Assembly: GCA_021773645.1 (NCBI GenBank)
Contig: JAJFJU010000012.1
Span: 372,001-436,000 of the forward strand
Source of the DNA: Gammaproteobacteria bacterium
GTDB lineage: Bacteria > Pseudomonadota > Gammaproteobacteria > HK1
DNA length: 64,000 bases
Direction of reading: 5' to 3'
In this document: piece after piece, positions 1 through 64,000 of the stretch
How the letters are laid out: every line of letters begins with the position of its first letter
Position numbering within the stretch: position 1 is the first letter of the stretch
Notes under the pieces: generated by a model
Told to the model about the DNA's origin: nothing
What the model saw: the letters and a program-made list of their open reading frames with translations, nothing else
Database searches by the model: none
Translations under genes and position numbers: made by a program

Positions 1-1169
1 GTGTGGTTGCGTGCCGAGCTGGCATTCTTGCCCATATGCACTAGGCCACGGTAGATATTCTGTGCCTGACCCGCGGAGATCCCCTTGGAGACGATAGTGC
101 TGCGGGTATTCTTTCCCAGATGCACCATCTTGGTGCCGGTATCCGCTTGTTGGTGGTGATTGGTGACGGCGATGGAGTGAAATTCGCCAATGGAATTATC
201 ACCGCGCAGCAGACAACTGGGATATTTCCAGGTGATCGCGGAACCGGTTTCTACCTGAGTCCAGGAGATTTTAGAATTATCACCGCGGCAGTCACCGCGT
301 TTGGTGACAAAGTTATAGATCCCGCCAACCCCGTTTTCATCGCCGGGATACCAGTTCTGTACGGTGGAATATTTAATCTCCGCGTCTTCCATAGCCACCA
401 GTTCCACCACCGCGGCGTGTAGCTGGTTTTCATCGCGCTGGGGTGCGGTACAACCCTCCAGGTAGCTCACGTAGCTTCCTGCCTCGGCAATGATCAGGGT
501 GCGTTCAAATTGTCCGGTATTGGCTGCGTTGATGCGGAAATAGGTGGACAGCTCCATGGGGCAGCGCACCCCCTTAGGGATGTAGACGAAGGAGCCATCG
601 GTAAAGACCGCCGAGTTGAGGCTGGCGAAATAGTTATCGGTGGTGGGCACCACAGAGCCGAGATAGCGTTTGATGAGCTCTGGATGCTCCTGCACTGCCT
701 CGGAAAAGGGGCAGAAGATGATGCCTTCTTTGGCCAGCTTGTCCTTGAAGGTGGTAGCTACGGATACACTATCGAACACCGCATCGACGGCCACCCCGGC
801 CAGCGCCGCACGTTCTTCCAGTGGGATACCCAGTTTCTCGTAGGTTTCCAGCAGTTTCGGATCCACCTCATCCAGGCTCTTGGGACCATCCGCTTGGGTT
901 TTGGGGGCCGAGTAATAGGAGATTGCTTGGTAGTCGATGGGGGCAATATTCAGCTTCGCCCAGTTGGGCTCGCGCTGAGTCAGCCAGTGGCGATAGGCCT
1001 CCAGGCGCCACTCCAACAGAAAATCCGGCTCGTGCTTCATGCGTGAGATATGGCGAATAACATCTTCGTCCAGCCCTGGCGGCAGCGTATCGCTCTCTAC
1101 ATCGGTGGTAAAACCGTGTTCGTAGTCTTTGCGGAGGTGGGATTGAAGTTCTTCGGTGCTACTAGGCAT
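1..1169 (-). CDS. sufB: Fe-S cluster assembly scaffold SufB (3' end cut by window edge)
   Basis: Only the N-terminal 389 codons are present; the gene runs off the left edge. The translation reads [20 protein letters not shown] and continues through segments typical of SufB, such as a [19 protein letters not shown] stretch and SYLEGCTAP. The family acts in the cytosolic SufBCD complex, where SufB, SufC ATPase and SufD build Fe-S clusters. The start at 1169 has a weak purine-rich site (GGGCGAGAT) just upstream, and everything 5' of it is non-coding. It is probably the first gene of a suf operon continuing to the left, because a promoter with an IscR-like operator lies directly upstream. Family assignment is very secure; operon content is inferred. 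Confidence 0.95.
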
Positions 1170-1203
1170 ATCTCGCCCTTCAGGGGCCGTGGCTAAAGAC
1201 TGA

Positions 1204-1236
1204 ATGCTAAATTACCCGAGTAAAATGGTCAAGAAT
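1204..1236 (-). promoter_or_regulatory. sufB promoter overlapped by an IscR type-1-like operator
   Basis: On the minus strand a -35 TTGACC (1232-1227) and a -10 TAGCAT (1209-1204) are separated by 17 bp. The interval 1211-1236 carries the imperfect inverted repeat ACCCGAGT / GGTCAAGA around an A/T-rich centre, which matches the known type-1 IscR pattern (ACCYGACT-N-AGTCRRGT). The operator covers the -35 element and spacer, a position expected for repression by the [2Fe-2S] form of an Rrf2/IscR regulator. The regulator gene itself is not in the window. Inferred from motif only. Confidence 0.6.
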
Positions 1237-1272
1237 TAACGAGCGTGCAATTCAGCTTGGGAAAGGGCGCCA

Positions 1273-2883
1273 TTATGCAGCATCCAGGTCCAGGGCGGCA
1301 GCCAACAGGCGGCGGGTGTAGGGTTCGCGGGGGTGGTTGAATATTTGCTCTGCAGATCCTTGTTCTACCACCTTGCCCTCGTGCATGACGATGAGTTCGT
1401 CGCTGAGTGCACGGACTACCTTGAGGTCGTGGCTAATGAATAGGTAGGCGAGGCCGTGGCGGGTCTGTAAGTCGCGTAGGAGATCAACGATTTGGGCTTG
1501 TACTGAGACGTCTAGGGCGGAAGTGGGTTCGTCGAGAATCACTAGACGGGGCTTAAGGATCATGGCACGGGCAATGGCGACACGTTGGCGTTGGCCACCA
1601 GAGAATTCATGGGGATAGCGTTCGCGGCTGGTTGGGTCGAGATCCACCTCTTTCAGTGCCTGTACCACCAGTTCGTCACGTTCGCGGGCGCTATCACCAA
1701 TGTGATGAACCAGTAGGCCCTCTTCGATGATCTGGCCTATAGACATGCGTGGATTGAGGCTGCCGTAGGGATCCTGAAAGACAATCTGCATCTCGCGGCG
1801 CAACGGGCGCAGGGCGCGGGTGCGTAAACCCTGAATTTCCTGTCCCTGAAACTCAATATTGCCCTGGCTTTGCTCTAGCCTGAGCAAGGCAAGCCCCAGA
1901 GTCGTCTTGCCCGAGCCACTTTCACCGACCACGCCAACGGTATGACCTTCACGGATGCGCAGACTGATGCCATCCACCGCCTTCACATGTCCAGTCACCC
2001 GACGCAGCAGGCCGGTCTTGAGCGGGAACCATACCCGCAGATTTTCCGCGCTCAGGATGGTCGGGGCATCTGTGGCTGCCGGAGCCGGCGCACCCTTGGG
2101 CTCTGCTGTGAGCAGGGCCTGGGTATAGGGATGGGATGGCTGGGCAAACAAGGGCTCCACCTCACCGTTTTCCACCACCTCGCCGTTACGCATGACATAG
2201 ACCTTCTGGGCTAGTTTCCGCACGATGGCGAGATCGTGGGTGATTAGCAGGATAGCCATGCCAAGGCGCTGGTTCAGCTCTTTGAGCAGGGCCAGAATTT
2301 GTGCCTGAATGGTGACATCCAACGCGGTTGTGGGCTCATCGGCGATCAGCAGTTCGGGTTCGTTGGCTAGCGCCATGGCGATCATGACACGCTGGCGTTG
2401 GCCGCCGGATAATTGGTGAGGAAAGGCGCCCAGGCGCGTTTCTGCTTCGGCTAGACCTACCAGTTGCAGCAGTTCGATGATGCGTTTGCGCGCGGCCTTA
2501 CCCTTCATGCCACGGTGCAGGGCGAGGGATTCGCCGATTTGCCGTTCAATAGTATGCAGCGGGTTGAGGGAGCTCATGGGCTCCTGGAAGATCATGCTGA
2601 TGTTGCCGCCGCGCAATTGGTGCAACCGTGCAAGGGGGGCGCCGATCACCTCTTCATCGGCATAGCGGATGCTGCCCGATGGATGATGGGCAGGGGGATA
2701 GGGCAGCAGCTGGGTCACTGACAGGGCAGTGACGGTTTTGCCGGAGCCACTTTCACCCACCAGGGCGACGATTTCGCCGCGCGCTACCCGCAGGGAGACG
2801 CCCCGCACTGCTTTCACTTCCTGTGCCCCAGAGCCAAAGGACACCGAGAGATTTTCGATCTCAAGCAAGTTCTTTTTAGACAT
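1273..2883 (-). CDS. yejF: Peptide/microcin ABC transporter, fused double ATPase YejF
   Basis: This 536-residue protein has two ABC ATPase domains in one chain. The first (about 1-255) has Walker A GESGSGKT at 43-50, signature LSGGQRQR and Walker B LLIADEP. The second (about 275-530) has a second [16 protein letters not shown] and LVILDEP. This double architecture is the YejF/DppDF type that energises oligopeptide uptake, including microcin C in enterobacteria. I chose the ATG at 2883 rather than 2919, because it gives the usual [14 protein letters not shown] start and overlaps the yejE stop by 8 nt, indicating translational coupling. It is the last gene of the yejE-yejF half of a split yej operon. 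Confidence 0.93.
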
Positions 2884-3946
2884 TTGCGGATTCTCTGCTT
2901 TTGCGTGGGTCAAAGGCATCGCGTGCGGCTTCGCCGATAAAGATCAGCAGACTGAGGGTAAAGGCCAGCACGCAGAAGGCGGTGACCCCAATCCACGGTG
3001 CGTGCAAATTGGCCTTGCCCTGGGCCAGCACCTCCCCCAGTGAAGCCGACCCCGGGGGCAGGCCGAAACCAAGAAAATCCAGCGAGGTCAGTGTGGTGAT
3101 GGAGCCGTTAAGGATAAAGGGCATAAAGGTCAGAGTCGCTACCATGGCGTTAGGCAACAGATGGCGGAACATGGTGGTCCATTGATCAACACCCAGGGCG
3201 CGAGCGGCGCGGACGTATTCGAGATTGCGTGCGCGCAGGAACTCGGCGCGTACCACGCCCACCAGGGTGGTCCAGCTAAACACCAGCAGCAGGCCCAGCA
3301 GCCACCAGAAATTCGGCTCCACCACGCTGGCTAGGATGATCAGTAAATAGAGTACCGGCAGCCCCGACCAGATTTCGATGAAACGCTGGAACAACAGATC
3401 GGTCCAGCCACCGAAATAACCTTGCACGGCACCCGCGATGATGCCGATGATGGAACTGAGTATGGTCAGGGTGAGGCCAAAGAGCACCGAAATGCGGAAG
3501 CCATAGAGGACTCGCGCGAGGATGTCGCGCCCCTGATCATCGGTGCCTAGCCAGTTCTCAGTGGACGGTGGTGCGGGGGCAGGAACCGGCAGATCAAGAT
3601 TGATAGTGTCGTGGCGATAGCGGATAAGCGGCCAGATTATCCAGCCCTTGGCGGTGATGAGTTCGTCTACATAAGGGTCGCGGTAATCGGCCTCAGTCTC
3701 GAATTCGCCACCGAAAACGGTTTCTGGATAGCTGTTGAGCACCGGTACATACAACTCGCTTTCATAGCTCAGTAACAGAGGCCGGTCATTGGCCACCAGT
3801 TCAGAAAACAGGCTGACGAAAAATAGTACGCAGAAGATCCACAGCGAGTAATAGCCCCGCCGGTTGTTGCGGAACAGATGCAGGCGGCGTTGATTGATGG
3901 GGCTAAGCGGCATGGTCCGGGTGTTTAACACTGTGGTGGTCATCAA
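2876..3946 (-). CDS. yejE: Peptide ABC transporter inner-membrane permease YejE
   Basis: The 356-residue permease has an N-terminal cytoplasmic segment, a first membrane span near residues 32-50, a long periplasmic loop and a C-terminal block of spans. The binding-protein-dependent permease signature lies around EYVRAARALGVDQWTTMFRHLLPNA. It matches YejE, the second permease of the YejABEF importer. Normally it directly follows yejB; here about 6.6 kb separates it from yejB because an opposite-strand efflux operon lies between. Its upstream region (3947-4126) is shared with the divergent tetR gene, so it must now use a new promoter there. Function assignment is secure; regulation is inferred. 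Confidence 0.92.
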   Translation of the reverse strand: MMTTTVLNTRTMPLSPINQRRLHLFRNNRRGYYSLWIFCVLFFVSLFSELVANDRPLLLSYESELYVPVLNSYPETVFGGEFETEADYRDPYVDELITAKGWIIWPLIRYRHDTINLDLPVPAPAPPSTENWLGTDDQGRDILARVLYGFRISVLFGLTLTILSSIIGIIAGAVQGYFGGWTDLLFQRFIEIWSGLPVLYLLIILASVVEPNFWWLLGLLLVFSWTTLVGVVRAEFLRARNLEYVRAARALGVDQWTTMFRHLLPNAMVATLTFMPFILNGSITTLTSLDFLGFGLPPGSASLGEVLAQGKANLHAPWIGVTAFCVLAFTLSLLIFIGEAARDAFDPRKSRESANV

Positions 3947-4071
3947 TCACAGACATATTTTGCCCATCGTCAGTTGGAGGTCGCGGCGCCCCCCCGCAAA
4001 GGTAATGGTCGGCAGGCAAGATAGGATAACGGCTTAGCGGCCTCACCGCGATATCAGACCCGTGTTGCAAT

Positions 4072-4087
4072 AAACAAACGTTTGTTT
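4072..4087. promoter_or_regulatory. Perfect 16-bp palindrome, probable TetR operator
   Basis: The sequence AAACAAACGTTTGTTT is a perfect palindrome in the 180-bp region between divergent yejE and tetR, 40 bp before the tetR start. Perfect short palindromes of this size and place are the usual targets of TetR-family autoregulators. Binding here could repress the tetR-efflux operon and perhaps also the yejEF half-operon transcribed the other way. No convincing paired -35/-10 was identified on either strand, so promoter positions are left open. Confidence 0.6.
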
Positions 4088-4126
4088 GAAACTGATGCCG
4101 GATGACAAGACATCGGAATCAATCTT

Positions 4127-4783
4127 TTGGCCAGAGCCTCGGTAACCGAACTCACAGACAGTGAATCTACGCGTACGCGCTTGCTGGCGGGTGCCGCATC
4201 CTGCTTTTCCGAGCGTGGCTACGGTGCTACCTCGGTGCGCGATATTACCGCGCGGGTAGGCTGCAATGTGTCTGCCGTAACCTACCATTTTGGCGGCAAA
4301 CAAAAGTTGTATGTGGCGGTTTTCGAGCAGCGTTTCGCGGAACTGACTGAACGGCGGGTGAGCGCACTTGAGGCGTTGGTGGACGAGGCCGAGGTTAGTT
4401 TGGAACGGGTTATTACGACCTTCGCGGAGGCCTTTCTCGAACCCTTGCGTGATGGTGCCCACGGTCATGAGAGCATGTTGTTATTGATGCGTGAGATGGT
4501 GGATGGCCAACTGCCGGCCTACCTGATTCGCGAACGTCTATTTGGCCCCACCCTGGCGGCACTTACGGCTGCCCTCAATCGAGCCTGTCCAGGGCTACCA
4601 TCCGAATCTATGGCCTTGTGTTGCCACTCCCTCATATCCCAACTAGTTCATGTGTTGCATATGCAGCGTCTGGGTGAGCGTGCCGGGCCAGGGGTTGTGC
4701 CGGGGCTTGCGGTAACCGTAGCGCACATCACGCGTTTTACCGCCGCCGGGATACGTGCTGCTATGGCGGATGAGTCGTCATGA
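4127..4783 (+). CDS. TetR/AcrR-family transcriptional regulator (CecR-like)
   Basis: The 218-residue protein has an N-terminal helix-turn-helix at about residues 15-62 (GAASCFSERGYGATSVRDIT followed by VGCNVSAVTYHFGGKQKLY), typical of TetR proteins. Its C-terminal ligand domain resembles the CecR/DUF1956 group that often sits next to efflux genes. The only start in frame after an upstream stop at 4103 is TTG at 4127, so initiation is at a rare codon with a weak ribosome site. Its stop overlaps the start of the outer-membrane factor gene (ATGA at 4780), so it heads a four-gene efflux operon and probably represses it through the palindrome at 4072. The ligand is unknown. Confidence 0.88.
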   Translation: MARASVTELTDSESTRTRLLAGAASCFSERGYGATSVRDITARVGCNVSAVTYHFGGKQKLYVAVFEQRFAELTERRVSALEALVDEAEVSLERVITTFAEAFLEPLRDGAHGHESMLLLMREMVDGQLPAYLIRERLFGPTLAALTAALNRACPGLPSESMALCCHSLISQLVHVLHMQRLGERAGPGVVPGLAVTVAHITRFTAAGIRAAMADESS

Positions 4784-6216
4784 GGGGGCTGCTTATTGCC
4801 GCGATGCTCTTAACAAGTGCTTGCAATAGCTTGCTGCCCATAAAGAGTGATCTTAGCCAGAGCGGGTTCAAAACCCCATCGCAGTGGGCGCAGGAAAAAG
4901 TATCCACCTCGGCACCGCAGCCCTGGCTTGCAGACTTTGAGGCACCGTTGCTCGCCGCCGTGGTCCGGGAAGCGGTGGGTAAAAACTTCGACCTTCGTGC
5001 CGTGGCAGCACGTTTGCAGGTGGCGCGGGCCCAGGCTGATATTGTCGGTGCCGATCAAGGTCTGCAACTGGGTGCCACGGGGGCCGCCAGCCGTCGTGGT
5101 GCGCCTACGGGCAGGGGGCGGCTGACGGAGAATAGTTTCGATGCTTCGCTTAGCGCTGCCTGGGAGGCTGATATATGGGGCACTCTGAGCAATCGCACTC
5201 GGGCCGCGGTGCTGGATGCGGATGCCAGTGCCGAGGATTTAGCGGCAGCACGACTTTCCTTGGCCGCCAGTGTGACCAGGGCTTGGTTCGATGCCGTAGA
5301 GAGTCGTCTGCAGGTGGAACTGGCTCGCCATACCGCACAAAACTTTCGCGAAAATCTTCAAATTGTGGAGCAGGCCTATCGCCGGGGTCTTGGCAGTGCC
5401 CTCGATGTGCGCCTTGAGCGTGCCAATGTGGCGGGGGCCGAGGCACAGCTGGCGGCGCGCCGGGTGACCAATGACGCGACCTTGAGGATCCTTGAAGTCT
5501 TGCTAGGCCGTTACCCACGGGCGGAGTTGGAATTGGCCGTTAAACTGCCGATGCTAAGCCGCCAAGTGCCGGCGGGTCTGCCGGCAGAAATGCTTGGGCG
5601 CAGGCCGGATATAAGGGCCGCCGCGCTCAGGCTCGCCGCCAGTAATGAGCGTTTCAATGCCGCGCGCAAGAATCGTCTACCCAATATCTCTCTCAGCGGT
5701 GCGGGCGGCTTTAGCAGCAATGAGCTGCGCAACCTACTGGATTTCAATTCCCTGCTGTGGAATATCGCCGCCAACCTCACCGCGCCAATTTTTCAGGGCG
5801 GACGGTTGAGTGCCGCCCGCGAGTTGGCCCGTTCCGAAAGTGCGGTGGCGCTCAATGACTATGCACAAGTGGTGCTAGTGGCTTTCCGAGAGGTGGAGAC
5901 GGCACTGGCCGCCGAGGAACTGCTGAACAGTCAGGAGCAGGCGCTTCGCAGCGAGGCCCGGGAGCTGGATGCGGCGGTGGATCTGGCTCTCAAGCGCTAT
6001 CGCAGTGGCCTTATTGATCTGATCACCTGGCTGGAGGCACGCCGGCGTGCCTTTCAAGCTCATAGTGCTGTGCTGGCCATACAGAATCAGCGATTACAAA
6101 ACCGCGTTGCCCTCTATCTGGCCCTCGGCGGCGAATTCGCCCCGGCTATCGGCGTTGCCGCCAACGCCAACGCAAAGACCACCCAGCCATCGCCTCATCC
6201 CGGTAAACAACCATGA
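4780..6216 (+). CDS. NodT-family outer-membrane efflux lipoprotein (TolC-like)
   Basis: This 478-residue protein begins with a short lipoprotein signal peptide ending LLTSAC, placing the lipidated cysteine at residue 15. It then shows two outer-membrane-efflux repeats rich in long alpha-helical stretches. The motif EMLGRRPDIRAAALRLAASN is typical of NodT/OprM-type factors. It should form the trimeric outer-membrane duct of a tripartite RND pump with the two following genes. Start and stop overlap neighbours by 4 nt on both sides (ATGA at 4780 and 6213), a tightly coupled operon. Substrate cannot be inferred. Confidence 0.92.
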   Translation: MRGLLIAAMLLTSACNSLLPIKSDLSQSGFKTPSQWAQEKVSTSAPQPWLADFEAPLLAAVVREAVGKNFDLRAVAARLQVARAQADIVGADQGLQLGATGAASRRGAPTGRGRLTENSFDASLSAAWEADIWGTLSNRTRAAVLDADASAEDLAAARLSLAASVTRAWFDAVESRLQVELARHTAQNFRENLQIVEQAYRRGLGSALDVRLERANVAGAEAQLAARRVTNDATLRILEVLLGRYPRAELELAVKLPMLSRQVPAGLPAEMLGRRPDIRAAALRLAASNERFNAARKNRLPNISLSGAGGFSSNELRNLLDFNSLLWNIAANLTAPIFQGGRLSAARELARSESAVALNDYAQVVLVAFREVETALAAEELLNSQEQALRSEARELDAAVDLALKRYRSGLIDLITWLEARRRAFQAHSAVLAIQNQRLQNRVALYLALGGEFAPAIGVAANANAKTTQPSPHPGKQP

Positions 6217-7403
6217 AAAAGCTATTCAAATTCCTGTTGCCCGTGCTGGTGCTCGTGCTGGCGGGTTTTATCGCCGCCCACAAGGTCTCAACCCAGGAAA
6301 AGCCGACGCGCCGGGTGGTTCGCCCGGCACTGACGGCGGTGGATATTATGCCGCTCACACGCAGCAACTATCCGCTGCGGTTACAGACCCGCGGCACGGT
6401 GCGTCCGCGCACCGAAAGCACCTTGATTCCCGAGATTGCCGGCACCGTGGTGCGCATCTCGCCGCATCTGCGCGCCGGCGAGTTTTTTGAGGCCGGGGAT
6501 GTGCTGCTGGAAATCGATCCGCGGGACTATCGTGCCGAGGTAATGGTGGCCGAGGCCGACCTGGCGCAGGCTCGTGCCACTGGCGTGGAGGAGCGGGCGC
6601 GTGCGGCCCAGGCCGCGGCTGAGTGGCAACGCCTGGGTGAGACGGGTGAGCCGGATCCATTGGTACTACGCAAGCCGCAACTCGCCAGCGCCCAGGCATT
6701 GATTAAATCCGCCGAGGCACGGTTATTGCGGGCACGGCTTGGGCTAGAGCGTACCGTCATACGCGCGCCCTATGCCGGTCGGGTACTGGAGCAGAATATA
6801 GATGTCGCCCAGTATGTCGCCCCGGGGACGGTGTTGGCTCAGATCTACGCAGTGGACTACGCCGAGATTCGTTTGCCATTAAGCAATCGCCAGCTTGAAT
6901 TTGTCGATCTGCCTGAGCGTTATCGCAGCAATGGAGCGGCAGCGGTGCCGCCGGGACCTAAGGTCTGGCTGAGCGCGCGTATAGGCAGCAAAACCCATGT
7001 CTGGGCTGGCCGTATCGTGCGTACCGAAGGGGCTATCGATACTCAATCCCGCCAACTCTTCGTAGTCGCTCAAGTGGACGATCCCTATGGCAAGGGAGCT
7101 GCGGGCCGACCACCGCTTAAGTTGGGACAGTTCGTCGAGGCGGCCATCGAAGGGCGGGAATTCAAGCAAGTGTTTGTCATCCCGCGGGCGGCATTGCGTG
7201 CTGGTGGGCGCTTGCTGTTGGTGGATGCAGCCGATCGCATACAGAGCCGAATGGTGAAGGTCGTCTGGCAGGATGCGGACAATGTGGTGGTGGGCGACGG
7301 CCTTGCTGAGGGTGATCGCCTGGTGCTGACTGCGCTGGGTGGCGGTATGGAGGGGGTGAAGGTGCGCCCCAACAACGGCACGGCTTCGGGTAAAGCGCAG
7401 TGA
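6213..7403 (+). CDS. RND efflux periplasmic adaptor (membrane fusion protein)
   Basis: The 396-residue adaptor has an N-terminal membrane anchor (residues 5-22). A lipoyl-like half-motif (RGTVRPRTESTLIPEIAGTV), an alpha-helical hairpin around residues 105-165 and the returning half-motif APYAGRVLEQNIDVAQYV follow, then beta-barrel and membrane-proximal domains. This is the HlyD/MdtA architecture bridging an RND pump to an outer-membrane factor. It overlaps the upstream OMF gene by ATGA and the downstream pump by GTGA. The family is clear; the exported compound is not known. Confidence 0.92.
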   Translation: MKKLFKFLLPVLVLVLAGFIAAHKVSTQEKPTRRVVRPALTAVDIMPLTRSNYPLRLQTRGTVRPRTESTLIPEIAGTVVRISPHLRAGEFFEAGDVLLEIDPRDYRAEVMVAEADLAQARATGVEERARAAQAAAEWQRLGETGEPDPLVLRKPQLASAQALIKSAEARLLRARLGLERTVIRAPYAGRVLEQNIDVAQYVAPGTVLAQIYAVDYAEIRLPLSNRQLEFVDLPERYRSNGAAAVPPGPKVWLSARIGSKTHVWAGRIVRTEGAIDTQSRQLFVVAQVDDPYGKGAAGRPPLKLGQFVEAAIEGREFKQVFVIPRAALRAGGRLLLVDAADRIQSRMVKVVWQDADNVVVGDGLAEGDRLVLTALGGGMEGVKVRPNNGTASGKAQ

Positions 7404-10400
7404 TCGCCTGGTTTGCACGCAATGGCGTGGCCGCTAACCTGCTGATGGCGGTGATTGTGTTGGTGGGGCTGTATTCATTGACCCTGCGCACGCCGCTGGA
7501 GGTGTTCCCGGAATTCGAGCTGGACATCGTTAATATCAAGATTCCCTTCCGTGGTGCCACGCCCACGGATGTGGAGGAAGGGGTGGTGCTGCGGGTGGAG
7601 GAGGCGGTCTACGATCTCCAGGGCATCAAGGAGCTGCGTACCGAGGCGGCCGAGGGCTTTGCCAATATCAGCATCGAGGTGGAGAAGGGCACTTCATCGC
7701 GCAACCTGCTGGATGATGTCAAAAATCGGGTCGATGCAATCAGCACCTTTCCGGCGGAGACCGAGCGCCCAATTTACAGCGTGGCGGCACGACGGCGGGA
7801 GGTGATTAGCGTGGTGGTCTCGGGAGATCTGCCCGAGCTGGAATTGCGTCAGTACGGTGAGCGGGTACGCGACGATATCTCAGCGATTCCCGGCATTACC
7901 CAGGTGGCACTGGAGGCGGTGCGGCCCTATGAGATTGCCATCGAGCTGGCTGAGAACACGCTACATACTCATGGGCTCAGCTTTGAGACCGTTGCGAATG
8001 CGGTACGTCGCGCCTCGTTGGATCTCTCCGCCGGCAGTATCAAGACCCAAGGTGGTGAGATCCTGTTGCGTACCAAGGAACAGGCCTATGTAGCGGCGGA
8101 TTTCGCCGATATCGTGGTGCTCACCCGCGACGATGGCACCCGTCTGACCCTGGGTGATATCGCCGAGATTCGTGATGATTTTGAGGAAAACCCCATTCGG
8201 GTGCGTTTCAACGGCAAGCCGGCGGTGATGATCGAGGTTTATCGGGTCGGTGATCAGAACGCCATAGAACTGGCGAATAAGGTTAAGGATTATGTGGCCA
8301 GCGCTGCCACCCGCTTCCCGCCCGGAGTGAGCCTGAGCTATTGGCGTGACCGCTCCCGCATCGTTAAATCCCGTCTCAATACCCTGCTTAGAAGTGCCGC
8401 CCAAGGTGGTCTGTTGATCTTCTTGTTGCTGGCAGTATTTCTGCGTTTTTCCGTGGCGCTTTGGGTGTGCATAGGCATTCCCGTGGCCTTTACCGGGGCG
8501 CTGGCTTTTTTGCCGGTGCTGGGGATCACCATTAACATCGTCAGCCTGTTCGCCTTTATTCTGGTATTGGGCGTGGTGGTGGATGACGCCATCGTTACCG
8601 GTGAAAATATCTATACCCATCTCAAACGTGGCGAGGCGGGCAGTGATGCGGTGGTGCGTGGCACGCTGGAGGTGGCGCGCCCGGTGACCTTCGGTGTGTT
8701 AACTACGGTGGCGGCTTTTCTGCCCTTGCTGATGATCGAGGGTATACGCGGCAAGATTTTTGCGCAGATTCCTATGATCGTGATTCCGGTGCTGCTGTTT
8801 TCGTTGGTGGAGTCCAAGTTGATACTGCCCGCGCACCTTTCCCATCTGAATGTGTGGCGCAAGGAAAATCGCTTTACCCGTGCCCAGCAGCACATTGCGC
8901 ATGGCTTTGAGCAGGCCATTATCCGCTACTACCAGCCGCTCCTGGCAGCCGCCCTGAGGCAACGATACTTTAGTCTTTCCCTGTTCGTTGGGGTGGCGAT
9001 CATCATTGGTGGATTGATCGCCAGTCATTCCATCCATTTCGTGTTTTTCCCGCGCGTTCAGAGCGAAACCGCACGTGCGACTTTGGTGTTGCCGGCGGGT
9101 ACGCCCTTCAAGATTACTCAGCGACAGGTGGCGCGCATTGCCCGCGCTGCCGAGGCCATCCGTGACAAATACGTGGACCCTGCCACTGGTCAGAGTGTGG
9201 TCAAAGACGTTTTGGCATTGAGTGGTTCCGCCGGTGGGACGGGTGCCGGTGTTTCCCATATCGGTCGTGTCCGTTTTGAAATCGTTTCCCCCGAAAAGCG
9301 CACCGTGGCTATTACCAGTCGTGAGCTGGTGCGTGAATGGCGAGATGCCATCGGGATCATTCCCGGGGCTGAATCGCTAACCTTTCGCGCCGAGATCGGG
9401 CGTGGTGGCGCACCGCTGGATGTGCAGCTTGCAGGCAACAATATCGCTCAACTGGCGGCCATGGCGGAGGAACTCAAGGTGCGGTTGCGGGAATATCCGG
9501 GGGTCTTTGATGTGGAGGACAGCTTTGAGGAGGGCAAGGAAGAGGTGCAGCTTGCCATCCGCCCCGAGGCAGAATTACTGGGGCTGGGTGCCTCCCATCT
9601 AGCACGGCAGGTGCGTCAGGCCTTCTTTGGCGAGGAGGCACAACGGATACAGCGTGGCCGAGACGATGTACGGGTGATGGTGCGTTATCCCCGCCATGAG
9701 CGGCACTCTCTAGCTGACCTGGAATCCATGCGCATCCGTACCCCGGAGGGCGTCGAGGTGCCGTTTACTGAAGTGGCCAGCGCCAGCATTGGGCGCGGTT
9801 ATGCACGCATCAAGCGCCTTGATCGCCGGCGTGTGGTGGATGTAACCGCTGATGTGAACAAGGAAAGCGCCAATATCGAGGCCATCAAGACGGATCTGCT
9901 GGCCTTTCTGGCTAGCATCGAGAGCCGCTACCCGGAGGTTCGCTATAGTCTGGAGGGGGAGGCTCGGGAGCAGCGAGAAACCTTCCGCAGTCTTGGCCTC
10001 GGTCTCGGTTTTGTTCTCTTTATCATCTACGGGCTGCTGGCGATTCCGTTCAAATCCTACCTGCAGCCCTTCATCGTGATGTCGGTGATCCCCTTCGGGG
10101 CGGCGGGTGCGGTGATTGGCCACATGCTGCTCGGCATGAGCCTCAGCGTCATGAGCCTGATGGGTATGCTGGCGCTCACCGGGGTGGTGGTGAACGATAG
10201 TCTGGTGCTGGTGGATTACATCAACCGCCAGCGGGCGCAAGGGACATCTACAGCGGACGCGGTACGCATCGCCGGAGTCGCCCGCTTCCGCGCTGTGGTG
10301 CTGACCTCACTCACCACCTTCGCCGGCCTGACCCCGCTCATTTTCGAGAAATCCACCCAGGCACAATTTCTGATCCCCATGGCGGTGTCGCTGGGCTTCG

Positions 10401-10513
10401 GCGTGCTGTTTGCCACCTTCATCACCCTGCTGCTGGTGCCGATCAACTATCTTATTCTCGAGGATCTGACACGGCCTTTTCGTACCATGCGCAAGGCGGC
10501 TGAGTCTGCTTAG
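7400..10513 (+). CDS. RND multidrug/solute efflux pump, AcrB superfamily
   Basis: The 1037-residue inner-membrane pump has the HAE-RND layout: one N-terminal span, a large periplasmic loop, six spans, a second large loop and five further spans. The proton-relay acidic pair is visible in [18 protein letters not shown] second [15 protein letters not shown] stretch marks the C-terminal half. The GTG start at 7400 overlaps the adaptor stop. Its stop TAG (10511-10513) overlaps the yejB stop on the other strand (TAA, 10512-10510), so the efflux operon ends flush against the yej operon. This tight convergent junction is part of the evidence that the efflux operon was inserted into yejABEF. Confidence 0.94.
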
Positions 10514-11607
10514 CCCCGCGTTTCAAAATCGATACGTGGATCAATCACCATGTACATCAGGTCGCCGGCGAGGTTGAGGAGCAGGCCCAGCAGGGTGAAG
10601 AAGTACAGGGTGCCGAACATTACCGGGTAGTCGCGGTTGACCGCGGCCTCGAAGCCCAGCAGACCGAGGCCGTCGAGGGAGAAGATCACCTCGATGAGCA
10701 GGGCGCCGGTGAACAGGATGCCGATAAAGGCACTGGGAAAGCCGGCGACGACGATGAGCATGGCGTTGCGGAAGACGTGGCCGTAGAGCACCTGGCCCTC
10801 ATCAGCGCCCTTGGCGCGGGCGGTGACCACGTATTGTTTGTTGATCTCCTCTAAAAAGGAGTTTTTGGTGAGCATGGTGAGCCCGGCAAAGCCGCTGATC
10901 ACCAGCGCCAGTACCGGCAGGGTGATATGCCAGAAATAATCCAATATTTGGTTGCCAAGACTCAACTCATCCCAGTTTTCCGATATCAACCCACGTAGGG
11001 GAAACCAGTCCAGGTAACTACCGCCGGCAAACAGCACGATGAGCAGTACCGCGAATAGAAAGCCCGGAATCGCGTAGCCGACGATAATCAGGCCGCTGCT
11101 CCAGACATCAAAGCTGGAGCCGTCCCGCACCGCCTTGGCGATGCCCAGCGGGATGGAGATGAGGTAAACCAGCAGGGTGGTCCAGAGCCCGAGGCTGATG
11201 GACACCGGCATTTTTTCCAATACCAGGTCTACCACTGAGCGGTCGCGATAAAAACTGTCACCGAATTCGAATCTCAGATAATTCCCCATCATCTGCAGAA
11301 AGCGTTCATGGGCCGGTTTGTCGAAGCCGTAGAGTTTCTCGATCTCGGCGATCAGCTCGGGGTCGACCCCCTGGGAGCCGCGATAACGGCTGCTGGATTC
11401 GGTGGTGATCGTCGTTTTACGCCCGGCATCGCCCTGGCCACTGCCACCAAGGCGTGCCGTGGCGGCAACATCGTGTCCCCGCAGGCTGGCGATGAGCCTT
11501 TCCACTGGGCCCCCAGGGGCGGCCTGAACGATGGCAAAGTTCAGTACCATGATGCCCAGCAGGGTGGGAATCATTAGCAGCAGGCGGCGAAGGATGTAGG
11601 CGCTCAT
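10510..11607 (-). CDS. yejB: Peptide ABC transporter inner-membrane permease YejB
   Basis: The 365-residue permease starts [20 protein letters not shown], the characteristic N-terminus of DppB/YejB permeases. The EAA-type loop lies near residues 255-275 ([20 protein letters not shown]). It partners YejE in the YejABEF oligopeptide importer. Its ATG overlaps the yejA stop (ATGA at 11604-11607). Downstream, the expected yejE does not follow: the convergent RND pump gene meets it with a 4-nt stop-stop overlap. Transcription from the yejA promoter would therefore run antisense into the efflux operon unless it is terminated there. Confidence 0.92.
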
Positions 11608-13430
11608 TTAGCGGTGGGTTTTCCCAGTGTAGAGGCCTTGGTGCTATCCAGCCACCAAGTATCGAGGCCGAGGGCGTATTTGGGGATTACTTTGGGGCGG
11701 CCGAATATGTCCCAGTAGGCGACACGGAAGCTGCGGATATGCCAGTGGGGGATGACGTAGTGGCCCCATAGCAGCACCCGATCCAGGGCGCGGCTGCGCT
11801 GGATCAGGGTTTTACGATCCGGTGAGGTGACCAGTTGCGCAATGAGTTCGTCCACCACCGGGTCCTGGACGCCTGCTAGGTTACGGCTGCCGCGGATGTC
11901 CGCTGCCTTGGTGGACCAGAAGTCCTGTTGCTCGTTACCTGGTGACAGGGACTGCCCCCACACGTAGACGCTCATATCAAAATCGAAGGCTTCCAGGCGT
12001 TTTTCGTATTGGGCGCTATCCACTGTGCGTACCCGCATTTCGATTCCCAGGCGGGCGAGGTTGAGTTTAAAGGGCAGTGCGATGCGTTCGAAGGCGGGGC
12101 TGACCAGCAGCATCTCAAAGGCAAAGGGCTGCCCGGTTTTTGCGTGCACCAGATGCTGGTCGCGCACCACCCACCCGGCCTTACGTAGTAGCCGTGCTGC
12201 GATGCGTAAATTATGGCGTTTGCCACCCTTGCCTGTACTACTGGGTGCCGTATAGGCGCGGCTGAAGAGTTCATCCGGGACCTTGCCCCGATAGGCTTCC
12301 AAAATTCGCAATTCTTCGCCCTCGGGGAGCTCGCTAGCCGCCAGCTCGGAGTTGGAGAAATAGCTGTTGGTGCGAGTATAGGCACCATAAAAAAGATTGC
12401 GATTGGTCCACTCGAAATCAAAGGCATAGGCCAGGGCTTCACGTACCCGGGGGTCGCTAAACAGTGCTCGCCGAGTGTTGTAGACGAAGCCCTGCATGCC
12501 AGTGGGGCGCTGGTGAAAGATTTCCTCTTGGCGCATTTTTCCCGACGCCAGGGCGGGGCCGGCATAGCCGGTGGCCCAGAGCTTGGAGGTGTTTTCCAGG
12601 CGCAGGCTATATTCGCCGGCCTTGAAGGCCTCCAGCGCTACCGTGGTATCGCGATAATAATCGTGGCGAATGGTGTCGAAGTTGTGTCGCCCTACGTTGA
12701 CCGGAAGCTTTGCCCCCCAATAGTCGGCTACCCGTCGATAACGTATGAAACGCCCGGACTCCACCGTGTCAATCCGGTAGGGACCACTGCCCACCGGGGC
12801 TTCGAGGGTGGTCTTGCCAAAATCATGATTGCGCCAGTATTTTTCTGACAGCACCGGCAACTGGCCAATGGTTAGCGGTAATTCACGGTTATTGCGTACC
12901 CGAAAATAAAATTTCACCTTGTGCGGGGTGAGAGCCTCGGCTTTTTCTACCGGGGCGTAGTAGGAGCGATCAAAGGGGTGCCCGCGTTCCTTCAGCGCCT
13001 TGAAGCTGAAGATGACATCAGCCGCAGTGATGGGACTGCCATCGTGAAAGCGGGCCTCTGGACGGAGATTGAAAATAACCCAGGAGTGGTCTGGCGCTAC
13101 CTCGATACTTTCGGCAATGAGGCCGTACTCGGAGAAGGCCTCATCGTTCGTGTTATAGGTAAGAGTGTCATGCAGACCGGAGATGCCAGCTGGGGCGATG
13201 CCCTTGAGTATGAAGGGATTGAGGCTATCAAAGGTGCCGATCTCGGCGAGGCGCAACTCCCCACCTTTTGGGGCATTGGGATTGACGTATTCCAGCTGGC
13301 TGAAGCCGGTGGGGTACTTTAATTCACCATGCAGGGACAATCCGTGGGTGCTTGCTGGCCCCGCTGTTGCCCCTTGTAGAAAGGCTAGCAGCCAGATCAA
13401 ATTCAGCCAATTTTTCAGCGTACGAGCCAT
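11604..13430 (-). CDS. yejA: Periplasmic oligopeptide-binding protein YejA
   Basis: This is a family 5 extracellular solute-binding protein of 608 residues, the ligand receptor of the YejABEF importer. The mature part begins [21 protein letters not shown] and contains the family motif [19 protein letters not shown] Sec signal peptide (positively charged MARTLKNW, hydrophobic core, cleavage near TAGPAST) supports a start at 13430 rather than the open frame start at 13523. It is the first gene of the yejA-yejB half-operon. The divergent pnt operon lies 305 bp away. Confidence 0.9.
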
Positions 13431-13534
13431 CCTATTTGTCCATCTGCTTTCGGATTGTTCGGGGCATTCTAGCAGGAGTAGGAAATCACTCCGCCATGAT
13501 GCGGTAATGAGTGTAGATCGCATCTATCTTCAAG

Positions 13535-13563
13535 TTGAAAATGGCTATGGGCACCTTTATAGT
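13535..13563 (+). promoter_or_regulatory. Predicted sigma-70 promoter of the pnt operon with long leader
   Basis: A -35 TTGAAA (13535-13540) and -10 TATAGT (13558-13563) are spaced by 17 bp, facing pntAA. The predicted transcript start near 13570 leaves a leader of about 165 nt before the GTG at 13736. This sits in the 305-bp yejA-pntAA gap (13431-13735), in which I see no gene or recognised riboswitch. The leader contains several purine-rich tracts (for example near 13608-13625 and 13645-13655) but no hairpin I could call with confidence. Confidence 0.5.
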
Positions 13564-13735
13564 GGCCCGAGTTCCAAGCCCCTTAAGGAAACAATAAACG
13601 GGGTCTACGCAGGGAGCCGGAGGATTGGCACCCAACCGTCCATTCAGGAGGATTGCAGGGTCGTTTCGGCCGTTCTGTAGCGGCGTATCGGAACTCCCCT
13701 GGCAGCACCTTCTTGACCAGGCAGGCAATTACTTC

Positions 13736-14869
13736 GTGAAAGTCGGGATTCCAAAGGAAACTGTGTCGGGAGAGGGGCGCGTTGCCACTACCCCGGATAT
13801 CGTCAAACGGCTGTGTGCCAAGGGTTTTGAGGTCTGCGTTGAGCGCGGTGCTGGTCGCAAGGCGGCCTATGCCAATGCCGCCTACACCGAGGCTGGTGCA
13901 ACCATGGTGGATGCCGCCACGGCTCTGGCCGCGGATATCGTGCTGATGGTGCGGGCACCAGATGCAAAACAGGTGGCCGCTCTCTCTGAGGGTTCGGTAT
14001 TGCTAGCCCTGCTGGATCCTTGGGGTGATGGCAAGATCTTCAAGGCGCTGGCGAAACAGGGTGTTAGTGCCTTCGCACTGGAACTCATTCCACGCATTTC
14101 CCGCGCCCAGTCCATGGATGCGCTGTCATCCCAATCGAATATCGCTGGTTACCGTGCGGTGATCGAGGCCTCGGCCCGCTACGGCCGCTTCTTCCCCATG
14201 ATGATGACCTCTGCCGGTGCCGCGCGCCCCGCCAAGGTGATCGTGCTTGGTGCTGGCGTTGCTGGCCTACAGGCTATCGCGACCGCCCGCCGGTTGGGTG
14301 CTGAAGTAGAGAGTTTTGATGTGCGGCCCGAGGTGAAGGAACAGATTGAATCTCTGGGCGCGAAATTCATTGAGCTGGATATCGGTGAAACCGCCTCCGG
14401 TGAGGGCGGTTACGCCAAGGAACTTAGCGAGGATGCCAAGGAACGCCAGCAGCAGGCACTGACTGAGTATTTGGGCACTGCGAACGTGGTGGTTTCCACG
14501 GCGCTGATTCCAGGCCGGCCGGCACCGGTATTGATTACCGAAGAGGCCCTGAAAGGTATGGCCGAGGGTAGCGTGGTAGTGGACATGGCCGCGGCCAATG
14601 GCGGCAATTGTCCCGCAACCCGAGCGGATCGCGTGAGCACCAAACACGGCGTAACCTTGGTGGGTTATACCAACTTCCCCTCCATGGTCGCTGGCGATGC
14701 CAGTTCTTTTTATGGCCGTAACCTTTTCAATCTGCTGAGCCTGATGGTCGAGGAAGCAGAAGGGGAGGAAGCAGGGCCGAAACTCAAGGATTTCAGTGAG
14801 GACGAGGTGACCGCCGCGAGCCTCGTGACCCATCAGGGTGAAGTTCTGTATCCACCGAAAAAGGCGTAG
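13736..14869 (+). CDS. pntAA: NAD(P) transhydrogenase subunit alpha part 1 (NAD-binding)
   Basis: The 377-residue soluble domain I of proton-translocating transhydrogenase binds NAD(H). It starts with [18 protein letters not shown], the standard N-terminus of this family. I therefore use the GTG at 13736, not the frame start at 13625, whose extra 37 residues are unrelated. A Rossmann motif [18 protein letters not shown] lies around residues 171-188. It shows homology to alanine dehydrogenase. The three-gene form (alpha split into two) is known from Rhodospirillum and many other proteobacteria. The complex couples hydride transfer from NADH to NADP+ with proton flow and supplies NADPH. Confidence 0.93.
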
Positions 14870-14873
14870 AACG

Positions 14874-15158
14874 ATGTCAGAAACGATGGTTGCTGTTTAT
14901 GTGTTCGTGCTGGCCTGCTTTATTGGCTACTGGGTGGTCTGGGGTGTGACCCCGGCCCTGCACACACCACTCATCTCACTCACCAATGCCATCTCGGGCA
15001 TTATCGTCATCGGCGCACTGCTGGTAGCGGGTTCCGAGATGGGCGGATTCGCCGAGGGTAGCCTGGGCTTCATCGCGGTGCTGTTGGCCACCATCAACAT
15101 CGTCGGTGGCTTTATGGTCACCCAGCGCATGCTCGCCATGTTCAAGAAAAAAAGGTAG
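14874..15158 (+). CDS. pntAB: NAD(P) transhydrogenase subunit alpha part 2 (membrane)
   Basis: The 94-residue small membrane subunit has three to four hydrophobic helices, from [18 protein letters not shown] to the conserved [16 protein letters not shown] near the C-terminus. It corresponds to the membrane part of the split alpha chain and forms the proton channel with PntB. The ATG at 14874 lies 4 nt after the pntAA stop and gives [11 protein letters not shown]; the longer open frame from 14838 overlaps pntAA and is not preferred. It lies in the middle of pntAA-pntAB-pntB. Confidence 0.92.
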
Positions 15159-15170
15159 GCGGATCCAAGA

Positions 15171-16565
15171 ATGAATAGCAATTTTCTAGCGCTCGTATAT
15201 CTGATCTCCGGTTGTTTCTTCATCCTTGGGCTCAAGGGCCTGACTTCGCCCGCCACTGCACGGCGTGGCAATTATCTGGCCATGGGCGGCATGGCGCTGG
15301 CGATCCTTGCAACCCTCAATAGCCCTCTCATTTCCGGCCTGGGGGTGATTATTCCTGCGGTTATCATCGGTGCCGTTATTGGTGCGGTGGTGGCAAAGCG
15401 CATTGAGATGACCGCCATGCCACAGTTGGTAGCGGCGCTGCATAGTTTTGTTGGTCTCGCTGCGGTATTGGTAGCCATCGGCACCTATCTCAATCGTGAG
15501 GCGGCGGGTGCCCTGAACGGTGTGCTTATGGGTGAGTTGGCGGCGGGAGCCGTTATTGGTGCCATCACCTTCACCGGTTCTTTGGTGGCCTTTGCCAAAC
15601 TTCAGGCCCTAGTGAGCGGTGCGCCGGTTAACTTTAATGGCCAACATTGGCTGAATCTTGGCCTTGCGGTATTCATCGTCATTCTGGCCATAGATTTTGT
15701 TGCCAATGACCACTTTGTCTCATTGGTATTTCTGACCTTGCTGGCCTTTGCCCTTGGTTTGCTGCTGATTATTCCCATTGGTGGTGCCGATATGCCGGTG
15801 GTGATCTCCATGCTCAATTCCTACTCGGGTTGGGCGGCGGCCGCGACCGGTTTTACCCTAGGCAATCACCTGCTCATTATTACCGGGGCATTGGTGGGTT
15901 CTTCCGGTGCCATCCTCTCCTTCATTATGTGCCGGGCCATGAACCGTGGCTTCATCAGCGTCATTCTGGGCGGGTTTGGTGCCAAGGAAGATGAGGAGGG
16001 CGGCGGTAGCGCTGTTCGCACCGCGGCGGAGAAGGGGGTTAATTCCGCCGGGGTGGAAGATGCTGCTTTCTGGATGGGGAGCGCGCGCAAGATCATTGTG
16101 GTGCCGGGTTATGGCATGGCGGTGGCCCAGGCCCAGCATGCCCTTAAGGAACTCACCGAGTCGCTGGAGGCTGCGGGGGCTGAGGTGAAATTTGCCATCC
16201 ATCCGGTGGCAGGGCGCATGCCTGGTCACATGAATGTATTGTTGGCCGAGGCGGACATTCCCTACGATCAGGTGGTGGAGATGGAGGAGATTAATCCTGA
16301 ATTTTCCACTGCCGATATCGCCCTAGTAGTGGGTGCCAACGATGTAACCAATCCGGCAGCCAAGGACGATAGCTCTAGTCCCATTTACGGCATGCCCATC
16401 CTTGATGTACACAAAGCCAAACAGGTATTTGTCATCAAACGTAGTCTGCGCCCGGGTTATGCCGGGGTAGAAAATACTCTCTATTACCTAGACAACTGTT
16501 CCCTAGTGTTTGGCGATGCTAAAGAGATTTGCGAGGGGTTAGGTTCAGCCGTCCGCGCCGGCTAA
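15171..16565 (+). CDS. pntB: NAD(P) transhydrogenase subunit beta
   Basis: The 464-residue subunit has about nine N-terminal membrane helices. A C-terminal NADP(H)-binding domain follows from about residue 300, with IIVVPGYGMAVAQAQHAL, HPVAGRMPGHMNVLLAEA and GANDVTNPAAKDD. These are classic PntB signatures. A clear ribosome site AGGCGG precedes the ATG by 7 nt. It completes the proton-translocating transhydrogenase. The 287-bp gap downstream is filled by intergenic repeats rather than by a further gene. Confidence 0.94.
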   Translation: MNSNFLALVYLISGCFFILGLKGLTSPATARRGNYLAMGGMALAILATLNSPLISGLGVIIPAVIIGAVIGAVVAKRIEMTAMPQLVAALHSFVGLAAVLVAIGTYLNREAAGALNGVLMGELAAGAVIGAITFTGSLVAFAKLQALVSGAPVNFNGQHWLNLGLAVFIVILAIDFVANDHFVSLVFLTLLAFALGLLLIIPIGGADMPVVISMLNSYSGWAAAATGFTLGNHLLIITGALVGSSGAILSFIMCRAMNRGFISVILGGFGAKEDEEGGGSAVRTAAEKGVNSAGVEDAAFWMGSARKIIVVPGYGMAVAQAQHALKELTESLEAAGAEVKFAIHPVAGRMPGHMNVLLAEADIPYDQVVEMEEINPEFSTADIALVVGANDVTNPAAKDDSSSPIYGMPILDVHKAKQVFVIKRSLRPGYAGVENTLYYLDNCSLVFGDAKEICEGLGSAVRAG

Positions 16566-16574
16566 GTAAAATCC

Positions 16575-16700
16575 ATGATGCGGCCCCTGGCGGCGTTGAA
16601 AATCGGCATCAAAATACTCACTTACTATATGTAAGCTCCGCTTTCTCGCCAACTTTCGCCTTGCCAGGAACCACCTCCTTAATTTTACCGATGGCTCGGT
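16575..16700. repeat. Probable degenerate intergenic repeat downstream of pntB
   Basis: This non-coding stretch holds a GC-rich opening (ATGCGGCCCCTGGCGGCG) and a small inverted repeat CTTAC-TATAT-GTAAG near 16619-16633, followed by CCGCTTTCTCGCC. Its pattern resembles widespread proteobacterial intergenic repeats, but there is no second copy of this part in the window. The call rests on general resemblance only. Confidence 0.3.
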
Positions 16701-16744
16701 GGTTTCGGCAGTTCTTGACGAGTGCCCTCTACACCGTCTTCGTT

Positions 16745-16776
16745 CCCTGGATTACCCGTTTTCACGGGTAATGACG
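16745..16776 (+). repeat. Palindromic intergenic repeat, family P1 copy 1
   Basis: CCCTGGATTACCCG is followed by TTTTCA and CGGGTAATGAC, giving a stem of ATTACCCG against CGGGTAAT. The same unit recurs inverted at 50609-50640, with a diverged copy at 50729-50771. It belongs to the widespread type of CTGGAT..CGGG-stem repeats seen between proteobacterial genes. Confidence 0.7.
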
Positions 16777-16852
16777 GCGTTTCCTCCCGCTCAAATCCTG
16801 AGCGTCTATCCTCTGTAATACCAATCTGTTTCTTTCGTGATAAGGGATTGTT

Positions 16853-17911
16853 ATGTCCACATTGCGTATTGCGGTTATTCCCGGTGACGGTATAGGCCAA
16901 GAGGTGATGCCCGAGGGTATACGGGTGCTGGATGCGGTGGGGTGCAAGTTCGCCATAGACTTCCAGTGGACTTATTTTCCGTGGGGTTGTGAACCCTATC
17001 TGCGGGATGGTCGTTTCATGCCGGTCGACGGTATAGAGCAATTACTCGATTTTGACGCCATTTATTTTGGTGCCGTGGGTGCACCCGGTGTGCCCGACCA
17101 TCTTTCCTTGTGGGGGCTTCTCATCCCCATACGCAGGCAACTACAGCAATACGTCAATCTGCGACCGGTGAAAATGTTTCCCGGGATGCCCTCACCACTG
17201 CGGGGTCGTGGGCCGGGAGACATTGATTTTTGCGTGGTCAGGGAGAATAACGAGGGCGAATATTCCACCATCGGCGGCAGTCTGTATGAAGGCACCGAGG
17301 ATGAGGTGGTGGTACAGCAGTCATTGTTTTCCCGGCGTGGTGTGGATCGCATCCTCGATTACGCCTTTCGTCTTGCCGAGCGTCGTGAAAAAAAGCATCT
17401 CACCTCGGCCACTAAATCCAATGGCATCATCCACACTATGCCCTTCTGGGACACACGTTTTGCTGAAATGGCGAAGTGCTATCCCGAGGTGTGCACCGAC
17501 AGTTATCACATCGATATACTCTGCGCTCATTTTGTGTTGCACCCGCACCGCTTTGATGTGGTGGTAGGCAGCAACCTATTTGGCGATATTCTTTCAGACC
17601 TTGGCCCTGCCATTGCAGGCACCATCGGTATTGCACCATCAGCCAATCTGAATCCGGAAGGAGACTTCCCCTCCATGTTTGAACCGGTGCATGGTTCGGC
17701 ACCGGATATTGCCGGCCGGGGCATCGCCAACCCTATAGGCCAGATTTGGTCTGGTGCAATGATGTTGCAGCATTTGGATCAGGCCGAGGCCGCCCAGGCG
17801 ATAGAGAGGGCGATTAGTAAGGCGCTGGAAGATGCATCACTACATACGCCGGATCTTGGGGGCAAGGCCGATACCGAGACCTTGGGCAAGGCAATAGCTG
17901 GGCTGCTATGA
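16853..17911 (+). CDS. Tartrate/D-malate dehydrogenase-type NAD-dependent beta-hydroxyacid dehydrogenase
   Basis: The 352-residue protein belongs to the isocitrate/isopropylmalate dehydrogenase family. Visible family features are the N-terminal RIAVIPGDGIGQEVMPEG, the RENNEGEYSTIGG substrate loop, the catalytic Lys in TSATKSNGI and the NAD-site MFEPVHGSAPDIAGRGIANP. Absence of LeuB-specific context and the overall pattern favour the tartrate dehydrogenase/decarboxylating D-malate dehydrogenase branch (TtuC/DmlA), although substrate choice cannot be fixed by reading. A ribosome site AAGGG lies 6 nt before the ATG. It stands alone between repeats and the signalling island. The 195-bp downstream gap shows nothing recognisable. 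Confidence 0.82.
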   Translation: MSTLRIAVIPGDGIGQEVMPEGIRVLDAVGCKFAIDFQWTYFPWGCEPYLRDGRFMPVDGIEQLLDFDAIYFGAVGAPGVPDHLSLWGLLIPIRRQLQQYVNLRPVKMFPGMPSPLRGRGPGDIDFCVVRENNEGEYSTIGGSLYEGTEDEVVVQQSLFSRRGVDRILDYAFRLAERREKKHLTSATKSNGIIHTMPFWDTRFAEMAKCYPEVCTDSYHIDILCAHFVLHPHRFDVVVGSNLFGDILSDLGPAIAGTIGIAPSANLNPEGDFPSMFEPVHGSAPDIAGRGIANPIGQIWSGAMMLQHLDQAEAAQAIERAISKALEDASLHTPDLGGKADTETLGKAIAGLL

Positions 17912-18106
17912 GATTTTGTATGGGCAGTTTAAATTACAATCTGGTTTAGCCCTTGCACGGATGATATAGGGCATAAATCATGGCTTATCCGATTCTTGTC
18001 CCTACAGCCTCGCCAGAGCACTAAATTGCTTGAGGACAGACATACAGTATCTGCCAAAGTTGCCGATACTTATGATTGTTGGATGATGTGATATCCGGAG
18101 GGCACG

Positions 18107-19096
18107 ATGGGAGCTAAGACGGTGAGTCATACAAAGGGGTGTCACCGCTCGCTGATGGGCGTTGTTTTTCTGGCGGCAGCCATGCTGTTGTCAGCCTGTA
18201 GCCCCACCCCGGAACCCCCGCTACGTATAGGCACCAATGTCTGGCCCGGTAACGAGCCACTTTATTTGGCCCGGGAACTGGGTTATTACGCGGATTCTTC
18301 GGTGAATTTGGTGGAGCTAAGCTCCGCATCAGAGGTTATTCATGCCCTGCGCAGTGGCAGGCTAGAGGGGGCGACGCTTACCTTGGACGAGGCGCTGACT
18401 CTGCTAGATGAGGATATCGAGCTGAGGGTTATTCTGGTGCTGGATTTTTCCCACGGTGGCGATGTGCTGCTAGCCAGGCCAGGGTTTGCTGCCTTGGCTA
18501 ATCTTCGTGACAAGCGTATCGGGGTTGAACAGACGGCGGTGGGTGCCTTGTTGCTGGACGGTGCACTGGATGCGGCGGGGTTATCGGTCTCCGATATCGA
18601 CATGGTTTACTGCGCGGTAGATGAGCATCTGGATTGTTACTGGTCGGTGGATGCGCTGGTTACCTTTGAGCCGATCAAGACCAAGCTGCTGAACCAGGGG
18701 GCCTGGCAGTTATTCGACAGCAGCCGTATACCAGGGCGGATTGTAGATGTACTGGTGGTGCGTGCCGAAAGCATCAATACCCATCCACAGACACTGAAGC
18801 ATCTGCTTGCTGGATATTTCAAGGCACGCGAATATCTCACGGATATGCCCGATGATGCGGCACGACGTATGGCACTGCGCATGGCCTTGTCTGCCCCTGA
18901 AGTGCTCGCTTCATTTAAAGGCTTACGCTTGCCGGAACTGGAAGAAAACCGTGCTTTATTAAGCGGTAATCCCTCACAACTAAAAACCACTGCAGTTGGG
19001 CTGGCCGAGTTTATGCTGGAGCGAAAGTTGCTCAGAAATCGCTTTACCATCAATGGACTGACAGATAGCCAATTTCTCCCGGACAACACGCCATGA
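18107..19096 (+). CDS. Solute-binding lipoprotein (NMT1/SsuA-like), kinase-linked
   Basis: The 329-residue protein has a lipoprotein signal peptide ending LLSAC. A domain resembling the nitrate/sulfonate/taurine and NMT1/THI5 binding proteins follows: LRIGTNVWPGNEPLYLARELGYY, then DEALTLLDE and the second-lobe segment KRIGVEQTAVGALLLDGAL. These proteins normally serve ABC importers, but no permease or ATPase is adjacent. Instead its stop overlaps the start of the hybrid kinase (19093-19096). The likely role is a periplasmic ligand receptor that signals through the kinase's periplasmic region. The ligand is unknown. A strong ribosome site (GGAGG) precedes the ATG. Confidence 0.82.
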   Translation: MGAKTVSHTKGCHRSLMGVVFLAAAMLLSACSPTPEPPLRIGTNVWPGNEPLYLARELGYYADSSVNLVELSSASEVIHALRSGRLEGATLTLDEALTLLDEDIELRVILVLDFSHGGDVLLARPGFAALANLRDKRIGVEQTAVGALLLDGALDAAGLSVSDIDMVYCAVDEHLDCYWSVDALVTFEPIKTKLLNQGAWQLFDSSRIPGRIVDVLVVRAESINTHPQTLKHLLAGYFKAREYLTDMPDDAARRMALRMALSAPEVLASFKGLRLPELEENRALLSGNPSQLKTTAVGLAEFMLERKLLRNRFTINGLTDSQFLPDNTP

Positions 19097-22000
19097 AGGC
19101 TATCTACTCCGTGCCGCTCAAGCTCTGGTTGCCGCTGCTGGTAGCCGGTACTTTCATCTTGTTGTTGTCGATTATGACGTGGATGAACTATCAAGACCGC
19201 ATCGCTGAATTCGTTAAAGTGAGCCAAAATTCCGTCAGCCAGGACATGGCCTCGCTGCAGCGAGAGATGGAAGAAGAGCTGCGTGTGGGTGCCTATGTCC
19301 GTGCCGGCAAGGACTTGGCAGCTCGAGGGACTAACATACGGTATCAGGTGTTGGTGGCGCTCAATGAGCGTGGGCGGATTCTGCATGCCACCCGTTTCGC
19401 CTTGAAAAATCAGCAGGCTGAGCAAGCCTTGGCTGCATTTGAACCACTGCGTTTTGTTCAAATGCAGCGAAATAATCGTCCGGACATACGTCTCGATGCG
19501 GATCGGCAAAACATCTCCATTTATTTCCCGCTGACGCTAACGCATACCAGCGAAATGCGCTCGCGGCGCTCTGGCGGATTGTTTGCGATTTATGATTTAA
19601 GCAGCGGTCGGGCGGAGATATGGGCCCAGGTTTTGCGCGCCAGTTTGTCCACAGGATTATTGCTGCTGGTGATGATGGTGTTCTTGATTTGGTTTTTGCA
19701 GCGTTTTGTCACCCATCCCATCAGTCATCTTGTGCGCGTCGCGGGGCTGCTCGCCAAGGGTGGCGGTGTACATAGCGATATCCATGGCAGTGGCGAACTG
19801 GTGGGTCTGGGTGAGGCCTTTAACGAAATGAGCGAGCAACTGGAGGAACAGAACGAGATTCTGCGGGAAAGTGAGGCGCGTTATCGTGCCCTTGCGGAGG
19901 AAACCCCGGCATGGATTTGTCGTTTTCTGCCCGGTGGCGAGTTGACCTACGTCAACGAGACCTACTGCCAATATACTGAGATGGGCTTTGGTGAAATGGT
20001 GGGCTCATGTTTTGTCGCATGGCTTACTGAGGCAGAGCGGGAAGTTGTTATGGGGAAATTGTCGGCGCTGACGATAGAGTCCCCGAATTGTACCCATGAA
20101 CATCAGGTGCTGATGCCCGATGGCGACATGCGCTGGCAGCATTGGAGTACGCGCGCACTGTTTGATGCTGAGGGCCGGGCGGTGCTTTTCCAGTCTATCG
20201 GTGAGGATATCAGCGAGCGCAAACAGGCAGAACAGCTGAGCATGCGCCTTAGCCGCATCCTTGAGCACTCTCTGAATGAGATTTATATCTTTGATTCCGA
20301 GACCTTCCATTTTATAGATGTGAATTTGGGTGCGCGGAACAATCTTGGCTACTCCATGGAGGAGTTGAAAAAACTGACTCCAGTTGACCTTAAGCCGGAT
20401 GTTAGTGCTGAGGAATTTGCGGAATTGATCTCTCCGCTACGTTCGGGTGTCGGGCAACAACTGGTGTTCACATCAGCTCATCGGCGGAAGGATGGCACTG
20501 AATATCCAATCGAGGTCCACCTCCAGTTAATGAACGATGATTCGTCGGCTTTTCTCGCCATCATCATGGATATCACCGAGCGCGAGCGCTCTGATAAGGC
20601 GCTGAGGCGCGCTCAGAAGATGGATGCCATAGGCCAGCTTTCGGGCGGCATTGCCCACGACTTCAATAATATCCTCGGCATTATTTTGGGTAATCTGGAA
20701 TTGTTGGAAGCCGAGATGGGGGCGAACGACAAGGCCCGTAAGCGTTTGAACAACGTTAAGAAATCGGCCAAACGAGCGACCGCTCTGACCAAACAACTAC
20801 TTGGGTTTTCACGTCATCAGGCAGCACGGGTGGAGATCTCTCATGTCAATCACCTGATTGAGGATATGGAAAGTTTGATCGCCCGTGCCGTTACGCCGTG
20901 TGTGGAAGTGGAGCATGTTTTCGCCGAGGCGCTGTGGCATACCGAAATTGACCGGGGCGATTTTAGCGATGCCTTACTCAACCTAATTCTCAATGCCCGT
21001 GACAGCATGCCAGACGGTGGCCGACTCACCTTGGAGACCTGCAACTGCGAACTAGATGCCACTTACTGTGCCGCCAATCCTGGTGCCACACCGGGTGAGT
21101 ATGTGCAGCTGACGGTCAGCGATAGTGGCGAGGGCATCTTGCCCGAGCTACTGGAACGCATCTTTGAGCCTTTCTTTAGCACCAAGCCAGAGGGTAAGGG
21201 CACCGGCATGGGACTGGCCATGGTTTATGGCTTTGTGAAGCGCTCTGGCGGTTACATCAATGTCTATTCTGAGTTGGGTATTGGCACCACGCTGCGTCTC
21301 TACCTGCCGAGAAATAAAGGCGAGGAACAGCCATCCGAAGCGATTATTGAGCCTACCGAGAGCCTTCCCCGGGGTCATGAATGTATTTTAGTGGTTGACG
21401 ATGAAGAGGACTTGTTGGAGCTGGCTCGGGAATCACTGCAGGCGCTGGGCTACCGTGTTGTGACCGCTAGCAATGGGCTACAGGCGCTGGGCCGATTGAG
21501 CCTAGAGCCGGCTATTACCCTGCTGTTTAGTGACGTGGTGATGCCCGGTGGCATAAATGGTTTCGAGTTGGCAGAAAAGGCCATCGTTAGCCGCCCTGAT
21601 CTCAAGGTGCTGTTGACCTCGGGTTATACCTCAAAGGCTGTGGCCCGCAATGGCCAAGCTCGTTTTAGTGCCAATATGCTTAGCAAACCCTATACCCAGG
21701 CGAAATTAGCGCAACAAGTACGAGCCTTGTTGGATGGGGTTGGTGTTGCTGATACGGGGCCAGATACAAGGCCTCCGTCCATTGCATGGACCCCGGAGCT
21801 CAGTGTGGGCGTTGCTGCTATGGATGAGGACCACCAAGTGTTGATGGATTTGCTCAATCGCAGCCAGCTGGCGGCCGCCCGTGGTGATGAGTCCATTTGC
21901 CAAGTGCTTTTAGAGCAACTACAAGATTTTTCAAAAAGGCATTTACAGCGTGAGGAGGCGGTGATGGCCGCTTGTGCTTATCCGGGGCTGGATAATCACC

Positions 22001-22227
22001 GTCAGGTGCACCAATTGTTGTTTAAGCAGATTGAAAAGATGCATGGGCAATGTCGGAAAGATGGGCTAAGTTCCATTGATTTGGTTAACTTTCTTAACAG
22101 TTGGTGGGTTGACCACATACAGGGTATGGACCGTGCCTACGGGGCTTATTGCGAGGGCAAGGATGAGCGTATCGTGCGGGCGCTGGAGCAAATTTCCCCA
22201 GCTAACGGACGGGGGAAGTCCTCATGA
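19093..22227 (+). CDS. Hybrid histidine kinase with PAS, REC and C-terminal bacteriohemerythrin
   Basis: The 1044-residue protein has a first membrane span at 12-30, a periplasmic region 31-180 and a second span 183-203. HAMP follows at about 204-256, then PAS domains at about 257-378 and 386-500. HisKA has H522 (GGIAHDFNN), and the ATPase domain carries LNLILNARDSMPDGG and GTGMGLAMVYGF. REC spans about 763-882 with D814 and K865. The bacteriohemerythrin domain lies at about 900-1035 and all diiron ligands are present: H914, H950/E954 (HxxxE), H969/H973 (HxxxH), H1008/D1013 (HxxxxD). Hemerythrin domains bind O2 at a diiron site, so oxygen or redox sensing at the output end is plausible. It is coupled to the solute-binding lipoprotein upstream and a REC gene downstream, with 4-nt overlaps at both ends. 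Confidence 0.92.
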   Translation: MKAIYSVPLKLWLPLLVAGTFILLLSIMTWMNYQDRIAEFVKVSQNSVSQDMASLQREMEEELRVGAYVRAGKDLAARGTNIRYQVLVALNERGRILHATRFALKNQQAEQALAAFEPLRFVQMQRNNRPDIRLDADRQNISIYFPLTLTHTSEMRSRRSGGLFAIYDLSSGRAEIWAQVLRASLSTGLLLLVMMVFLIWFLQRFVTHPISHLVRVAGLLAKGGGVHSDIHGSGELVGLGEAFNEMSEQLEEQNEILRESEARYRALAEETPAWICRFLPGGELTYVNETYCQYTEMGFGEMVGSCFVAWLTEAEREVVMGKLSALTIESPNCTHEHQVLMPDGDMRWQHWSTRALFDAEGRAVLFQSIGEDISERKQAEQLSMRLSRILEHSLNEIYIFDSETFHFIDVNLGARNNLGYSMEELKKLTPVDLKPDVSAEEFAELISPLRSGVGQQLVFTSAHRRKDGTEYPIEVHLQLMNDDSSAFLAIIMDITERERSDKALRRAQKMDAIGQLSGGIAHDFNNILGIILGNLELLEAEMGANDKARKRLNNVKKSAKRATALTKQLLGFSRHQAARVEISHVNHLIEDMESLIARAVTPCVEVEHVFAEALWHTEIDRGDFSDALLNLILNARDSMPDGGRLTLETCNCELDATYCAANPGATPGEYVQLTVSDSGEGILPELLERIFEPFFSTKPEGKGTGMGLAMVYGFVKRSGGYINVYSELGIGTTLRLYLPRNKGEEQPSEAIIEPTESLPRGHECILVVDDEEDLLELARESLQALGYRVVTASNGLQALGRLSLEPAITLLFSDVVMPGGINGFELAEKAIVSRPDLKVLLTSGYTSKAVARNGQARFSANMLSKPYTQAKLAQQVRALLDGVGVADTGPDTRPPSIAWTPELSVGVAAMDEDHQVLMDLLNRSQLAAARGDESICQVLLEQLQDFSKRHLQREEAVMAACAYPGLDNHRQVHQLLFKQIEKMHGQCRKDGLSSIDLVNFLNSWWVDHIQGMDRAYGAYCEGKDERIVRALEQISPANGRGKSS

Positions 22228-22526
22228 CCAAAAACATGGTTTATGTGATTGACGATGAAGCCGAGATGGTGGAATTGCTTGCCGATGTGGTGGAACTGGC
22301 GGGCTTGAAGGCGCAAGGCTATACCTGTGCCCGGCGTTTTTTTGAGGAAATCAGCGCATTTGAAAGTGATTCAATTTTAGTACTGGATCTACTGATGCCC
22401 GGGATGGATGGCATTGAGGTGATGCGACGGCTAGCCGAAATGAAAAAACCTCCGGCGTTGATTCTCATTAGTGGGCACGATATCGGGGTGTTGCACGCGG
22501 CTGAAAAATTGGGTCATGCTCAATAA
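22224..22526 (+). CDS. Truncated response-regulator receiver domain (5' part of a broken REC-EAL gene)
   Basis: The 100-residue product has the acidic pocket VIDDEAE, phospho-acceptor D55 in ILVLDLLMPGMDG and the Ser of LISG at 83. It then stops at TAA 22524-22526. The frame is open on both sides of that stop: the next codons read LKILACLSKPVS, which is the missing receiver end, including the conserved Lys-Pro pair at codon 110. The gene was therefore a REC-EAL protein with a nonsense mutation. Alone, this piece lacks the Lys and the last helix needed for normal phosphorylation-dependent switching. It overlaps the kinase stop by 4 nt and was presumably that kinase's phosphorylation partner. 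Confidence 0.8.
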   Translation: MTKNMVYVIDDEAEMVELLADVVELAGLKAQGYTCARRFFEEISAFESDSILVLDLLMPGMDGIEVMRRLAEMKKPPALILISGHDIGVLHAAEKLGHAQ

Positions 22527-23405
22527 TTGAAAATTCTCGCATGCTTGTCTAAACCGGTATCTCTTAGTTCCTTTCGCTCGATACTTGAGCAATATGTGGG
22601 GGGGGAAGAAGATCTCCCACTGCATGGTTCGCGTGGGGCCATGCGTGAACTGGGCGCAGCAGAATTACAACAGGCTATTCGTGATGAGCAGCTGGTTTTG
22701 CACTATCAGCCTCAGGTGGAAATGGCGACCGGCCTGGTAGCCGGGGTTGAAGCCTTGGTGCGTTGGCAGCACCCGATACTCGGACTCATCTACCCGAATC
22801 ATTTCATTTCACTGGCCGAGCGAGAAGGCTTGATGGGAGCGCTCACCCGGTGGGTGATCGGCGGCGTGGTACGCCAAGAACAGCTCTGGCGAGATGCGGG
22901 CATGCTGGTTTCCATATCGGCCAATATCTCGGCGGACAATATCACCAGCCTGACCTTGCCAGAGCAGATTGCCGAGTTGTTAGCAGATAATAAACTCGAC
23001 CCGACACGATTGACGCTGGAGGTGACTGAGACGGCGTTGATGGGCGAGTTGGTCACCTCGCTGGATATCCTTACCCGCCTGCGCTTGAAGGGGATGGGAC
23101 TCTCCATTGACGATTTTGGTACCGGCTACTCCTCGCTGTCGCAACTGCACCGAATCCCCTTTACGGAATTAAAAATTGATCTGAGCTTTGTGAGTAATAT
23201 GACGGTAGATGCGGAGGCCCGTGCCATCGTCAAAACCTGCATCCTGCTTGGACATGAGCTTAATATGAAGGTGGTAGCCGAAGGGGTGGAGGACCAGCGC
23301 ACCTGGGATTTACTGTTAGGGCTCGGTTGCGATGTGGCGCAGGGTTATTTTATGGCCAGACCGATGCCCGCAGATGAAATGCTCGAGTGGATGAGAAATC
23401 GCTGA
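22527..23405 (+). CDS. EAL-domain c-di-GMP phosphodiesterase (3' part of a broken REC-EAL gene)
   Basis: This frame continues directly after the TAA. The first 37 residues are the end of the receiver and a linker, followed by a full EAL domain. Visible motifs are VEALVRWQHP (EAL), EVTETALM, SIDDFGTGYSSLSQL, LKIDLSFV and VVAEGVED, so the metal-binding and catalytic residues look intact. Translation might restart at TTG 22527 or, more plausibly, at ATG 22638 (MRELGAAELQQAIRDEQLVLHYQPQ), which would give an unregulated phosphodiesterase. It could also be silent, or made by readthrough. Its stop at 23403-23405 is followed immediately by a hairpin and a MITE copy. Confidence 0.8.
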   Translation: MKILACLSKPVSLSSFRSILEQYVGGEEDLPLHGSRGAMRELGAAELQQAIRDEQLVLHYQPQVEMATGLVAGVEALVRWQHPILGLIYPNHFISLAEREGLMGALTRWVIGGVVRQEQLWRDAGMLVSISANISADNITSLTLPEQIAELLADNKLDPTRLTLEVTETALMGELVTSLDILTRLRLKGMGLSIDDFGTGYSSLSQLHRIPFTELKIDLSFVSNMTVDAEARAIVKTCILLGHELNMKVVAEGVEDQRTWDLLLGLGCDVAQGYFMARPMPADEMLEWMRNR

Positions 23406-23450
23406 AGGGGTCTCTGATCTAAGGACGCCTGAATAGATCAGAGACCCCTT
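23405..23450. repeat. 16-bp-stem hairpin with MITE-like ends; possible bidirectional terminator
   Basis: AAGGGGTCTCTGATCT (23405-23420) pairs perfectly with 23435-23450 across a 14-nt loop. The inner loop-side sequence GAATAGATCAGAGA matches the inner end of the MITE terminal repeat 8 bp downstream. It looks like an internally deleted relative of that element. It also sits between two convergent genes, where a strong hairpin may terminate both transcripts, although no long T-run follows. Confidence 0.65.
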
Positions 23451-23457
23451 AACTTAG

Positions 23458-23615
23458 GGAAGCTCTGATCTATTCGTGAACTCGCATCTTGCACCCAAAA
23501 TGCCCATCTTTATCGTTGCTGTTCTTCGCAATAGAACGACTTAGGTGCGAACAGCGCCTCAAAGCTGAACATTTTGAATCGTAACCTGCTTTACCCAGAA
23601 TAAATCAGAGATTCC
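23458..23615 (-). mobile_element. MITE-like element, copy 1 (158 bp)
   Basis: The ends are GGAAGCTCTGATCTATTC and the inverse of GGAATCTCTGATTTATTC, an 18-bp terminal inverted repeat with two mismatches. TTAG is directly duplicated at 23454-23457 and 23616-23619. The interior has no gene and aligns along its whole length, in reverse orientation, with copies at 33208-33366 and 48630-48789. Four-base duplications of the YTAR type are typical of the IS5 group, so this is probably a non-autonomous derivative of such an element. The right duplication includes the TAA stop of the chemoreceptor gene. Confidence 0.85.
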
Positions 23616-25658
23616 TTAGCTCACCCCGCGAGCATTCAAAAAGGCCGTATATTCCTTGTCGGTGCCCTGGATGTGCCCGATGAGCCACTCCTTAAGGAAG
23701 GTGAGTAGCTCCCCAATAACGGCTTGATCTCCCTGTTCGTAGCGTCCCCTGAGTTCCGATAATGTGGTTACTAACTTGATGTGTTTGCGTTTATGGGCAT
23801 CAAATCCAGGGTATCCGTGTTCCTCCAATAATTTCTCTTCATAGCCAAAGTGAGTAGCGGTGTACTCAAACAGGCTGGCTATCAGATGATTGGTGACCAC
23901 GTCGCTTTTGTGGGTTTGCAATGCCTCGTGCAGGTCGTTAAATATCTTGATCAGGCGTTTGTGCTGATTGTCTATTTCCGTGATACCCACGCTAAAGGCA
24001 TCACTCCAGGCAATGAGCTGACCATCGCCGGCCTCTGTTGGAGCCCCCAGCTGAAAACGGGACAACAGCCGCCTTAGCTCTTCGGCCATCATATTGACCT
24101 GAGCGCTGGATGAGAGAGATTGTTGGGCATCTCCCAGCATGAATTTAGCAACATTGGCGACACTTTCTACGTTGCCGTTAACCAATCCGGCGGAGGTGCT
24201 TTGATCTCTTGCTGCGGTGGCGATTTGAGCATTCATCTCGCGGATGGTGACAACCGCAGCGGCAATATCATCCAATGCCGTACCCGCTGCTTGCGCTTGT
24301 TCTGCCGTGTTGCTGGCTAGTTCGCCTCCTTTTTTCATGGCGGTTACGGATTCCTTGGCACCGCTTTGCAGGCGCTCAATGGTTTGCTGTATTTCCCCGG
24401 TGGCCTCTGAGGTACGTCCTGCCAGAACGCGTACCTCGTCCGCCACCACGGCAAAGCCACGGCCTGCTTCACCGGCCCGCGCCGCCTCAATGGCGGCGTT
24501 GAGAGCCAGTAGATTAGTTTGATCCGAGATGTTGCGAATGGTGTCGAGTATGGAGCCGATACTTTGGCTCTCCTCATCCAAACGGCTAATGACAGCCACC
24601 GCATGCTCCATATCCGTGGCCAGGGCAGCAATAGAATCGATGGTAGTCAGCACCACGCTCTTGCCGTGTTCCGTTGCATCATTGGCCTGTTCAGAGGCAT
24701 CTGCTGCCCCCTGAGTATGTTCGGCAACCTCTTCCACGCGGTGGGCAATTTCGCTGATATCTTGGGCTACTTGCTCGGTATCTGTCTCCAGATTTCCCAT
24801 GCCGCTGACGGTTTGGGTAGACGCGTGAGCGAGTTGTTCACTGGAGGCGGTCAGGCGCATGCTGGTACCCATGACCTCGTTGAGAATCTCCTGAACCTTC
24901 TTGGCAAATAGATTGAAGTTGGCTGCGGTTTCCCCCAGTTCATCATTCTGGATAATGGGAATGCGCGTAGTGAGGTCGCCTTCTCCCTCGGCGATATCGC
25001 GCATGGATTGGCTTAACAGGCGCAACGGCGGCACCACTTTCAGGTAGATACCGCCAAGCGCAAGCACGACAAATAGCAAACACAGGGAGCCGAGGGTCCA
25101 AAGTACACTCCCCGCGGAATCAATGGCTGCTTTTGAGCTAAAAGACGTGCGCACCATTAACTGCTGTTGCTCGGAAACCAGGCTTTCCAAGTGTGCTGCA
25201 AGGGCCAGTGAGCGATCATCAAAACCGTCACCCGGTCGCTTCATGAGTGCATTTCCCTCTGTGCGCCCCTGATCAATATAGGCCCGGGCCATTTTGACTC
25301 CGAAGTTGTGGAGTTGGGCAATATCATCCTTCAGTTGGCGGGCGGTAGTGGTTGATGCCGGCACCAAGGTAATGAATTGTTCCAGGCTACTGTGGGCAGC
25401 GTTTAGGCTTTCCCGCGCCTCTGCAAAGACCTCTTCTTCCGCAGTTGCGCCAGCATCGGTCAAAAACTGCTGCACCTGTACCACATGAAAACGTGCTTCC
25501 TTTAGCGCCAGCATGGCCTCTACAACCTGTTGATTGTTATCGAGTTCCTGGCGGACTTGGCTCATACGCTGATGCACTGGAAGCAGCAGGCTGAGCAGCA
25601 AAACGGCAATGATGCCGGTACAGATGAGGATGGTTTTTTGAACGCTCAGGTTTTTCAT
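23616..25658 (-). CDS. Methyl-accepting chemotaxis protein with C-terminal bacteriohemerythrin
   Basis: The 680-residue receptor has membrane spans at 7-27 and 186-206, a helical periplasmic domain between them and HAMP at about 207-260. The cytoplasmic signalling hairpin has its conserved tip at about 379-410 ([20 protein letters not shown] and following). A bacteriohemerythrin domain at about 548-675 keeps every diiron ligand: H566, H603/E607, H622/H626, H662/D667. This is the DcrH-type arrangement, known for O2-responsive chemoreceptors in Desulfovibrio. A FliA-like promoter lies upstream. Its stop codon coincides with the target duplication of a MITE. It faces the hemerythrin kinase cluster convergently. 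No C-terminal CheR-docking pentapeptide is seen. Confidence 0.93.
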
Positions 25659-25728
25659 GAGGGAGAATCCAGTGTCGTAAAACCAGCATGGCTGGTGTAT
25701 GTATAGTTCTTGCTATGGACGCTATGAT

Positions 25729-25755
25729 CTAGCGTCCTGGTTAAAGGAAACTTTA
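25729..25755 (-). promoter_or_regulatory. Sigma-28 (FliA)-type promoter of the hemerythrin chemoreceptor
   Basis: On the minus strand TAAAGTTT (25755-25748) is followed after exactly 11 nt by GACGCTAG (25736-25729). The known FliA consensus is TAAAGTTT-N11-GCCGATAA, so the -35 matches 8/8 and the -10 matches 5/8 with perfect spacing. The leader to the ATG at 25658 would be about 60-65 nt. This places the chemoreceptor in a flagellar regulon. Motif-based inference. Confidence 0.65.
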
Positions 25756-25811
25756 GCTGGGCCGAGCTTTGTAGCTAACAATAATCCGGGACTAATTGAG
25801 GGGGTATATCG

Positions 25812-26900
25812 GTGTTAAATTCATGGGGAAATAAAGGCTTGTTACTGCCGGCTTTGCTGCTGTTGTCGCCGTCATTGATGGCTGTTGAGGGAGCTGGTTT
25901 CCCCAGTGTTTCTGGTAGCGTTGTTTTTGAATTACAAAACGATGCGGCCTACGAGTCTGATGAGGCAGCGGCTGAGTTCAATAACCTTTCTGCCACCATA
26001 GAGCCGGCTTTTAGTCTTAAATTTAGCCCGGCGATTTCCATCAATGCGGCACTGGTTTTCGAGCCAGTGGCGGACCCCTCGGTGGCTGGTGATGATCTCT
26101 GGTTCGACCATGAAGGGCTGTATGTTGAAACTCTGAGCTTGAATTACGAGAGTGAGCGATTGTTCGTGCAGGCGGGCAAGATTGGGGTCAATTTTGGAAT
26201 TGCCTGGGATGCGGCGTCTGGGATCTACGGTGTTGATATTCCAGAGGAATACGAAATTACAGAGCGTATCGGCTTTGGTGGTGGGATTAATTTTGGCGGA
26301 GAGCGTCATGGCCAACATACCCTGTCAGCGAGTGTCTTTTTTGCTGATACGAGCTTTTTAGCAAAATCCGCGTTGACCCGGCGCGAGCGCACCCGCGGGA
26401 GCGCCGGCGGGCCGAGTAATAACGGTGATTTCTCCTCCTTTGCCGTAGCCCTGGACGGTGGCGAGTTCCAGTCGCTCCCCGGTTTTCGTTATCACTTGGC
26501 CCTGATGCATCAAGCCAATGGACTGGCCAGTGAAGATGACGAGTCCAGCTTGGCCGTCGGTGCTGAGTACGAAATCAGTATTAACGACCATCTTTCTGTT
26601 ACTCCACTCTTGGAATACGTGGGACAGCGCGATGCGGGTGGGATGGCTGGTGACGATACAAGCTATCTTACGGCTAGCTTGGGAACTGCTTACAAGAATT
26701 GGAATCTGGCCCTGGCCTGGACCAGGAAGGAGACTGATTCAGCGGTTGGCACCCGTGCTGCCGTGGAGCAATTTCAGGCCACCGCCGGTTATGCCTTTGC
26801 CAACGGCCTCAGCGTGGATGTGGGTTGGATGACACATCATGAGGGTGGTGTGGATACGGATACTTTGGGCGGGCTGTTGGCCTATACGCTGGAGTTCTAG
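25812..26900 (+). CDS. Outer-membrane beta-barrel protein (porin-like), function unknown
   Basis: The 362-residue protein has a signal peptide (LLLPALLLLSPSLMAVEG). Alternating amphipathic beta-strands run throughout, and the C-terminus YTLEF has the terminal Phe expected for BAM-inserted barrels. I do not recognise a specific porin family. It starts at GTG 25812 with a good ribosome site (GAGGGGG) 7 nt upstream. It is divergent from the hemerythrin chemoreceptor and is followed by an intergenic repeat. A general diffusion or substrate-selective channel is likely, but the substrate is unknown. Confidence 0.75.
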   Translation: MLNSWGNKGLLLPALLLLSPSLMAVEGAGFPSVSGSVVFELQNDAAYESDEAAAEFNNLSATIEPAFSLKFSPAISINAALVFEPVADPSVAGDDLWFDHEGLYVETLSLNYESERLFVQAGKIGVNFGIAWDAASGIYGVDIPEEYEITERIGFGGGINFGGERHGQHTLSASVFFADTSFLAKSALTRRERTRGSAGGPSNNGDFSSFAVALDGGEFQSLPGFRYHLALMHQANGLASEDDESSLAVGAEYEISINDHLSVTPLLEYVGQRDAGGMAGDDTSYLTASLGTAYKNWNLALAWTRKETDSAVGTRAAVEQFQATAGYAFANGLSVDVGWMTHHEGGVDTDTLGGLLAYTLEF

Positions 26901-26926
26901 CGGGCTGGGCCAAACCTGACTATAGC

Positions 26927-27012
26927 TGTAGCCCGGATGGAGTGGTCGCGAAATCCGGGGAAGATGATGAATGCAGCGTTGCCAGATTCCACTTTGTTTT
27001 ATCCAGGCTACA
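26927..27012. repeat. Intergenic palindromic repeat, family P2 (GTAGCCCGGAT type)
   Basis: TGTAGCCCGGAT at 26927-26938 pairs with ATCCAGGCTACA at 27001-27012, with AAATCCGGGG between. This matches a widespread proteobacterial intergenic repeat of the GTAGCCCGGATG..ATCCGGG type. A decayed relative lies near 41317-41415. It sits between convergent genes and may act in transcription termination. Confidence 0.65.
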
Positions 27013-27053
27013 GGTGGTTCGTTGGATTAGCGCAGCGGTCACCCGAGCATAAG

Positions 27054-27926
27054 CTAGCCGCCTAGAAACAGCTTTCCTACCTCCGGGTCCTCCAGCAATT
27101 CACTACCGGGACCTGCCATGGCCAATTCGCCTGAAACCAGTACGTAGCCGATGTCAGAGAATTCCAGGCCTTTTTTAGCATTTTGCTCCACCATGATGAT
27201 GGTTTTTCCCTCAGTGTGTTGAAGATCATCGAGGATCTCGAACACCATGTCGATGAAGCGGGGTTCAAGGCCAATGGAGGGCTCATCTACCAGCAAAATC
27301 CTGGGTTCCATTACCAGGGCACGGGAGATTTCCAACAGGCGACGCTCGCCGCCTGAAAGTACGCTAGCGGTCTGGCCGCGGCGTGCGGCGAGGCGGGGAT
27401 ATTTTTCAAAAATACGCTCGGCGGCCTCTTTGGCATCGTCTGTTTTGGGCATCAGATAGCTGCCCATCCATAGGTTTTCCTCTACCGTCATATCCGGGAA
27501 TACAGAATTGTCCTGCAGGATGTAGGCGATGCCGGCCTCTCCGAGTTTGCGGTTGGTGCTCATCCGAGTGATGTCCAGGCTATCGATAGTGATGGAGCCA
27601 CTTCGGATATCCGTTAGCCCGTAGATGGAATGTAGGATGGTGGATTTTCCGGCGCCGTTAGGGCCGATTAAGCAGAGTGATTGGCCGTTGGCAATGTGCA
27701 GGTCGAAGCTGTGCAGGATCTCCATTTTGCCGTAGCCGGCCACCAACTTTTCGATACTTAGCCGAGGCTCGCCTTTGGCCAGTTCCAGTAGTTGCTGCGT
27801 GTCGACACCTGCCCCAGCTAACTCACTGGCCTGGCGGGCAACATCTTCTACCGAGATGACGGAATCTACTTTTCCGAGGCCATAGCCAAAGCTTCTTTTC
27901 TCATTCGATTCGGGGTGGGTTGCCAT
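27054..27926 (-). CDS. livF: Branched-chain-amino-acid-type ABC transporter ATPase (LivF-like)
   Basis: This 290-residue ATPase starts at the ATG overlapping the upstream ATPase stop (27924-27928); a longer frame from 28019 is a shadow of that gene. The ABC core has Walker A GPNGAGKS, signature VLSGGERRL and Walker B ILLVDEPSIGLEP. An unusual N-terminal extension of about 55 residues (MATHPESNEKRSFGYGLGKV onward) precedes the normal LivF start near RLSIEKLVAGYGKMEIL. LivF pairs with LivG to drive import of branched-chain or other amides and amino acids. Last gene of the operon. The role of the extension is unknown. Confidence 0.88.
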   Translation of the reverse strand: MATHPESNEKRSFGYGLGKVDSVISVEDVARQASELAGAGVDTQQLLELAKGEPRLSIEKLVAGYGKMEILHSFDLHIANGQSLCLIGPNGAGKSTILHSIYGLTDIRSGSITIDSLDITRMSTNRKLGEAGIAYILQDNSVFPDMTVEENLWMGSYLMPKTDDAKEAAERIFEKYPRLAARRGQTASVLSGGERRLLEISRALVMEPRILLVDEPSIGLEPRFIDMVFEILDDLQHTEGKTIIMVEQNAKKGLEFSDIGYVLVSGELAMAGPGSELLEDPEVGKLFLGG

Positions 27927-28669
27927 CAGTGTGCCCCCAGATAGGCGTCGATGACGCGCTGGTCGTGCTGGATTTCTTCGGGAGCGCCCTCGGCTAGTAG
28001 TTGGCCATGGGCGAGGCAATAGATGTGTTCCGCCAGATTCATGATCACGCGCATATTGTGCTCGATCACCAGCAAGGTGATGCCTAGCTCCGCATTGGCG
28101 AGCTTGAGGCGATCGATGATGCCGTTAATGAGGGTGGGGTTGATGCCGGCAGTGGGTTCATCAAGCAGCAGCAGTTTTGGCCGGTTCATCAGCGCCATGG
28201 CGAATTCCAGCAGCTTTTGCTGACCGAAGGAAAGATCGCCAGCGAGTAGCCAGCGTTTATTGTAGAGACCAACAAATTCCAGCAGTTCTTCGGCTTGCTC
28301 CGTTACCTCCGGGGGTATGGGGCGAAACATGGCGCGTAGGCTCTCATTGCGAGTGGGGGTGCTGATCATCAGGTTTTGCACGCAATTCATGCCGCCGTAG
28401 ATACGTGTTTGTTGAAAGGTGCGCAGTAATCCCATACGGGCTATTTCTGGAACCCGTAAATGGGTCAGTTCCTTTCCGGAAAATTTTATCGAGCCGGAAT
28501 CAATGGGGTGATAGCCAACTATTGAATTGAACAGGGTGGTCTTGCCAGAGCCATTGGGGCCGATGAGGCCGATGATCTTGCCTTCCGGTACATCAATACT
28601 GATGTTTTCGTTGGCCACCACACCGCCGAAAGACTTGGCGGCATCACGAACCTCAAGTAAGTGGCTCAT
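27926..28669 (-). CDS. livG: Branched-chain-amino-acid-type ABC transporter ATPase (LivG-like)
   Basis: The 247-residue ATPase has Walker A GPNGSGKT, the LivG-type LRTFQQTRIYGGMNCVQNL segment, signature LSFGQQKLLE and Walker B LLLLDEPTAGINP. It starts MSHLLEVRDAAKSFGGV and overlaps the permease gene upstream (ATGA at 28666) and the second ATPase downstream. It is one of the two nucleotide-binding subunits of the Liv-type importer encoded here. Family assignment is secure; the transported substrate is not established. Confidence 0.9.
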   Translation of the reverse strand: MSHLLEVRDAAKSFGGVVANENISIDVPEGKIIGLIGPNGSGKTTLFNSIVGYHPIDSGSIKFSGKELTHLRVPEIARMGLLRTFQQTRIYGGMNCVQNLMISTPTRNESLRAMFRPIPPEVTEQAEELLEFVGLYNKRWLLAGDLSFGQQKLLEFAMALMNRPKLLLLDEPTAGINPTLINGIIDRLKLANAELGITLLVIEHNMRVIMNLAEHIYCLAHGQLLAEGAPEEIQHDQRVIDAYLGAH

Positions 28670-29697
28670 CGCTGTTCTTCTCCCTCAACCCGTTGGCCGA
28701 AGCGTTCCGGCCATTGTTCCCGTATCCAGCCAAGGATCCCCCGTGGGAAGAACACCACGATGATAATGATCAACAGTCCTAGCGCGACCCGTTGCCAGCC
28801 AAGCAGGTAGGTCCAGAAGAGTTCCTGGGTAATATGAAAAATGGTTGCTCCGATAACCGGCCCCCACAACGTACCCTTGCCGCCGAGGATGGCCATGAGC
28901 ACCATCCACACCCCAAGGGTGGGTCCGGCAAAGGCTACATCCATCGGATCGATGAAACCGATAAGGTTGCCGTAGGCGCCACCCGCCAGGGCCAGGAATA
29001 GTGCCGATACGGACCAGGCAATGGTTTTGTAGCGGGTGGTATAAAGGCCCATGGACTCAGCCTTGTCTTCGTCGTCACGGACTGCGTTGATGGCAAGCCC
29101 GAAGCGTTCGGAATACAGATAGCGCAGTACCACAAAACTCACCGCGGCCAGAATCAGAAAGTAGTAATAAAAGAAGATGCCACGATTGAAAAAGGTTTCG
29201 GGAAATAACGGTGTGACCAGTCCTGAGCCGGCGCCCAGATAATCCCAGCCGCTGGCTATCTCACCGGCGGCAATCCCAAGGCCTAAGGTGCAGATAGCGA
29301 AATAATGGCCCCGCAGGCCAAGGATGCCGGCACCGAGCACCACCGCGAGCACGATGCACAGCAACGCGCCGCTGGCGAGGCCGAGGCCAAGACTGAGCAG
29401 GTAGTCCAGCAATGAAAGCTGGGACTCTGTTCCACCCGCTAAGTTGGTGTATTCCTCCACGTTAAAAAACAGCCCGCGCTGGACCACGGCGGTGGTGTAC
29501 ATACCGACGCCAAAATAGACGATATTGCCAAAGGAGTTATAGCCCATCTGACCGCCCATGATGTCCCAGGTCAGTGCCAACAAGACCATCAGCCAGAGTA
29601 CTGCTAATTGGGTTTGGTAGGTGGGAAAGAGCAGGGGAGCGGCTAGGATGAGAATCCCGAGGCCAACAGCAAGCACTAGTTTGAGCGTGTTATTCAT
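28666..29697 (-). CDS. livM: Branched-chain-amino-acid-type ABC transporter permease (LivM-like)
   Basis: The 343-residue inner-membrane permease has about nine hydrophobic helices and the LivM-type segments ALTWDIMGGQMGYNSFGNIV and GLRGHYFAICTLGLGIAAGE. It begins MNNTLKLVLAVGLGILILAA. It overlaps livH upstream by 4 nt (29694-29697) and livG downstream by 4 nt. It forms the translocation pore together with LivH. Substrate undetermined. Confidence 0.9.
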   Translation of the reverse strand: MNNTLKLVLAVGLGILILAAPLLFPTYQTQLAVLWLMVLLALTWDIMGGQMGYNSFGNIVYFGVGMYTTAVVQRGLFFNVEEYTNLAGGTESQLSLLDYLLSLGLGLASGALLCIVLAVVLGAGILGLRGHYFAICTLGLGIAAGEIASGWDYLGAGSGLVTPLFPETFFNRGIFFYYYFLILAAVSFVVLRYLYSERFGLAINAVRDDEDKAESMGLYTTRYKTIAWSVSALFLALAGGAYGNLIGFIDPMDVAFAGPTLGVWMVLMAILGGKGTLWGPVIGATIFHITQELFWTYLLGWQRVALGLLIIIIVVFFPRGILGWIREQWPERFGQRVEGEEQR

Positions 29698-30593
29698 TTC
29701 AGGTATTGCCGCTTTTTACCAAGGCGATAATTGCGCCAGACCAGGATGATCACCAGCAGGCTGAACACGAAGGCGGCTTGAAATTCTGTGCCAAGCAGGA
29801 AGCCGGCAAAGTTCTCGGCGGCTCCTAGTCCAAGGCCTGCGACCACCACGCCAGCAAGATTTCCCAGTCCTGCAACGATCACGATCATGAATGAACGTAC
29901 GGTGTAGATGAGGCCGATAAAGGGATGGATGACCCAGGTCATTACCACCAAAGAGCCGGTGGCACCGCAGAGTGCGGCATTGAGTGCATAGGTAGTGGCG
30001 TAGACGCGATCGGTGTTGATGCCCATAAGGCGTGCGGCGCGAGCGCTTTGGGCGGTGGCACGTATCGCCTGGCCAATGCGGGATTTGCGCAAAAACAGGA
30101 TAAGTAGGACACCCGTCACGATAGTGACAGCTAGGGCGACGAATTTGATATTGGCGATAGCTACATCGTCATTGAACAGGAATAGGGTGCCGAGATTGGG
30201 ATCGGCGTTTTGAATATCAGCACCGAAGAGTTGATTCATCAACTGCTGCAGCAGGATCGAGATACCGAAGGTGGCAAGTATAGAAATAAAGAGGTCGCGG
30301 TCGACGATACGAAAGATCACCAGTCGGTATACCCCCCAGCCAACGATGAACAAGGCCAGCGCCGATACCGGTACGCCCCACAGCGGGTGGATGCCAAGGT
30401 ATGAGAGGTAAAGGGTCACGAAGCCACCGAGGATGACGAATTCACCCTGGGTGATATTGATGATATTCATCACCCCCCAAACCAGAGCCATGCCATAGGC
30501 TGCGAGGGCGAAGATGGCTCCGGCGAGCAACCCGTCGATGAGCAACTGCAGGGTGAAAACCGGTGCATCAATGAGCAGTTGAAGGTTATCCAT
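29694..30593 (-). CDS. livH: Branched-chain-amino-acid-type ABC transporter permease (LivH-like)
   Basis: The 299-residue permease has the LivH opening LLIDGLLAGAIFALAAYGMALVWGVMNIINITQGEFVILGGF (split here by a short hydrophilic turn), with the conserved family glycine-rich turns. A ribosome site GGAG lies ahead of the ATG at 30593. It follows the solute-binding protein gene after 117 bp containing a terminator-like hairpin. The permease part is thus expected at lower levels than the binding protein, a common design for such operons. Confidence 0.9.
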   Translation of the reverse strand: MDNLQLLIDAPVFTLQLLIDGLLAGAIFALAAYGMALVWGVMNIINITQGEFVILGGFVTLYLSYLGIHPLWGVPVSALALFIVGWGVYRLVIFRIVDRDLFISILATFGISILLQQLMNQLFGADIQNADPNLGTLFLFNDDVAIANIKFVALAVTIVTGVLLILFLRKSRIGQAIRATAQSARAARLMGINTDRVYATTYALNAALCGATGSLVVMTWVIHPFIGLIYTVRSFMIVIVAGLGNLAGVVVAGLGLGAAENFAGFLLGTEFQAAFVFSLLVIILVWRNYRLGKKRQYLK

Positions 30594-30672
30594 GGGGAAA
30601 GGCTCCGTTTGATTTTATTATAAGGAGTCTCTGAGCCATTGATGGGCTCGTGTTGCGAGTATTAAAAATAAC

Positions 30673-30700
30673 ACCTTGGCGGCTGCTAGACCGCCAAGGT
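30673..30700 (-). terminator. Hairpin between the binding-protein gene and livH
   Basis: ACCTTGGCGG (30673-30682) and its exact complement at 30691-30700 form a 10-bp stem with an 8-nt loop. On the minus strand the stem is followed by TGTTATTTTTA. It lies 10 bp after the binding-protein stop and acts as a terminator or partial attenuator within the liv operon. Confidence 0.8.
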
Positions 30701-30709
30701 TTCAACGAC

Positions 30710-31942
30710 TTATGGCCGTGGATGAACCAATTTATGGCTTGCCCACTTGGCCGGTGCGACCACCACATATTTGCCGCCTTGAACCTGGCGCAGCACCATG
30801 GGTTTGGCGATGTTTTTGCCGGTAGCATCAAACTTTACGTTGCCGTAGAAAGTTTGCAGCTTGGTTGCAGAGAGGGCGTCGCGTACCTTTTCGGTATCGA
30901 AGGAGTTTGCATTTTGTAGTGCATTCACCCAGACCAGTACTGATGCGGTGGATTCTGCTGCCTGGTAAGGAGGCACATAACCATAGGCTGCCTTAAAGTC
31001 CTTGGCATAGTCTCCTGCCGAGCCAAACCAGGGGTCCCGGTAGGTCATGGTAGGTGCCCACTGGGTGGCGCACAGGGTGCCCTCTGCCTTGGTGCCGAAC
31101 TTCTTGTTGTCAGTGACCTTTGCCGACTCGCAATGGGTAATTGCCAGCATCGGCACCTTGACCCGCATAGCGGCGGCTTGACGGGTGATTAACGAAGCGC
31201 CCTTGGAGTGCCCCGAGACCACCAGAATATCGGGCTTCAGAGCCTTCACCTTGGTCAGCGTGGCCGACATATCGCTCAGTTCGCGCGGTAACTTGTCGTC
31301 CACCACCACCTTCATCCCATGGCGTTTGGCGTCATCCAGTACCCCAGCGCGGATATCCAGAGAGAAGGGGTCATTTTCCACTGCCACCGCAACTTTCACG
31401 CTGGATGGGCTTTTGCCCATTGCCTTGGCGTGCTGGGCGGCCAGGTTGACGGCCTCCTGGAGATACTGCTCCGAGGTGGAAAGCACTGCAAACAGGTAGC
31501 GGTAACCCTTGTTGAAGAGCGAACGTGAGGCGCCATTGCCTTCTACCATGGGGACTTTGTGCTTTTCGGTGATGGGGGCCATGGCCTTGGTAAGGCCGGA
31601 ACTATAGGGCCCGAGCATGAACTTCACCCCATCCTGTTTAATCAGGCGTTCGGCTAATTGTGCGCCGCGTGCCGGAGTGGATTCATCATCGTAGTAGATG
31701 ACCTTGAGGCGGTAGTTTTTGCCGCCTACGGTAACGCCACCTTTGCTATTAACCCGGCTAACCGCGAGGTCATAACCCCGTTGGGTGTGATGGCCAGCAG
31801 TGGTGTATTTGCCCGTTAGGGAGACTGCGGCACCGAGCACGATGGTGTCGCCTTCCACCTTGGCTGAGGCATTGCCCACGAGACCCAGTGTGAGTAGAGA
31901 GGTAACGACTGAAAGGGTTATGTTTTTCGTTAGCTTGTACAT
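30710..31942 (-). CDS. Liv-type periplasmic amino-acid/amide-binding protein
   Basis: The 410-residue protein has a Sec signal peptide (MYKLTKNITLSVVTSLLTLG, cleavage near ASA) and a type I periplasmic-binding fold: DTIVLGAAVSLTGKYTTAGH, then YYDDESTPARGAQLAERLI and MLGPYSSGLTKAMAPI. The start at 31942 is preferred over 31957 because AGGAGGAGGGC lies directly before it. It delivers the ligand to the Liv-type permease encoded downstream. The family covers leucine, other amino acids, amides and urea, so the ligand is open. A promoter at 32073-32100 fits its expression. Confidence 0.88.
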   Translation of the reverse strand: MYKLTKNITLSVVTSLLTLGLVGNASAKVEGDTIVLGAAVSLTGKYTTAGHHTQRGYDLAVSRVNSKGGVTVGGKNYRLKVIYYDDESTPARGAQLAERLIKQDGVKFMLGPYSSGLTKAMAPITEKHKVPMVEGNGASRSLFNKGYRYLFAVLSTSEQYLQEAVNLAAQHAKAMGKSPSSVKVAVAVENDPFSLDIRAGVLDDAKRHGMKVVVDDKLPRELSDMSATLTKVKALKPDILVVSGHSKGASLITRQAAAMRVKVPMLAITHCESAKVTDNKKFGTKAEGTLCATQWAPTMTYRDPWFGSAGDYAKDFKAAYGYVPPYQAAESTASVLVWVNALQNANSFDTEKVRDALSATKLQTFYGNVKFDATGKNIAKPMVLRQVQGGKYVVVAPAKWASHKLVHPRP

Positions 31943-32072
31943 GTTGCCCTCCTCCATAAAGACCTGTTAATCATGTTTCCCCGTCCGCCTTGGACCACGG
32001 GAAGCAACGGTGGTTCTACACAGACTTCTTTTTTTTGCTCGGGAACAGCCATATGGGCGATCCCTCTTTCAT

Positions 32073-32100
32073 AGCATAGAAGCTTGCGTTCCAAGGTCAA
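32073..32100 (-). promoter_or_regulatory. Predicted sigma-70 promoter of the liv-type operon
   Basis: On the minus strand TTGACC (32100-32095) and TATGCT (32078-32073) are spaced by 16 bp, giving a leader of about 120 nt to the binding-protein ATG at 31942. The leader contains a run of eight A on this strand (32028-32036 region), with no recognised riboswitch. The divergent moxR gene begins at 32226. Confidence 0.5.
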
Positions 32101-32225
32101 GGGTTGGAGCGGAAGTTGACGAGTGATGCCGTGCAATCCTCCGGTTCCGTGATGGCCATCGTTTTATGGCCAGTGGGGACGTGTAGTATGGACGCCTTAT
32201 CACGAACATCAGGGAAGGCATTTAT

Positions 32226-33170
32226 ATGGGCTCTAAAACCCAGGCACAAGCCATTTACCAGCGCCTTGTGGCCAATGTTGAACGGGTGATTCGCGGCCAA
32301 GATAGGGCCATTCGCTTGCTCATTGCCGCTTTTTCCGCGGGTGGTCATGTGTTGCTGGAAGATGTGCCGGGTACCGGCAAAACAACGCTGGCCAAGGCAT
32401 TGGCGCGTTCCGTTCACGCGGAGTTTCAGCGTATCCAATTTACCCCGGATTTGCTGCCCAGCGATATCCTCGGGGTGAGTATCTTTGACCAGGGCAGCCA
32501 GAAATTTTGCTTCCACCCCGGGCCGGTGTTTACTGAGGTGTTGCTGGCGGATGAGATTAACCGCGCTTCGCCACGCACCCAGTCCGCCTTGCTTGAGGCC
32601 ATGGGTGAGCGCCAGGTGAGCGTGGATGGCGCCCAGCACGGGCTCAAGCCCCTGTTTTTTGTTATCGCCACCCAGAATCCGCTGGAATTTCAGGGGACCT
32701 TTCCCTTGCCGGAATCGCAGATGGATCGTTTTGCCCTGCGCTTTAGTCTTGGCTATGTGAGCCCGGAAGAGGAGGTGGCGATCCTAGGTGATCAGGCCCA
32801 TGGTCATCCCCTGGAAAGCATCGGACCCTGTGTGAATGAGCAAGAAATGGCCCTGCTGCGGACGGAGCTGGAGGCCGTGCGTGTGAGTGATGAACTAAAG
32901 CGTTACGTGGTGGATCTTGTTGGCGCAACCCGGAGTGCAGAGGGGGTGCGTGTCGGGGCCAGTCCGCGGGCATCGCTTACGGTGGTGAAGGTGGCCCAGG
33001 CCCTGGCACTTTTTGATGGTCTTGATTTCGTCACCCCGGACCATATCCAGGAAATCGCCGGGCCCGCCATAGCTCATCGTATTCTGGTGGAGGATCAGGC
33101 CGGCTTTTCAGGTGTGGATGGCGAACGGGTGGTGGCGGAGATCTTGGAAACACTGCCGGTGCCTGCATGA
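32226..33170 (+). CDS. MoxR-family AAA+ ATPase
   Basis: The 314-residue ATPase has Walker A DVPGTGKTTLAKAL near residues 46-59, Walker B VLLADEINRASPRTQSALLEAM and the sensor region FVIATQNPLEFQGTFPLPESQMDRF, all typical of MoxR. MoxR proteins act as chaperone-like ATPases and are commonly encoded with a DUF58 protein and a transglutaminase membrane protein, exactly as here. The usual tight spacing to the DUF58 gene is broken by a 159-bp MITE insertion that fills most of the 198-bp gap. Molecular clients are unknown. Confidence 0.93.
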   Translation: MGSKTQAQAIYQRLVANVERVIRGQDRAIRLLIAAFSAGGHVLLEDVPGTGKTTLAKALARSVHAEFQRIQFTPDLLPSDILGVSIFDQGSQKFCFHPGPVFTEVLLADEINRASPRTQSALLEAMGERQVSVDGAQHGLKPLFFVIATQNPLEFQGTFPLPESQMDRFALRFSLGYVSPEEEVAILGDQAHGHPLESIGPCVNEQEMALLRTELEAVRVSDELKRYVVDLVGATRSAEGVRVGASPRASLTVVKVAQALALFDGLDFVTPDHIQEIAGPAIAHRILVEDQAGFSGVDGERVVAEILETLPVPA

Positions 33171-33207
33171 GCTAGTGAAGCAAGCGGTTGGAGTGGTCGT
33201 TATTTAT

Positions 33208-33366
33208 GGAATCTCTGATTTATTCTGAGCCAAGCAGATTGCGATTCAAAATGCACGGATTTGAGGCGCTGATCGCACGTAATAGCTGGCTATTGCGAAG
33301 ATCAGCAACGAAAACCCCGGGTATTTTGGGCGCAAGATGCGAGTTCACGAATAGATCAGAGATTCC
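33208..33366 (+). mobile_element. MITE-like element, copy 2 (159 bp)
   Basis: The ends GGAATCTCTGATTTATTC and GAATAGATCAGAGATTCC are inverted repeats with one mismatch. TTAT flanks both sides (33204-33207 and 33367-33370). The interior aligns along its length with copies at 23458 and 48630. The last two bases of the right TTAT form the first two bases of the ATG of the DUF58 gene (33369-33371). The element therefore replaces the native leader of that gene, including its ribosome site. Confidence 0.85.
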
Positions 33367-33368
33367 TT

Positions 33369-34700
33369 ATGTTTAGGCGCTGGTTACTCGCCCGTTTTTA
33401 CAGCCTCTACCGGCTGGATCGCTGGTTGCGACTCAGGCTCAGCCCCGCCGGGGTTCTGGTAGCCGGACTTTTCAGCATCGCGCTTATTTTTGGTCTCGAT
33501 ACGCGGCGCACCCTCGCCTATCAGCTCGCCAGCCTAGGGCTGGCACTGCTGCTGCCGGCCATCATCAGCACCTTCTTTCCTCGTCCTCGTTTATCTTTGC
33601 TGCGCAAATTACCGCGTCATGCCACTGTGGGTATACCGCTTGGTTATACGGTCAGGGTAAAAAATGAAAGTGGGCGGCAGCAGAACGGTTTGGGTTTGAT
33701 AGAAGCCTTGTATACCAAGCCGCCTTCGTATCATCATTTTCAAACTCAGCGGCTCAAAGATCGGAAGCAACGGGTTAACCCCTTCGATCGTCTGGTTGGG
33801 TTTCCCCGCTGGAGTGTCCTCATGCGCCGTGCTCGTGGTGGGACGGTTAAAGAGGCCGAAGTGCCGGAGATTCCGCCACAGGGTGCGGTAGAGGTAAAGA
33901 TGCGCTTGCTCCCGGAGCGCAGGGGACTGATTCGCCTACGAGAGCTGCATCTGGTGAGACCCGATCCGCTGGGCCTGATTCGGGCGATTTCTACCCATGA
34001 GAGGCCGGCTAATCTGCTGGTGCTACCGCGCTGCTATTCGGTGGAAGGCGTTGAACTTCCGGGAGCTCGGAGCCGTCCGCAGAACGGGCTACTGCCCGCG
34101 CCGCTACGGGGTGAATCCGGGGAATTCATGATGGTTAGGGATTACCGGCCCGGGGATCCTTTGCGGCGGATTCACTGGCGTAGCTGGGCGCGGACGGGGC
34201 GGCCGGTGGTGAAGGAATTTGAGGATCTGGGGGGCTGCCGCCATGCGTTATTTCTGGATGTTGGTGATAGCGCATCCGTCGAGCACTTTGAGGCGGCGGT
34301 TTCGGTAGCCGCCTCTTTTGTGGTCACCGGATTGCTGGAGCTGGTGTGTATCGGCACCACCGTTTATCGCATGCCGCGTGGCGCGGGGGGTGGTTTTCCG
34401 GCGTTGGTAATGGAGGCGCTGGCCTGCGTTGAGCCGCAAAGGGATGGCAAGGGACGCCGCGTCCCGGAGGCGTGTCTGGCCGAGGCGGGTGGCTGGATCT
34501 GTGTTTTTCCGGCATGGGACGAGCAGCGACAGCAACAGCTAAAACAAATCGCTGCGACGGGTGCCGGCGTATTGGCTTTGCCCATTGCTGACACGGCAGT
34601 GCCTGCATCAGAACTTTCAGGGCTGGGAATTCGGGTGGCACCACTGTCAGCTACGGATATAGGCCGGGCTTTGCGTGAGCTGGCGAGAGCGGCGCTGTGA
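33369..34700 (+). CDS. DUF58-domain membrane-anchored protein
   Basis: The 443-residue protein has two hydrophobic segments near residues 28-65. A conserved DUF58 core follows: LHLVRPDPLGL, GEFMMVRDYRPGDPLRRIHWRSWARTG and a C-terminal von Willebrand-like region. DUF58 proteins accompany MoxR ATPases and are thought to work with them in cell-envelope processes. The start ATG lies against the end of the MITE, leaving only the weak AGAGA of the element end as a ribosome site. Translation may be altered compared with relatives. The stop overlaps the next start (GTGA at 34697). Confidence 0.88.
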   Translation: MFRRWLLARFYSLYRLDRWLRLRLSPAGVLVAGLFSIALIFGLDTRRTLAYQLASLGLALLLPAIISTFFPRPRLSLLRKLPRHATVGIPLGYTVRVKNESGRQQNGLGLIEALYTKPPSYHHFQTQRLKDRKQRVNPFDRLVGFPRWSVLMRRARGGTVKEAEVPEIPPQGAVEVKMRLLPERRGLIRLRELHLVRPDPLGLIRAISTHERPANLLVLPRCYSVEGVELPGARSRPQNGLLPAPLRGESGEFMMVRDYRPGDPLRRIHWRSWARTGRPVVKEFEDLGGCRHALFLDVGDSASVEHFEAAVSVAASFVVTGLLELVCIGTTVYRMPRGAGGGFPALVMEALACVEPQRDGKGRRVPEACLAEAGGWICVFPAWDEQRQQQLKQIAATGAGVLALPIADTAVPASELSGLGIRVAPLSATDIGRALRELARAAL

Positions 34701-36709
34701 GGCTGCCACCATTGCTACTGGGCGTGACCACGTTGTTCTGGGGTTGGCAAAATGGGGCTTGGCTCACGGGCTTGTCGCTGGCCATTCTGATTGAGGGTGC
34801 ACGTTTGCTGCCGTGGCGCTGGGAACTCGACGATCAGGACTTCAATCGCATCGCCGATCTCAGTGCGGTGCTGTTGCTTGGGCTGATTTACTACCAATAC
34901 GATACCCATGCAGTACATGGGATATTTGGCACTCTGCGCTGGCTGCCACTGGTGTTGCTGCCCCTGTTGGCTGCCCAGATCTATAGCACTCGCGAGGGTA
35001 TTCGCTATAGCACCTTGTTCATCAGCATTCGCCGCGCCGAGGCCCGTGGACGGATTGTTGATGGCGGCGAGATCGATCTTCGTTATCCCTTTCTGGCCCT
35101 GTGTCTGCTTTCTGCCAGTGCGGGTACCGCCGACCGCAGTCGCTTCTATGCGGGTTTGTGTTTGCTGGTGGTATGGGCACTGTGGCGTTTTCGGTCACCG
35201 CGCTATTCGGTCATTATCTGGGGCGGGGTGCTGGCATTTTCACTGGCTTTGGGGATGGGTATTCAGACGGGTATTCTGAAGACCCGGACTGCGCTGGAGC
35301 CCATCGTGCTGGAATGGCTGCAGGAACGCCTGTGGCAGATGCGTGATCCCTACCGCACCCAAACAGTCATCGGTGAGATCGGTGACTTTAAAACCTCCGA
35401 CCGTATTTTGATGCGGGTGGATGCCCCTCGTGGCGCTCCGCCAGCCTTGCTGCGTGAGGCCAGTTACCGCACCTATAGCACCGGGGTCTGGCTGGCTGGT
35501 TCCACTGGGTTTAGCCCGCTGAGGTCTGATATTGAGGGCACAAGCTGGGTGCTGCAGGGAGGGGAGGGGCCTTTCAGCAGGGCAAATATTTCCCAGCGCT
35601 TGCGCCGTGGCAAGGGGTTGCTGGCGTTGCCCGGGGGTACTCATCGGCTGGAAAAATTGCCGGTGGAAGAACTTAAACAAAACAGCCTGGGGGCGGTCAC
35701 CGTTTCGTCTGGGCCAGATCTTGTGGAGTACACCGCCTACTATCGTCCTGGTGAAACAGTGGATCTCGAGGCCGATGAGACCGATCTGCAACTACCACGT
35801 CGGCAGCGTGCGCTGTTCATGGAACTGGCGGACGAACTGGGATTGCGTGGTCTGGATGCAGAGGTTGCCATTGCCCGGGTAGCGGCCTATTTCCAGCGGA
35901 ATTTTAGCTACACCCTGGTACAGCGCAGATCCCAGGGTTTACGACCACTTGCCTATTTCCTTCAGGAGTCGCGGCGCGGGCATTGTGAATACTTTGCTAC
36001 CGCCACTGTGCTGCTATTGCGTGCGGCGAGCATCCCGGCACGCTATGCCACCGGCTATTCGGTGCAGGAATACAGCACCCTGGAAGCACGTTTCATAGTA
36101 CGTCGTCGCCATGCTCATTCCTGGGCGCTGGTGCGGGTGAACGGACAGTGGCGGGATCTGGATACCACACCAGCAGTGTGGGCGCCGCTGGAAGCGGAGG
36201 CTGCCTCCGGCTGGGAGCCATTCTTCGACTTCTTTGCGTGGCTACGATACCGCTTTACCCGTTGGAGGGTGGGCGAGGGCGGGGTGGAAACGGGGTGGTT
36301 GCCCTGGTTGGCGTTGCCACTGTTGCTGCTTCTGATCTGGCGTTTGCGTAGTACCCGCCGGCAGACGCGTGCGCAAGCGGGACTACCCTCACAACGGCGG
36401 CCACAGCCCGTTGGTATGGATTCAGATTACTACAAAATCGAGACGTTCTTAGCGGCTGCAGGTGTGGCGCGCCCTTCCGGGGCGACGCCGCAAAACTGGC
36501 TGCGGCAGCTGGCGGAGAGTCCGCATCTGGATGGCATGGATGAAGTGCTGAAGGATATTCTGCCCATCCACTACCGCTGGCGTTTTGATCCCCAGGGGCT
36601 TGATGAGCGTGCGCGGGAAGAATTTGGTCGCCGAGTACAGGCGTGGTTGATGCGCTACGCCGCTGGCCTAGGGACGGGGCCAGCGGCCAGAAAGGAAAAA
36701 AGCGGGTAG
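34697..36709 (+). CDS. TgpA-like membrane transglutaminase (DUF3488 plus transglutaminase core)
   Basis: The 670-residue protein has several N-terminal membrane helices (about residues 1-195) and a periplasmic transglutaminase-like domain. A further span lies at about 535-552, and a C-terminal cytoplasmic tail completes it. The Cys-His-Asp triad is visible: C430 in RRGHCEYFATATVLLLRAA, His in RRRHAHSW (472-474) and Asp in DLDTTP (487-489). This is the TgpA type, an essential envelope protein in Pseudomonas aeruginosa. GTG start, 4-nt overlap with the DUF58 gene. Its stop TAG begins a palindromic repeat pair. Substrate unknown. Confidence 0.9.
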   Translation: MRLPPLLLGVTTLFWGWQNGAWLTGLSLAILIEGARLLPWRWELDDQDFNRIADLSAVLLLGLIYYQYDTHAVHGIFGTLRWLPLVLLPLLAAQIYSTREGIRYSTLFISIRRAEARGRIVDGGEIDLRYPFLALCLLSASAGTADRSRFYAGLCLLVVWALWRFRSPRYSVIIWGGVLAFSLALGMGIQTGILKTRTALEPIVLEWLQERLWQMRDPYRTQTVIGEIGDFKTSDRILMRVDAPRGAPPALLREASYRTYSTGVWLAGSTGFSPLRSDIEGTSWVLQGGEGPFSRANISQRLRRGKGLLALPGGTHRLEKLPVEELKQNSLGAVTVSSGPDLVEYTAYYRPGETVDLEADETDLQLPRRQRALFMELADELGLRGLDAEVAIARVAAYFQRNFSYTLVQRRSQGLRPLAYFLQESRRGHCEYFATATVLLLRAASIPARYATGYSVQEYSTLEARFIVRRRHAHSWALVRVNGQWRDLDTTPAVWAPLEAEAASGWEPFFDFFAWLRYRFTRWRVGEGGVETGWLPWLALPLLLLLIWRLRSTRRQTRAQAGLPSQRRPQPVGMDSDYYKIETFLAAAGVARPSGATPQNWLRQLAESPHLDGMDEVLKDILPIHYRWRFDPQGLDERAREEFGRRVQAWLMRYAAGLGTGPAARKEKSG

Positions 36710-36776
36710 GGCGGACCGTGTCCGCCATTGTTTAGGTGTGGCACGGTGACGGCGGCGGCCACAGACCGCCCTACCA
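36706..36776. repeat. Paired palindromic repeats, family P3 (GTAGGGCGGAC type)
   Basis: GTAGGGCGGACC..GTCCGCC begins at 36706, overlapping the TgpA-like stop codon. An inverted, diverged partner ending GACCGCCCTAC lies at about 36750-36776. Other members are at 52427-52447 and 58533-58601. The paired head-to-head layout can fold into a long hairpin between two convergent genes. Confidence 0.75.
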
Positions 36777-36808
36777 CAATGCTCCTGGGTTCAAAATCCG
36801 CGTAACGC

Positions 36809-37522
36809 TTAGTGCATCCTTGGTCGCGGTGTCGATATCCGTCCCATGGACTGGATGCTGCGCATGAGGTTTTCGATGCTCTTCAGGCGCATCCGTCGCG
36901 CCGGGGTCGGTGGGCTGTTTGCATCGGGGATGGTGGTGCCCCAGCCGGGCTTATCGATGGCGACACTGCCATGGTCGTTGGAGACATCGATGGCTGTCTT
37001 GGTTCCGGCCTGCTTCGGCTCGTTAAGGACCACGGTAGCGGAGTCTCCTATCACCTCACCGGATACGTCGGTACCGCGTATGCCGATGGTGGCGACGTTG
37101 CCCAGCCGGACGTTCATGGAGCGTGGGCGGTGTTTGGCGATCAAGCCGCTGACGAAGCGAAACACACCCTTCAGGATGCGGGTGCTGATGACATCCTGTT
37201 TGGCGGTGCGGCCATAGACAAATTTACTGACCTTCATTTGTGCTCGTGAGCCTAGGGTGAATTTAGAGCCATCCTGAAGGCGAAGTCGGATTACCGAGCG
37301 TCGGGAGGTGCTTATCTTGTCTCCCGCATAGATGTCAGCTTTTTTGGAGAGGCGGCGAATTTGTCCGTCTGTCCCGGTGGCCGTGACTGTGCCGCGCAGT
37401 AGCGTGACCTTGCCCGCTGGGACGGCGGCACTTGCCGGCAGTGCCAGCGTGACTAGCAGGAAGCCGAACAGAAGAGCGGGTATGCTTGCAGGAATCCGGG
37501 AATTTCGTAGCCTGATGTGCAT
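36809..37522 (-). CDS. Secreted FecR-domain protein
   Basis: The 237-residue protein has a signal peptide (LLFGFLLVTLALPASAA). A FecR domain follows: GKVTLLRGTVTATGTDGQIRR, DKISTSRRSVIRLRLQDGSKF and VGNVATIGIRGTDVSGEV-like segments. FecR domains occur both in anti-sigma regulators and in stand-alone periplasmic proteins; with no sigma factor nearby and no cytoplasmic helix, the latter fits. The ATG at 37522 with ribosome site GGTGGAG is preferred over the frame start at 37645. It is divergent from the hydrolase gene. Role unknown. Confidence 0.78.
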   Translation of the reverse strand: MHIRLRNSRIPASIPALLFGFLLVTLALPASAAVPAGKVTLLRGTVTATGTDGQIRRLSKKADIYAGDKISTSRRSVIRLRLQDGSKFTLGSRAQMKVSKFVYGRTAKQDVISTRILKGVFRFVSGLIAKHRPRSMNVRLGNVATIGIRGTDVSGEVIGDSATVVLNEPKQAGTKTAIDVSNDHGSVAIDKPGWGTTIPDANSPPTPARRMRLKSIENLMRSIQSMGRISTPRPRMH

Positions 37523-37583
37523 GGTATCTCCACCTTTGTTTAGAACTTTCCTCAGCATAGACGCCCCTTGTAAGGCACGCAAT

Positions 37584-38456
37584 GTGCTGCTTGTGGTATT
37601 TGTGGGGATGGTCACATTGTTTGTCCTCGCCGGCTGCGCGAGCATCTCCGGGATGTCTGCACGTGACGAATTGTCGCGTGCCGAGAGACAAGGGTTCGTA
37701 CGCGCTCGCCATCATTTCAGTGGCTTCGATGTGGTAACGCTGCAGCGTGGCGCACAAGCCTCCAGACGTCTGGTGGTGTACATCGAGGGCGATGGCCGTG
37801 CCTGGATCAGCCGCACACGTCTTTCGGCGGACCCCACTCCGCGTAATCCGGTAAGCCTGAAACTGGCGCTCAAGGACCCCTCCGCCGCAGTGCTCTACAT
37901 TGGCCGGCCCTGCCAGTATTTGAGCTCATCAGAGCGTAGCCACTGCGATGCCCGATACTGGTCCAGCCATCGTTATAGTCGTGCGGTGGTGGATGCTATC
38001 AATCGGATCATTGACGGAGTAGCACAGGCCGTTCCGGAGACACGGGTGGGGTTGGTGGGTTATTCCGGTGGCGGTACGCTGGCAGCATTGGTGGCCGCAA
38101 CGCGCAAGGATGCCGCTTGGCTGGTGACCCTTGCCGCCAATCTGGACCACCGGACCTGGACCCGTGAGCATGGGCTCACGCCGTTGGACGGTTCGTTGAA
38201 TCCGCTGGATTTTGCGGCCCTGCTCAGGGCTATTCCCCAGTTTCATCTATGGGGTGGACGGGACCGCAGAGTTTCAGTGGCGGTGCTACAGCGTTATCTG
38301 GCAGCACTGGAAAATCCGCCCGAACTGATGACGGCATCACAAAAGGATTTTGATCACAGTTGTTGCTGGGATGAGATCTGGCCTGATTCCCTCTGCAAAC
38401 TGCCTGATGCGCGAAAGTTTATGCCTGAAAAAGCTTGTATAAACATTGATTTATAG
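37584..38456 (+). CDS. Lipoprotein alpha/beta hydrolase, function unknown
   Basis: The protein carries a lipobox FVLAGC and an alpha/beta-hydrolase fold. The nucleophile elbow is GYSGGG (Ser near residue 161), with a likely Asp in GGRDRRV (near 227) and a likely His in FDHSCCW (near 258). The start is uncertain. GTG 37584 has an AAGG site and a short signal peptide, while ATG 37521 would add a positively charged n-region but would abut the divergent fecR start. The probable location is the periplasm, lipid-anchored. Substrate cannot be inferred. Confidence 0.72.
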   Translation: MLLVVFVGMVTLFVLAGCASISGMSARDELSRAERQGFVRARHHFSGFDVVTLQRGAQASRRLVVYIEGDGRAWISRTRLSADPTPRNPVSLKLALKDPSAAVLYIGRPCQYLSSSERSHCDARYWSSHRYSRAVVDAINRIIDGVAQAVPETRVGLVGYSGGGTLAALVAATRKDAAWLVTLAANLDHRTWTREHGLTPLDGSLNPLDFAALLRAIPQFHLWGGRDRRVSVAVLQRYLAALENPPELMTASQKDFDHSCCWDEIWPDSLCKLPDARKFMPEKACINIDL

Positions 38457-38480
38457 GGAGGTGTTGCTAAACAGGAACAC

Positions 38481-38510
38481 TTGTGGCTCTGGCGTGACAT
38501 CTGCTATGCT
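38481..38510 (+). promoter_or_regulatory. Possible promoter of the first autotransporter-barrel gene
   Basis: TTGTGG (38481-38486) and TATGCT (38505-38510) are spaced by 18 bp, about 100 nt before the ATG at 38614. The -35 is a moderate match, so this is a tentative call. Confidence 0.35.
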
Positions 38511-38613
38511 AACGCTGTCGCATATAAGGGTAGGGAAATAACAACAAGAATCCCGCTGTTTGTAACGACAATTGTTAGTTATCGCAGTGCTTTCCAATGG
38601 GGGATTATCAGCC

Positions 38614-39705
38614 ATGCGCGCCACATCAGTATTCTATCCGATCACCGGTCTATTATTTTTATTCACTAGTTTTGCTGCTAATGCAGGCAGTTCCCCTCCG
38701 CCCTGTCAGCCTTATCCTGCATGCAACAATCCCCATGAAGGGGCGGGTAGCTTGGTTGTGGAAGGTGTTTTGATGTGGGGCCGCGATACAGTGAACATCC
38801 AGCACGATGCTTTCCGTATTGGTAAAATCCTGATGGACAAGAGTAGCTCACGGTCCTCGGGGGCCGAGGGGCTGGCTGGCAACCAAATGTCGCACGCGGG
38901 CATGGCTGCAGGTGATGGCTTTGCCTTTCCCTATAGCGTGTGGGGCGGCTTCTCACACACTGATTCCAGCAGTGACTTCTCGACCACCGCCTTTGATTCC
39001 TCTCGCTATAGTTTTCTCGGCGGTGCTGATTTCAGCCCTCGGGAGGGTTTGGTTATGGGCTTGGCATTAGGCTATGAGGACCAAGAGGTAGATACTTTTT
39101 TCAACTTCGGCGAGATGGATGCGGATGGTTATACCATTGCGCCTTATATCGCTATGGCGGTGGGAGACCAAAGCAGTTTTGATCTGACCTTTGGTTACTC
39201 CGACATTGATATTAGTCAGTTTCGTTCAGCGGGCGGGGTGGCGGGCGGGGCGCGTATTAGCAGTAAAGTAGGTTCAGAACGCTATTTTGTCAGCAGTAAT
39301 TTCACCACTTTCAGAGACTATGGTGAGTGGCATGTAACCACTCAACTCGGCGTGTCTTGGGCCAAGGATAAGCAGGATGCCTTTACCGAGAGCAATGGTA
39401 CCGTTAATGCCCGGAGTAACTTTAAACTGGGGCAGGCGAAGGTTGGTGCTGAAGTGGCACGTGCCTGGGGTGCCTTTGAGCCCTACGCCAGCGCTACCCT
39501 TGAGTACGATTTTTCCCGTACCGACCTTCCCTTCGCTGCGGGTGTTGCCCGGCCTAAATATGACCCCGCTGATGTCCTCATTGGCTTTGGCGTACGCTAC
39601 TTCGCCACTGATGGGCTTTCCGGAAGCCTGGGATACAGCCGTGTATTTGGCCGCGAGAATTACGACGAGAGCAACCTGCAGTTAATGGTTCGGGCCGAGT
39701 TCTAG
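38614..39705 (+). CDS. Autotransporter beta-barrel protein with very short passenger, paralogue 1
   Basis: The 363-residue protein has a signal peptide (MRATSVFYPITGLLFLFTSF, cleavage near ANA). A region of only about 75 residues follows, then a C-terminal autotransporter-type barrel ending RAEF. Barrel segments such as FDSSRYSFLGGADFSPREGL and GFGVRYFATDGLSGSLGYSR recur almost unchanged in the next gene, so the two are tandem paralogues. The start at 38614 gives the signal peptide directly; the frame start at 38572 is not preferred. With almost no passenger it may be a surface barrel protein rather than a secretion device. Confidence 0.82.
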   Translation: MRATSVFYPITGLLFLFTSFAANAGSSPPPCQPYPACNNPHEGAGSLVVEGVLMWGRDTVNIQHDAFRIGKILMDKSSSRSSGAEGLAGNQMSHAGMAAGDGFAFPYSVWGGFSHTDSSSDFSTTAFDSSRYSFLGGADFSPREGLVMGLALGYEDQEVDTFFNFGEMDADGYTIAPYIAMAVGDQSSFDLTFGYSDIDISQFRSAGGVAGGARISSKVGSERYFVSSNFTTFRDYGEWHVTTQLGVSWAKDKQDAFTESNGTVNARSNFKLGQAKVGAEVARAWGAFEPYASATLEYDFSRTDLPFAAGVARPKYDPADVLIGFGVRYFATDGLSGSLGYSRVFGRENYDESNLQLMVRAEF

Positions 39706-39730
39706 GCTCACCGCAAGTTTGAATTAAAAA

Positions 39731-39762
39731 ACCCGGAAGCCTTCAGGCCTCCGGGTTTTTTT
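39731..39762 (+). terminator. Intrinsic terminator after autotransporter paralogue 1
   Basis: ACCCGGAAGCC and GGCCTCCGGGT form an 11-position stem with one mismatch and a TTCA loop, followed by TTTTTTTA. This is a textbook rho-independent terminator. Confidence 0.92.
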
Positions 39763-39792
39763 ATGGATTAACTAATAAAAAAAGGACTCGCA

Positions 39793-41244
39793 ATGCGTTT
39801 TCCCAATCTCTGCAGGGCCTTGGTGGCCACTATCTGTTTATTTGCCAGTTTTAGCAGTAATGCTCAGCTTGCATACCCCAATGTACTGGGGACTTATGTG
39901 GGTGTGGAAAATTGGTCAGAGACTGGTTGTACCTTGCCTGCAGTTGATGGCAGTGGCGTAGACCCTATAACCGTCATTATCAATAGTCAGACGGGTGCAA
40001 ACTTTTCGGGAATAGTTACTGACGAGAACGGAGATCCTCCTGTCCCGATCGCGGGAACCGTTGGTCTGGGCGGTAATGTAAATGGCTCATTTACCGAACC
40101 TGCTACTACAAGCCCGCCATTTCCCGGTGCCACTGGTACTTTTACTGGCGCACTCAGTGCCGATACTCTGATTCTTGCTGTCACAGGATCAGATAATCCA
40201 GGCGCTGGAGGATGTTCAAGTTTTACCTCTAATATTGCTGCTACTCGCTCTCCCGTCGCGGTAGTCTCCGCCGCAGCCCCAGGCACTACCGTGACCAAGG
40301 CCCAGACGGCAGCGCCGGTGGCGCGTGCCTTTGCGACTCTGGTGGGGGTGCGCATTAACAACGTCTTCCGTCCGCAGCAAGGTAGTGACGTGGGGGTGAG
40401 TTCTGTTCCCAATGGCATGATGTTTCAGACTGGTATGGCGGCCGGTGGGGATTTCGCCTTTCCCTACGGCTTCTGGGGCAGTTTTTCCCGTACCGATTCT
40501 GAAGACGATTTTTCAAGCACGGCCTTTGACTCGGAGCGTTATAATTTCATTGTCGGTGCCGACTTCAGCCCCCGTGAGGGCCTGATTATGGGCTTGGCAC
40601 TGGGCTATGAAACCCAGGAGGTCGATACCTACTTCAATGGTGGCGTGCAGGATGTGGATGGCTACACCGTGGTGCCGTATCTGGCGCTTCGTTTGGGTGA
40701 GAACCACAGTTTGGATATGTCCTTTGGTTATTCGTCTATAGACACTGACCAGTTCCGTCTGGCGTTGGTGGGCGGGCTGCCTGTGGGAGCGCGTGTGACC
40801 AGCTCAGTGGATTCCGAGCGCTATTTCTTCAGCGGTAATTTCACTACGAACCAGACCTATGGCAACTGGAACTTAAGTGGTCTGGTGGGTGGTTTGTGGG
40901 CCAAGGACGTGCAAGAGGCCTTCAGCGAGGATGATGGCACCACGATTGCTGGCAGCAATTTTAAGGTAGGGCAGTGGCGTATCGGTGGTGAGGCGGCTTA
41001 TGCCATCGGTGCCTTTGAGCCCTATGGTCGGGCCACCTTCCAATATGACTTCACGCGCACCAAGGTGACCTTTGCGCCAGGGGTTGCGGCGCCCAAGTTT
41101 GACCGTACCGATGTGCTTGCTGGCTTTGGTGTGCGTTATTTCGCCGACAATGGGATGTCCGGTAGCCTTGAATACAGCACCGTGCTGGGTCGTGAGAACT
41201 ACAGCGAGGATACGATTCAGTTCCTCATTCGTGCCGAGTTCTAG
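39793..41244 (+). CDS. Autotransporter beta-barrel protein, paralogue 2
   Basis: The 483-residue protein has a signal peptide (LVATICLFASFSSNAQ). A Gly/Thr/Pro-rich N-terminal domain of about 150 residues with four Cys, looking beta-structured, precedes a C-terminal autotransporter barrel ending RAEF. The barrel half is closely similar to the upstream paralogue (for example ADFSPREGLIMGLALGYE and the YGRATFQYDF strand), while the N-terminal part differs. This suggests gene duplication with exchange or growth of the exposed domain. Ribosome site AAAGGA; flanked by terminators on both sides, so it is transcribed alone. Confidence 0.85.
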   Translation: MRFPNLCRALVATICLFASFSSNAQLAYPNVLGTYVGVENWSETGCTLPAVDGSGVDPITVIINSQTGANFSGIVTDENGDPPVPIAGTVGLGGNVNGSFTEPATTSPPFPGATGTFTGALSADTLILAVTGSDNPGAGGCSSFTSNIAATRSPVAVVSAAAPGTTVTKAQTAAPVARAFATLVGVRINNVFRPQQGSDVGVSSVPNGMMFQTGMAAGGDFAFPYGFWGSFSRTDSEDDFSSTAFDSERYNFIVGADFSPREGLIMGLALGYETQEVDTYFNGGVQDVDGYTVVPYLALRLGENHSLDMSFGYSSIDTDQFRLALVGGLPVGARVTSSVDSERYFFSGNFTTNQTYGNWNLSGLVGGLWAKDVQEAFSEDDGTTIAGSNFKVGQWRIGGEAAYAIGAFEPYGRATFQYDFTRTKVTFAPGVAAPKFDRTDVLAGFGVRYFADNGMSGSLEYSTVLGRENYSEDTIQFLIRAEF

Positions 41245-41266
41245 GGCTGAGATAAGCGCAATCTGA

Positions 41267-41302
41267 AATCCCGGGGGCGGAGTCGCCTCCGGGATTTTTT
41301 AT
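41267..41302 (+). terminator. Intrinsic terminator after autotransporter paralogue 2
   Basis: AATCCCGGGG..C pairs with G..CTCCGGGATT around a GGAGTC loop, followed by TTTTTTAT. A second CCCGGGATTTTTTATG unit at about 41394-41409 is a near duplicate of its 3' half. Confidence 0.9.
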
Positions 41303-41316
41303 GTGTGGGCAAACAC

Positions 41317-41415
41317 GTAGCGCGGATGAAACAAGGTGTAATCAGGGGGGGAAGTTGGGGCAGGCCATCCAATACGTTTTCCCGGATTCCGCTCCCGGGA
41401 TTTTTTATGCATGGG
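41317..41415. repeat. Decayed P2-type repeat with duplicated terminator tail
   Basis: GTAGCGCGGATGAA near 41317 resembles the opening of the GTAGCCCGGAT repeat at 26927. The segment ends with CCCGGATTCC and then CCCGGGATTTTTTATGCATG, a near copy of the terminator tail at 41289-41305. It seems that a repeat inserted within, or duplicated, the terminator. Confidence 0.45.
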
Positions 41416-41469
41416 CAATAGGCGTACCGTGTGCATTGGAATAGCGATGAGATGGATGGGCTAGGTACG

Positions 41470-42018
41470 ATGGCAGCAATGGATCGACGTGCATTTTTGC
41501 GTGGTGGTTTGGGGCAGGCGGCGCGACAGATTGCGGGCGACGAATCGGCTATAAGCTGGATCCGGCCTCCCTATGCGGTGGCAGAGGACGATTTTCAGCG
41601 CGATTGCAGTCGTTGTGGGGATTGTATCAAGGCCTGTCCTCATGGGGTGATATTCAGCTTGTCCGCCGAGCTGGGTGGGGCTGTAGCGGATACTCCGGCG
41701 CTGAATCTGCTCAATCACGGTTGTCACCTGTGTGCCGATTGGCCTTGTGTGACTGCCTGTGAGGCGGGTGTATTGGTTTTGCCGGAGGATGATCCACAGC
41801 AGGCTCCGGTAGCGCTCGCCCGAGTCACCATCAATACTGAAACTTGCCTCCCTTACAGCGGTCCAGAGTGCGGTGCCTGTGCCGATAGTTGCCCGGTGGG
41901 AGCGCTACACTTCAATGGCACACGGCCAGAGATCGACGCAGTGCGTTGTCTGGGCTGTGGCATGTGTCGTGAGGCCTGTATTGTGGACCCCAAGGCGGTG
42001 CAGTTAGTGGTGAAATAA
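41470..42018 (+). CDS. napF: NapF-like ferredoxin with multiple 4Fe-4S motifs
   Basis: The 182-residue protein has a twin-arginine-like N-terminus (MDRRAFLRGGLG) and several cysteine clusters: CSRCGDCIKACP, CHLCADWPCVTAC, CGACADSCPVG and CLGCGMCREAC. These give the four 4Fe-4S cluster pattern of NapF. In known systems NapF is a cytoplasmic accessory for maturation of periplasmic nitrate reductase, but no napA, napB or napD is adjacent here. Starts at 41431, 41449, 41470 and 41479 are possible; 41470 is a compromise with a TAGG site. The gene may work with other molybdoenzymes. Confidence 0.82.
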   Translation: MAAMDRRAFLRGGLGQAARQIAGDESAISWIRPPYAVAEDDFQRDCSRCGDCIKACPHGVIFSLSAELGGAVADTPALNLLNHGCHLCADWPCVTACEAGVLVLPEDDPQQAPVALARVTINTETCLPYSGPECGACADSCPVGALHFNGTRPEIDAVRCLGCGMCREACIVDPKAVQLVVK

Positions 42019-42093
42019 AGTGCGCCGCGCTTTAGAATCTGCGGCAGACAAAGTGGCTGGCGATGCGTTGGCCACAAGATTCGGAATGACTTA

Positions 42094-43356
42094 ATGAAAA
42101 AACTGGATGATTTTCGCCTCGAGTTGGGTGGGCGGGCCTACGTGCCGATAATGGTTGGTGGCATGGGCGTTGATATTTCTTCGGAGTCTCTGGCCGTGGC
42201 GACGGCACGTTTGGGTGGTATTGGGCATATTTCCGATGCCATGGCACCTACGGTGGTGGATCGGATACAGAAGACGCGCTTTTCCAAGACCAAGCTTCAG
42301 AAGTATCAGGACAATATTTACAACTCGGACAAGAGCAACATCCATTTTGATCTGGGTGAACTGGCGGAGGCAACTCGTTTGCATGTGACGTCCGCCATGG
42401 AGGCAAAGCGTGGCGAGGGGGCGATCTTCCTCAATGCCATGGAAAAGCTCACCATGAATAATCCCGGTGGCACCCTGAAGACGCGTTTGGTGGGAGCCAT
42501 GGATGCCGGCATCGACGGTATTACCTTGAGTGCCGGCCTGCATCTGGGCACCTTCAGCCTGATTGAAGATCACCCACGTTTTCGTGATGTCATGCTCGGC
42601 ACCATCGTTTCCTCGGTACGCGCGCTAAGGCTGTTCCTGATGAAATCCCGCCGTACCCGGCGCCTGCCCGATTATGTCGTGGTGGAAGGACCGTTGGCGG
42701 GCGGCCATCTTGGCTTTGGCATGGATTGGAAAGAGTATGAGCTGCATAAAATAGTCACCGAAGTCGTTGCCTACCTTAAAAAGGAGGGGCTGGATATTCC
42801 GGTGATTCCGGCTGGTGGCGTATTCACCGGTTCTGATGCGGTGAGTTTTATAGAGCAGGGCTGTGCTGCGGTGCAGGTGGCAACGCGTTTTACGATAACT
42901 GAGGAGTGTGGTTTACCGACGAAGGTGAAACAGGCCTATTTCCGTGCCAAGGAAGAGGATGTCATCGTCAACCAGATATCCCCCACCGGCTATCCCATGC
43001 GGATGTTGAAGCAGAGCCCGGCCATTGGCGCGGACACCCGGCCTAACTGCGAGGCCTTTGGTTATCTGCTGGATCGCGAGGGACATTGCTCTTATATCGA
43101 GGCCTATAACGAGGCACTGGAAGCTGCACATGAGGCGGGCAAGAAGAAGTTCAAGGTGATGGACAAGACCTGCCTGTGTTCCGGTTTCAAGCGCTTTCGG
43201 GTATGGACCTGCGGCCATTATGTCTATCGCTTGAAGGACACCACCACGCAATTGGCGGATGGCAGCTACCAGTTACCCTCTGCGGAGCATGTCTTCAAGG
43301 ACTACCAGTTCAGCACGGAGCATGAATTGAGCCTCCCGCCTGTTTCTGAAAAGTGA
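42094..43356 (+). CDS. Nitronate monooxygenase / NPD-family FMN protein with extended C-terminus
   Basis: The 420-residue TIM-barrel flavoprotein has the family opening VPIMVGGMGVDISSESLAVA. The central VVEGPLAGGHLGFGMDW carries the usual GGH motif, and the FMN-phosphate segment IPAGGVFTGSDAVSFIEQG is followed by AAVQVATRF. Family members include nitronate monooxygenases and enoyl-ACP reductase II. About 80 C-terminal residues beyond the usual core contain a Cys-rich patch (CLCSGFKRFRVWTCG), which is unusual. It follows the ferredoxin gene by 75 bp, and the two may be co-transcribed. The reaction cannot be chosen with certainty. Confidence 0.8.
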   Translation: MKKLDDFRLELGGRAYVPIMVGGMGVDISSESLAVATARLGGIGHISDAMAPTVVDRIQKTRFSKTKLQKYQDNIYNSDKSNIHFDLGELAEATRLHVTSAMEAKRGEGAIFLNAMEKLTMNNPGGTLKTRLVGAMDAGIDGITLSAGLHLGTFSLIEDHPRFRDVMLGTIVSSVRALRLFLMKSRRTRRLPDYVVVEGPLAGGHLGFGMDWKEYELHKIVTEVVAYLKKEGLDIPVIPAGGVFTGSDAVSFIEQGCAAVQVATRFTITEECGLPTKVKQAYFRAKEEDVIVNQISPTGYPMRMLKQSPAIGADTRPNCEAFGYLLDREGHCSYIEAYNEALEAAHEAGKKKFKVMDKTCLCSGFKRFRVWTCGHYVYRLKDTTTQLADGSYQLPSAEHVFKDYQFSTEHELSLPPVSEK

Positions 43357-43506
43357 GGACTTAAGATATAGAAACCAATTGATTATGCTGAATATTCCTC
43401 AAGGGAAGGTGTTTCTTTAGATAGATACGAAAACATTCCTCAATGATCTATGTTTGCTGCCGCTAGCTTCAATGGTAGATGTCTTTTTTATGATGTAGGG
43501 ATAGAC

Positions 43507-46500
43507 ATGACAGACGAACATAGCGGCCATTCTGAGCTTGAAGCGATCTTCCAGATCCTCCCGGATCTGTATTTCCGTATGGATGCGGACGGCACCATCC
43601 TCGACTATCGGGGACGTCAAAGTAGTGATTTTTATATCCCTCTAGAAAAATGTATTGGTCGCCGCATGCAAGCGGCTTTGCCCGCTGAAGTGGGTGCCCT
43701 ATTTGGTGAAAAGCTGAGTGAATACCAACAAAGTGGTGAGCTACTAAATTTCCAATATTCCCTACTGATAGATGGCCAACTACGCCACTTTGAGGCTCGC
43801 CTTGGTGGCCTGGACGATCGCAAAGAAGTCGTTGTCATCGTGCGAGATATTACTGAGGAAACGGCTAGGCAGCGTACCCTGGAGGAGAGTGAACAGCGCT
43901 TTCACGCCACCTTTGAACAGGCTGCAGTGGGTCTTGCCCATGTGGCCTCGGATGGCAGCTGGTTGCGGGTCAATGACAAGCTCTGCGAAATCGTTGGTTA
44001 CAGTCGTAATGAGCTGCAGCAAATGACTTTTCAGGACATCACCCATCCGGATCACTTAGATGATGATAGCCGTGCCCTTCGGCAGTTGCTGGCGAGGGAG
44101 CGTGAGCAACATGTCACGGAGAAGCGCTATATCCGCAAGGATGGCAGCAATGTCTGGGTCAATCTCACGGTTTCCCTACGACGAAATGATGATGGCAGCC
44201 TGCGTCATTTTATATCCGTGGTGGAAGATATTGATGCACGTAAGCGTCTGGAGGCATTGCAGGTTGGTGAGCATGCGATTTTGGAACTCATCTCCCAGGG
44301 GCAGGCCTCGCTAAAAACAGTTCTGGAAGCGATCACCCATTTTTCCGAGAGCCAGTATACGGGCCTGCGTTGTACCATTTGCCTGCTGGACGGCGATACG
44401 CTGCACAATGGCGCCGCGCTCAGTTTTCCCGCGGCCTACAACGCGCTGATCGAGGGCCTACATATTGGACCCAGCGTGGGTTCCTGTGGTACCGCAGCCT
44501 ACCGCAAGCAGCGCGTGGTGGTTGCCGACGTTACCACTGACCCGCTGTGGGCAGAGATGGCCTCCCTCGGCCTTCAATACGGATTCCGTGCCTGCTGGTC
44601 GCAACCGGTGCTAGATGCGATGGGCGAGGTGCTTGGTACTTTTTCCCTCTACCATGAGCAAGTCTGTAAACCTGGTGATGATGAAATTCAGCTCATTGAG
44701 GCCATGGCCCGGCTTGTTGCCATCGCTATTGAGCGTGAGCGTACATTGGGTGCCTTGCAGGTCAGCGAGCGGCGTTTCCGTGCCATCTTTGAGCAGGCCG
44801 GGGTGGGGGTTCGCGTGGCAGAGACCGCCAGTGGGCGCTTTTTGAGCGTTAACCAGTGCTATTGCGATATCGTCGGCTATACGCCGGAAGAGCTCATTGG
44901 TTCAACTTACATGGCGGTCACCCATCCCGATGACCTACGGCCGGGTTTTGAGCAACTGAAGCAGCTGGAAGCGGGTGCTATCTCCGAATTCACCATGGAG
45001 AAGCGCTATCTCCACAAGGCCGGGCATACCCTCTGGGTTAGGCTAACGGTTACCAATGCCGGCAAACTGGGACAGACAACGCATTCAAATATTGCCGTGG
45101 TAGAGGACATCACTAGGCACAAGCGTTTGCAGGTCGTACAGGCCGGGGAGCGGCGTATCCTTGAGCTTATCTCCCGGGGAGCAGTGCCGTTAGTGGAGAT
45201 ATTCAACGCTATCATCCTGTTTGCTGAAGAGCAGTGCCCAGGGTTCCAGGGAGCGGTCTTTCGACGTGAAGGCCAGCATTTGATATTTGGAGCGGGATCT
45301 TCACTTCCAGAATCCTATGCAAAGTTGGTGGATAGCTGGGTAGAGATTGGTCCTGCTGCCGGTTCATGTGGTACCGCGGTTTATCGTAAAGAGCGTGTGA
45401 TCGTTACAGACATTGCCACAGATCCGCTCTGGAGTGCCTATCGGGCTTTGGGTGAACAATTCGAGTTTCAGACCTGTTGGGCCGAACCGGTGATTGATTC
45501 TCGCAATGAGGTGCTTGGTGCCTTCTCTCTATACCACTCGGAACAGCGTGCCCCGGACGCAGATGAAATTGAGCTTATCGAGACCATGGCTCGGCTTGCA
45601 GCCATCGCCATTGAGCGTGAGCAGACAGGGCAGAAACTGGAGAGCGCCGAAACCGAGTGGCTTCAAGCCATGGACCATTTTGCGGATGTCATCTATCTGC
45701 TGGACTCTAAGCACTGTTTATTGCGAGCAAATAGTACCTTTTACCGAATAATAGGAGCTAGTCCAGCGGAGAGTCTGGGGCATCCAATAATAGATATCCT
45801 GGGTTCGCTGTGTGGGGAAAAACCTTGTTCCGTGTGTCAACCACAGGGGGAGGTGTTCGAGGGTGCTCAGGTTATTGAGGCACATGATCCGTGTAACCCT
45901 CTAAAGCGCCCAGCTGAAATGTCCAGCAAAGTGATTCGAGCACGGAATGGAGAGCCTTCAGGTTATCTTGTGAGCTTTCATGATCTGACCCGCGCTCGTC
46001 AGCTGGAACAGCGATTGCGTCTTTCGGCCACTGTTTTTGAGAGTACCGCCGAGGGCGTCATCATCACTAATACTGATGGCGAGATCGTAGACGTAAACCG
46101 TGCCTTTAGTGAGATTACCGGATTTAGCCGCGTTGAAGTGTTGGGAAAGAATCCTAGTATCTGGAAGTCCGGGCGCCACGATGAAAGTTTCTACCGTGAT
46201 ATGTGGCTTTCTCTGAAAGAGAGCGGACACTGGCGTGGGGAGATTTGGAACCGGCGTAAGAACGGTGAGCTGTTCCCGGAATGGACCACTATTAGCAGCG
46301 TGTTAGATGAGCAAAACAGGCTGACTCATTATGTGGCGGTGTTTTCTGATATCAGTGCACTGAAGCAGACCCAGGAAAAGCTGGAGCATTTGGCCCACTA
46401 TGATGCCTTGACCGAGCTGCCCAATCGGCTGCTTTTTAATGCACGTCTCGCGCACGCCCTTAAACACGCCAAGCGTAACGATGAGCAGTTGGCGGTGCTA

Positions 46501-47670
46501 TTCCTCGACCTGGATCGCTTCAAGAACGTCAATGATAGTCTGGGTCATCCCATGGGTGATGAGCTATTGCGGCAGATTTCGGGCCGGATTAAAGGAACCC
46601 TTCGCCAAGAGGATACGGTGGCGCGTCTCGGTGGCGATGAATTTGTACTGTTACTGGAGAATATTCGGGGTCCACATAATGCGGCGTTGATGGCAGAGAA
46701 GCTTATGGGTGCCGTGGAGCAGCCGATTATGTTGGAAGCACAGCCGGTGCATATGAGTGTGAGCATGGGGATCAGTATTTATCCCGATGATAGTCATGAC
46801 GCGGCCGGCTTGGTACGGAATGCTGATGCAGCGATGTATCGTGCCAAGGAGGCCGGACGCAATACCTATCAGTTTTATACCCCAGAGCTCACCAGTAATG
46901 CCTTTGACCGGGTCGCCATGGAGAGTGACCTATGGCAGGCCATGACTCGGGATGAGCTATATCTCGTTTACCAGCCCCAGGTGGAATTGCTCAGCGGCCG
47001 TATTATTGGGGTCGAGGCGCTTATACGTTGGCGGCATCCCACGCTCGGAATCGTATCACCCATGTGGTTCATCCCCGTGGCCGAGGAGTGTGGGCTCATT
47101 AATAGCATGGGGGAATGGGTGTTGAATACCGCGTGTGCCCAAGGTCGTCAGTGGTTGGATAAGGGCCTGAATTTTGGACGCATTGCGGTCAATCTATCAG
47201 CCAAACAATTACAACATTCGGGGCTAATAAGTGAGGTCAAGGAGGCGTTGATACAATCGGGCTTAGCAGCGAGCCAGCTTGAATTGGAGGTTACAGAAAA
47301 TTGCATTATGGGGGATGTAGAACAGGCGATTAATGAGCTGACGGCGCTTAAGGAACTCGGGGTTTTCCTGGCTATCGATGATTTTGGTACGGGCTATTCG
47401 TCACTAAGCTACTTGAAACGCCTGCCGCTTAACAAACTCAAAATTGACCAGTCTTTCGTACGTGATATCCCTAACGAGATCGATGACATGGCCATTGCTA
47501 ACGCGGTGATTGCCCTCGGAAAGAGTCTGTCACTGGCGGTCATTGCCGAGGGGGTGGAGACCAAGGAGCAGGCGGACTTCCTTAAGCAGGCGGGTTGTGA
47601 GGAGGCGCAGGGTTATCTTTATAGTCGCCCAATCACTGCTGCAGAAGTCACCAAACTCCTGGCGGACTAA
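43507..47670 (+). CDS. PAS/GAF multi-sensor diguanylate cyclase-phosphodiesterase
   Basis: The 1387-residue protein has PAS domains at about 12-118 and 127-250, then GAF about 255-415, PAS about 418-540, GAF about 548-705, PAS about 715-830 and 836-960. The PAS-GAF pair at 127-415 is repeated at 418-705, an internal duplication. GGDEF lies at 1042-1046 with an intact inhibitory RxxD site (RQED) five residues upstream. EAL lies at 1170-1172, with EVTENCIM and IDDFGTGYSSLSYL present. Both catalytic domains look active. No membrane span is seen, so it is cytoplasmic. I use ATG 43507 (site AGGGA) rather than 43450. Signals are unknown. Confidence 0.92.
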   Translation: MTDEHSGHSELEAIFQILPDLYFRMDADGTILDYRGRQSSDFYIPLEKCIGRRMQAALPAEVGALFGEKLSEYQQSGELLNFQYSLLIDGQLRHFEARLGGLDDRKEVVVIVRDITEETARQRTLEESEQRFHATFEQAAVGLAHVASDGSWLRVNDKLCEIVGYSRNELQQMTFQDITHPDHLDDDSRALRQLLAREREQHVTEKRYIRKDGSNVWVNLTVSLRRNDDGSLRHFISVVEDIDARKRLEALQVGEHAILELISQGQASLKTVLEAITHFSESQYTGLRCTICLLDGDTLHNGAALSFPAAYNALIEGLHIGPSVGSCGTAAYRKQRVVVADVTTDPLWAEMASLGLQYGFRACWSQPVLDAMGEVLGTFSLYHEQVCKPGDDEIQLIEAMARLVAIAIERERTLGALQVSERRFRAIFEQAGVGVRVAETASGRFLSVNQCYCDIVGYTPEELIGSTYMAVTHPDDLRPGFEQLKQLEAGAISEFTMEKRYLHKAGHTLWVRLTVTNAGKLGQTTHSNIAVVEDITRHKRLQVVQAGERRILELISRGAVPLVEIFNAIILFAEEQCPGFQGAVFRREGQHLIFGAGSSLPESYAKLVDSWVEIGPAAGSCGTAVYRKERVIVTDIATDPLWSAYRALGEQFEFQTCWAEPVIDSRNEVLGAFSLYHSEQRAPDADEIELIETMARLAAIAIEREQTGQKLESAETEWLQAMDHFADVIYLLDSKHCLLRANSTFYRIIGASPAESLGHPIIDILGSLCGEKPCSVCQPQGEVFEGAQVIEAHDPCNPLKRPAEMSSKVIRARNGEPSGYLVSFHDLTRARQLEQRLRLSATVFESTAEGVIITNTDGEIVDVNRAFSEITGFSRVEVLGKNPSIWKSGRHDESFYRDMWLSLKESGHWRGEIWNRRKNGELFPEWTTISSVLDEQNRLTHYVAVFSDISALKQTQEKLEHLAHYDALTELPNRLLFNARLAHALKHAKRNDEQLAVLFLDLDRFKNVNDSLGHPMGDELLRQISGRIKGTLRQEDTVARLGGDEFVLLLENIRGPHNAALMAEKLMGAVEQPIMLEAQPVHMSVSMGISIYPDDSHDAAGLVRNADAAMYRAKEAGRNTYQFYTPELTSNAFDRVAMESDLWQAMTRDELYLVYQPQVELLSGRIIGVEALIRWRHPTLGIVSPMWFIPVAEECGLINSMGEWVLNTACAQGRQWLDKGLNFGRIAVNLSAKQLQHSGLISEVKEALIQSGLAASQLELEVTENCIMGDVEQAINELTALKELGVFLAIDDFGTGYSSLSYLKRLPLNKLKIDQSFVRDIPNEIDDMAIANAVIALGKSLSLAVIAEGVETKEQADFLKQAGCEEAQGYLYSRPITAAEVTKLLAD

Positions 47671-47759
47671 CAAACCCCCTCTGTTCATCCCGCTTGCCTC
47701 AACTATGCTTGTAATCAGAGCATGTTGAGATGGCGTGATAGACGCCAAAGGAGGCTGCA

Positions 47760-47948
47760 ATGAGCGCACTGACTAGTGTCGTTTTACTTGCCTTGGTGGC
47801 CACGGTCGTGGCCTTGGGTAGCGGTATCGTTTCCATGGCCCGCGGTGGTGAATATGACCACCAGCACAGCGAGCAATTTATGATCTCCCGGGTGGTTTTT
47901 CAGGGGATAGCGCTGGGGGCGTTACTGCTGGCTCTGTATTTCATCTAA
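47760..47948 (+). CDS. HIG1-like twin-transmembrane small protein
   Basis: The 62-residue protein has two hydrophobic helices (residues 5-27 and 44-61) joined by a charged loop RGGEYDHQHSEQFMISRVV. This matches the HIG1/twin-transmembrane family found near respiratory oxidases in proteobacteria. A strong ribosome site AAAGGAGG lies 5 nt before the ATG. It is convergent with the NapC/NirT-like cytochrome gene and stands alone otherwise. A role in respiratory complex assembly or stability is suggested by the family only. Confidence 0.72.
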   Translation: MSALTSVVLLALVATVVALGSGIVSMARGGEYDHQHSEQFMISRVVFQGIALGALLLALYFI

Positions 47949-47976
47949 AACCTGGCAGCAGGTAACTGGGGACGGC

Positions 47977-48567
47977 TCAGTCGTCGTCCTCGTCATCGCT
48001 CTCGTAGCCCTCGGGTAGCGAGTGGGCGATGCCCTTGTGGCAATCAATACAGGTCTTTCCCTCACGCATGGCCACCGGGTGTTTCTTGCGCGGGCGACGC
48101 TGTTGGCGCTCAAAATCCATGGCCTCGAAAGAGTGACAATTGCGGCATTCGTGGGAGTCGTTGGCCTTCATGGTTCGCCACACATTCTCCGCTAGCTGCA
48201 GCCGTTTGGCCTCGAATTTCTCCTTGGTATTAATGGTGCCTAAGGCCCAGTGGAATAGCTCGTTGCTGGCCTTGACCTTGCGCACCAGTTTGGGGGTCCA
48301 CTCTTTGGGTACGTGGCAGTCTGAGCACACCACGCGTACTCCGGTGCGGTTCTTGTAGTGGATAGTTTGCTGGTATTCACGAAACACCCAGCGCTCCATC
48401 TCGTGGCATGAGGTGCAAAATTCTAGCGAGTTGGTGTACTCCATGTAGGTGTTGAAGCCACCCCAGAAGATGATCCCGGCAGCGCCGCCAACGAGGAAGA
48501 TGGCACCCCAGGCATAACGCCGGGTCGGGCGCCAGAACCAATGCCATACGCGTTTAAGAAATTGCAT
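47977..48567 (-). CDS. Tetraheme NapC/NirT-type membrane cytochrome c
   Basis: The 196-residue protein has an N-terminal membrane anchor (about 20-38). Four CxxCH haem sites follow: CTSCH 51-55, CSDCH 81-85, CRNCH 141-145, CIDCH 173-177. The tail is strongly acidic (ESDDEDDD). NapC/NirT proteins move electrons from quinol to periplasmic reductases. The ATG at 48567 follows a good AGGGAAG site; the longer frame from 48771 reads through the MITE and is spurious. The diheme cytochrome gene upstream is on the same strand, with a terminator hairpin and a MITE copy between. The electron acceptor is not encoded nearby. Confidence 0.92.
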   Translation of the reverse strand: MQFLKRVWHWFWRPTRRYAWGAIFLVGGAAGIIFWGGFNTYMEYTNSLEFCTSCHEMERWVFREYQQTIHYKNRTGVRVVCSDCHVPKEWTPKLVRKVKASNELFHWALGTINTKEKFEAKRLQLAENVWRTMKANDSHECRNCHSFEAMDFERQQRRPRKKHPVAMREGKTCIDCHKGIAHSLPEGYESDDEDDD

Positions 48568-48589
48568 GCTTTCTTCCCTGGTGGGCTGC

Positions 48590-48622
48590 CCAACAAAAGA
48601 AGGCCCCGAGCACGGGCCTTCT
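48590..48622 (-). terminator. Terminator between the diheme and tetraheme cytochrome genes
   Basis: AGAAGGCCC (48598-48606) and GGGCCTTCT (48614-48622) form a 9-bp stem with a 7-nt loop; on the minus strand TTTTGTTG follows. It lies before the NapC-like start and would reduce readthrough from the diheme cytochrome gene. Confidence 0.8.
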
Positions 48623-48629
48623 GGTTTAT

Positions 48630-48789
48630 GGAAGCTCTGATTTATTCTGGGTGAAGTAGATTGTGATTCAAAATGTTCAGCTTTGAGACGCTGTCCGTAC
48701 GTAATAGTCGCTCTATTGCGAAGAACAGCAACGATAAAGATGGATATTTTGGGCGCAAAAGACGAATCCACGAATAGATCAGGGCTTCC
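48630..48789 (+). mobile_element. MITE-like element, copy 3 (160 bp)
   Basis: The ends are GGAAGCTCTGATTTATTC and GAATAGATCAGGGCTTCC, and the interior aligns with copies 1 and 2 in the same orientation as copy 2. The left flank is TTAT and the right flank TCAG, so no target duplication survives. It lies between the stop of the diheme cytochrome gene (48804) and the terminator hairpin that should follow it. Confidence 0.82.
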
Positions 48790-48803
48790 TCAGGTGTACC
48801 AGA

Positions 48804-49538
48804 CTATTTCTTCTTCGGCAGCGTTGCCAGGTGGGACATGATGTCCACGGTAATTTGCCGATCCAGTGCCCGCAGAGCTGGCATTTGCTCATCGGGTTGG
48901 CCATTGAGGATCTTGTGCATCACCTCCCAGGGATTGCCCATCTGTTTAGCTAGGGTTTTCTTCATATCCTTGGGTTGGTCTCCCTTCTTTCCGTGGCACT
49001 GGGCGCAAAGGGTATTGAAATATACCTCGCCCTTCGCCGCATTGCCCTTGGGCTTTTTACTGGCCCGGTCGATGTATTGATCCAGGTTTTCCTGGCCGCG
49101 GCTGACGAAGTTGGCAAGGTCTGTAAAGTCAGCGGCATCCATTTTTCCAGCATAAGCATGGGTCTTGTTTTGCAGTACGTTGATAATGGTGTTGGTATCT
49201 GCACCGGCCATGCCATTGATACCCTTAATCCCGGTGTTATGTTTGCCTGAGGCATAGGCGCCATCAACACCCTGATAATCCCAGCCATGGCATTCCTTGC
49301 AACGCCAGTTGGACTTAGCCTTCTTGGCATATTTTTTATCCGCCGGATAGGCAGGATGGGAGGCCTTAGGGGCATCCGCATCGATGACCGCATACCACTT
49401 GTCATAGAGTTGGCCACCGCGGGCGAGAGAGGATTCCAGCTCCGCTGCCGACACCGAGGTGAGCACGAAGCTGAGCGCCGTTCCCAGCAGCATGCCCGTG
49501 CGCATGATGGTGAAACGATGGTTGTTTCGAGTGTTCAT
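48804..49538 (-). CDS. Periplasmic diheme cytochrome c
   Basis: The 244-residue protein has a signal peptide (MLLGTALSFVLTSVSAAE) and two haem-binding sites, CKECH at 80-84 and CAQCH at 178-182, in two class I cytochrome-like domains. Met ligands are likely in the MPALRAL and PWEVMHKIL regions. It starts at ATG 49538 with a GGGAG site. The FNR-type box and well-placed -10 upstream predict induction under low oxygen. With the tetraheme protein downstream it probably forms a short electron-transfer chain; the terminal reductase is elsewhere. Confidence 0.88.
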   Translation of the reverse strand: MNTRNNHRFTIMRTGMLLGTALSFVLTSVSAAELESSLARGGQLYDKWYAVIDADAPKASHPAYPADKKYAKKAKSNWRCKECHGWDYQGVDGAYASGKHNTGIKGINGMAGADTNTIINVLQNKTHAYAGKMDAADFTDLANFVSRGQENLDQYIDRASKKPKGNAAKGEVYFNTLCAQCHGKKGDQPKDMKKTLAKQMGNPWEVMHKILNGQPDEQMPALRALDRQITVDIMSHLATLPKKK

Positions 49539-49579
49539 GATCTGCTCCCTTGCCTAGTTTTTTTCGATTGCCTGAATGT

Positions 49580-49621
49580 TTTATAGCCCTTAGCGAGCGA
49601 GAGCGCTTTGATCTCGATCAA
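49580..49621 (-). promoter_or_regulatory. Class II FNR-dependent promoter of the cytochrome genes
   Basis: TTGATCTCGATCAA at 49608-49621 is a perfect FNR/ANR palindrome (TTGAT-N4-ATCAA). On the minus strand a -10 TATAAA (49585-49580) follows, predicting a transcript start near 49573. The box centre (49614.5) is then 41.5 bp upstream of that start, the classic activating position. Confidence 0.8.
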
Positions 49622-49769
49622 GAAGTATGCGATTCGTCTGTTAAAAGCCATCTTTATGACAGATTTCACCGGCAGATAAAGTTCATTTCTCGAGTACAAA
49701 AACACCTACACCACAGTACCACTTTAGCGACTATGCTTGGGGTAGAAATAGCATGACTGGAGGTGTGAG

Positions 49770-50597
49770 ATGGCCATTCGAGACATACTGGTACATGTGG
49801 ACAACTGCCGCGCTTGTCGTGCCCGCGTGGATGTCGCATTGGACCTTGCGATTGCCCACGAGGCGCGCCTTACCGGGCTTTATGTGATTCCCAGCATAGA
49901 GATCCCTATCTATATCGAAGGTGGAGTGCCGCCCGGCTTGATAGAGGAGCAGCGGAATGCACTGGATGCTCAGCGTACTGAGGCGGATGGGCTGTTCCAT
50001 GATTTGGTGCAACGCGGCAAGTTGAAGACAAATTATGTTGCCCTGGAAGGGGGGGTGGCCTCCTGCCTTAATCGTTCTGCTCGCCATGCGGACCTGGTAG
50101 TGGTCGGGCAGGCAGACGATGAAGATCCACGCTGTGTCAGTGGAGGGCTTGCTGACACCGTGGTGTTGGAGTCTGGTCGCCCGGTGCTGGTGGTGCCGGC
50201 GGGGGGATTCTCGGGGCCGGTGGGGGAGCGTGTGCTGATCGCCTGGAACGGTAGCCGCGAGGCAGTGCGTGCAGTGGCCGATGCGATGCCGTTTTTGGAA
50301 CGGGCTGAGCGCGTTGAAGTGGTCGTGGTGATACCGAATAGTGGCGATGAAAATGATAGTTCTCAGGGGCAGCTCGTTAACCATCTGCGTCACCATGATA
50401 TTGCGGCGGAGACGACGGTACTGGTAGGGCGAGATTCTCTGGCGGGCGAGTTGTTACTCGGGCATGCGGTAGAGATGGGTGCTGACCTGCTGGTGCTGGG
50501 GGGCTACGGTCATTCGCGTCTGCGTGAATTGGTGCTGGGTGGGACGACTAAGCATTTATTGCAGAATATGACCGCGCCTTTGCTCATGTCCCACTGA
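49770..50597 (+). CDS. Tandem universal stress protein (UspA family)
   Basis: The 275-residue protein is made of two Usp domains. The first starts AIRDILVHVDNCRACRARVD and the second near residue 150 with ERVLIAWNGSREAVRAVADA. The C-terminal domain keeps the ATP-binding pattern G-2X-G-9X-G-S/T in GGYGHSRLRELVLGGTTKHL, whereas the first domain's equivalent is degenerate. Ribosome site GGAGGTG. It is divergent from the FNR-controlled cytochrome gene, but the FNR box is badly placed to activate it. Usp proteins aid survival under stress, including low oxygen. Confidence 0.9.
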   Translation: MAIRDILVHVDNCRACRARVDVALDLAIAHEARLTGLYVIPSIEIPIYIEGGVPPGLIEEQRNALDAQRTEADGLFHDLVQRGKLKTNYVALEGGVASCLNRSARHADLVVVGQADDEDPRCVSGGLADTVVLESGRPVLVVPAGGFSGPVGERVLIAWNGSREAVRAVADAMPFLERAERVEVVVVIPNSGDENDSSQGQLVNHLRHHDIAAETTVLVGRDSLAGELLLGHAVEMGADLLVLGGYGHSRLRELVLGGTTKHLLQNMTAPLLMSH

Positions 50598-50608
50598 GAG
50601 ACCCTCAT

Positions 50609-50640
50609 TCATTACCCATGAAGACGGGTAATCCAGGGAG
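50609..50640 (-). repeat. Palindromic intergenic repeat, family P1 copy 2 (inverted)
   Basis: The reverse complement reads CCCTGGATTACCCG, TCTTCA, TGGGTAATGA, nearly identical to the copy at 16745-16776. It follows the Usp stop by about 12 bp. Confidence 0.7.
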
Positions 50641-50728
50641 CAAAGGCGATGCAAACAGCTCTATGGGGGCTAACGCGGCTCACGGCCTTATCAAGTCGAG
50701 GGGCGTGCCTAATTGTCTTGTCTCCGTT

Positions 50729-50771
50729 CCCTGGATACCGGCTCTTCGCTTCGCTGCGGCCGGCATGACGG
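50729..50771 (+). repeat. Palindromic intergenic repeat, family P1 diverged copy 3
   Basis: CCCTGGATACCGGC and GCCGGCATGACGGG flank CTCTTCGCTTCGCTGCG, the same layout as copies 1 and 2 with a different stem. Copies 2 and 3 face each other across about 88 bp in which I see no gene. Confidence 0.6.
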
Positions 50772-50790
50772 GGGGGAGAGGGGTGTTGAG

Positions 50791-52401
50791 ATGATATTGT
50801 CGCCGTCAACAGCCATGGAATCGTTAGATAGCTCGGTCTCGAAGAATTCAGGCGCACGTCTGCGGGGGCTATTGAATGCCTTGCGAAAGCGCAGTGCCTT
50901 TTCTCATTCCATAGACGACTGGCGCATTGTTGAGACCCATATCTCAATCATCCTGCTGGCAGGGTCTTTTGCCTACAAGTTTAAAAAGCCACTGGATCTG
51001 GGTTTCCTGGATTTCCATAGTCTGGAAAAGCGCCGCCATTTTTGTGAGGAGGAGTTGCGTCTAAATCGGCGTACTGCGCCTGAACTCTATCTCGGAGTAA
51101 TTTCCATCACTGGTAGTGAGGCTGAGCCGGAAATTGAGGGTGCTGGAGCCACCATCGAGTATGCGGTGAAGATGCGGCGTTTCCCCGTGGATGCCGAGCT
51201 TAGTGGGCTGTTGAAACGCGGAACCCTAACATTGAAACAGGTGGAAGGTTTGGCGGTATCGGTCGCCATCTTTCACCATAACGCGGCGGTGGCGAGTGCG
51301 GAGTCGCCTTGGGGCTCTCCCACATGCCTGCATGAGAATTTGATGAATAATTTCTCTGTGCTGGCAGCAGACTCGGATGAGAGATACGTGGATCAACTGA
51401 AGGCCTTATGTTCCTGGGTGGAGGCGGTGCTAGAGGTTGACTCGTGCTACCGGGAGCGTAAATCCTCGGGATGGGTGCGTGAATGTCACGGCGACCTGCA
51501 TGTGGGCAACCTAGTGCTGCTGGAGGATCGGGTGGTGCCTTTCGATTGTCTGGAATTCAGCCCCGCGCTGCGTTGGGGGGATGTGATGGGGGAGGTGGCC
51601 TTCCTGGTAATGGACCTGGATTATCGGGGGCATCCAGCACTTTCCACACATTTTCTCAATGACTATCTGGCATGTAGTGGCGATTATGCCGGGCTTAAAG
51701 TGCTGCCCCTCTATTTAGTCTACCGGGCCATGGTACGCGCCAAGGTGGCGGTTATTCGAGGGCGTCAGTTGGAAGGTGGTCAGAGGTGGGGTGAGGCCCA
51801 GCAGAAGGTGGAGGCACATCTGGCCCTGGCGCTCCGATACACCCAACGGTCCCTGCCAACACTAGTGATCACCTACGGGGTTTCTGGCTCGGGCAAGTCC
51901 ACCCTGAGTGGGCGCTTGTTGGGCTTTGGGCGGCTGATTCGTATTCGTGCGGATGTGGAGCGCAAACGCCTGCATGGGCTCTCAGCTGAAACGAAAAGCG
52001 ATAGCCAGCAAGATGAGGGTATCTACAGTGCTGCCGCGACTGGTCAGACCTATGCCCGCCTGGAAGCATTGGCATCTAGCATATTGCAGGCTGGTTTCAG
52101 TGTGCTGGTGGATGCTACTTTTTTGCGTCGCAGCCAGCGTTTGGCTTTTAAAAAACTCGCAGTGAAGTTTGGCGTGCCCTATCACATCCTGCTATGTGAG
52201 GCTGATGAAGCCATCTTGCGCCAACGGGTGGCTGAGCGCTTACGCAGGGGGGGGGATGTCTCTGAGGCAGATGTTGGCGTGTTGGAGAAACAGCTTATCC
52301 AGTGTGAAGTTCCGGGAATGGACGAACAAGGCGAGTGTGTGTCTGCTCGCGAGGCGGATGGTGATATGAGTCATCTTGCCGGGCAGTTAGGGCTGCTTTA
52401 A
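50791..52401 (+). CDS. Fused aminoglycoside-phosphotransferase-like kinase and AAA/P-loop kinase
   Basis: The 536-residue protein has an N-terminal APH-type kinase domain with the catalytic HGDLHVGN loop and FDCLEFSPALRWGDVMGEV. From about residue 355 a C-terminal zeta/chloramphenicol-kinase-like P-loop domain follows, with GVSGSGKSTLSGRL. This bifunctional family is common in proteobacteria but its substrate is not known. The ATG at 50791 with GAGAGGGG is chosen over 50713, which starts inside a repeat. A run of nine G lies at 52247-52255 in the reading frame and is a possible slippage site. Confidence 0.82.
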   Translation: MILSPSTAMESLDSSVSKNSGARLRGLLNALRKRSAFSHSIDDWRIVETHISIILLAGSFAYKFKKPLDLGFLDFHSLEKRRHFCEEELRLNRRTAPELYLGVISITGSEAEPEIEGAGATIEYAVKMRRFPVDAELSGLLKRGTLTLKQVEGLAVSVAIFHHNAAVASAESPWGSPTCLHENLMNNFSVLAADSDERYVDQLKALCSWVEAVLEVDSCYRERKSSGWVRECHGDLHVGNLVLLEDRVVPFDCLEFSPALRWGDVMGEVAFLVMDLDYRGHPALSTHFLNDYLACSGDYAGLKVLPLYLVYRAMVRAKVAVIRGRQLEGGQRWGEAQQKVEAHLALALRYTQRSLPTLVITYGVSGSGKSTLSGRLLGFGRLIRIRADVERKRLHGLSAETKSDSQQDEGIYSAAATGQTYARLEALASSILQAGFSVLVDATFLRRSQRLAFKKLAVKFGVPYHILLCEADEAILRQRVAERLRRGGDVSEADVGVLEKQLIQCEVPGMDEQGECVSAREADGDMSHLAGQLGLL

Positions 52402-52426
52402 CTGGTAATTTTTGTCAGGGTTGGTT

Positions 52427-52447
52427 GGCGGGCACGGCCTGCCCTAC
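52427..52447. repeat. Single palindromic repeat, family P3 variant
   Basis: GGCGGGCACGGCC followed by TGCCCTAC resembles one arm of the GTAGGGCGGAC family at 36706 and 58533. It lies between two convergent genes. Confidence 0.55.
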
Positions 52448-52472
52448 GTGATTGTTTGCGGTTACGTACTGC

Positions 52473-54959
52473 TCAGAAGCGGCCTTTCACCACACTCAAG
52501 GATCGTCTGTTGCCAGGGTTTGTAAAGGCGGTGGTGCTGAGCGGTACTGGCTTGGCTATGGTATAGCCCTGTGCAAAATCGACCCCGATTTTCTTGAGTT
52601 TTTTAAGAATCGCTGGGGTTTCCACAAATTCGGCGATGGTCTTTTTCCCCATTACCTGACCAATCTCATTGATCGATTTCACCATCGCGCAATCAATGGG
52701 ATCGTCGACGATGTCGCGCACGAAGATGCCATCAATTTTGAGGTAATCCACCGGCAGGTTTTTGAGGTAGGCAAAGGAGGAAAGCCCGCTGCCAAAATCG
52801 TCCAAGGCAAAATGACAGCCCCATTCCTTGAGTACGCGGATAAAACGAGTGGCGGCCGCGAGATTGGCGATAGCGGCGGTCTCGGTGATCTCGAAACAAA
52901 GTTTTTCCGGAGGTACGTGGGTGTTGTCAAGTTGGCGGGTGATAAAGGTAAGAAAATCTTGCTCGCTGAGGGAATGACCCGAGAGGTTGATAGCGCATAG
53001 ATCCAGGCTTTCTACGTGAGCTGGGTGTTTGGCTAGCCAAGAAAGGATGGTACGCACTACCCAGCGATCGATGCGGGTGGAAAGATTGTAGCGTTCCGCC
53101 GCGGGCAGAAAGGCACCGGGAGGAATGAGCTTGCCTTCCTTGTCGATCATGCGTAGCAGCAATTCATAGTGCAGGTCGCCGCCGTTGGGATTATTAATGG
53201 GCTGGATGGTTTGCATCCACAGTTGCAGGCGATCTTCTTCCAATGCTTCGTGAATGCGGGAGACCCATTGCATTTCGCCATGGCGACGCGCCAGTTCCAC
53301 GTCTTCTTCATGATAGATGTGGATACGGTTACGGCCAGCGTCCTTGGCCGCATAGCAGGCAGTATCGGCGGCGCTCAGCAAGCTGGTGATATCGCGACTG
53401 TTGGCATCGATGGGTACCAGGCCGATGCTCACTCCCAGGCTAAAGCTTTTGTCGTCCCACAGAAAACGGAAGTCATCTACCGCTCGACGCAGGCTGGTAG
53501 CTACCCGGCGTGCCTGCTTCAGGGTGCAATGCTCCATCAATACGCCAAATTCATCACCCCCCAGGCGTGCCAGGGTGTCGCGTTTGCGTACCCCAAGTTT
53601 GAGGATATCGCCGAGCTGGCGTAGCAGCTCATCGCCGGCGATATGGCCACAGGTATCGTTGATCACCTTGAATTGGTCAAGATCCAGATACAGCAGCGCG
53701 TGGCGAATATCGGTGCCACGGGCCTGCTCCAGCACCCGTTCTAAACGTTGGGTGAAGGATTGACGGTTAACCAGCCCGGTGAGGGCATCGTGGGTGGCCT
53801 GGTAGGACAGTTGTCGGGCAAGGCGGTGGGCCTCGGTAATATCCTCGCACACCATCAGCACGGTGGCAGCGCCCTGAGGGTGGAGTTGGGCGCGGGCGGT
53901 AGCTCGTACCCACAGCAGGCTGCCATCCCGGCGTACCTGGCGGTGTTCCCAGACCAAGGTCTCGTCGCCATTCGCGATACAGTCTGCAAGACGTAGCTCG
54001 AAGTGTGCTATTTCCTCTTCCGGCAGGATCAGCGAGGCATTCTGGCCGAGCATTTCCTCCAGCGCATAGCCCAACACATCGGCGGCGTAGCGATTAACCG
54101 AGAGCAGGGTGCCATTGGGGTCGAGGGTGAGGAAGATGGCGGGAGTTTCGTCATACAGGCTGCGATAGCGTTGTTCACTGGTGCGCAGGGATTGTTCGGC
54201 ACGGATGCGCTCACTGATCTCGGTTTCTATGCCGATGTAATGGGTGATGTTTCCCATGGCATCCATCATGGGAGAAATGGAGGCCTGGACGTGGTAATAA
54301 CGGCCATCCTTGCGGCGATTGCAAAGCTCCCCCTGCCAGACCCTGCCTTGTTCCAGGGTATACCAAAGTTGTTCATAGACGGCTGCTGGGGTACGGCCAG
54401 ATTTGAGGATGCGGGGATTCTCGCCGATAACCTCGTCAGCCAAGTAGCCACTGATGCGCGCAAAACCCGGATTGACGTATTCGATGCGCCCATCGGGATC
54501 GGTGATTACGATGGCATTGGGGGTTTGTGTGACCACCCGGGAGAGCTTCTCTATCTCCTCATCATTTTCCTTTTTCTGGCGACGGCTGCGAGCGGCGTAC
54601 AGTTCACGCTCCACCGCAGGGCCCAGACGAGCCAGCTCATCTTTGGCAACAAAATCGTGGGCTCCCGAGCGCATCAATTCGGAGACCTGTTCGATGCCTA
54701 CGGCACCAGATATGAGTATGATGGCGGGATCCTGGCCACTTTCATGGATCAGTCTCAGTGCTTCATCTGGGGTCAACCCAGGCAGATTGTAGTCGCAAAG
54801 CACCAGCTCCCATTGCGCATCTTGCAATGCAGTACTGACATCAGCGGCCGTTTCTACCCGCTGCCGATCTGTTTCAAAGCCGGCTTTTTTCAGGGCGTGC
54901 AGAGTCAGTTCAGCATCATCGGCATCGTCTTCAATCAGCAGTACCCTGATAGATTGCAT
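52473..54959 (-). CDS. REC-PAS-PAS-GGDEF-EAL response regulator
   Basis: The 828-residue protein has a receiver at 1-120 with D56 (ELVLCDYNLPG), PAS domains at about 145-265 and 270-390, and GGDEF at 467-471 with an inhibitory RxxD (RKRD) five residues upstream. The C-terminal EAL domain from about 570 has the signature ELL (599-601) instead of EAL, while EITETAAI, DDFGSGLSSFAYL and KIDGIFV are kept. Diguanylate cyclase activity looks likely; phosphodiesterase activity is probable but less certain. ATG 54959 follows the response-regulator stop by 5 nt. Third gene of the kinase operon and probably its output. Confidence 0.9.
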   Translation of the reverse strand: MQSIRVLLIEDDADDAELTLHALKKAGFETDRQRVETAADVSTALQDAQWELVLCDYNLPGLTPDEALRLIHESGQDPAIILISGAVGIEQVSELMRSGAHDFVAKDELARLGPAVERELYAARSRRQKKENDEEIEKLSRVVTQTPNAIVITDPDGRIEYVNPGFARISGYLADEVIGENPRILKSGRTPAAVYEQLWYTLEQGRVWQGELCNRRKDGRYYHVQASISPMMDAMGNITHYIGIETEISERIRAEQSLRTSEQRYRSLYDETPAIFLTLDPNGTLLSVNRYAADVLGYALEEMLGQNASLILPEEEIAHFELRLADCIANGDETLVWEHRQVRRDGSLLWVRATARAQLHPQGAATVLMVCEDITEAHRLARQLSYQATHDALTGLVNRQSFTQRLERVLEQARGTDIRHALLYLDLDQFKVINDTCGHIAGDELLRQLGDILKLGVRKRDTLARLGGDEFGVLMEHCTLKQARRVATSLRRAVDDFRFLWDDKSFSLGVSIGLVPIDANSRDITSLLSAADTACYAAKDAGRNRIHIYHEEDVELARRHGEMQWVSRIHEALEEDRLQLWMQTIQPINNPNGGDLHYELLLRMIDKEGKLIPPGAFLPAAERYNLSTRIDRWVVRTILSWLAKHPAHVESLDLCAINLSGHSLSEQDFLTFITRQLDNTHVPPEKLCFEITETAAIANLAAATRFIRVLKEWGCHFALDDFGSGLSSFAYLKNLPVDYLKIDGIFVRDIVDDPIDCAMVKSINEIGQVMGKKTIAEFVETPAILKKLKKIGVDFAQGYTIAKPVPLSTTAFTNPGNRRSLSVVKGRF

Positions 54960-54964
54960 ATTGT

Positions 54965-55411
54965 TCAGTTCCGTGGTGTTGCCTGTGTATTGAGTAATAG
55001 CCAATACATGCCCAGTTCATTCACTGCCGAGATAAAATCCTCGTAACGTACCGGTTTACGTACGTAGCTGTTGGCGCCATTGCGATAACTCTCCACGATA
55101 TCCGCGTCCTCGTCCGAGGTGGTGAGAATCACTACCGGTAGACACCTTGTTATCGGGTTGTTTCGGATTTCCTTGAGTACTTCGATGCCGTGCAGTTTGG
55201 GGAGTTTGAGATCGAGCAGTACTAGCGTAGGTAGACAGCGTGGGTCGTGAGTGGCGTATTGCCCACGGGCAAAGAGGTAATCCAGGGCCTCTACGCCATC
55301 TTTGACCACGGTTATTTCATTACTAAGCTGATGCTGATTGAAGGCACGCAGGGTGAGTTCTACGTCGTCCGGATTGTCTTCCACCAGAAGGATCTGAGTG
55401 GTTGTGGGCAT
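54965..55411 (-). CDS. Single-domain response regulator (Rcp1-like)
   Basis: The 148-residue receiver has acidic residues VEDNPDD, phospho-acceptor D67 in LVLLDLKLPKLHG and conserved Lys in YVRKPV. No output domain is present. This is the Rcp1 type typical of relay partners of phytochrome-like kinases. The ATG at 55411 with GGGAG is chosen over the frame start at 55489. It lies between the kinase gene (114 bp upstream) and the REC-GGDEF-EAL gene, so it may shuttle phosphate or compete for it. Confidence 0.9.
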   Translation of the reverse strand: MPTTTQILLVEDNPDDVELTLRAFNQHQLSNEITVVKDGVEALDYLFARGQYATHDPRCLPTLVLLDLKLPKLHGIEVLKEIRNNPITRCLPVVILTTSDEDADIVESYRNGANSYVRKPVRYEDFISAVNELGMYWLLLNTQATPRN

Positions 55412-55518
55412 GTTTTTCTCCCAATAGAGGGCTTCCGAAACAATGCCATCCGTGAGCGTTGTGTCAGCAGCTAGGCCGAGGCCAAGCACGCCCCGATATC
55501 TGCCTTAATACGACTATT

Positions 55519-55539
55519 AGGCCCCTTAAGGTGGGGCCT
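55519..55539 (-). terminator. Hairpin at the end of the kinase gene, possible attenuator
   Basis: AGGCCCC (55519-55525) and GGGGCCT (55533-55539) form a 7-bp stem whose loop contains the kinase stop codon (55528-55526). On the minus strand AATAGTCG follows rather than a T-run. It may reduce, not block, expression of the response-regulator genes downstream. Confidence 0.4.
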
Positions 55540-57412
55540 CGGTGGTATTCATATGAGAATCCAGCGTCTCACTGCTTACAGTGAAGTAGAAACAGGCCCC
55601 CTTGTCCACTTCGGACTCGGCCCAAATACGCCCGCCGTGACGATGAATTAGCCGTTCTACCGTTGCCAGGCCGATGCCGCTGCCCGGAAACTCATCGCTG
55701 GGAATCAGCCGTTCGAAGGGGGCGAATAGCCGTCCAGCGTGGGCCATATCAAAGCCGATGCCGTTATCGCGGATAAAGTAGTGGGTTTCGCCATCTACCG
55801 TGCGCATCCCCAGTTCAATCTGTGGCCGTGCTGTTTTTTGGGTGTATTTCCAGGCATTCTCGAGCAGATTTCGGAGCACCACAACCAGCGCTGAGGGATC
55901 GCCTTGGACGCGTAAATTCGGGGTGATTTTGATCTCTGCCTGGCGCTTAGGTTCCGCGGCTTTTAGCTCCGCTAGAATTTCCGCGGCGATGGATGAAAGA
56001 TTGACCGAGTGGGGTTTTAAAACCATGCGTGCGGTGCGGGACAGTGTGAGCAAATCATCAATGAGCTTGCCCATGCGCTGGGTGCCACTGCGGATGCGCT
56101 CCAGATAGTGGATGGCCTGTGGCTCTAGCTTATCTCCGTAATCCTCAGTCAGTGCCTGGCTGAAGCCGTCAATATTGCGTAGTGGGGCACGCAAATCGTG
56201 GGAGACCGAGTAGGCGAAGGCATCGAGTTCCTGATTCAGTTTCTGCAGATTGGCGGTGCGTGCCGCCACCCGGCCTTCCAGTTCTGTATTGAGTTTGAGC
56301 AGAGAAATCTCGGCCTCGCGCCTTTGTATGGCAAGGCCCAGGCGCTTGCTTACTTCCTTGAGCAGGGCACGCTCCTCTTTCAGAAAGGGGCCCTCATCTG
56401 CGGTTGAGAATTGCTCCAGATAGCAGATATCGATGCCCCCGCGCAGCTTGCCATTGACCCTCAAACCTACCTGCTGACACCAGGGGGTTTCGCTAAAGTT
56501 CTCGCTACTGTAATTCTGTTCACCCAAGCGGATGCGGGTGCAAGTGTGGTCCGGGTATTGCCAGCCGGCGGGTAGAATCTCTACTGCCTGGGCACACAAT
56601 TCCTCAGGCGTAACCTTTGCCTGATTAATGATCAGAGAGAGCTGGTAGAGACAGTTAATTTCCTTGCTACGTTCACCTAGGGCCCATTTTTTCTGGGAGA
56701 TTTCCGCCTGTAGCCGCTTCTGTTGGCGCAGATCGTACATGCTGGCGATAAAAAAATGTCCGCCGTGTTCCTCATATTCTCTGAGTTGCAGCAGGTGCGG
56801 CACCACGCTGCCATCTCGGTGTTGACCGTTTACCTTCACTTTACCCCACGACATGTGTCGTTTTCCGCTGGTCAGGTAATGTGTTAGCGCCTGCTGATGA
56901 TGTTCAAAGGTTTCTACGTCCATGATGCGTGACAGTGACTGATCGGTTAGCTCTCCCGGGGCATAGCCGAACATGGCATTGGCCTGGTCGTTGGCGTAGT
57001 GCACTCGACTGTTCCGATCGATGGCAATAATTCCATCGCTGCCCATTTCCGCCACACCACGGTAGCGGATTTCGCTTTGGCTAAGTTCCATCTCACTGCG
57101 TTTCAGGAAGTAACCGGTGAAGGCAATGGCCCAGATGCTGGCCAGGGATAACAGGCGGTTATTGAGCACTATCCACGGAGTGCAAGCGGCGGGGGAGTAG
57201 GCATAAGCGATGAGGATGCATACGCTGCAGATAGCCGCGGTGCCGAGTACGCCACCAATACTAGGTAACCAGAGAGCGAGCAGCATGGCCGGGATATAGG
57301 CCACGCCCATGGCAACACCCAGAGGCACTTGCAGATCCACGGCGAGCACGCCTAGCGTGAGCAGGATGATGGCTGTGAGTAGCCAGGATAGGGGAATATC
57401 AGTTTTCGGCAT
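55526..57412 (-). CDS. Membrane histidine kinase with PAS and GAF-like sensory domains
   Basis: The 628-residue protein has three to four membrane spans within residues 10-102, a PAS domain at 113-230 and a GAF-like region at about 240-365. HisKA has H405 (AYSVSHDLRAPLRNIDGF), followed by an ATPase domain (LRNLLENAWKYT, RDNGIGFDM, GSGIGLATVERLIHRHGG). The kinase core is phytochrome-like (with Rcp1-like partner next door), but no chromophore-binding PHY/GAF cysteine could be recognised. Start ATG 57412 has an AAGGA site. A perfect FNR box is centred about 74 bp upstream. Confidence 0.9.
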   Translation of the reverse strand: MPKTDIPLSWLLTAIILLTLGVLAVDLQVPLGVAMGVAYIPAMLLALWLPSIGGVLGTAAICSVCILIAYAYSPAACTPWIVLNNRLLSLASIWAIAFTGYFLKRSEMELSQSEIRYRGVAEMGSDGIIAIDRNSRVHYANDQANAMFGYAPGELTDQSLSRIMDVETFEHHQQALTHYLTSGKRHMSWGKVKVNGQHRDGSVVPHLLQLREYEEHGGHFFIASMYDLRQQKRLQAEISQKKWALGERSKEINCLYQLSLIINQAKVTPEELCAQAVEILPAGWQYPDHTCTRIRLGEQNYSSENFSETPWCQQVGLRVNGKLRGGIDICYLEQFSTADEGPFLKEERALLKEVSKRLGLAIQRREAEISLLKLNTELEGRVAARTANLQKLNQELDAFAYSVSHDLRAPLRNIDGFSQALTEDYGDKLEPQAIHYLERIRSGTQRMGKLIDDLLTLSRTARMVLKPHSVNLSSIAAEILAELKAAEPKRQAEIKITPNLRVQGDPSALVVVLRNLLENAWKYTQKTARPQIELGMRTVDGETHYFIRDNGIGFDMAHAGRLFAPFERLIPSDEFPGSGIGLATVERLIHRHGGRIWAESEVDKGACFYFTVSSETLDSHMNTTEAPP

Positions 57413-57479
57413 TGCTGTCCTTTATAGAGGGATAGCGGCGCACTCTCTAACAACCTAGCAAATCATCTGGTTTTTGTCC

Positions 57480-57493
57480 TTGATCCAGATCAA
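57480..57493. promoter_or_regulatory. Perfect FNR-type box between the kinase operon and accA
   Basis: TTGATCCAGATCAA is a perfect TTGAT-N4-ATCAA palindrome. It lies 68 bp before the kinase ATG on the minus strand and 69 bp before accA on the plus strand. On the minus side a weak -10 TAGGTT (57457-57452) would place the box near -41.5; on the accA side it would lie upstream of an extended -10. Regulation of the kinase operon by an FNR/CRP-family protein is the more likely reading. Confidence 0.6.
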
Positions 57494-57544
57494 GCAAGTC
57501 TTAGAAATTAGGCCGGTTTTGTCGGTCCTAGCAGCCAGCCTTTT

Positions 57545-57553
57545 TGCTATAGT
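57545..57553 (+). promoter_or_regulatory. Extended -10 element just upstream of accA
   Basis: TGCTATAGT fits the extended -10 pattern (TGnTATAAT) and ends 8 bp before the accA ATG, with no good -35 at standard spacing. A transcript start near 57560 would leave a leader of 1-2 nt, and no ribosome site is visible before the ATG. Confidence 0.45.
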
Positions 57554-57561
57554 CTCGCCTC

Positions 57562-58518
57562 ATGGACCTAAACTTTCTTGAATTTGAGCAGCCTATCGCC
57601 GATCTGGAGGCAAAGATCGAGGCGCTACGCCACGTGGGCACCGATAGCGATATCAATATTGGTGAGGAGATTAGCCGTCTGGAGGGTAAGAGTCGGGATC
57701 TCACCCGTTCCATATACTCGGATCTGAAGCCTTGGCAGGTAGCCCAGGTGGCGCGTCATCCGCAACGCCCCTACACGCTGGATTATATTCCGCAGATCTT
57801 CACGGACTTTCAGGAGCTGCACGGGGATCGTGCCTTTGCCGACGATGGTGCTCTAATCGGCGGTTTGGCACGTCTCGATGACATTCCGGTGATGGTTATC
57901 GGCCATCAGAAGGGACGCGTAACCGCAGAAAAGCTGAAACGAAATTTCGGCATGCCGCGCCCGGAGGGTTATCGCAAGGCGCTGCGGTTGATGCAGTTGG
58001 CCGAGCGCTTTGGCTTGCCGGTACTGACCTTTATCGATACCCCGGGGGCCTATCCCGGCATCGATGCCGAGGAACGCGGTCAGAGTGAGGCCATTGCCCG
58101 TAACCTCTATGTACTGTCTGCACTCAAGACCCCGATTATTTGCACTGTGATTGGCGAGGGCGGCTCTGGTGGGGCCTTGGCCATTGGGGTGGGCGATCGT
58201 CTGCTGATGCTTGGCTACAGCACCTATTCAGTGATTTCCCCTGAGGGTTGTGCGGCAATCCTGTGGAAGGACAGCGCGCGCGCGCAGGATGCGGCGGAGG
58301 CCATGGGGATTACCTCGGAGCGATTAAGTCAATTAGGTCTGGTTGACCGCGTGGTCGACGAGCCCCTGGGTGGTGCCCATCGGGATTCCGAGGCCATGGC
58401 AGCCGCCCTCAAGCAGACTCTCAAGGAAGAACTGACAGGGTTGATGGAGACGGATCTGACGGAACTGGTAGCGGCACGCTATCAGCGGTTGAGTGCCTAC
58501 GGAGAGTTCAAGGACTAG
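57562..58518 (+). CDS. accA: Acetyl-CoA carboxylase carboxyltransferase subunit alpha
   Basis: The 318-residue protein starts [20 protein letters not shown], matching AccA N-termini, and has the full family length. Typical segments are [58 protein letters not shown] and [20 protein letters not shown], which holds an oxyanion-type glycine motif. With AccD it transfers carboxyl from biotin to acetyl-CoA, the first committed step of fatty-acid synthesis. In many gammaproteobacteria tilS follows; here two minus-strand GAF genes intervene. Confidence 0.97.
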
Positions 58519-58532
58519 GCAATTGGATGGAA

Positions 58533-58601
58533 GGCGGACATGGTCCGCCCTACCTGGGGTCCATGTCTAATATCATTTTCGTAGGGCGGACCATGTCCGC
58601 C
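58533..58601. repeat. Perfect 21-bp inverted repeat pair, family P3
   Basis: GGCGGACATGGTCC and GCCCTAC at 58533-58553 are the exact reverse complement of 58581-58601 (GTAGGGCGGACC then ATGTCCGCC), with 27 bp between. Each arm is itself nearly palindromic. The pair lies between the convergent ends of accA and the first GAF gene and could form a long hairpin or cruciform. Related pairs are at 36706-36776 and 52427-52447. Confidence 0.85.
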
Positions 58602-58627
58602 GCTTCCCCCAAGATTCAGGCCTATAG

Positions 58628-59218
58628 TTATTGTTTTCCTTGTTGTATCAGGGTGTGTAGCAGCTCTCCTGCATAACGACACATGAGGGTCAGCAGGGTT
58701 TGATCGTCGGCAGTAAAAGGTTCGCCATCGGCTTTATTCAAAACCTCAATAACCCCTAGCACCTTGCCTCCCCCAATGATTGGGGCAGCGAGGATGGAAT
58801 GGGTTTTAAAGTGTAGTTCCTCGTCGATATTGGCGTAGAAGCGGTCATCCATCTGCACGTCATTGACGATGGTGGCGCGGCGATTTTCCACTACCCAGCC
58901 GGCAATTCCCTTACCTCGTGGTACCCGTCGCCAGGCGAGTTGCTCTTGCGGGATAGCGCCCTGACTGAGCACAAATGAGAGCTCACCTGAGTCCTCGTCC
59001 AGCACCAGCAATGAACCGTCGTCGGCGCGGATGGTCTGGCGGGCGTTGCCAAGAATGTCCGTCAACAGGTCCATGACCTCGCCCTCGCCCTGAGGGTGCT
59101 CCACTGCTTCGGTAAGGTTTTCTAGGGCATCAATAAACTGGCGCAGGGCCTTTAATTCCCGAGTCAGGCGTTGGTTTTCTTCTTCCAGCTGGGCCTGTTC
59201 TTCCGCTTTGGCTTCCAT
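58628..59218 (-). CDS. GAF-domain protein, paralogue 1
   Basis: The 196-residue protein has an N-terminal coiled coil (about 1-38, rich in Glu, Leu and Gln) and one GAF domain from about 50 to 190, with DGSLLVLDEDSGELSFVLSQ, the GIAGWVVENRRATIVNDVQMDD segment and a C-terminal LMCRYAGELLHTLI helix. There is no output domain, so it may act by binding a small ligand and partnering another protein. It is a clear tandem paralogue of the next gene, sharing the block from VENRRATIVN to APIIGGGKVLGVIE. Ribosome site AGGGG. Function unknown. Confidence 0.85.
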   Translation of the reverse strand: MEAKAEEQAQLEEENQRLTRELKALRQFIDALENLTEAVEHPQGEGEVMDLLTDILGNARQTIRADDGSLLVLDEDSGELSFVLSQGAIPQEQLAWRRVPRGKGIAGWVVENRRATIVNDVQMDDRFYANIDEELHFKTHSILAAPIIGGGKVLGVIEVLNKADGEPFTADDQTLLTLMCRYAGELLHTLIQQGKQ

Positions 59219-59281
59219 TTGAGTATCCCCTACATCTTTTTAGGACTCTGTATTTCAGTTTGGACGGTTACCGTCTTATTT

Positions 59282-59929
59282 TCATTCTTGTTGTAATGGC
59301 AAGGATTGGGTCAGGGTGTCCTCTATCCCCAGATTCTGATTTTTCAACAGCGAGTCGAGTAACTCCCCAGCAAAGCGGCAGACCAGTCCCAGATGGGTTT
59401 GATCGCTGATGCTAAATAGCTTGGCGTTCTCTTTATTCAGCAACTCGATGACCCCAAGTACCTTACCACCACCGATGATGGGTGCCGCTAGTACGGCCTG
59501 GGTGTGAAAATCCAGTTCCTGGTCCAGGTGATCATCGAAGCGGTCATCCATCTGCACATTATTGACGATGGTGGCGCGCCGATTCTCTACTACCCAGGAG
59601 GCAATGCCATGCCCTTGGGGAATACGTCGCCATAACAGTTCTTTGCTCGATACCTCACCACGGACAAGAATGAAAACCAGCTCCTCGGTATCTTCATCTC
59701 GCGCCAGTAAGGAGCCATCCTGGGCACGGGTCAGTTTCATGGTGATGCCGAGTATCTCGTTGAGTAACTCAATCACCTGATCATCTGGATGTGGGCTTTC
59801 GACCGCTGCCATGACCTCGCCGAGCGCCTCGATAAAGCGGCGCAGCACGCCAACCTCCTCGTCCAGCCGAGCATTCTCAAGGCTGAGTTGGGCACGATTG
59901 TCGGTATCTGGGCTTTGGGCTTCGGTCAT
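59282..59929 (-). CDS. GAF-domain protein, paralogue 2
   Basis: The 215-residue protein has the same plan as its downstream paralogue: short coiled coil (about 12-45), then GAF with DGSLLARDEDTEELVFILVR, GIASWVVENRRATIVNNVQMDD and APIIGGGKVLGVIELLNKEN. The coiled coil and lack of an output domain point to a small dimeric sensor or scaffold. Upstream is an A/T-rich stretch without a confident promoter, and the ribosome site is weak. The pair divides accA from tilS. Function unknown. Confidence 0.85.
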   Translation of the reverse strand: MTEAQSPDTDNRAQLSLENARLDEEVGVLRRFIEALGEVMAAVESPHPDDQVIELLNEILGITMKLTRAQDGSLLARDEDTEELVFILVRGEVSSKELLWRRIPQGHGIASWVVENRRATIVNNVQMDDRFDDHLDQELDFHTQAVLAAPIIGGGKVLGVIELLNKENAKLFSISDQTHLGLVCRFAGELLDSLLKNQNLGIEDTLTQSLPLQQE

Positions 59930-60030
59930 GTATTATTCTTTTATATCGTTCTTTGTGCGCTGCATCCATTAGCAGAGCTTTTATTATCTAATCCTAGTCC
60001 TTAGACGGGCACTTTCACAAGAATTCCATT

Positions 60031-61365
60031 TTGCTTGATTTTTCTGTTCATTCGTTGGCCCATGCATTGGCGGATTTTCCCGTGGCAAAGCGCTATTGGG
60101 TTGCTTTTAGCGGGGGGGCTGATTCTACCGCGCTGCTACATGCCTTAAGCCTTAATCGGCCGGCGGGAACCGATCTTAAGGCAATCCACGTTCATCATGG
60201 CTTGCAGCCAGAGGCGGATGCCTGGGCACGTCACTGTGAACGCGTATGCGCACGCCTTGGGGTGTCCTGCCGAGTATTGCGGGCGCAAGTCATACGCCAA
60301 GGGGCAGAGAGCCTGGAGGCGGTGGCGCGGCGGGTGCGTTACGGCGCCATGGAGCGCTTGATGGCTACTGGCGACATGCTGTTAGTAGCCCATCATCGTG
60401 AGGATCAGGCGGAGACCGTATTACTGCAGTTATTTCGTGGTGCTGGTCCCCGCGGGTTGGCGGCCATGCCGCCTTGGCGTTCCTTTGGCAGTGGCTGGAT
60501 TGGTCGGCCCTTGTTGGATATGAGTCGCGACAGCATTCATGCCTATGTGGCTGAGAAGCACTTGTCGTGGGTGGAGGACGGGAGTAATCAAGACCTGGTT
60601 CATCGGCGTAATTTTTTGCGCCATGAGGTTTTGCCAAAGTTACAACAACCCTGGCCCGCCTTGGCGGAGGTGCTTGGGAGGGTGGCACAGCATCAAGCCG
60701 AGGCGGCAGAGCTTTTAGCTGATATTGCCCGTGCTGATCTGGCGGCCATGGTATCCGCTGATGCCCGTAGCCTGTGCTGCGATGCATTGTGCCAATTGCC
60801 TCGGTTACGGCGTTCCAATGTGCTGCGCCATTGGTTGCACAGCGGTGGTTTTGCCGTTCCCAGCAGCGCACAACTGAGTGAAATAGGCCGCTGCTTGCTA
60901 GCAGCCAGGGCTGATCGTATGCCGCTGGTGTGCTGGTCTGGAGTGGAGTTGAGGCGCTATCGTCGCCGGCTATACGTGATGGCTCCGTGCCCTCTGCCGC
61001 CGGCTAGTGATGTTCGTATAGCTTGGCATTTAGATAAGGCCCTGCAGCTGCCACACGGGTGCCTGCAGGCCTATGGAGCGGTGGGCGAAGGCATGCATGT
61101 TCCGCAAGGGGCCGCTTTGGAGGTGCGTTTTCGGCAGGGTGGAGAGCGATGTCATCCAGTGGGCCGGAGTCATGGCCAGCGCTTGAAGAAACTATTTCAG
61201 GAAGCCGGTATTCCACCGTGGGAACGTGCCCGGATTCCACTGATTTATCATGGCGAGCAATTAGTGGCGGTTGCGGGGCTGTGGACCTGTGAGCCCTTTG
61301 CCACCGTCAGCGGAGAACCGGGTTGGCGGCTGCAGTGGACTGATTCCACCGTCCGGAAGGGTTGA
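60031..61365 (+). CDS. tilS: tRNA(Ile)-lysidine synthetase
   Basis: The 444-residue enzyme has the N-type ATP pyrophosphatase loop SGGADSTALLH at about 27-37, HVHHGLQPEADAWARHCERV, HHREDQAETVLLQLFRGAG and the segment SRDSIHAYVAEKHLSWVEDGSN. A C-terminal TilS domain RQGGERCHPVGRSHGQRLKK follows. It makes lysidine at C34 of tRNA-Ile(CAU), which is essential for AUA decoding. The frame starts at TTG 60031 with only a poor AAGAA site; a different start cannot be ruled out. Its stop lies 1 bp from the end of the convergent VWA-FHA gene. Confidence 0.95.
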   Translation: MLDFSVHSLAHALADFPVAKRYWVAFSGGADSTALLHALSLNRPAGTDLKAIHVHHGLQPEADAWARHCERVCARLGVSCRVLRAQVIRQGAESLEAVARRVRYGAMERLMATGDMLLVAHHREDQAETVLLQLFRGAGPRGLAAMPPWRSFGSGWIGRPLLDMSRDSIHAYVAEKHLSWVEDGSNQDLVHRRNFLRHEVLPKLQQPWPALAEVLGRVAQHQAEAAELLADIARADLAAMVSADARSLCCDALCQLPRLRRSNVLRHWLHSGGFAVPSSAQLSEIGRCLLAARADRMPLVCWSGVELRRYRRRLYVMAPCPLPPASDVRIAWHLDKALQLPHGCLQAYGAVGEGMHVPQGAALEVRFRQGGERCHPVGRSHGQRLKKLFQEAGIPPWERARIPLIYHGEQLVAVAGLWTCEPFATVSGEPGWRLQWTDSTVRKG

Positions 61366-61366
61366 A

Positions 61367-62959
61367 TTAGCCGTTATTAACTTCCGTTTCCTCGTCTTTT
61401 CCCGAGGCCATCTGACTGACGGGCCGGGCACTTTTTAGCATCATCGTAACCTCATCGTCTCGCGCCGAGAGGGTGCCAAATTCCATGCTGATATCACCCA
61501 GCTCCAGGGTGTCTCCATCCTTGATGATAGCGGTGTCCACGGGTACGCCATTGACGTAGGCCCCGTTCAGGGAGTTGAGATCGGTGAGCCGGAAACTGCC
61601 CTCTTTCTGACGCCGAATTTCCGCGTGGTGACGCGAGATGGAGCTATCGTCCAGGATGAGCTCATTATCCGAATGGCGACCAATGCAAAAGCAGTCACCG
61701 CGGATCTCCATGTGTCGTTCGCTCCCATCTTTGAGATCGACGAAGGCCTGCACCTTAGGAGTGGCGGACGCCGGCGCTGGCTTGGATACTGCGCTGTCGG
61801 TCTTAGTCTCAGTACGCCGATGGTTATGCAAAAAAGCGAATCCCCCCCCCACTAATGCAAAGGCCCCCAGCAGGCTGATCCAGAGCAGAGGGTTAACGCT
61901 ATCTTTAGTCTGGCGCGCGGGGGGGGGCGGTGCGGGCATGGGGCGGGTGATGATTGTGGGGGTGGCTAGTGGGGTTGTAGCTGGAACTGGGGCCGGGGCC
62001 GCTATGGCCTTGTTGGACTCAGGTGCGGCCGCTGGGGGCAAGTGGATCTGCACGGTAGTGGGGTAGCTCGCACCAGCGGTGTGGGCCACGATGGTAAGGG
62101 GGAGTTTGTTGGCTAACCCAGCGGTGCTAGCCCCTGACAGATCGAGGACAATTCGGCCGCCACGATCCAGGCCAGTAAAAGGGGCAGCCATGAAGTCGGC
62201 TGCCAGTTGTCGCTTGCCATCGGCGGCTTGAAAGACCCCTCCTGTTTCATCGCTTAGGCGTCGCAGAGTTTGCAGGGCGACGGATTGCGAGACCGAGCGG
62301 GCAAAACCTAGTCCATAGATGGTGATCTGATGCTGGCGAGCTTTTTCGACAACGTCGCGGTGAAAGTAGGCGCGATCCTCGGCAATGCCATCCGAGAAAA
62401 TGAATAGTGCCCTGCGCCGAGCCGGATAATTTGCCAGCGTATCCAGTGCCTGCAAGGTGTTGCGGTAGAGCTCAGTGGTGCGTCCGCGGGCACGGATTTC
62501 CTGGGTGGCTTTGCGTAGTTGTTCCGGGCTGCTTCCTAGTGGGCTGACAAGATGGTAGTTGGCATCAAAGCGGGCAAGGCCAAAGCGATGATGTGGCGCG
62601 CCGTGAGCCATCAGCTTTACGATTTGATCAGCATTTTTGGCTACCACCGACCCGCGTGCGGGATCGCTGGTATCTATCAGAAACAGGATGGCACCAATAT
62701 CGCCGGGTTCCGGGTAGGGGATAAATTTGGGTTTGGGGAGCGAGAATTCTCCCAGGCGGGCCTCGAAATCCAGCACGGCTTTGGCTTGGCGCAGGCGAAA
62801 GTCACAGCTGCCTTGGGCGGTATCAAATGGAGTGCAATGGAGTAATAGCTCCAGCGCATTTCCCGCCGAGACTGCGGCGCTACTTGCCCGTAGCACGCCG
62901 CCAGAAAGTAGTGCTGCGGTGAGGAGCGCGGTGACCAGCATCCTTGTCTTCCGAGGCAT
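61367..62959 (-). CDS. Membrane protein with periplasmic VWA domain and cytoplasmic FHA domain
   Basis: The 530-residue protein has an N-terminal signal/anchor (residues 6-28) and a von Willebrand A domain at about 85-260 (AILFLIDTSDPARGS, RALFIFSDGIAED). An Ala/Pro-rich linker at about 310-348 and a second span at about 360-378 follow. The C-terminal FHA domain at about 410-495 has GRHSDNELILDDSSISRHH and LNGAYVNGVPV. FHA domains bind phosphothreonine, so it may join periplasmic adhesion or assembly to a kinase signal. ATG 62959 (GGAAAG site) is preferred over 62974. Two nine-base G/C runs lie at 61842-61850 and 61919-61927. Confidence 0.85.
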   Translation of the reverse strand: MPRKTRMLVTALLTAALLSGGVLRASSAAVSAGNALELLLHCTPFDTAQGSCDFRLRQAKAVLDFEARLGEFSLPKPKFIPYPEPGDIGAILFLIDTSDPARGSVVAKNADQIVKLMAHGAPHHRFGLARFDANYHLVSPLGSSPEQLRKATQEIRARGRTTELYRNTLQALDTLANYPARRRALFIFSDGIAEDRAYFHRDVVEKARQHQITIYGLGFARSVSQSVALQTLRRLSDETGGVFQAADGKRQLAADFMAAPFTGLDRGGRIVLDLSGASTAGLANKLPLTIVAHTAGASYPTTVQIHLPPAAAPESNKAIAAPAPVPATTPLATPTIITRPMPAPPPPARQTKDSVNPLLWISLLGAFALVGGGFAFLHNHRRTETKTDSAVSKPAPASATPKVQAFVDLKDGSERHMEIRGDCFCIGRHSDNELILDDSSISRHHAEIRRQKEGSFRLTDLNSLNGAYVNGVPVDTAIIKDGDTLELGDISMEFGTLSARDDEVTMMLKSARPVSQMASGKDEETEVNNG

Positions 62960-63030
62960 GAAATTGCTTTCCATCTGCTTACTGGGAAGGCTTATCTTAG
63001 CATCGGAGAAAGCAAGTTCAGAAGCATGCC

Positions 63031-63047
63031 GCTGCCCTGAAGGCAGC
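63031..63047 (-). terminator. Hairpin after fetB
   Basis: GCTGCC and GGCAGC pair around CTGAA directly after the fetB stop (63049). No T-run follows on the minus strand, so termination strength is doubtful. Confidence 0.4.
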
Positions 63048-63048
63048 T

Positions 63049-63840
63049 TCAGGGGCGTTGCAAGCGGTCGAGACGTAGCCGTTCACGGTGGTCAAAGAGG
63101 CGGCGAGAACCCATCCATACCGCTCCCATGGTGCCTAGCAGGGTGCCAGCGGAGATGAGAAACATAATCAGGATCTGGTAGTTCACCGCATGTACTGGCG
63201 AGGCACCTGCCAGAATCTGGCCGGTCATCATCCCCGGCAGACTGACCACTCCTGCGGCTGCCATGGAGTTGATGATCGGCATGATGCCGCTGCGGATACT
63301 TTGGCGACGGATATCCCCAATGGCTTCGTTCCAGTCTTCCCCTAGTATCAGGCGCGCCTCTATGACTTCGCGTCGTTCCCAGGCCCCCTCGGTGAGGCGA
63401 TCCAGCCCCAGGGAGACCCCGGTCATGGTGTTGCCCAGCAGCATCCCCAGCAGTGGAATGGCGTATTGCGGGGTGTACCAGGGATCCGGTGCAATGATCA
63501 CCTGGAGGGCCAGGATGGTAACGGTGAAGGAGGACAGGAACATTGAGGTGGTGCCGATGCCATAACCCCACCAGCCCTTGAGGCGCCGATGTTGGCGGGC
63601 CAGCACCTCGCGCCCGGCAATGGCTAGCATGAGTAGCGACAACAGCCCAATGAATAGCGCATTGGTGCTGGCAAACAGAGCCTTGAGTACCAGCCCGATG
63701 AGCAGCAATTGGGCCACCGTGCGTATTGCAGCAATGGCAATGTTGCGGCTGATACCGAGCCTCAAAAGATGGGCGCAAATCCCCGTTAACAGCACCAGGA
63801 ATGCTGAAATACCCAGTTCCAGTGGGCCGACGGGAATCAC
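63049..63840 (-). CDS. fetB: UPF0014-family iron/metal export permease
   Basis: The 263-residue membrane protein has about seven hydrophobic helices. The family hallmarks are IAAIRTVAQLLLIGLVLKAL, LLGMLLGNTMTGVSLGLDRL and MPIINSMAAAGVVSLPGMMTGQILAG. It matches FetB, which with the FetA ATPase exports iron in Escherichia coli and contributes to oxidative-stress resistance. It starts at GTG 63840, overlapping the fetA stop by 4 nt (GTGA). It is downstream of fetA in a two-gene operon that continues past the right edge. Confidence 0.92.
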   Translation of the reverse strand: MIPVGPLELGISAFLVLLTGICAHLLRLGISRNIAIAAIRTVAQLLLIGLVLKALFASTNALFIGLLSLLMLAIAGREVLARQHRRLKGWWGYGIGTTSMFLSSFTVTILALQVIIAPDPWYTPQYAIPLLGMLLGNTMTGVSLGLDRLTEGAWERREVIEARLILGEDWNEAIGDIRRQSIRSGIMPIINSMAAAGVVSLPGMMTGQILAGASPVHAVNYQILIMFLISAGTLLGTMGAVWMGSRRLFDHRERLRLDRLQRP

Positions 63841-64000
63841 TGCAGGGCCTCGTCTATGGTATGTAGCTCACCAGCCTCAACACGGTACTGACGATCACTG
63901 GTCCGTTGCAATTGGTCGATATCGTGGCTTACCCAGATGACCCCGGCTCCGGTATCACGGCGGTAGTTCTCCACTAGCGCTTCAATGCGTTGCGTATTCA
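63837..64000 (-). CDS. fetA: FetA-like ABC ATPase (5' part beyond the window)
   Basis: Only the last 54 codons or so are present. The reading frame ends RIEALVENYRRDTGAGVIWV and SHDIDQLQRTSDRQYRVEAG, then LHTIDEALQ and TGA. The VIWVSHDIDQL segment is the H-loop region of an ABC ATPase, and the stop overlaps the fetB start by 4 nt. This is the cytoplasmic ATPase partner of the FetB permease. Walker motifs lie outside the window. Confidence 0.88.
   Translation of the reverse strand, partial: NTQRIEALVENYRRDTGAGVIWVSHDIDQLQRTSDRQYRVEAGELHTIDEALQ

Follow-up and report, generated by a model that had tools for sequence, protein, structure and literature searches.

Palindromic repeats such as ERIC, NEMIS/Correia and YPAL are among the closest described counterparts of the element reported here. 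As described in PMC2229807, they are about 100-200 bp long, lie mostly between genes, form stem-loops in RNA and in some cases contain open frames; ERIC measures 127 bp with a 7-bp terminal repeat, and the terminal repeat of NEMIS is 24 bp. Some repeats of this kind are described as exerting their effect by RNase cleavage or by changing the stability of the mRNA (PMC10969869, PMC2229807). YTAR is the target motif given for IS5 in PMC10359306. For T4 genes 25 and 38, PMC3014915 describes a structure between the Shine-Dalgarno (SD) sequence and the AUG that brings both to a working distance.

A palindromic MITE lies between moxR and a DUF58 gene in the window, which is the whole 64,000-nucleotide stretch of DNA analysed (Table 1). 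It shares with ERIC, NEMIS/Correia and YPAL the size class, the many mainly intergenic copies and, by prediction, the long stem-loops. By the descriptions cited, it is set apart from ERIC and NEMIS by its length (157-161 bp among the 38 full copies of the home genome), its 18-bp termini and its target; with 159 bp, the copy studied here has neither the size nor the terminus of ERIC. The class name MITE suits an element that is short, present in at least 38 full copies and non-coding, its open frame being without a Pfam match. With IS5-family MITEs it has in common a terminus that also occurs on an element with an IS5-type transposase, and 4-bp YTAR duplications, whereas it is palindromic throughout and not only at the ends. 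The anatomy of the DUF58 start is compatible with a split ribosome site like that of T4 genes 25 and 38, since a structure is predicted between SD and AUG. In the account of T4 that structure covers about 16-17 nt and its effect was measured, whereas here it is 159 nt long, transposon-derived and predicted only.

Table 1. Features of the moxR–MITE–DUF58 gene row and other MITE copies in the window.
Feature	Position	Strand	Basis or remark
moxR, AAA_3 ATPase, 314 aa, upstream gene	32226..33170	+	ORF; Pfam AAA_3 4.6e-62
GGAG, possible original Shine-Dalgarno core	33190..33193	+	Sequence; anti-SD energy -6.7 in modelled empty site
Left target-site duplication TTAT	33204..33207	.	Read directly
56-codon frame	33206..33376	+	Part of ORF 33188-33376; codon log-odds -8.1; no Pfam match
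Palindromic MITE, 159 bp, full-length predicted hairpin	33208..33366	+	Copy matches, fold, alignment of 38 copies with its pair counts
Left terminal inverted repeat GGAATCTCTGATTTATTC	33208..33225	+	
Right terminal inverted repeat, contains AGAGA (33358-33362)	33349..33366	-	
Right target-site duplication TTAT	33367..33370	.	Final two bases are AT of DUF58 ATG (33369-33371)
DUF58 protein, 443 aa	33369..34700	+	ORF; Pfam DUF58 1.8e-7 (weak, yet above cutoff); relatives; dN/dS
Transglutaminase-like protein	34697..36709	+	ORF; Transglut_core 1.3e-17
MITE copy, 158 bp	23458..23615	-	Duplication CTAA/CTAA; abuts stop codon
MITE copy, 160 bp	48630..48789	+	Flanks TTAT/TCAG, unmatched

The gap between moxR and the DUF58 gene is 198 nt, and 35 nt remain when the element and one TTAT are subtracted. 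The candidate SD core GGAG is 12 nt away from the ATG that arose at the left edge of the element, and the DUF58 ATG has this same distance from it in the modelled empty site. Downstream, the start of the transglutaminase-like gene and the end of the DUF58 gene share 4 nt. All gene calls come from our own codon-usage script, the starts of which are crude. An earlier note on this DNA had described a MITE with a TTAT duplication, an AT of the DUF58 start codon supplied by the right TTAT, and a poor ribosome site in AGAGA. All of this is borne out, the anti-SD energy near AGAGA being -2.9 now versus -6.7 in the modelled empty site. The same note took the element for the whole 5' untranslated region, which does not agree with the locus: 5' of the MITE there remain about 35 nt of spacer that include the GGAG, moxR lies ahead of it in the same orientation, and no promoter-like site was found when 33100-33450 was searched with a simple consensus scan. 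A promoter or terminator at the insertion site was rejected on that simple scan, which found neither. Nothing in the analysis supports the label "essential-type" that the note gave to the operon.

The annotated DUF58 start is probably correct. Position 33369 holds the first ATG, GTG or TTG following the last in-frame stop, and the first 11 residues read from it, MFRRWLLARFY, are the same in the congeners OFTM50 and OFTM98, so that the downstream start considered in the earlier note is not indicated. The dN/dS values of the DUF58 gene against these two congeners (0.126 and 0.132; 0.194 between the congeners) show that it remains under purifying selection. That moxR and DUF58 normally lie close together, as the note had it, is confirmed by relatives without the element, with gaps of 15 nt in OFTM98 and, counted on the sequence, 36 nt in G008 and 32 nt in G012; G009, which has no ATG, was omitted from the comparison. 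The OFTM98 spacer is too diverged to display the exact empty junction. In OFTM50 (L053 2900-3000) the gap is 101 nt and holds a different repeat-like insert that partly matches two other places in that genome, which indicates that a long spacer is tolerated at this junction. None of the four measured relatives has a gap of 198 nt. As judged from these spacers, the moxR-DUF58 junction has taken two unrelated inserts.

The MITE at the DUF58 start is palindromic. The 18-bp terminal inverted repeats match at 17 of 18 positions, and the predicted fold of 33204-33371 is one hairpin of -82.3 kcal/mol (z -10.4), the stem of which encloses AGAGA and stops 2 nt 5' of the DUF58 ATG. Strong folds (-46.9 to -86.2) were predicted for all 38 copies of the home genome, a few of them branched. 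In the alignment of the 38 copies, 57 pairs form in 96.4% of cells and both sides have changed at 16 pairs; this pair count was matched by none of 500 shuffles and by no slide of the alignment. Over the stem as a whole, G-U exceeds A-C in each of six groups, with 240 versus 126 cells in 87 of 88 copies (L113 was omitted) and 8 versus 2 consensus pairs. L119, L122-L125, L146 and L149 stand outside the counts. Selection on the stem at the RNA level was considered and rejected since, despite this overall excess, the rare variants are about evenly divided between G-U and A-C (12/11, 18/16, 27/25 and 34/31). The even split suggests that inserted copies decay neutrally. We read the G-U excess as a probable inheritance from active lineages, and see no sign in these variants that the folding of single copies is kept by selection.

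The window contains three copies of the MITE. Its best non-self match has a value of 2.0e-54, a repeat beyond chance. In the home genome (G000), 41 matches were found among the best 40 of 47 candidates scored, and these comprise 38 full copies, one remnant matched in two pieces, and the self-match of the copy at the DUF58 start to its own opposite strand. The congener OFTM98 (G001) has nine matches, one of them partial, and the congener OFTM50 (G002) has at least 40 among the best 40 of 76 candidates scored. Across the class, at least 31 of 369 sampled genomes carry a match, 28 of these outside the genus; copy and genome counts here are lower bounds because at most the best two candidates per genome were scored. 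For 21 of the 28, at least 150 of 160 positions aligned, with 71-84% identity. The copies lie mainly between genes: 142 of 155 overlap no predicted gene, the other 13 are overlapped by 1-70 nt, and none lies within a gene. The remnant L039 was excluded from every count, and L190 was not located (26 of 27 in G226). Copy L016 had no match among plasmids and phages at the sensitivity used, comparison with Rfam gave only sub-threshold, chance-level matches, and none of the papers listed in a literature search with the terminus sequences dealt with bacterial repeats by title. The family may nevertheless have been described before.

Exact 4-bp duplications flank 18 of 76 genus copies (mean of shuffles 6.8, maximum 14) and 22 of 88 home-genus copies. 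The corresponding figure is 50 of 67 in other genera, where TTAA, TTAG, CTAA and CTAG dominate; these 67, from four genomes, are those read among 196 counted matches and mostly the better-scoring ones, so the sample favours young copies. Taken over all copies, 72 of 155 have exact duplications (mean of shuffles 17.1, maximum 31), and the left flank of 91 of 155 is a strict YTAR. TTAT at the DUF58 site departs from YTAR at its last base. By their flanks, the home-genus copies look older than those of other genera.

Three observations concern individual copies. A mini-palindrome of 42 bp (23407-23448, minus strand) lies beside the MITE copy at 23458-23615 and has similar ends, GGGGTCTCTGATC...GATCAGAGACCCC; it looks like an internally deleted MITE derivative. 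The copy at 48630-48789 and L035 have common flanks, TTTAT on the left and TCAGGTGTA on the right (window 48790-48798), as if both were part of a variant of greater length or of a segment that had been copied. L024 (G000:C19:65759-65919) lies in the middle of a different inverted repeat, gggaagtata / tatacttccc, and splits it.

The termini and the YTAR duplications fit an IS5-type element. The terminus GGAAGCTCTGATTTATTC, which occurs in home copies and is identical at 17 of 18 positions to the end of the MITE at the DUF58 start, also ends an element in G271 that codes for an IS5-type transposase (DUF772 and DDE_Tnp_1), with TTAG outside; only one end of that element is on the contig. When the MITE is aligned to three IS ends, the best matches begin at the terminus and span 18-28 bases; one weaker match is internal. 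Broken or partial IS5-type elements were found in G002, G209 and G271, and the broken relative in G002 has similar ends. Neither the home genome nor OFTM98 yielded a DUF772 transposase, and the single DDE_Tnp_1 gene of the home genome is without MITE-type termini. Therefore the family is probably immobile in the home genome today.

That the element came to lie at a start codon reflects chance, YTAR targeting having acted within a short gap, and not a designed switch. To calculate this, the empty gap was modelled for each copy and insertion was allowed wherever no gene is broken. Copies that lacked a neighbour, or into which a gene extends, were left out of these nulls, which left 35 of 38, 65 of 76, 73 of 88, 58 of 67 and 131 of 155 usable. 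Start-codon targeting, and with it the special placement proposed in the earlier note, was rejected: 5 of 35 usable home copies touch a start codon where 4.5 are expected, and over all genomes read the number is 8 of 131, against 7.6 expected under target weighting and 12.0 under a uniform null. A preference for stop codons was likewise dismissed. A stop codon is abutted by 31 of 131 copies, far above the 5.8 of the uniform null, because YTAR contains TAA and TAG; under target weighting 28.2 are expected, a test made slightly circular by weights derived from the same copies. As an observation apart, the TAG of one gene lies at the left edge of L009 (G000:C7:61678-61841) and the next ATG 3 nt past its right edge, and the target duplication may there have split an earlier stop-start overlap.

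We propose that an IS5-type MITE inserted at TTAT, a YTAR variant overlapping the DUF58 start codon. The four target bases would have been duplicated, and since this rebuilt both sides, the ATG would have survived the insertion and the old GGAG would have come to lie beyond the element. Once transcribed, the MITE would form one long hairpin that buries AGAGA and reduces ordinary initiation at the DUF58 ATG; co-transcription with moxR and lower initiation are steps that we infer. What initiation remains would most probably come from ribosomes that bind at GGAG or arrive close to it while the hairpin is looped out, or from coupling through the short overlapping frame. The looped-out route appears tentatively possible; it would leave 14+2 nt plus the stem between GGAG and the ATG, compared with 12 nt before insertion. 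Coupling seems a less promising route, and the remainder of our expectation goes to weak initiation directly at the ATG or to a cut in the hairpin. Overall, a MITE on TTAT at the DUF58 start, with the ATG rebuilt, a hairpin that lowers or reroutes initiation and a placement due to chance, is in our judgment the probable explanation. That DUF58 translation is lowered or rewired is plausible from the modelled energies. The predicted cost of opening the start region rises from 13.5 before insertion to 29.8 kcal/mol after it, and the latter value is the maximum of a background of 46 genes that includes this DUF58 gene (median 12.3).

That same value speaks against a silent insertion, which we regard as rather unlikely and in which the mRNA would be unchanged, the same ATG would be used from a site no poorer than the genome's average, and passing ribosomes or polymerase would melt the hairpin. 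In agreement with such melting, the opening cost of the DUF58 start falls to 9.0 if the left arm cannot pair. Native SD sites also look weak in the window, with a 4-nt SD core in 7 of 47 predicted genes and a median SD energy of -3.7 versus -3.2 for random sequence (the gene starts being crude), so the loss of GGAG may matter little. The dN/dS of the DUF58 gene is not above the value between the congeners, as a silent insertion would have it, but pairwise ratios blend the time before and after the insertion. The positions of the other copies depend on the null chosen. Under target weighting, copies within 10 nt of a start are undepleted (21 of 131, 21.5 expected), whereas under the uniform null they are somewhat depleted (27.6 expected, P 0.04). 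Within 20 nt, the 30 copies observed are fewer than the uniform null predicts (43.3, P 0.0003) and, less clearly, fewer than under target weighting (34.6, P 0.12).

The drop to 9.0 would also serve ribosomes that start at the left ATG, translate the 56-codon frame, melt the hairpin, stop at the TAG (33374-33376) and restart on the DUF58 ATG. The anatomy allows this, since the ATG of the frame is made of the left duplication and the first G of the element, the frame is open from 33206 to 33376, its stop overlaps the DUF58 ATG in ATGTTTAG, and GGAG precedes the left ATG at the spacing of the modelled empty site. Coupling of this frame to DUF58 translation is possible from its layout, yet we consider it unlikely as the account of this locus, and it is weakened by the left ATG being itself occluded (TTAT+G, predicted 25.4 kcal/mol). 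A peptide from the frame was rejected as a feature of the family: the equivalent frame is open in just 7 of 76 copies, and together with the negative codon score this makes it look accidental, probably a chance product and not a gene. Cleavage of the hairpin by RNase III or RNase E in a moxR-DUF58 mRNA, the element then setting the relative stability of the two halves, would suit a full-length hairpin of this strength and is a reaction reported for Correia/NEMIS and ERIC in the sources cited above. However, the stem seems to decay neutrally in place, as shown by the rare variants with 27 G-U and 25 A-C, and we hold cleavage to be improbable as well.

A more general idea is that the MITE ends are portable ribosome sites, with the hairpin looping the rest out, which we consider very unlikely. 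The consensus end read outward is ATCAGAGNTTCC, followed by the 4-bp target, and gives AGAGG when N is G. If the idea were true, AGAGG would stand at SD distance from a start codon abutting the element, selection would keep AGAGG at the ends that feed genes, and an insertion at a start codon would do little harm, the element supplying a ribosome site itself. In the genus, GAGG occurs in 7 of 13 start-adjacent ends and in 28 of the 139 remaining ones (post hoc, Fisher p 0.012). This hint found no replication in 12 further OFTM50 copies, which have no start-adjacent end within 12 nt, and the other genera offer no contrast for the test since GAGG is present in 126 of 134 ends read there. The MITE at the DUF58 start carries AGAGA and would be a poor example of such a site.

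The DUF58 site by itself is of modest interest. It illustrates how a transposon can insert at a start or stop codon and leave both genes whole, thanks to the duplication of four target bases, and it belongs to a palindromic repeat family that is present in many genera of the class and has no above-threshold match in Rfam. Young, mostly exact copies in G073 and G226, set against one genus with older, decayed copies, would allow tests of whether such a hairpin affects translation in gene rows. The window also contains an unrelated pair of inverted repeats of 54 nt, partly palindromic, at 16721-16774 and 50609-50662.
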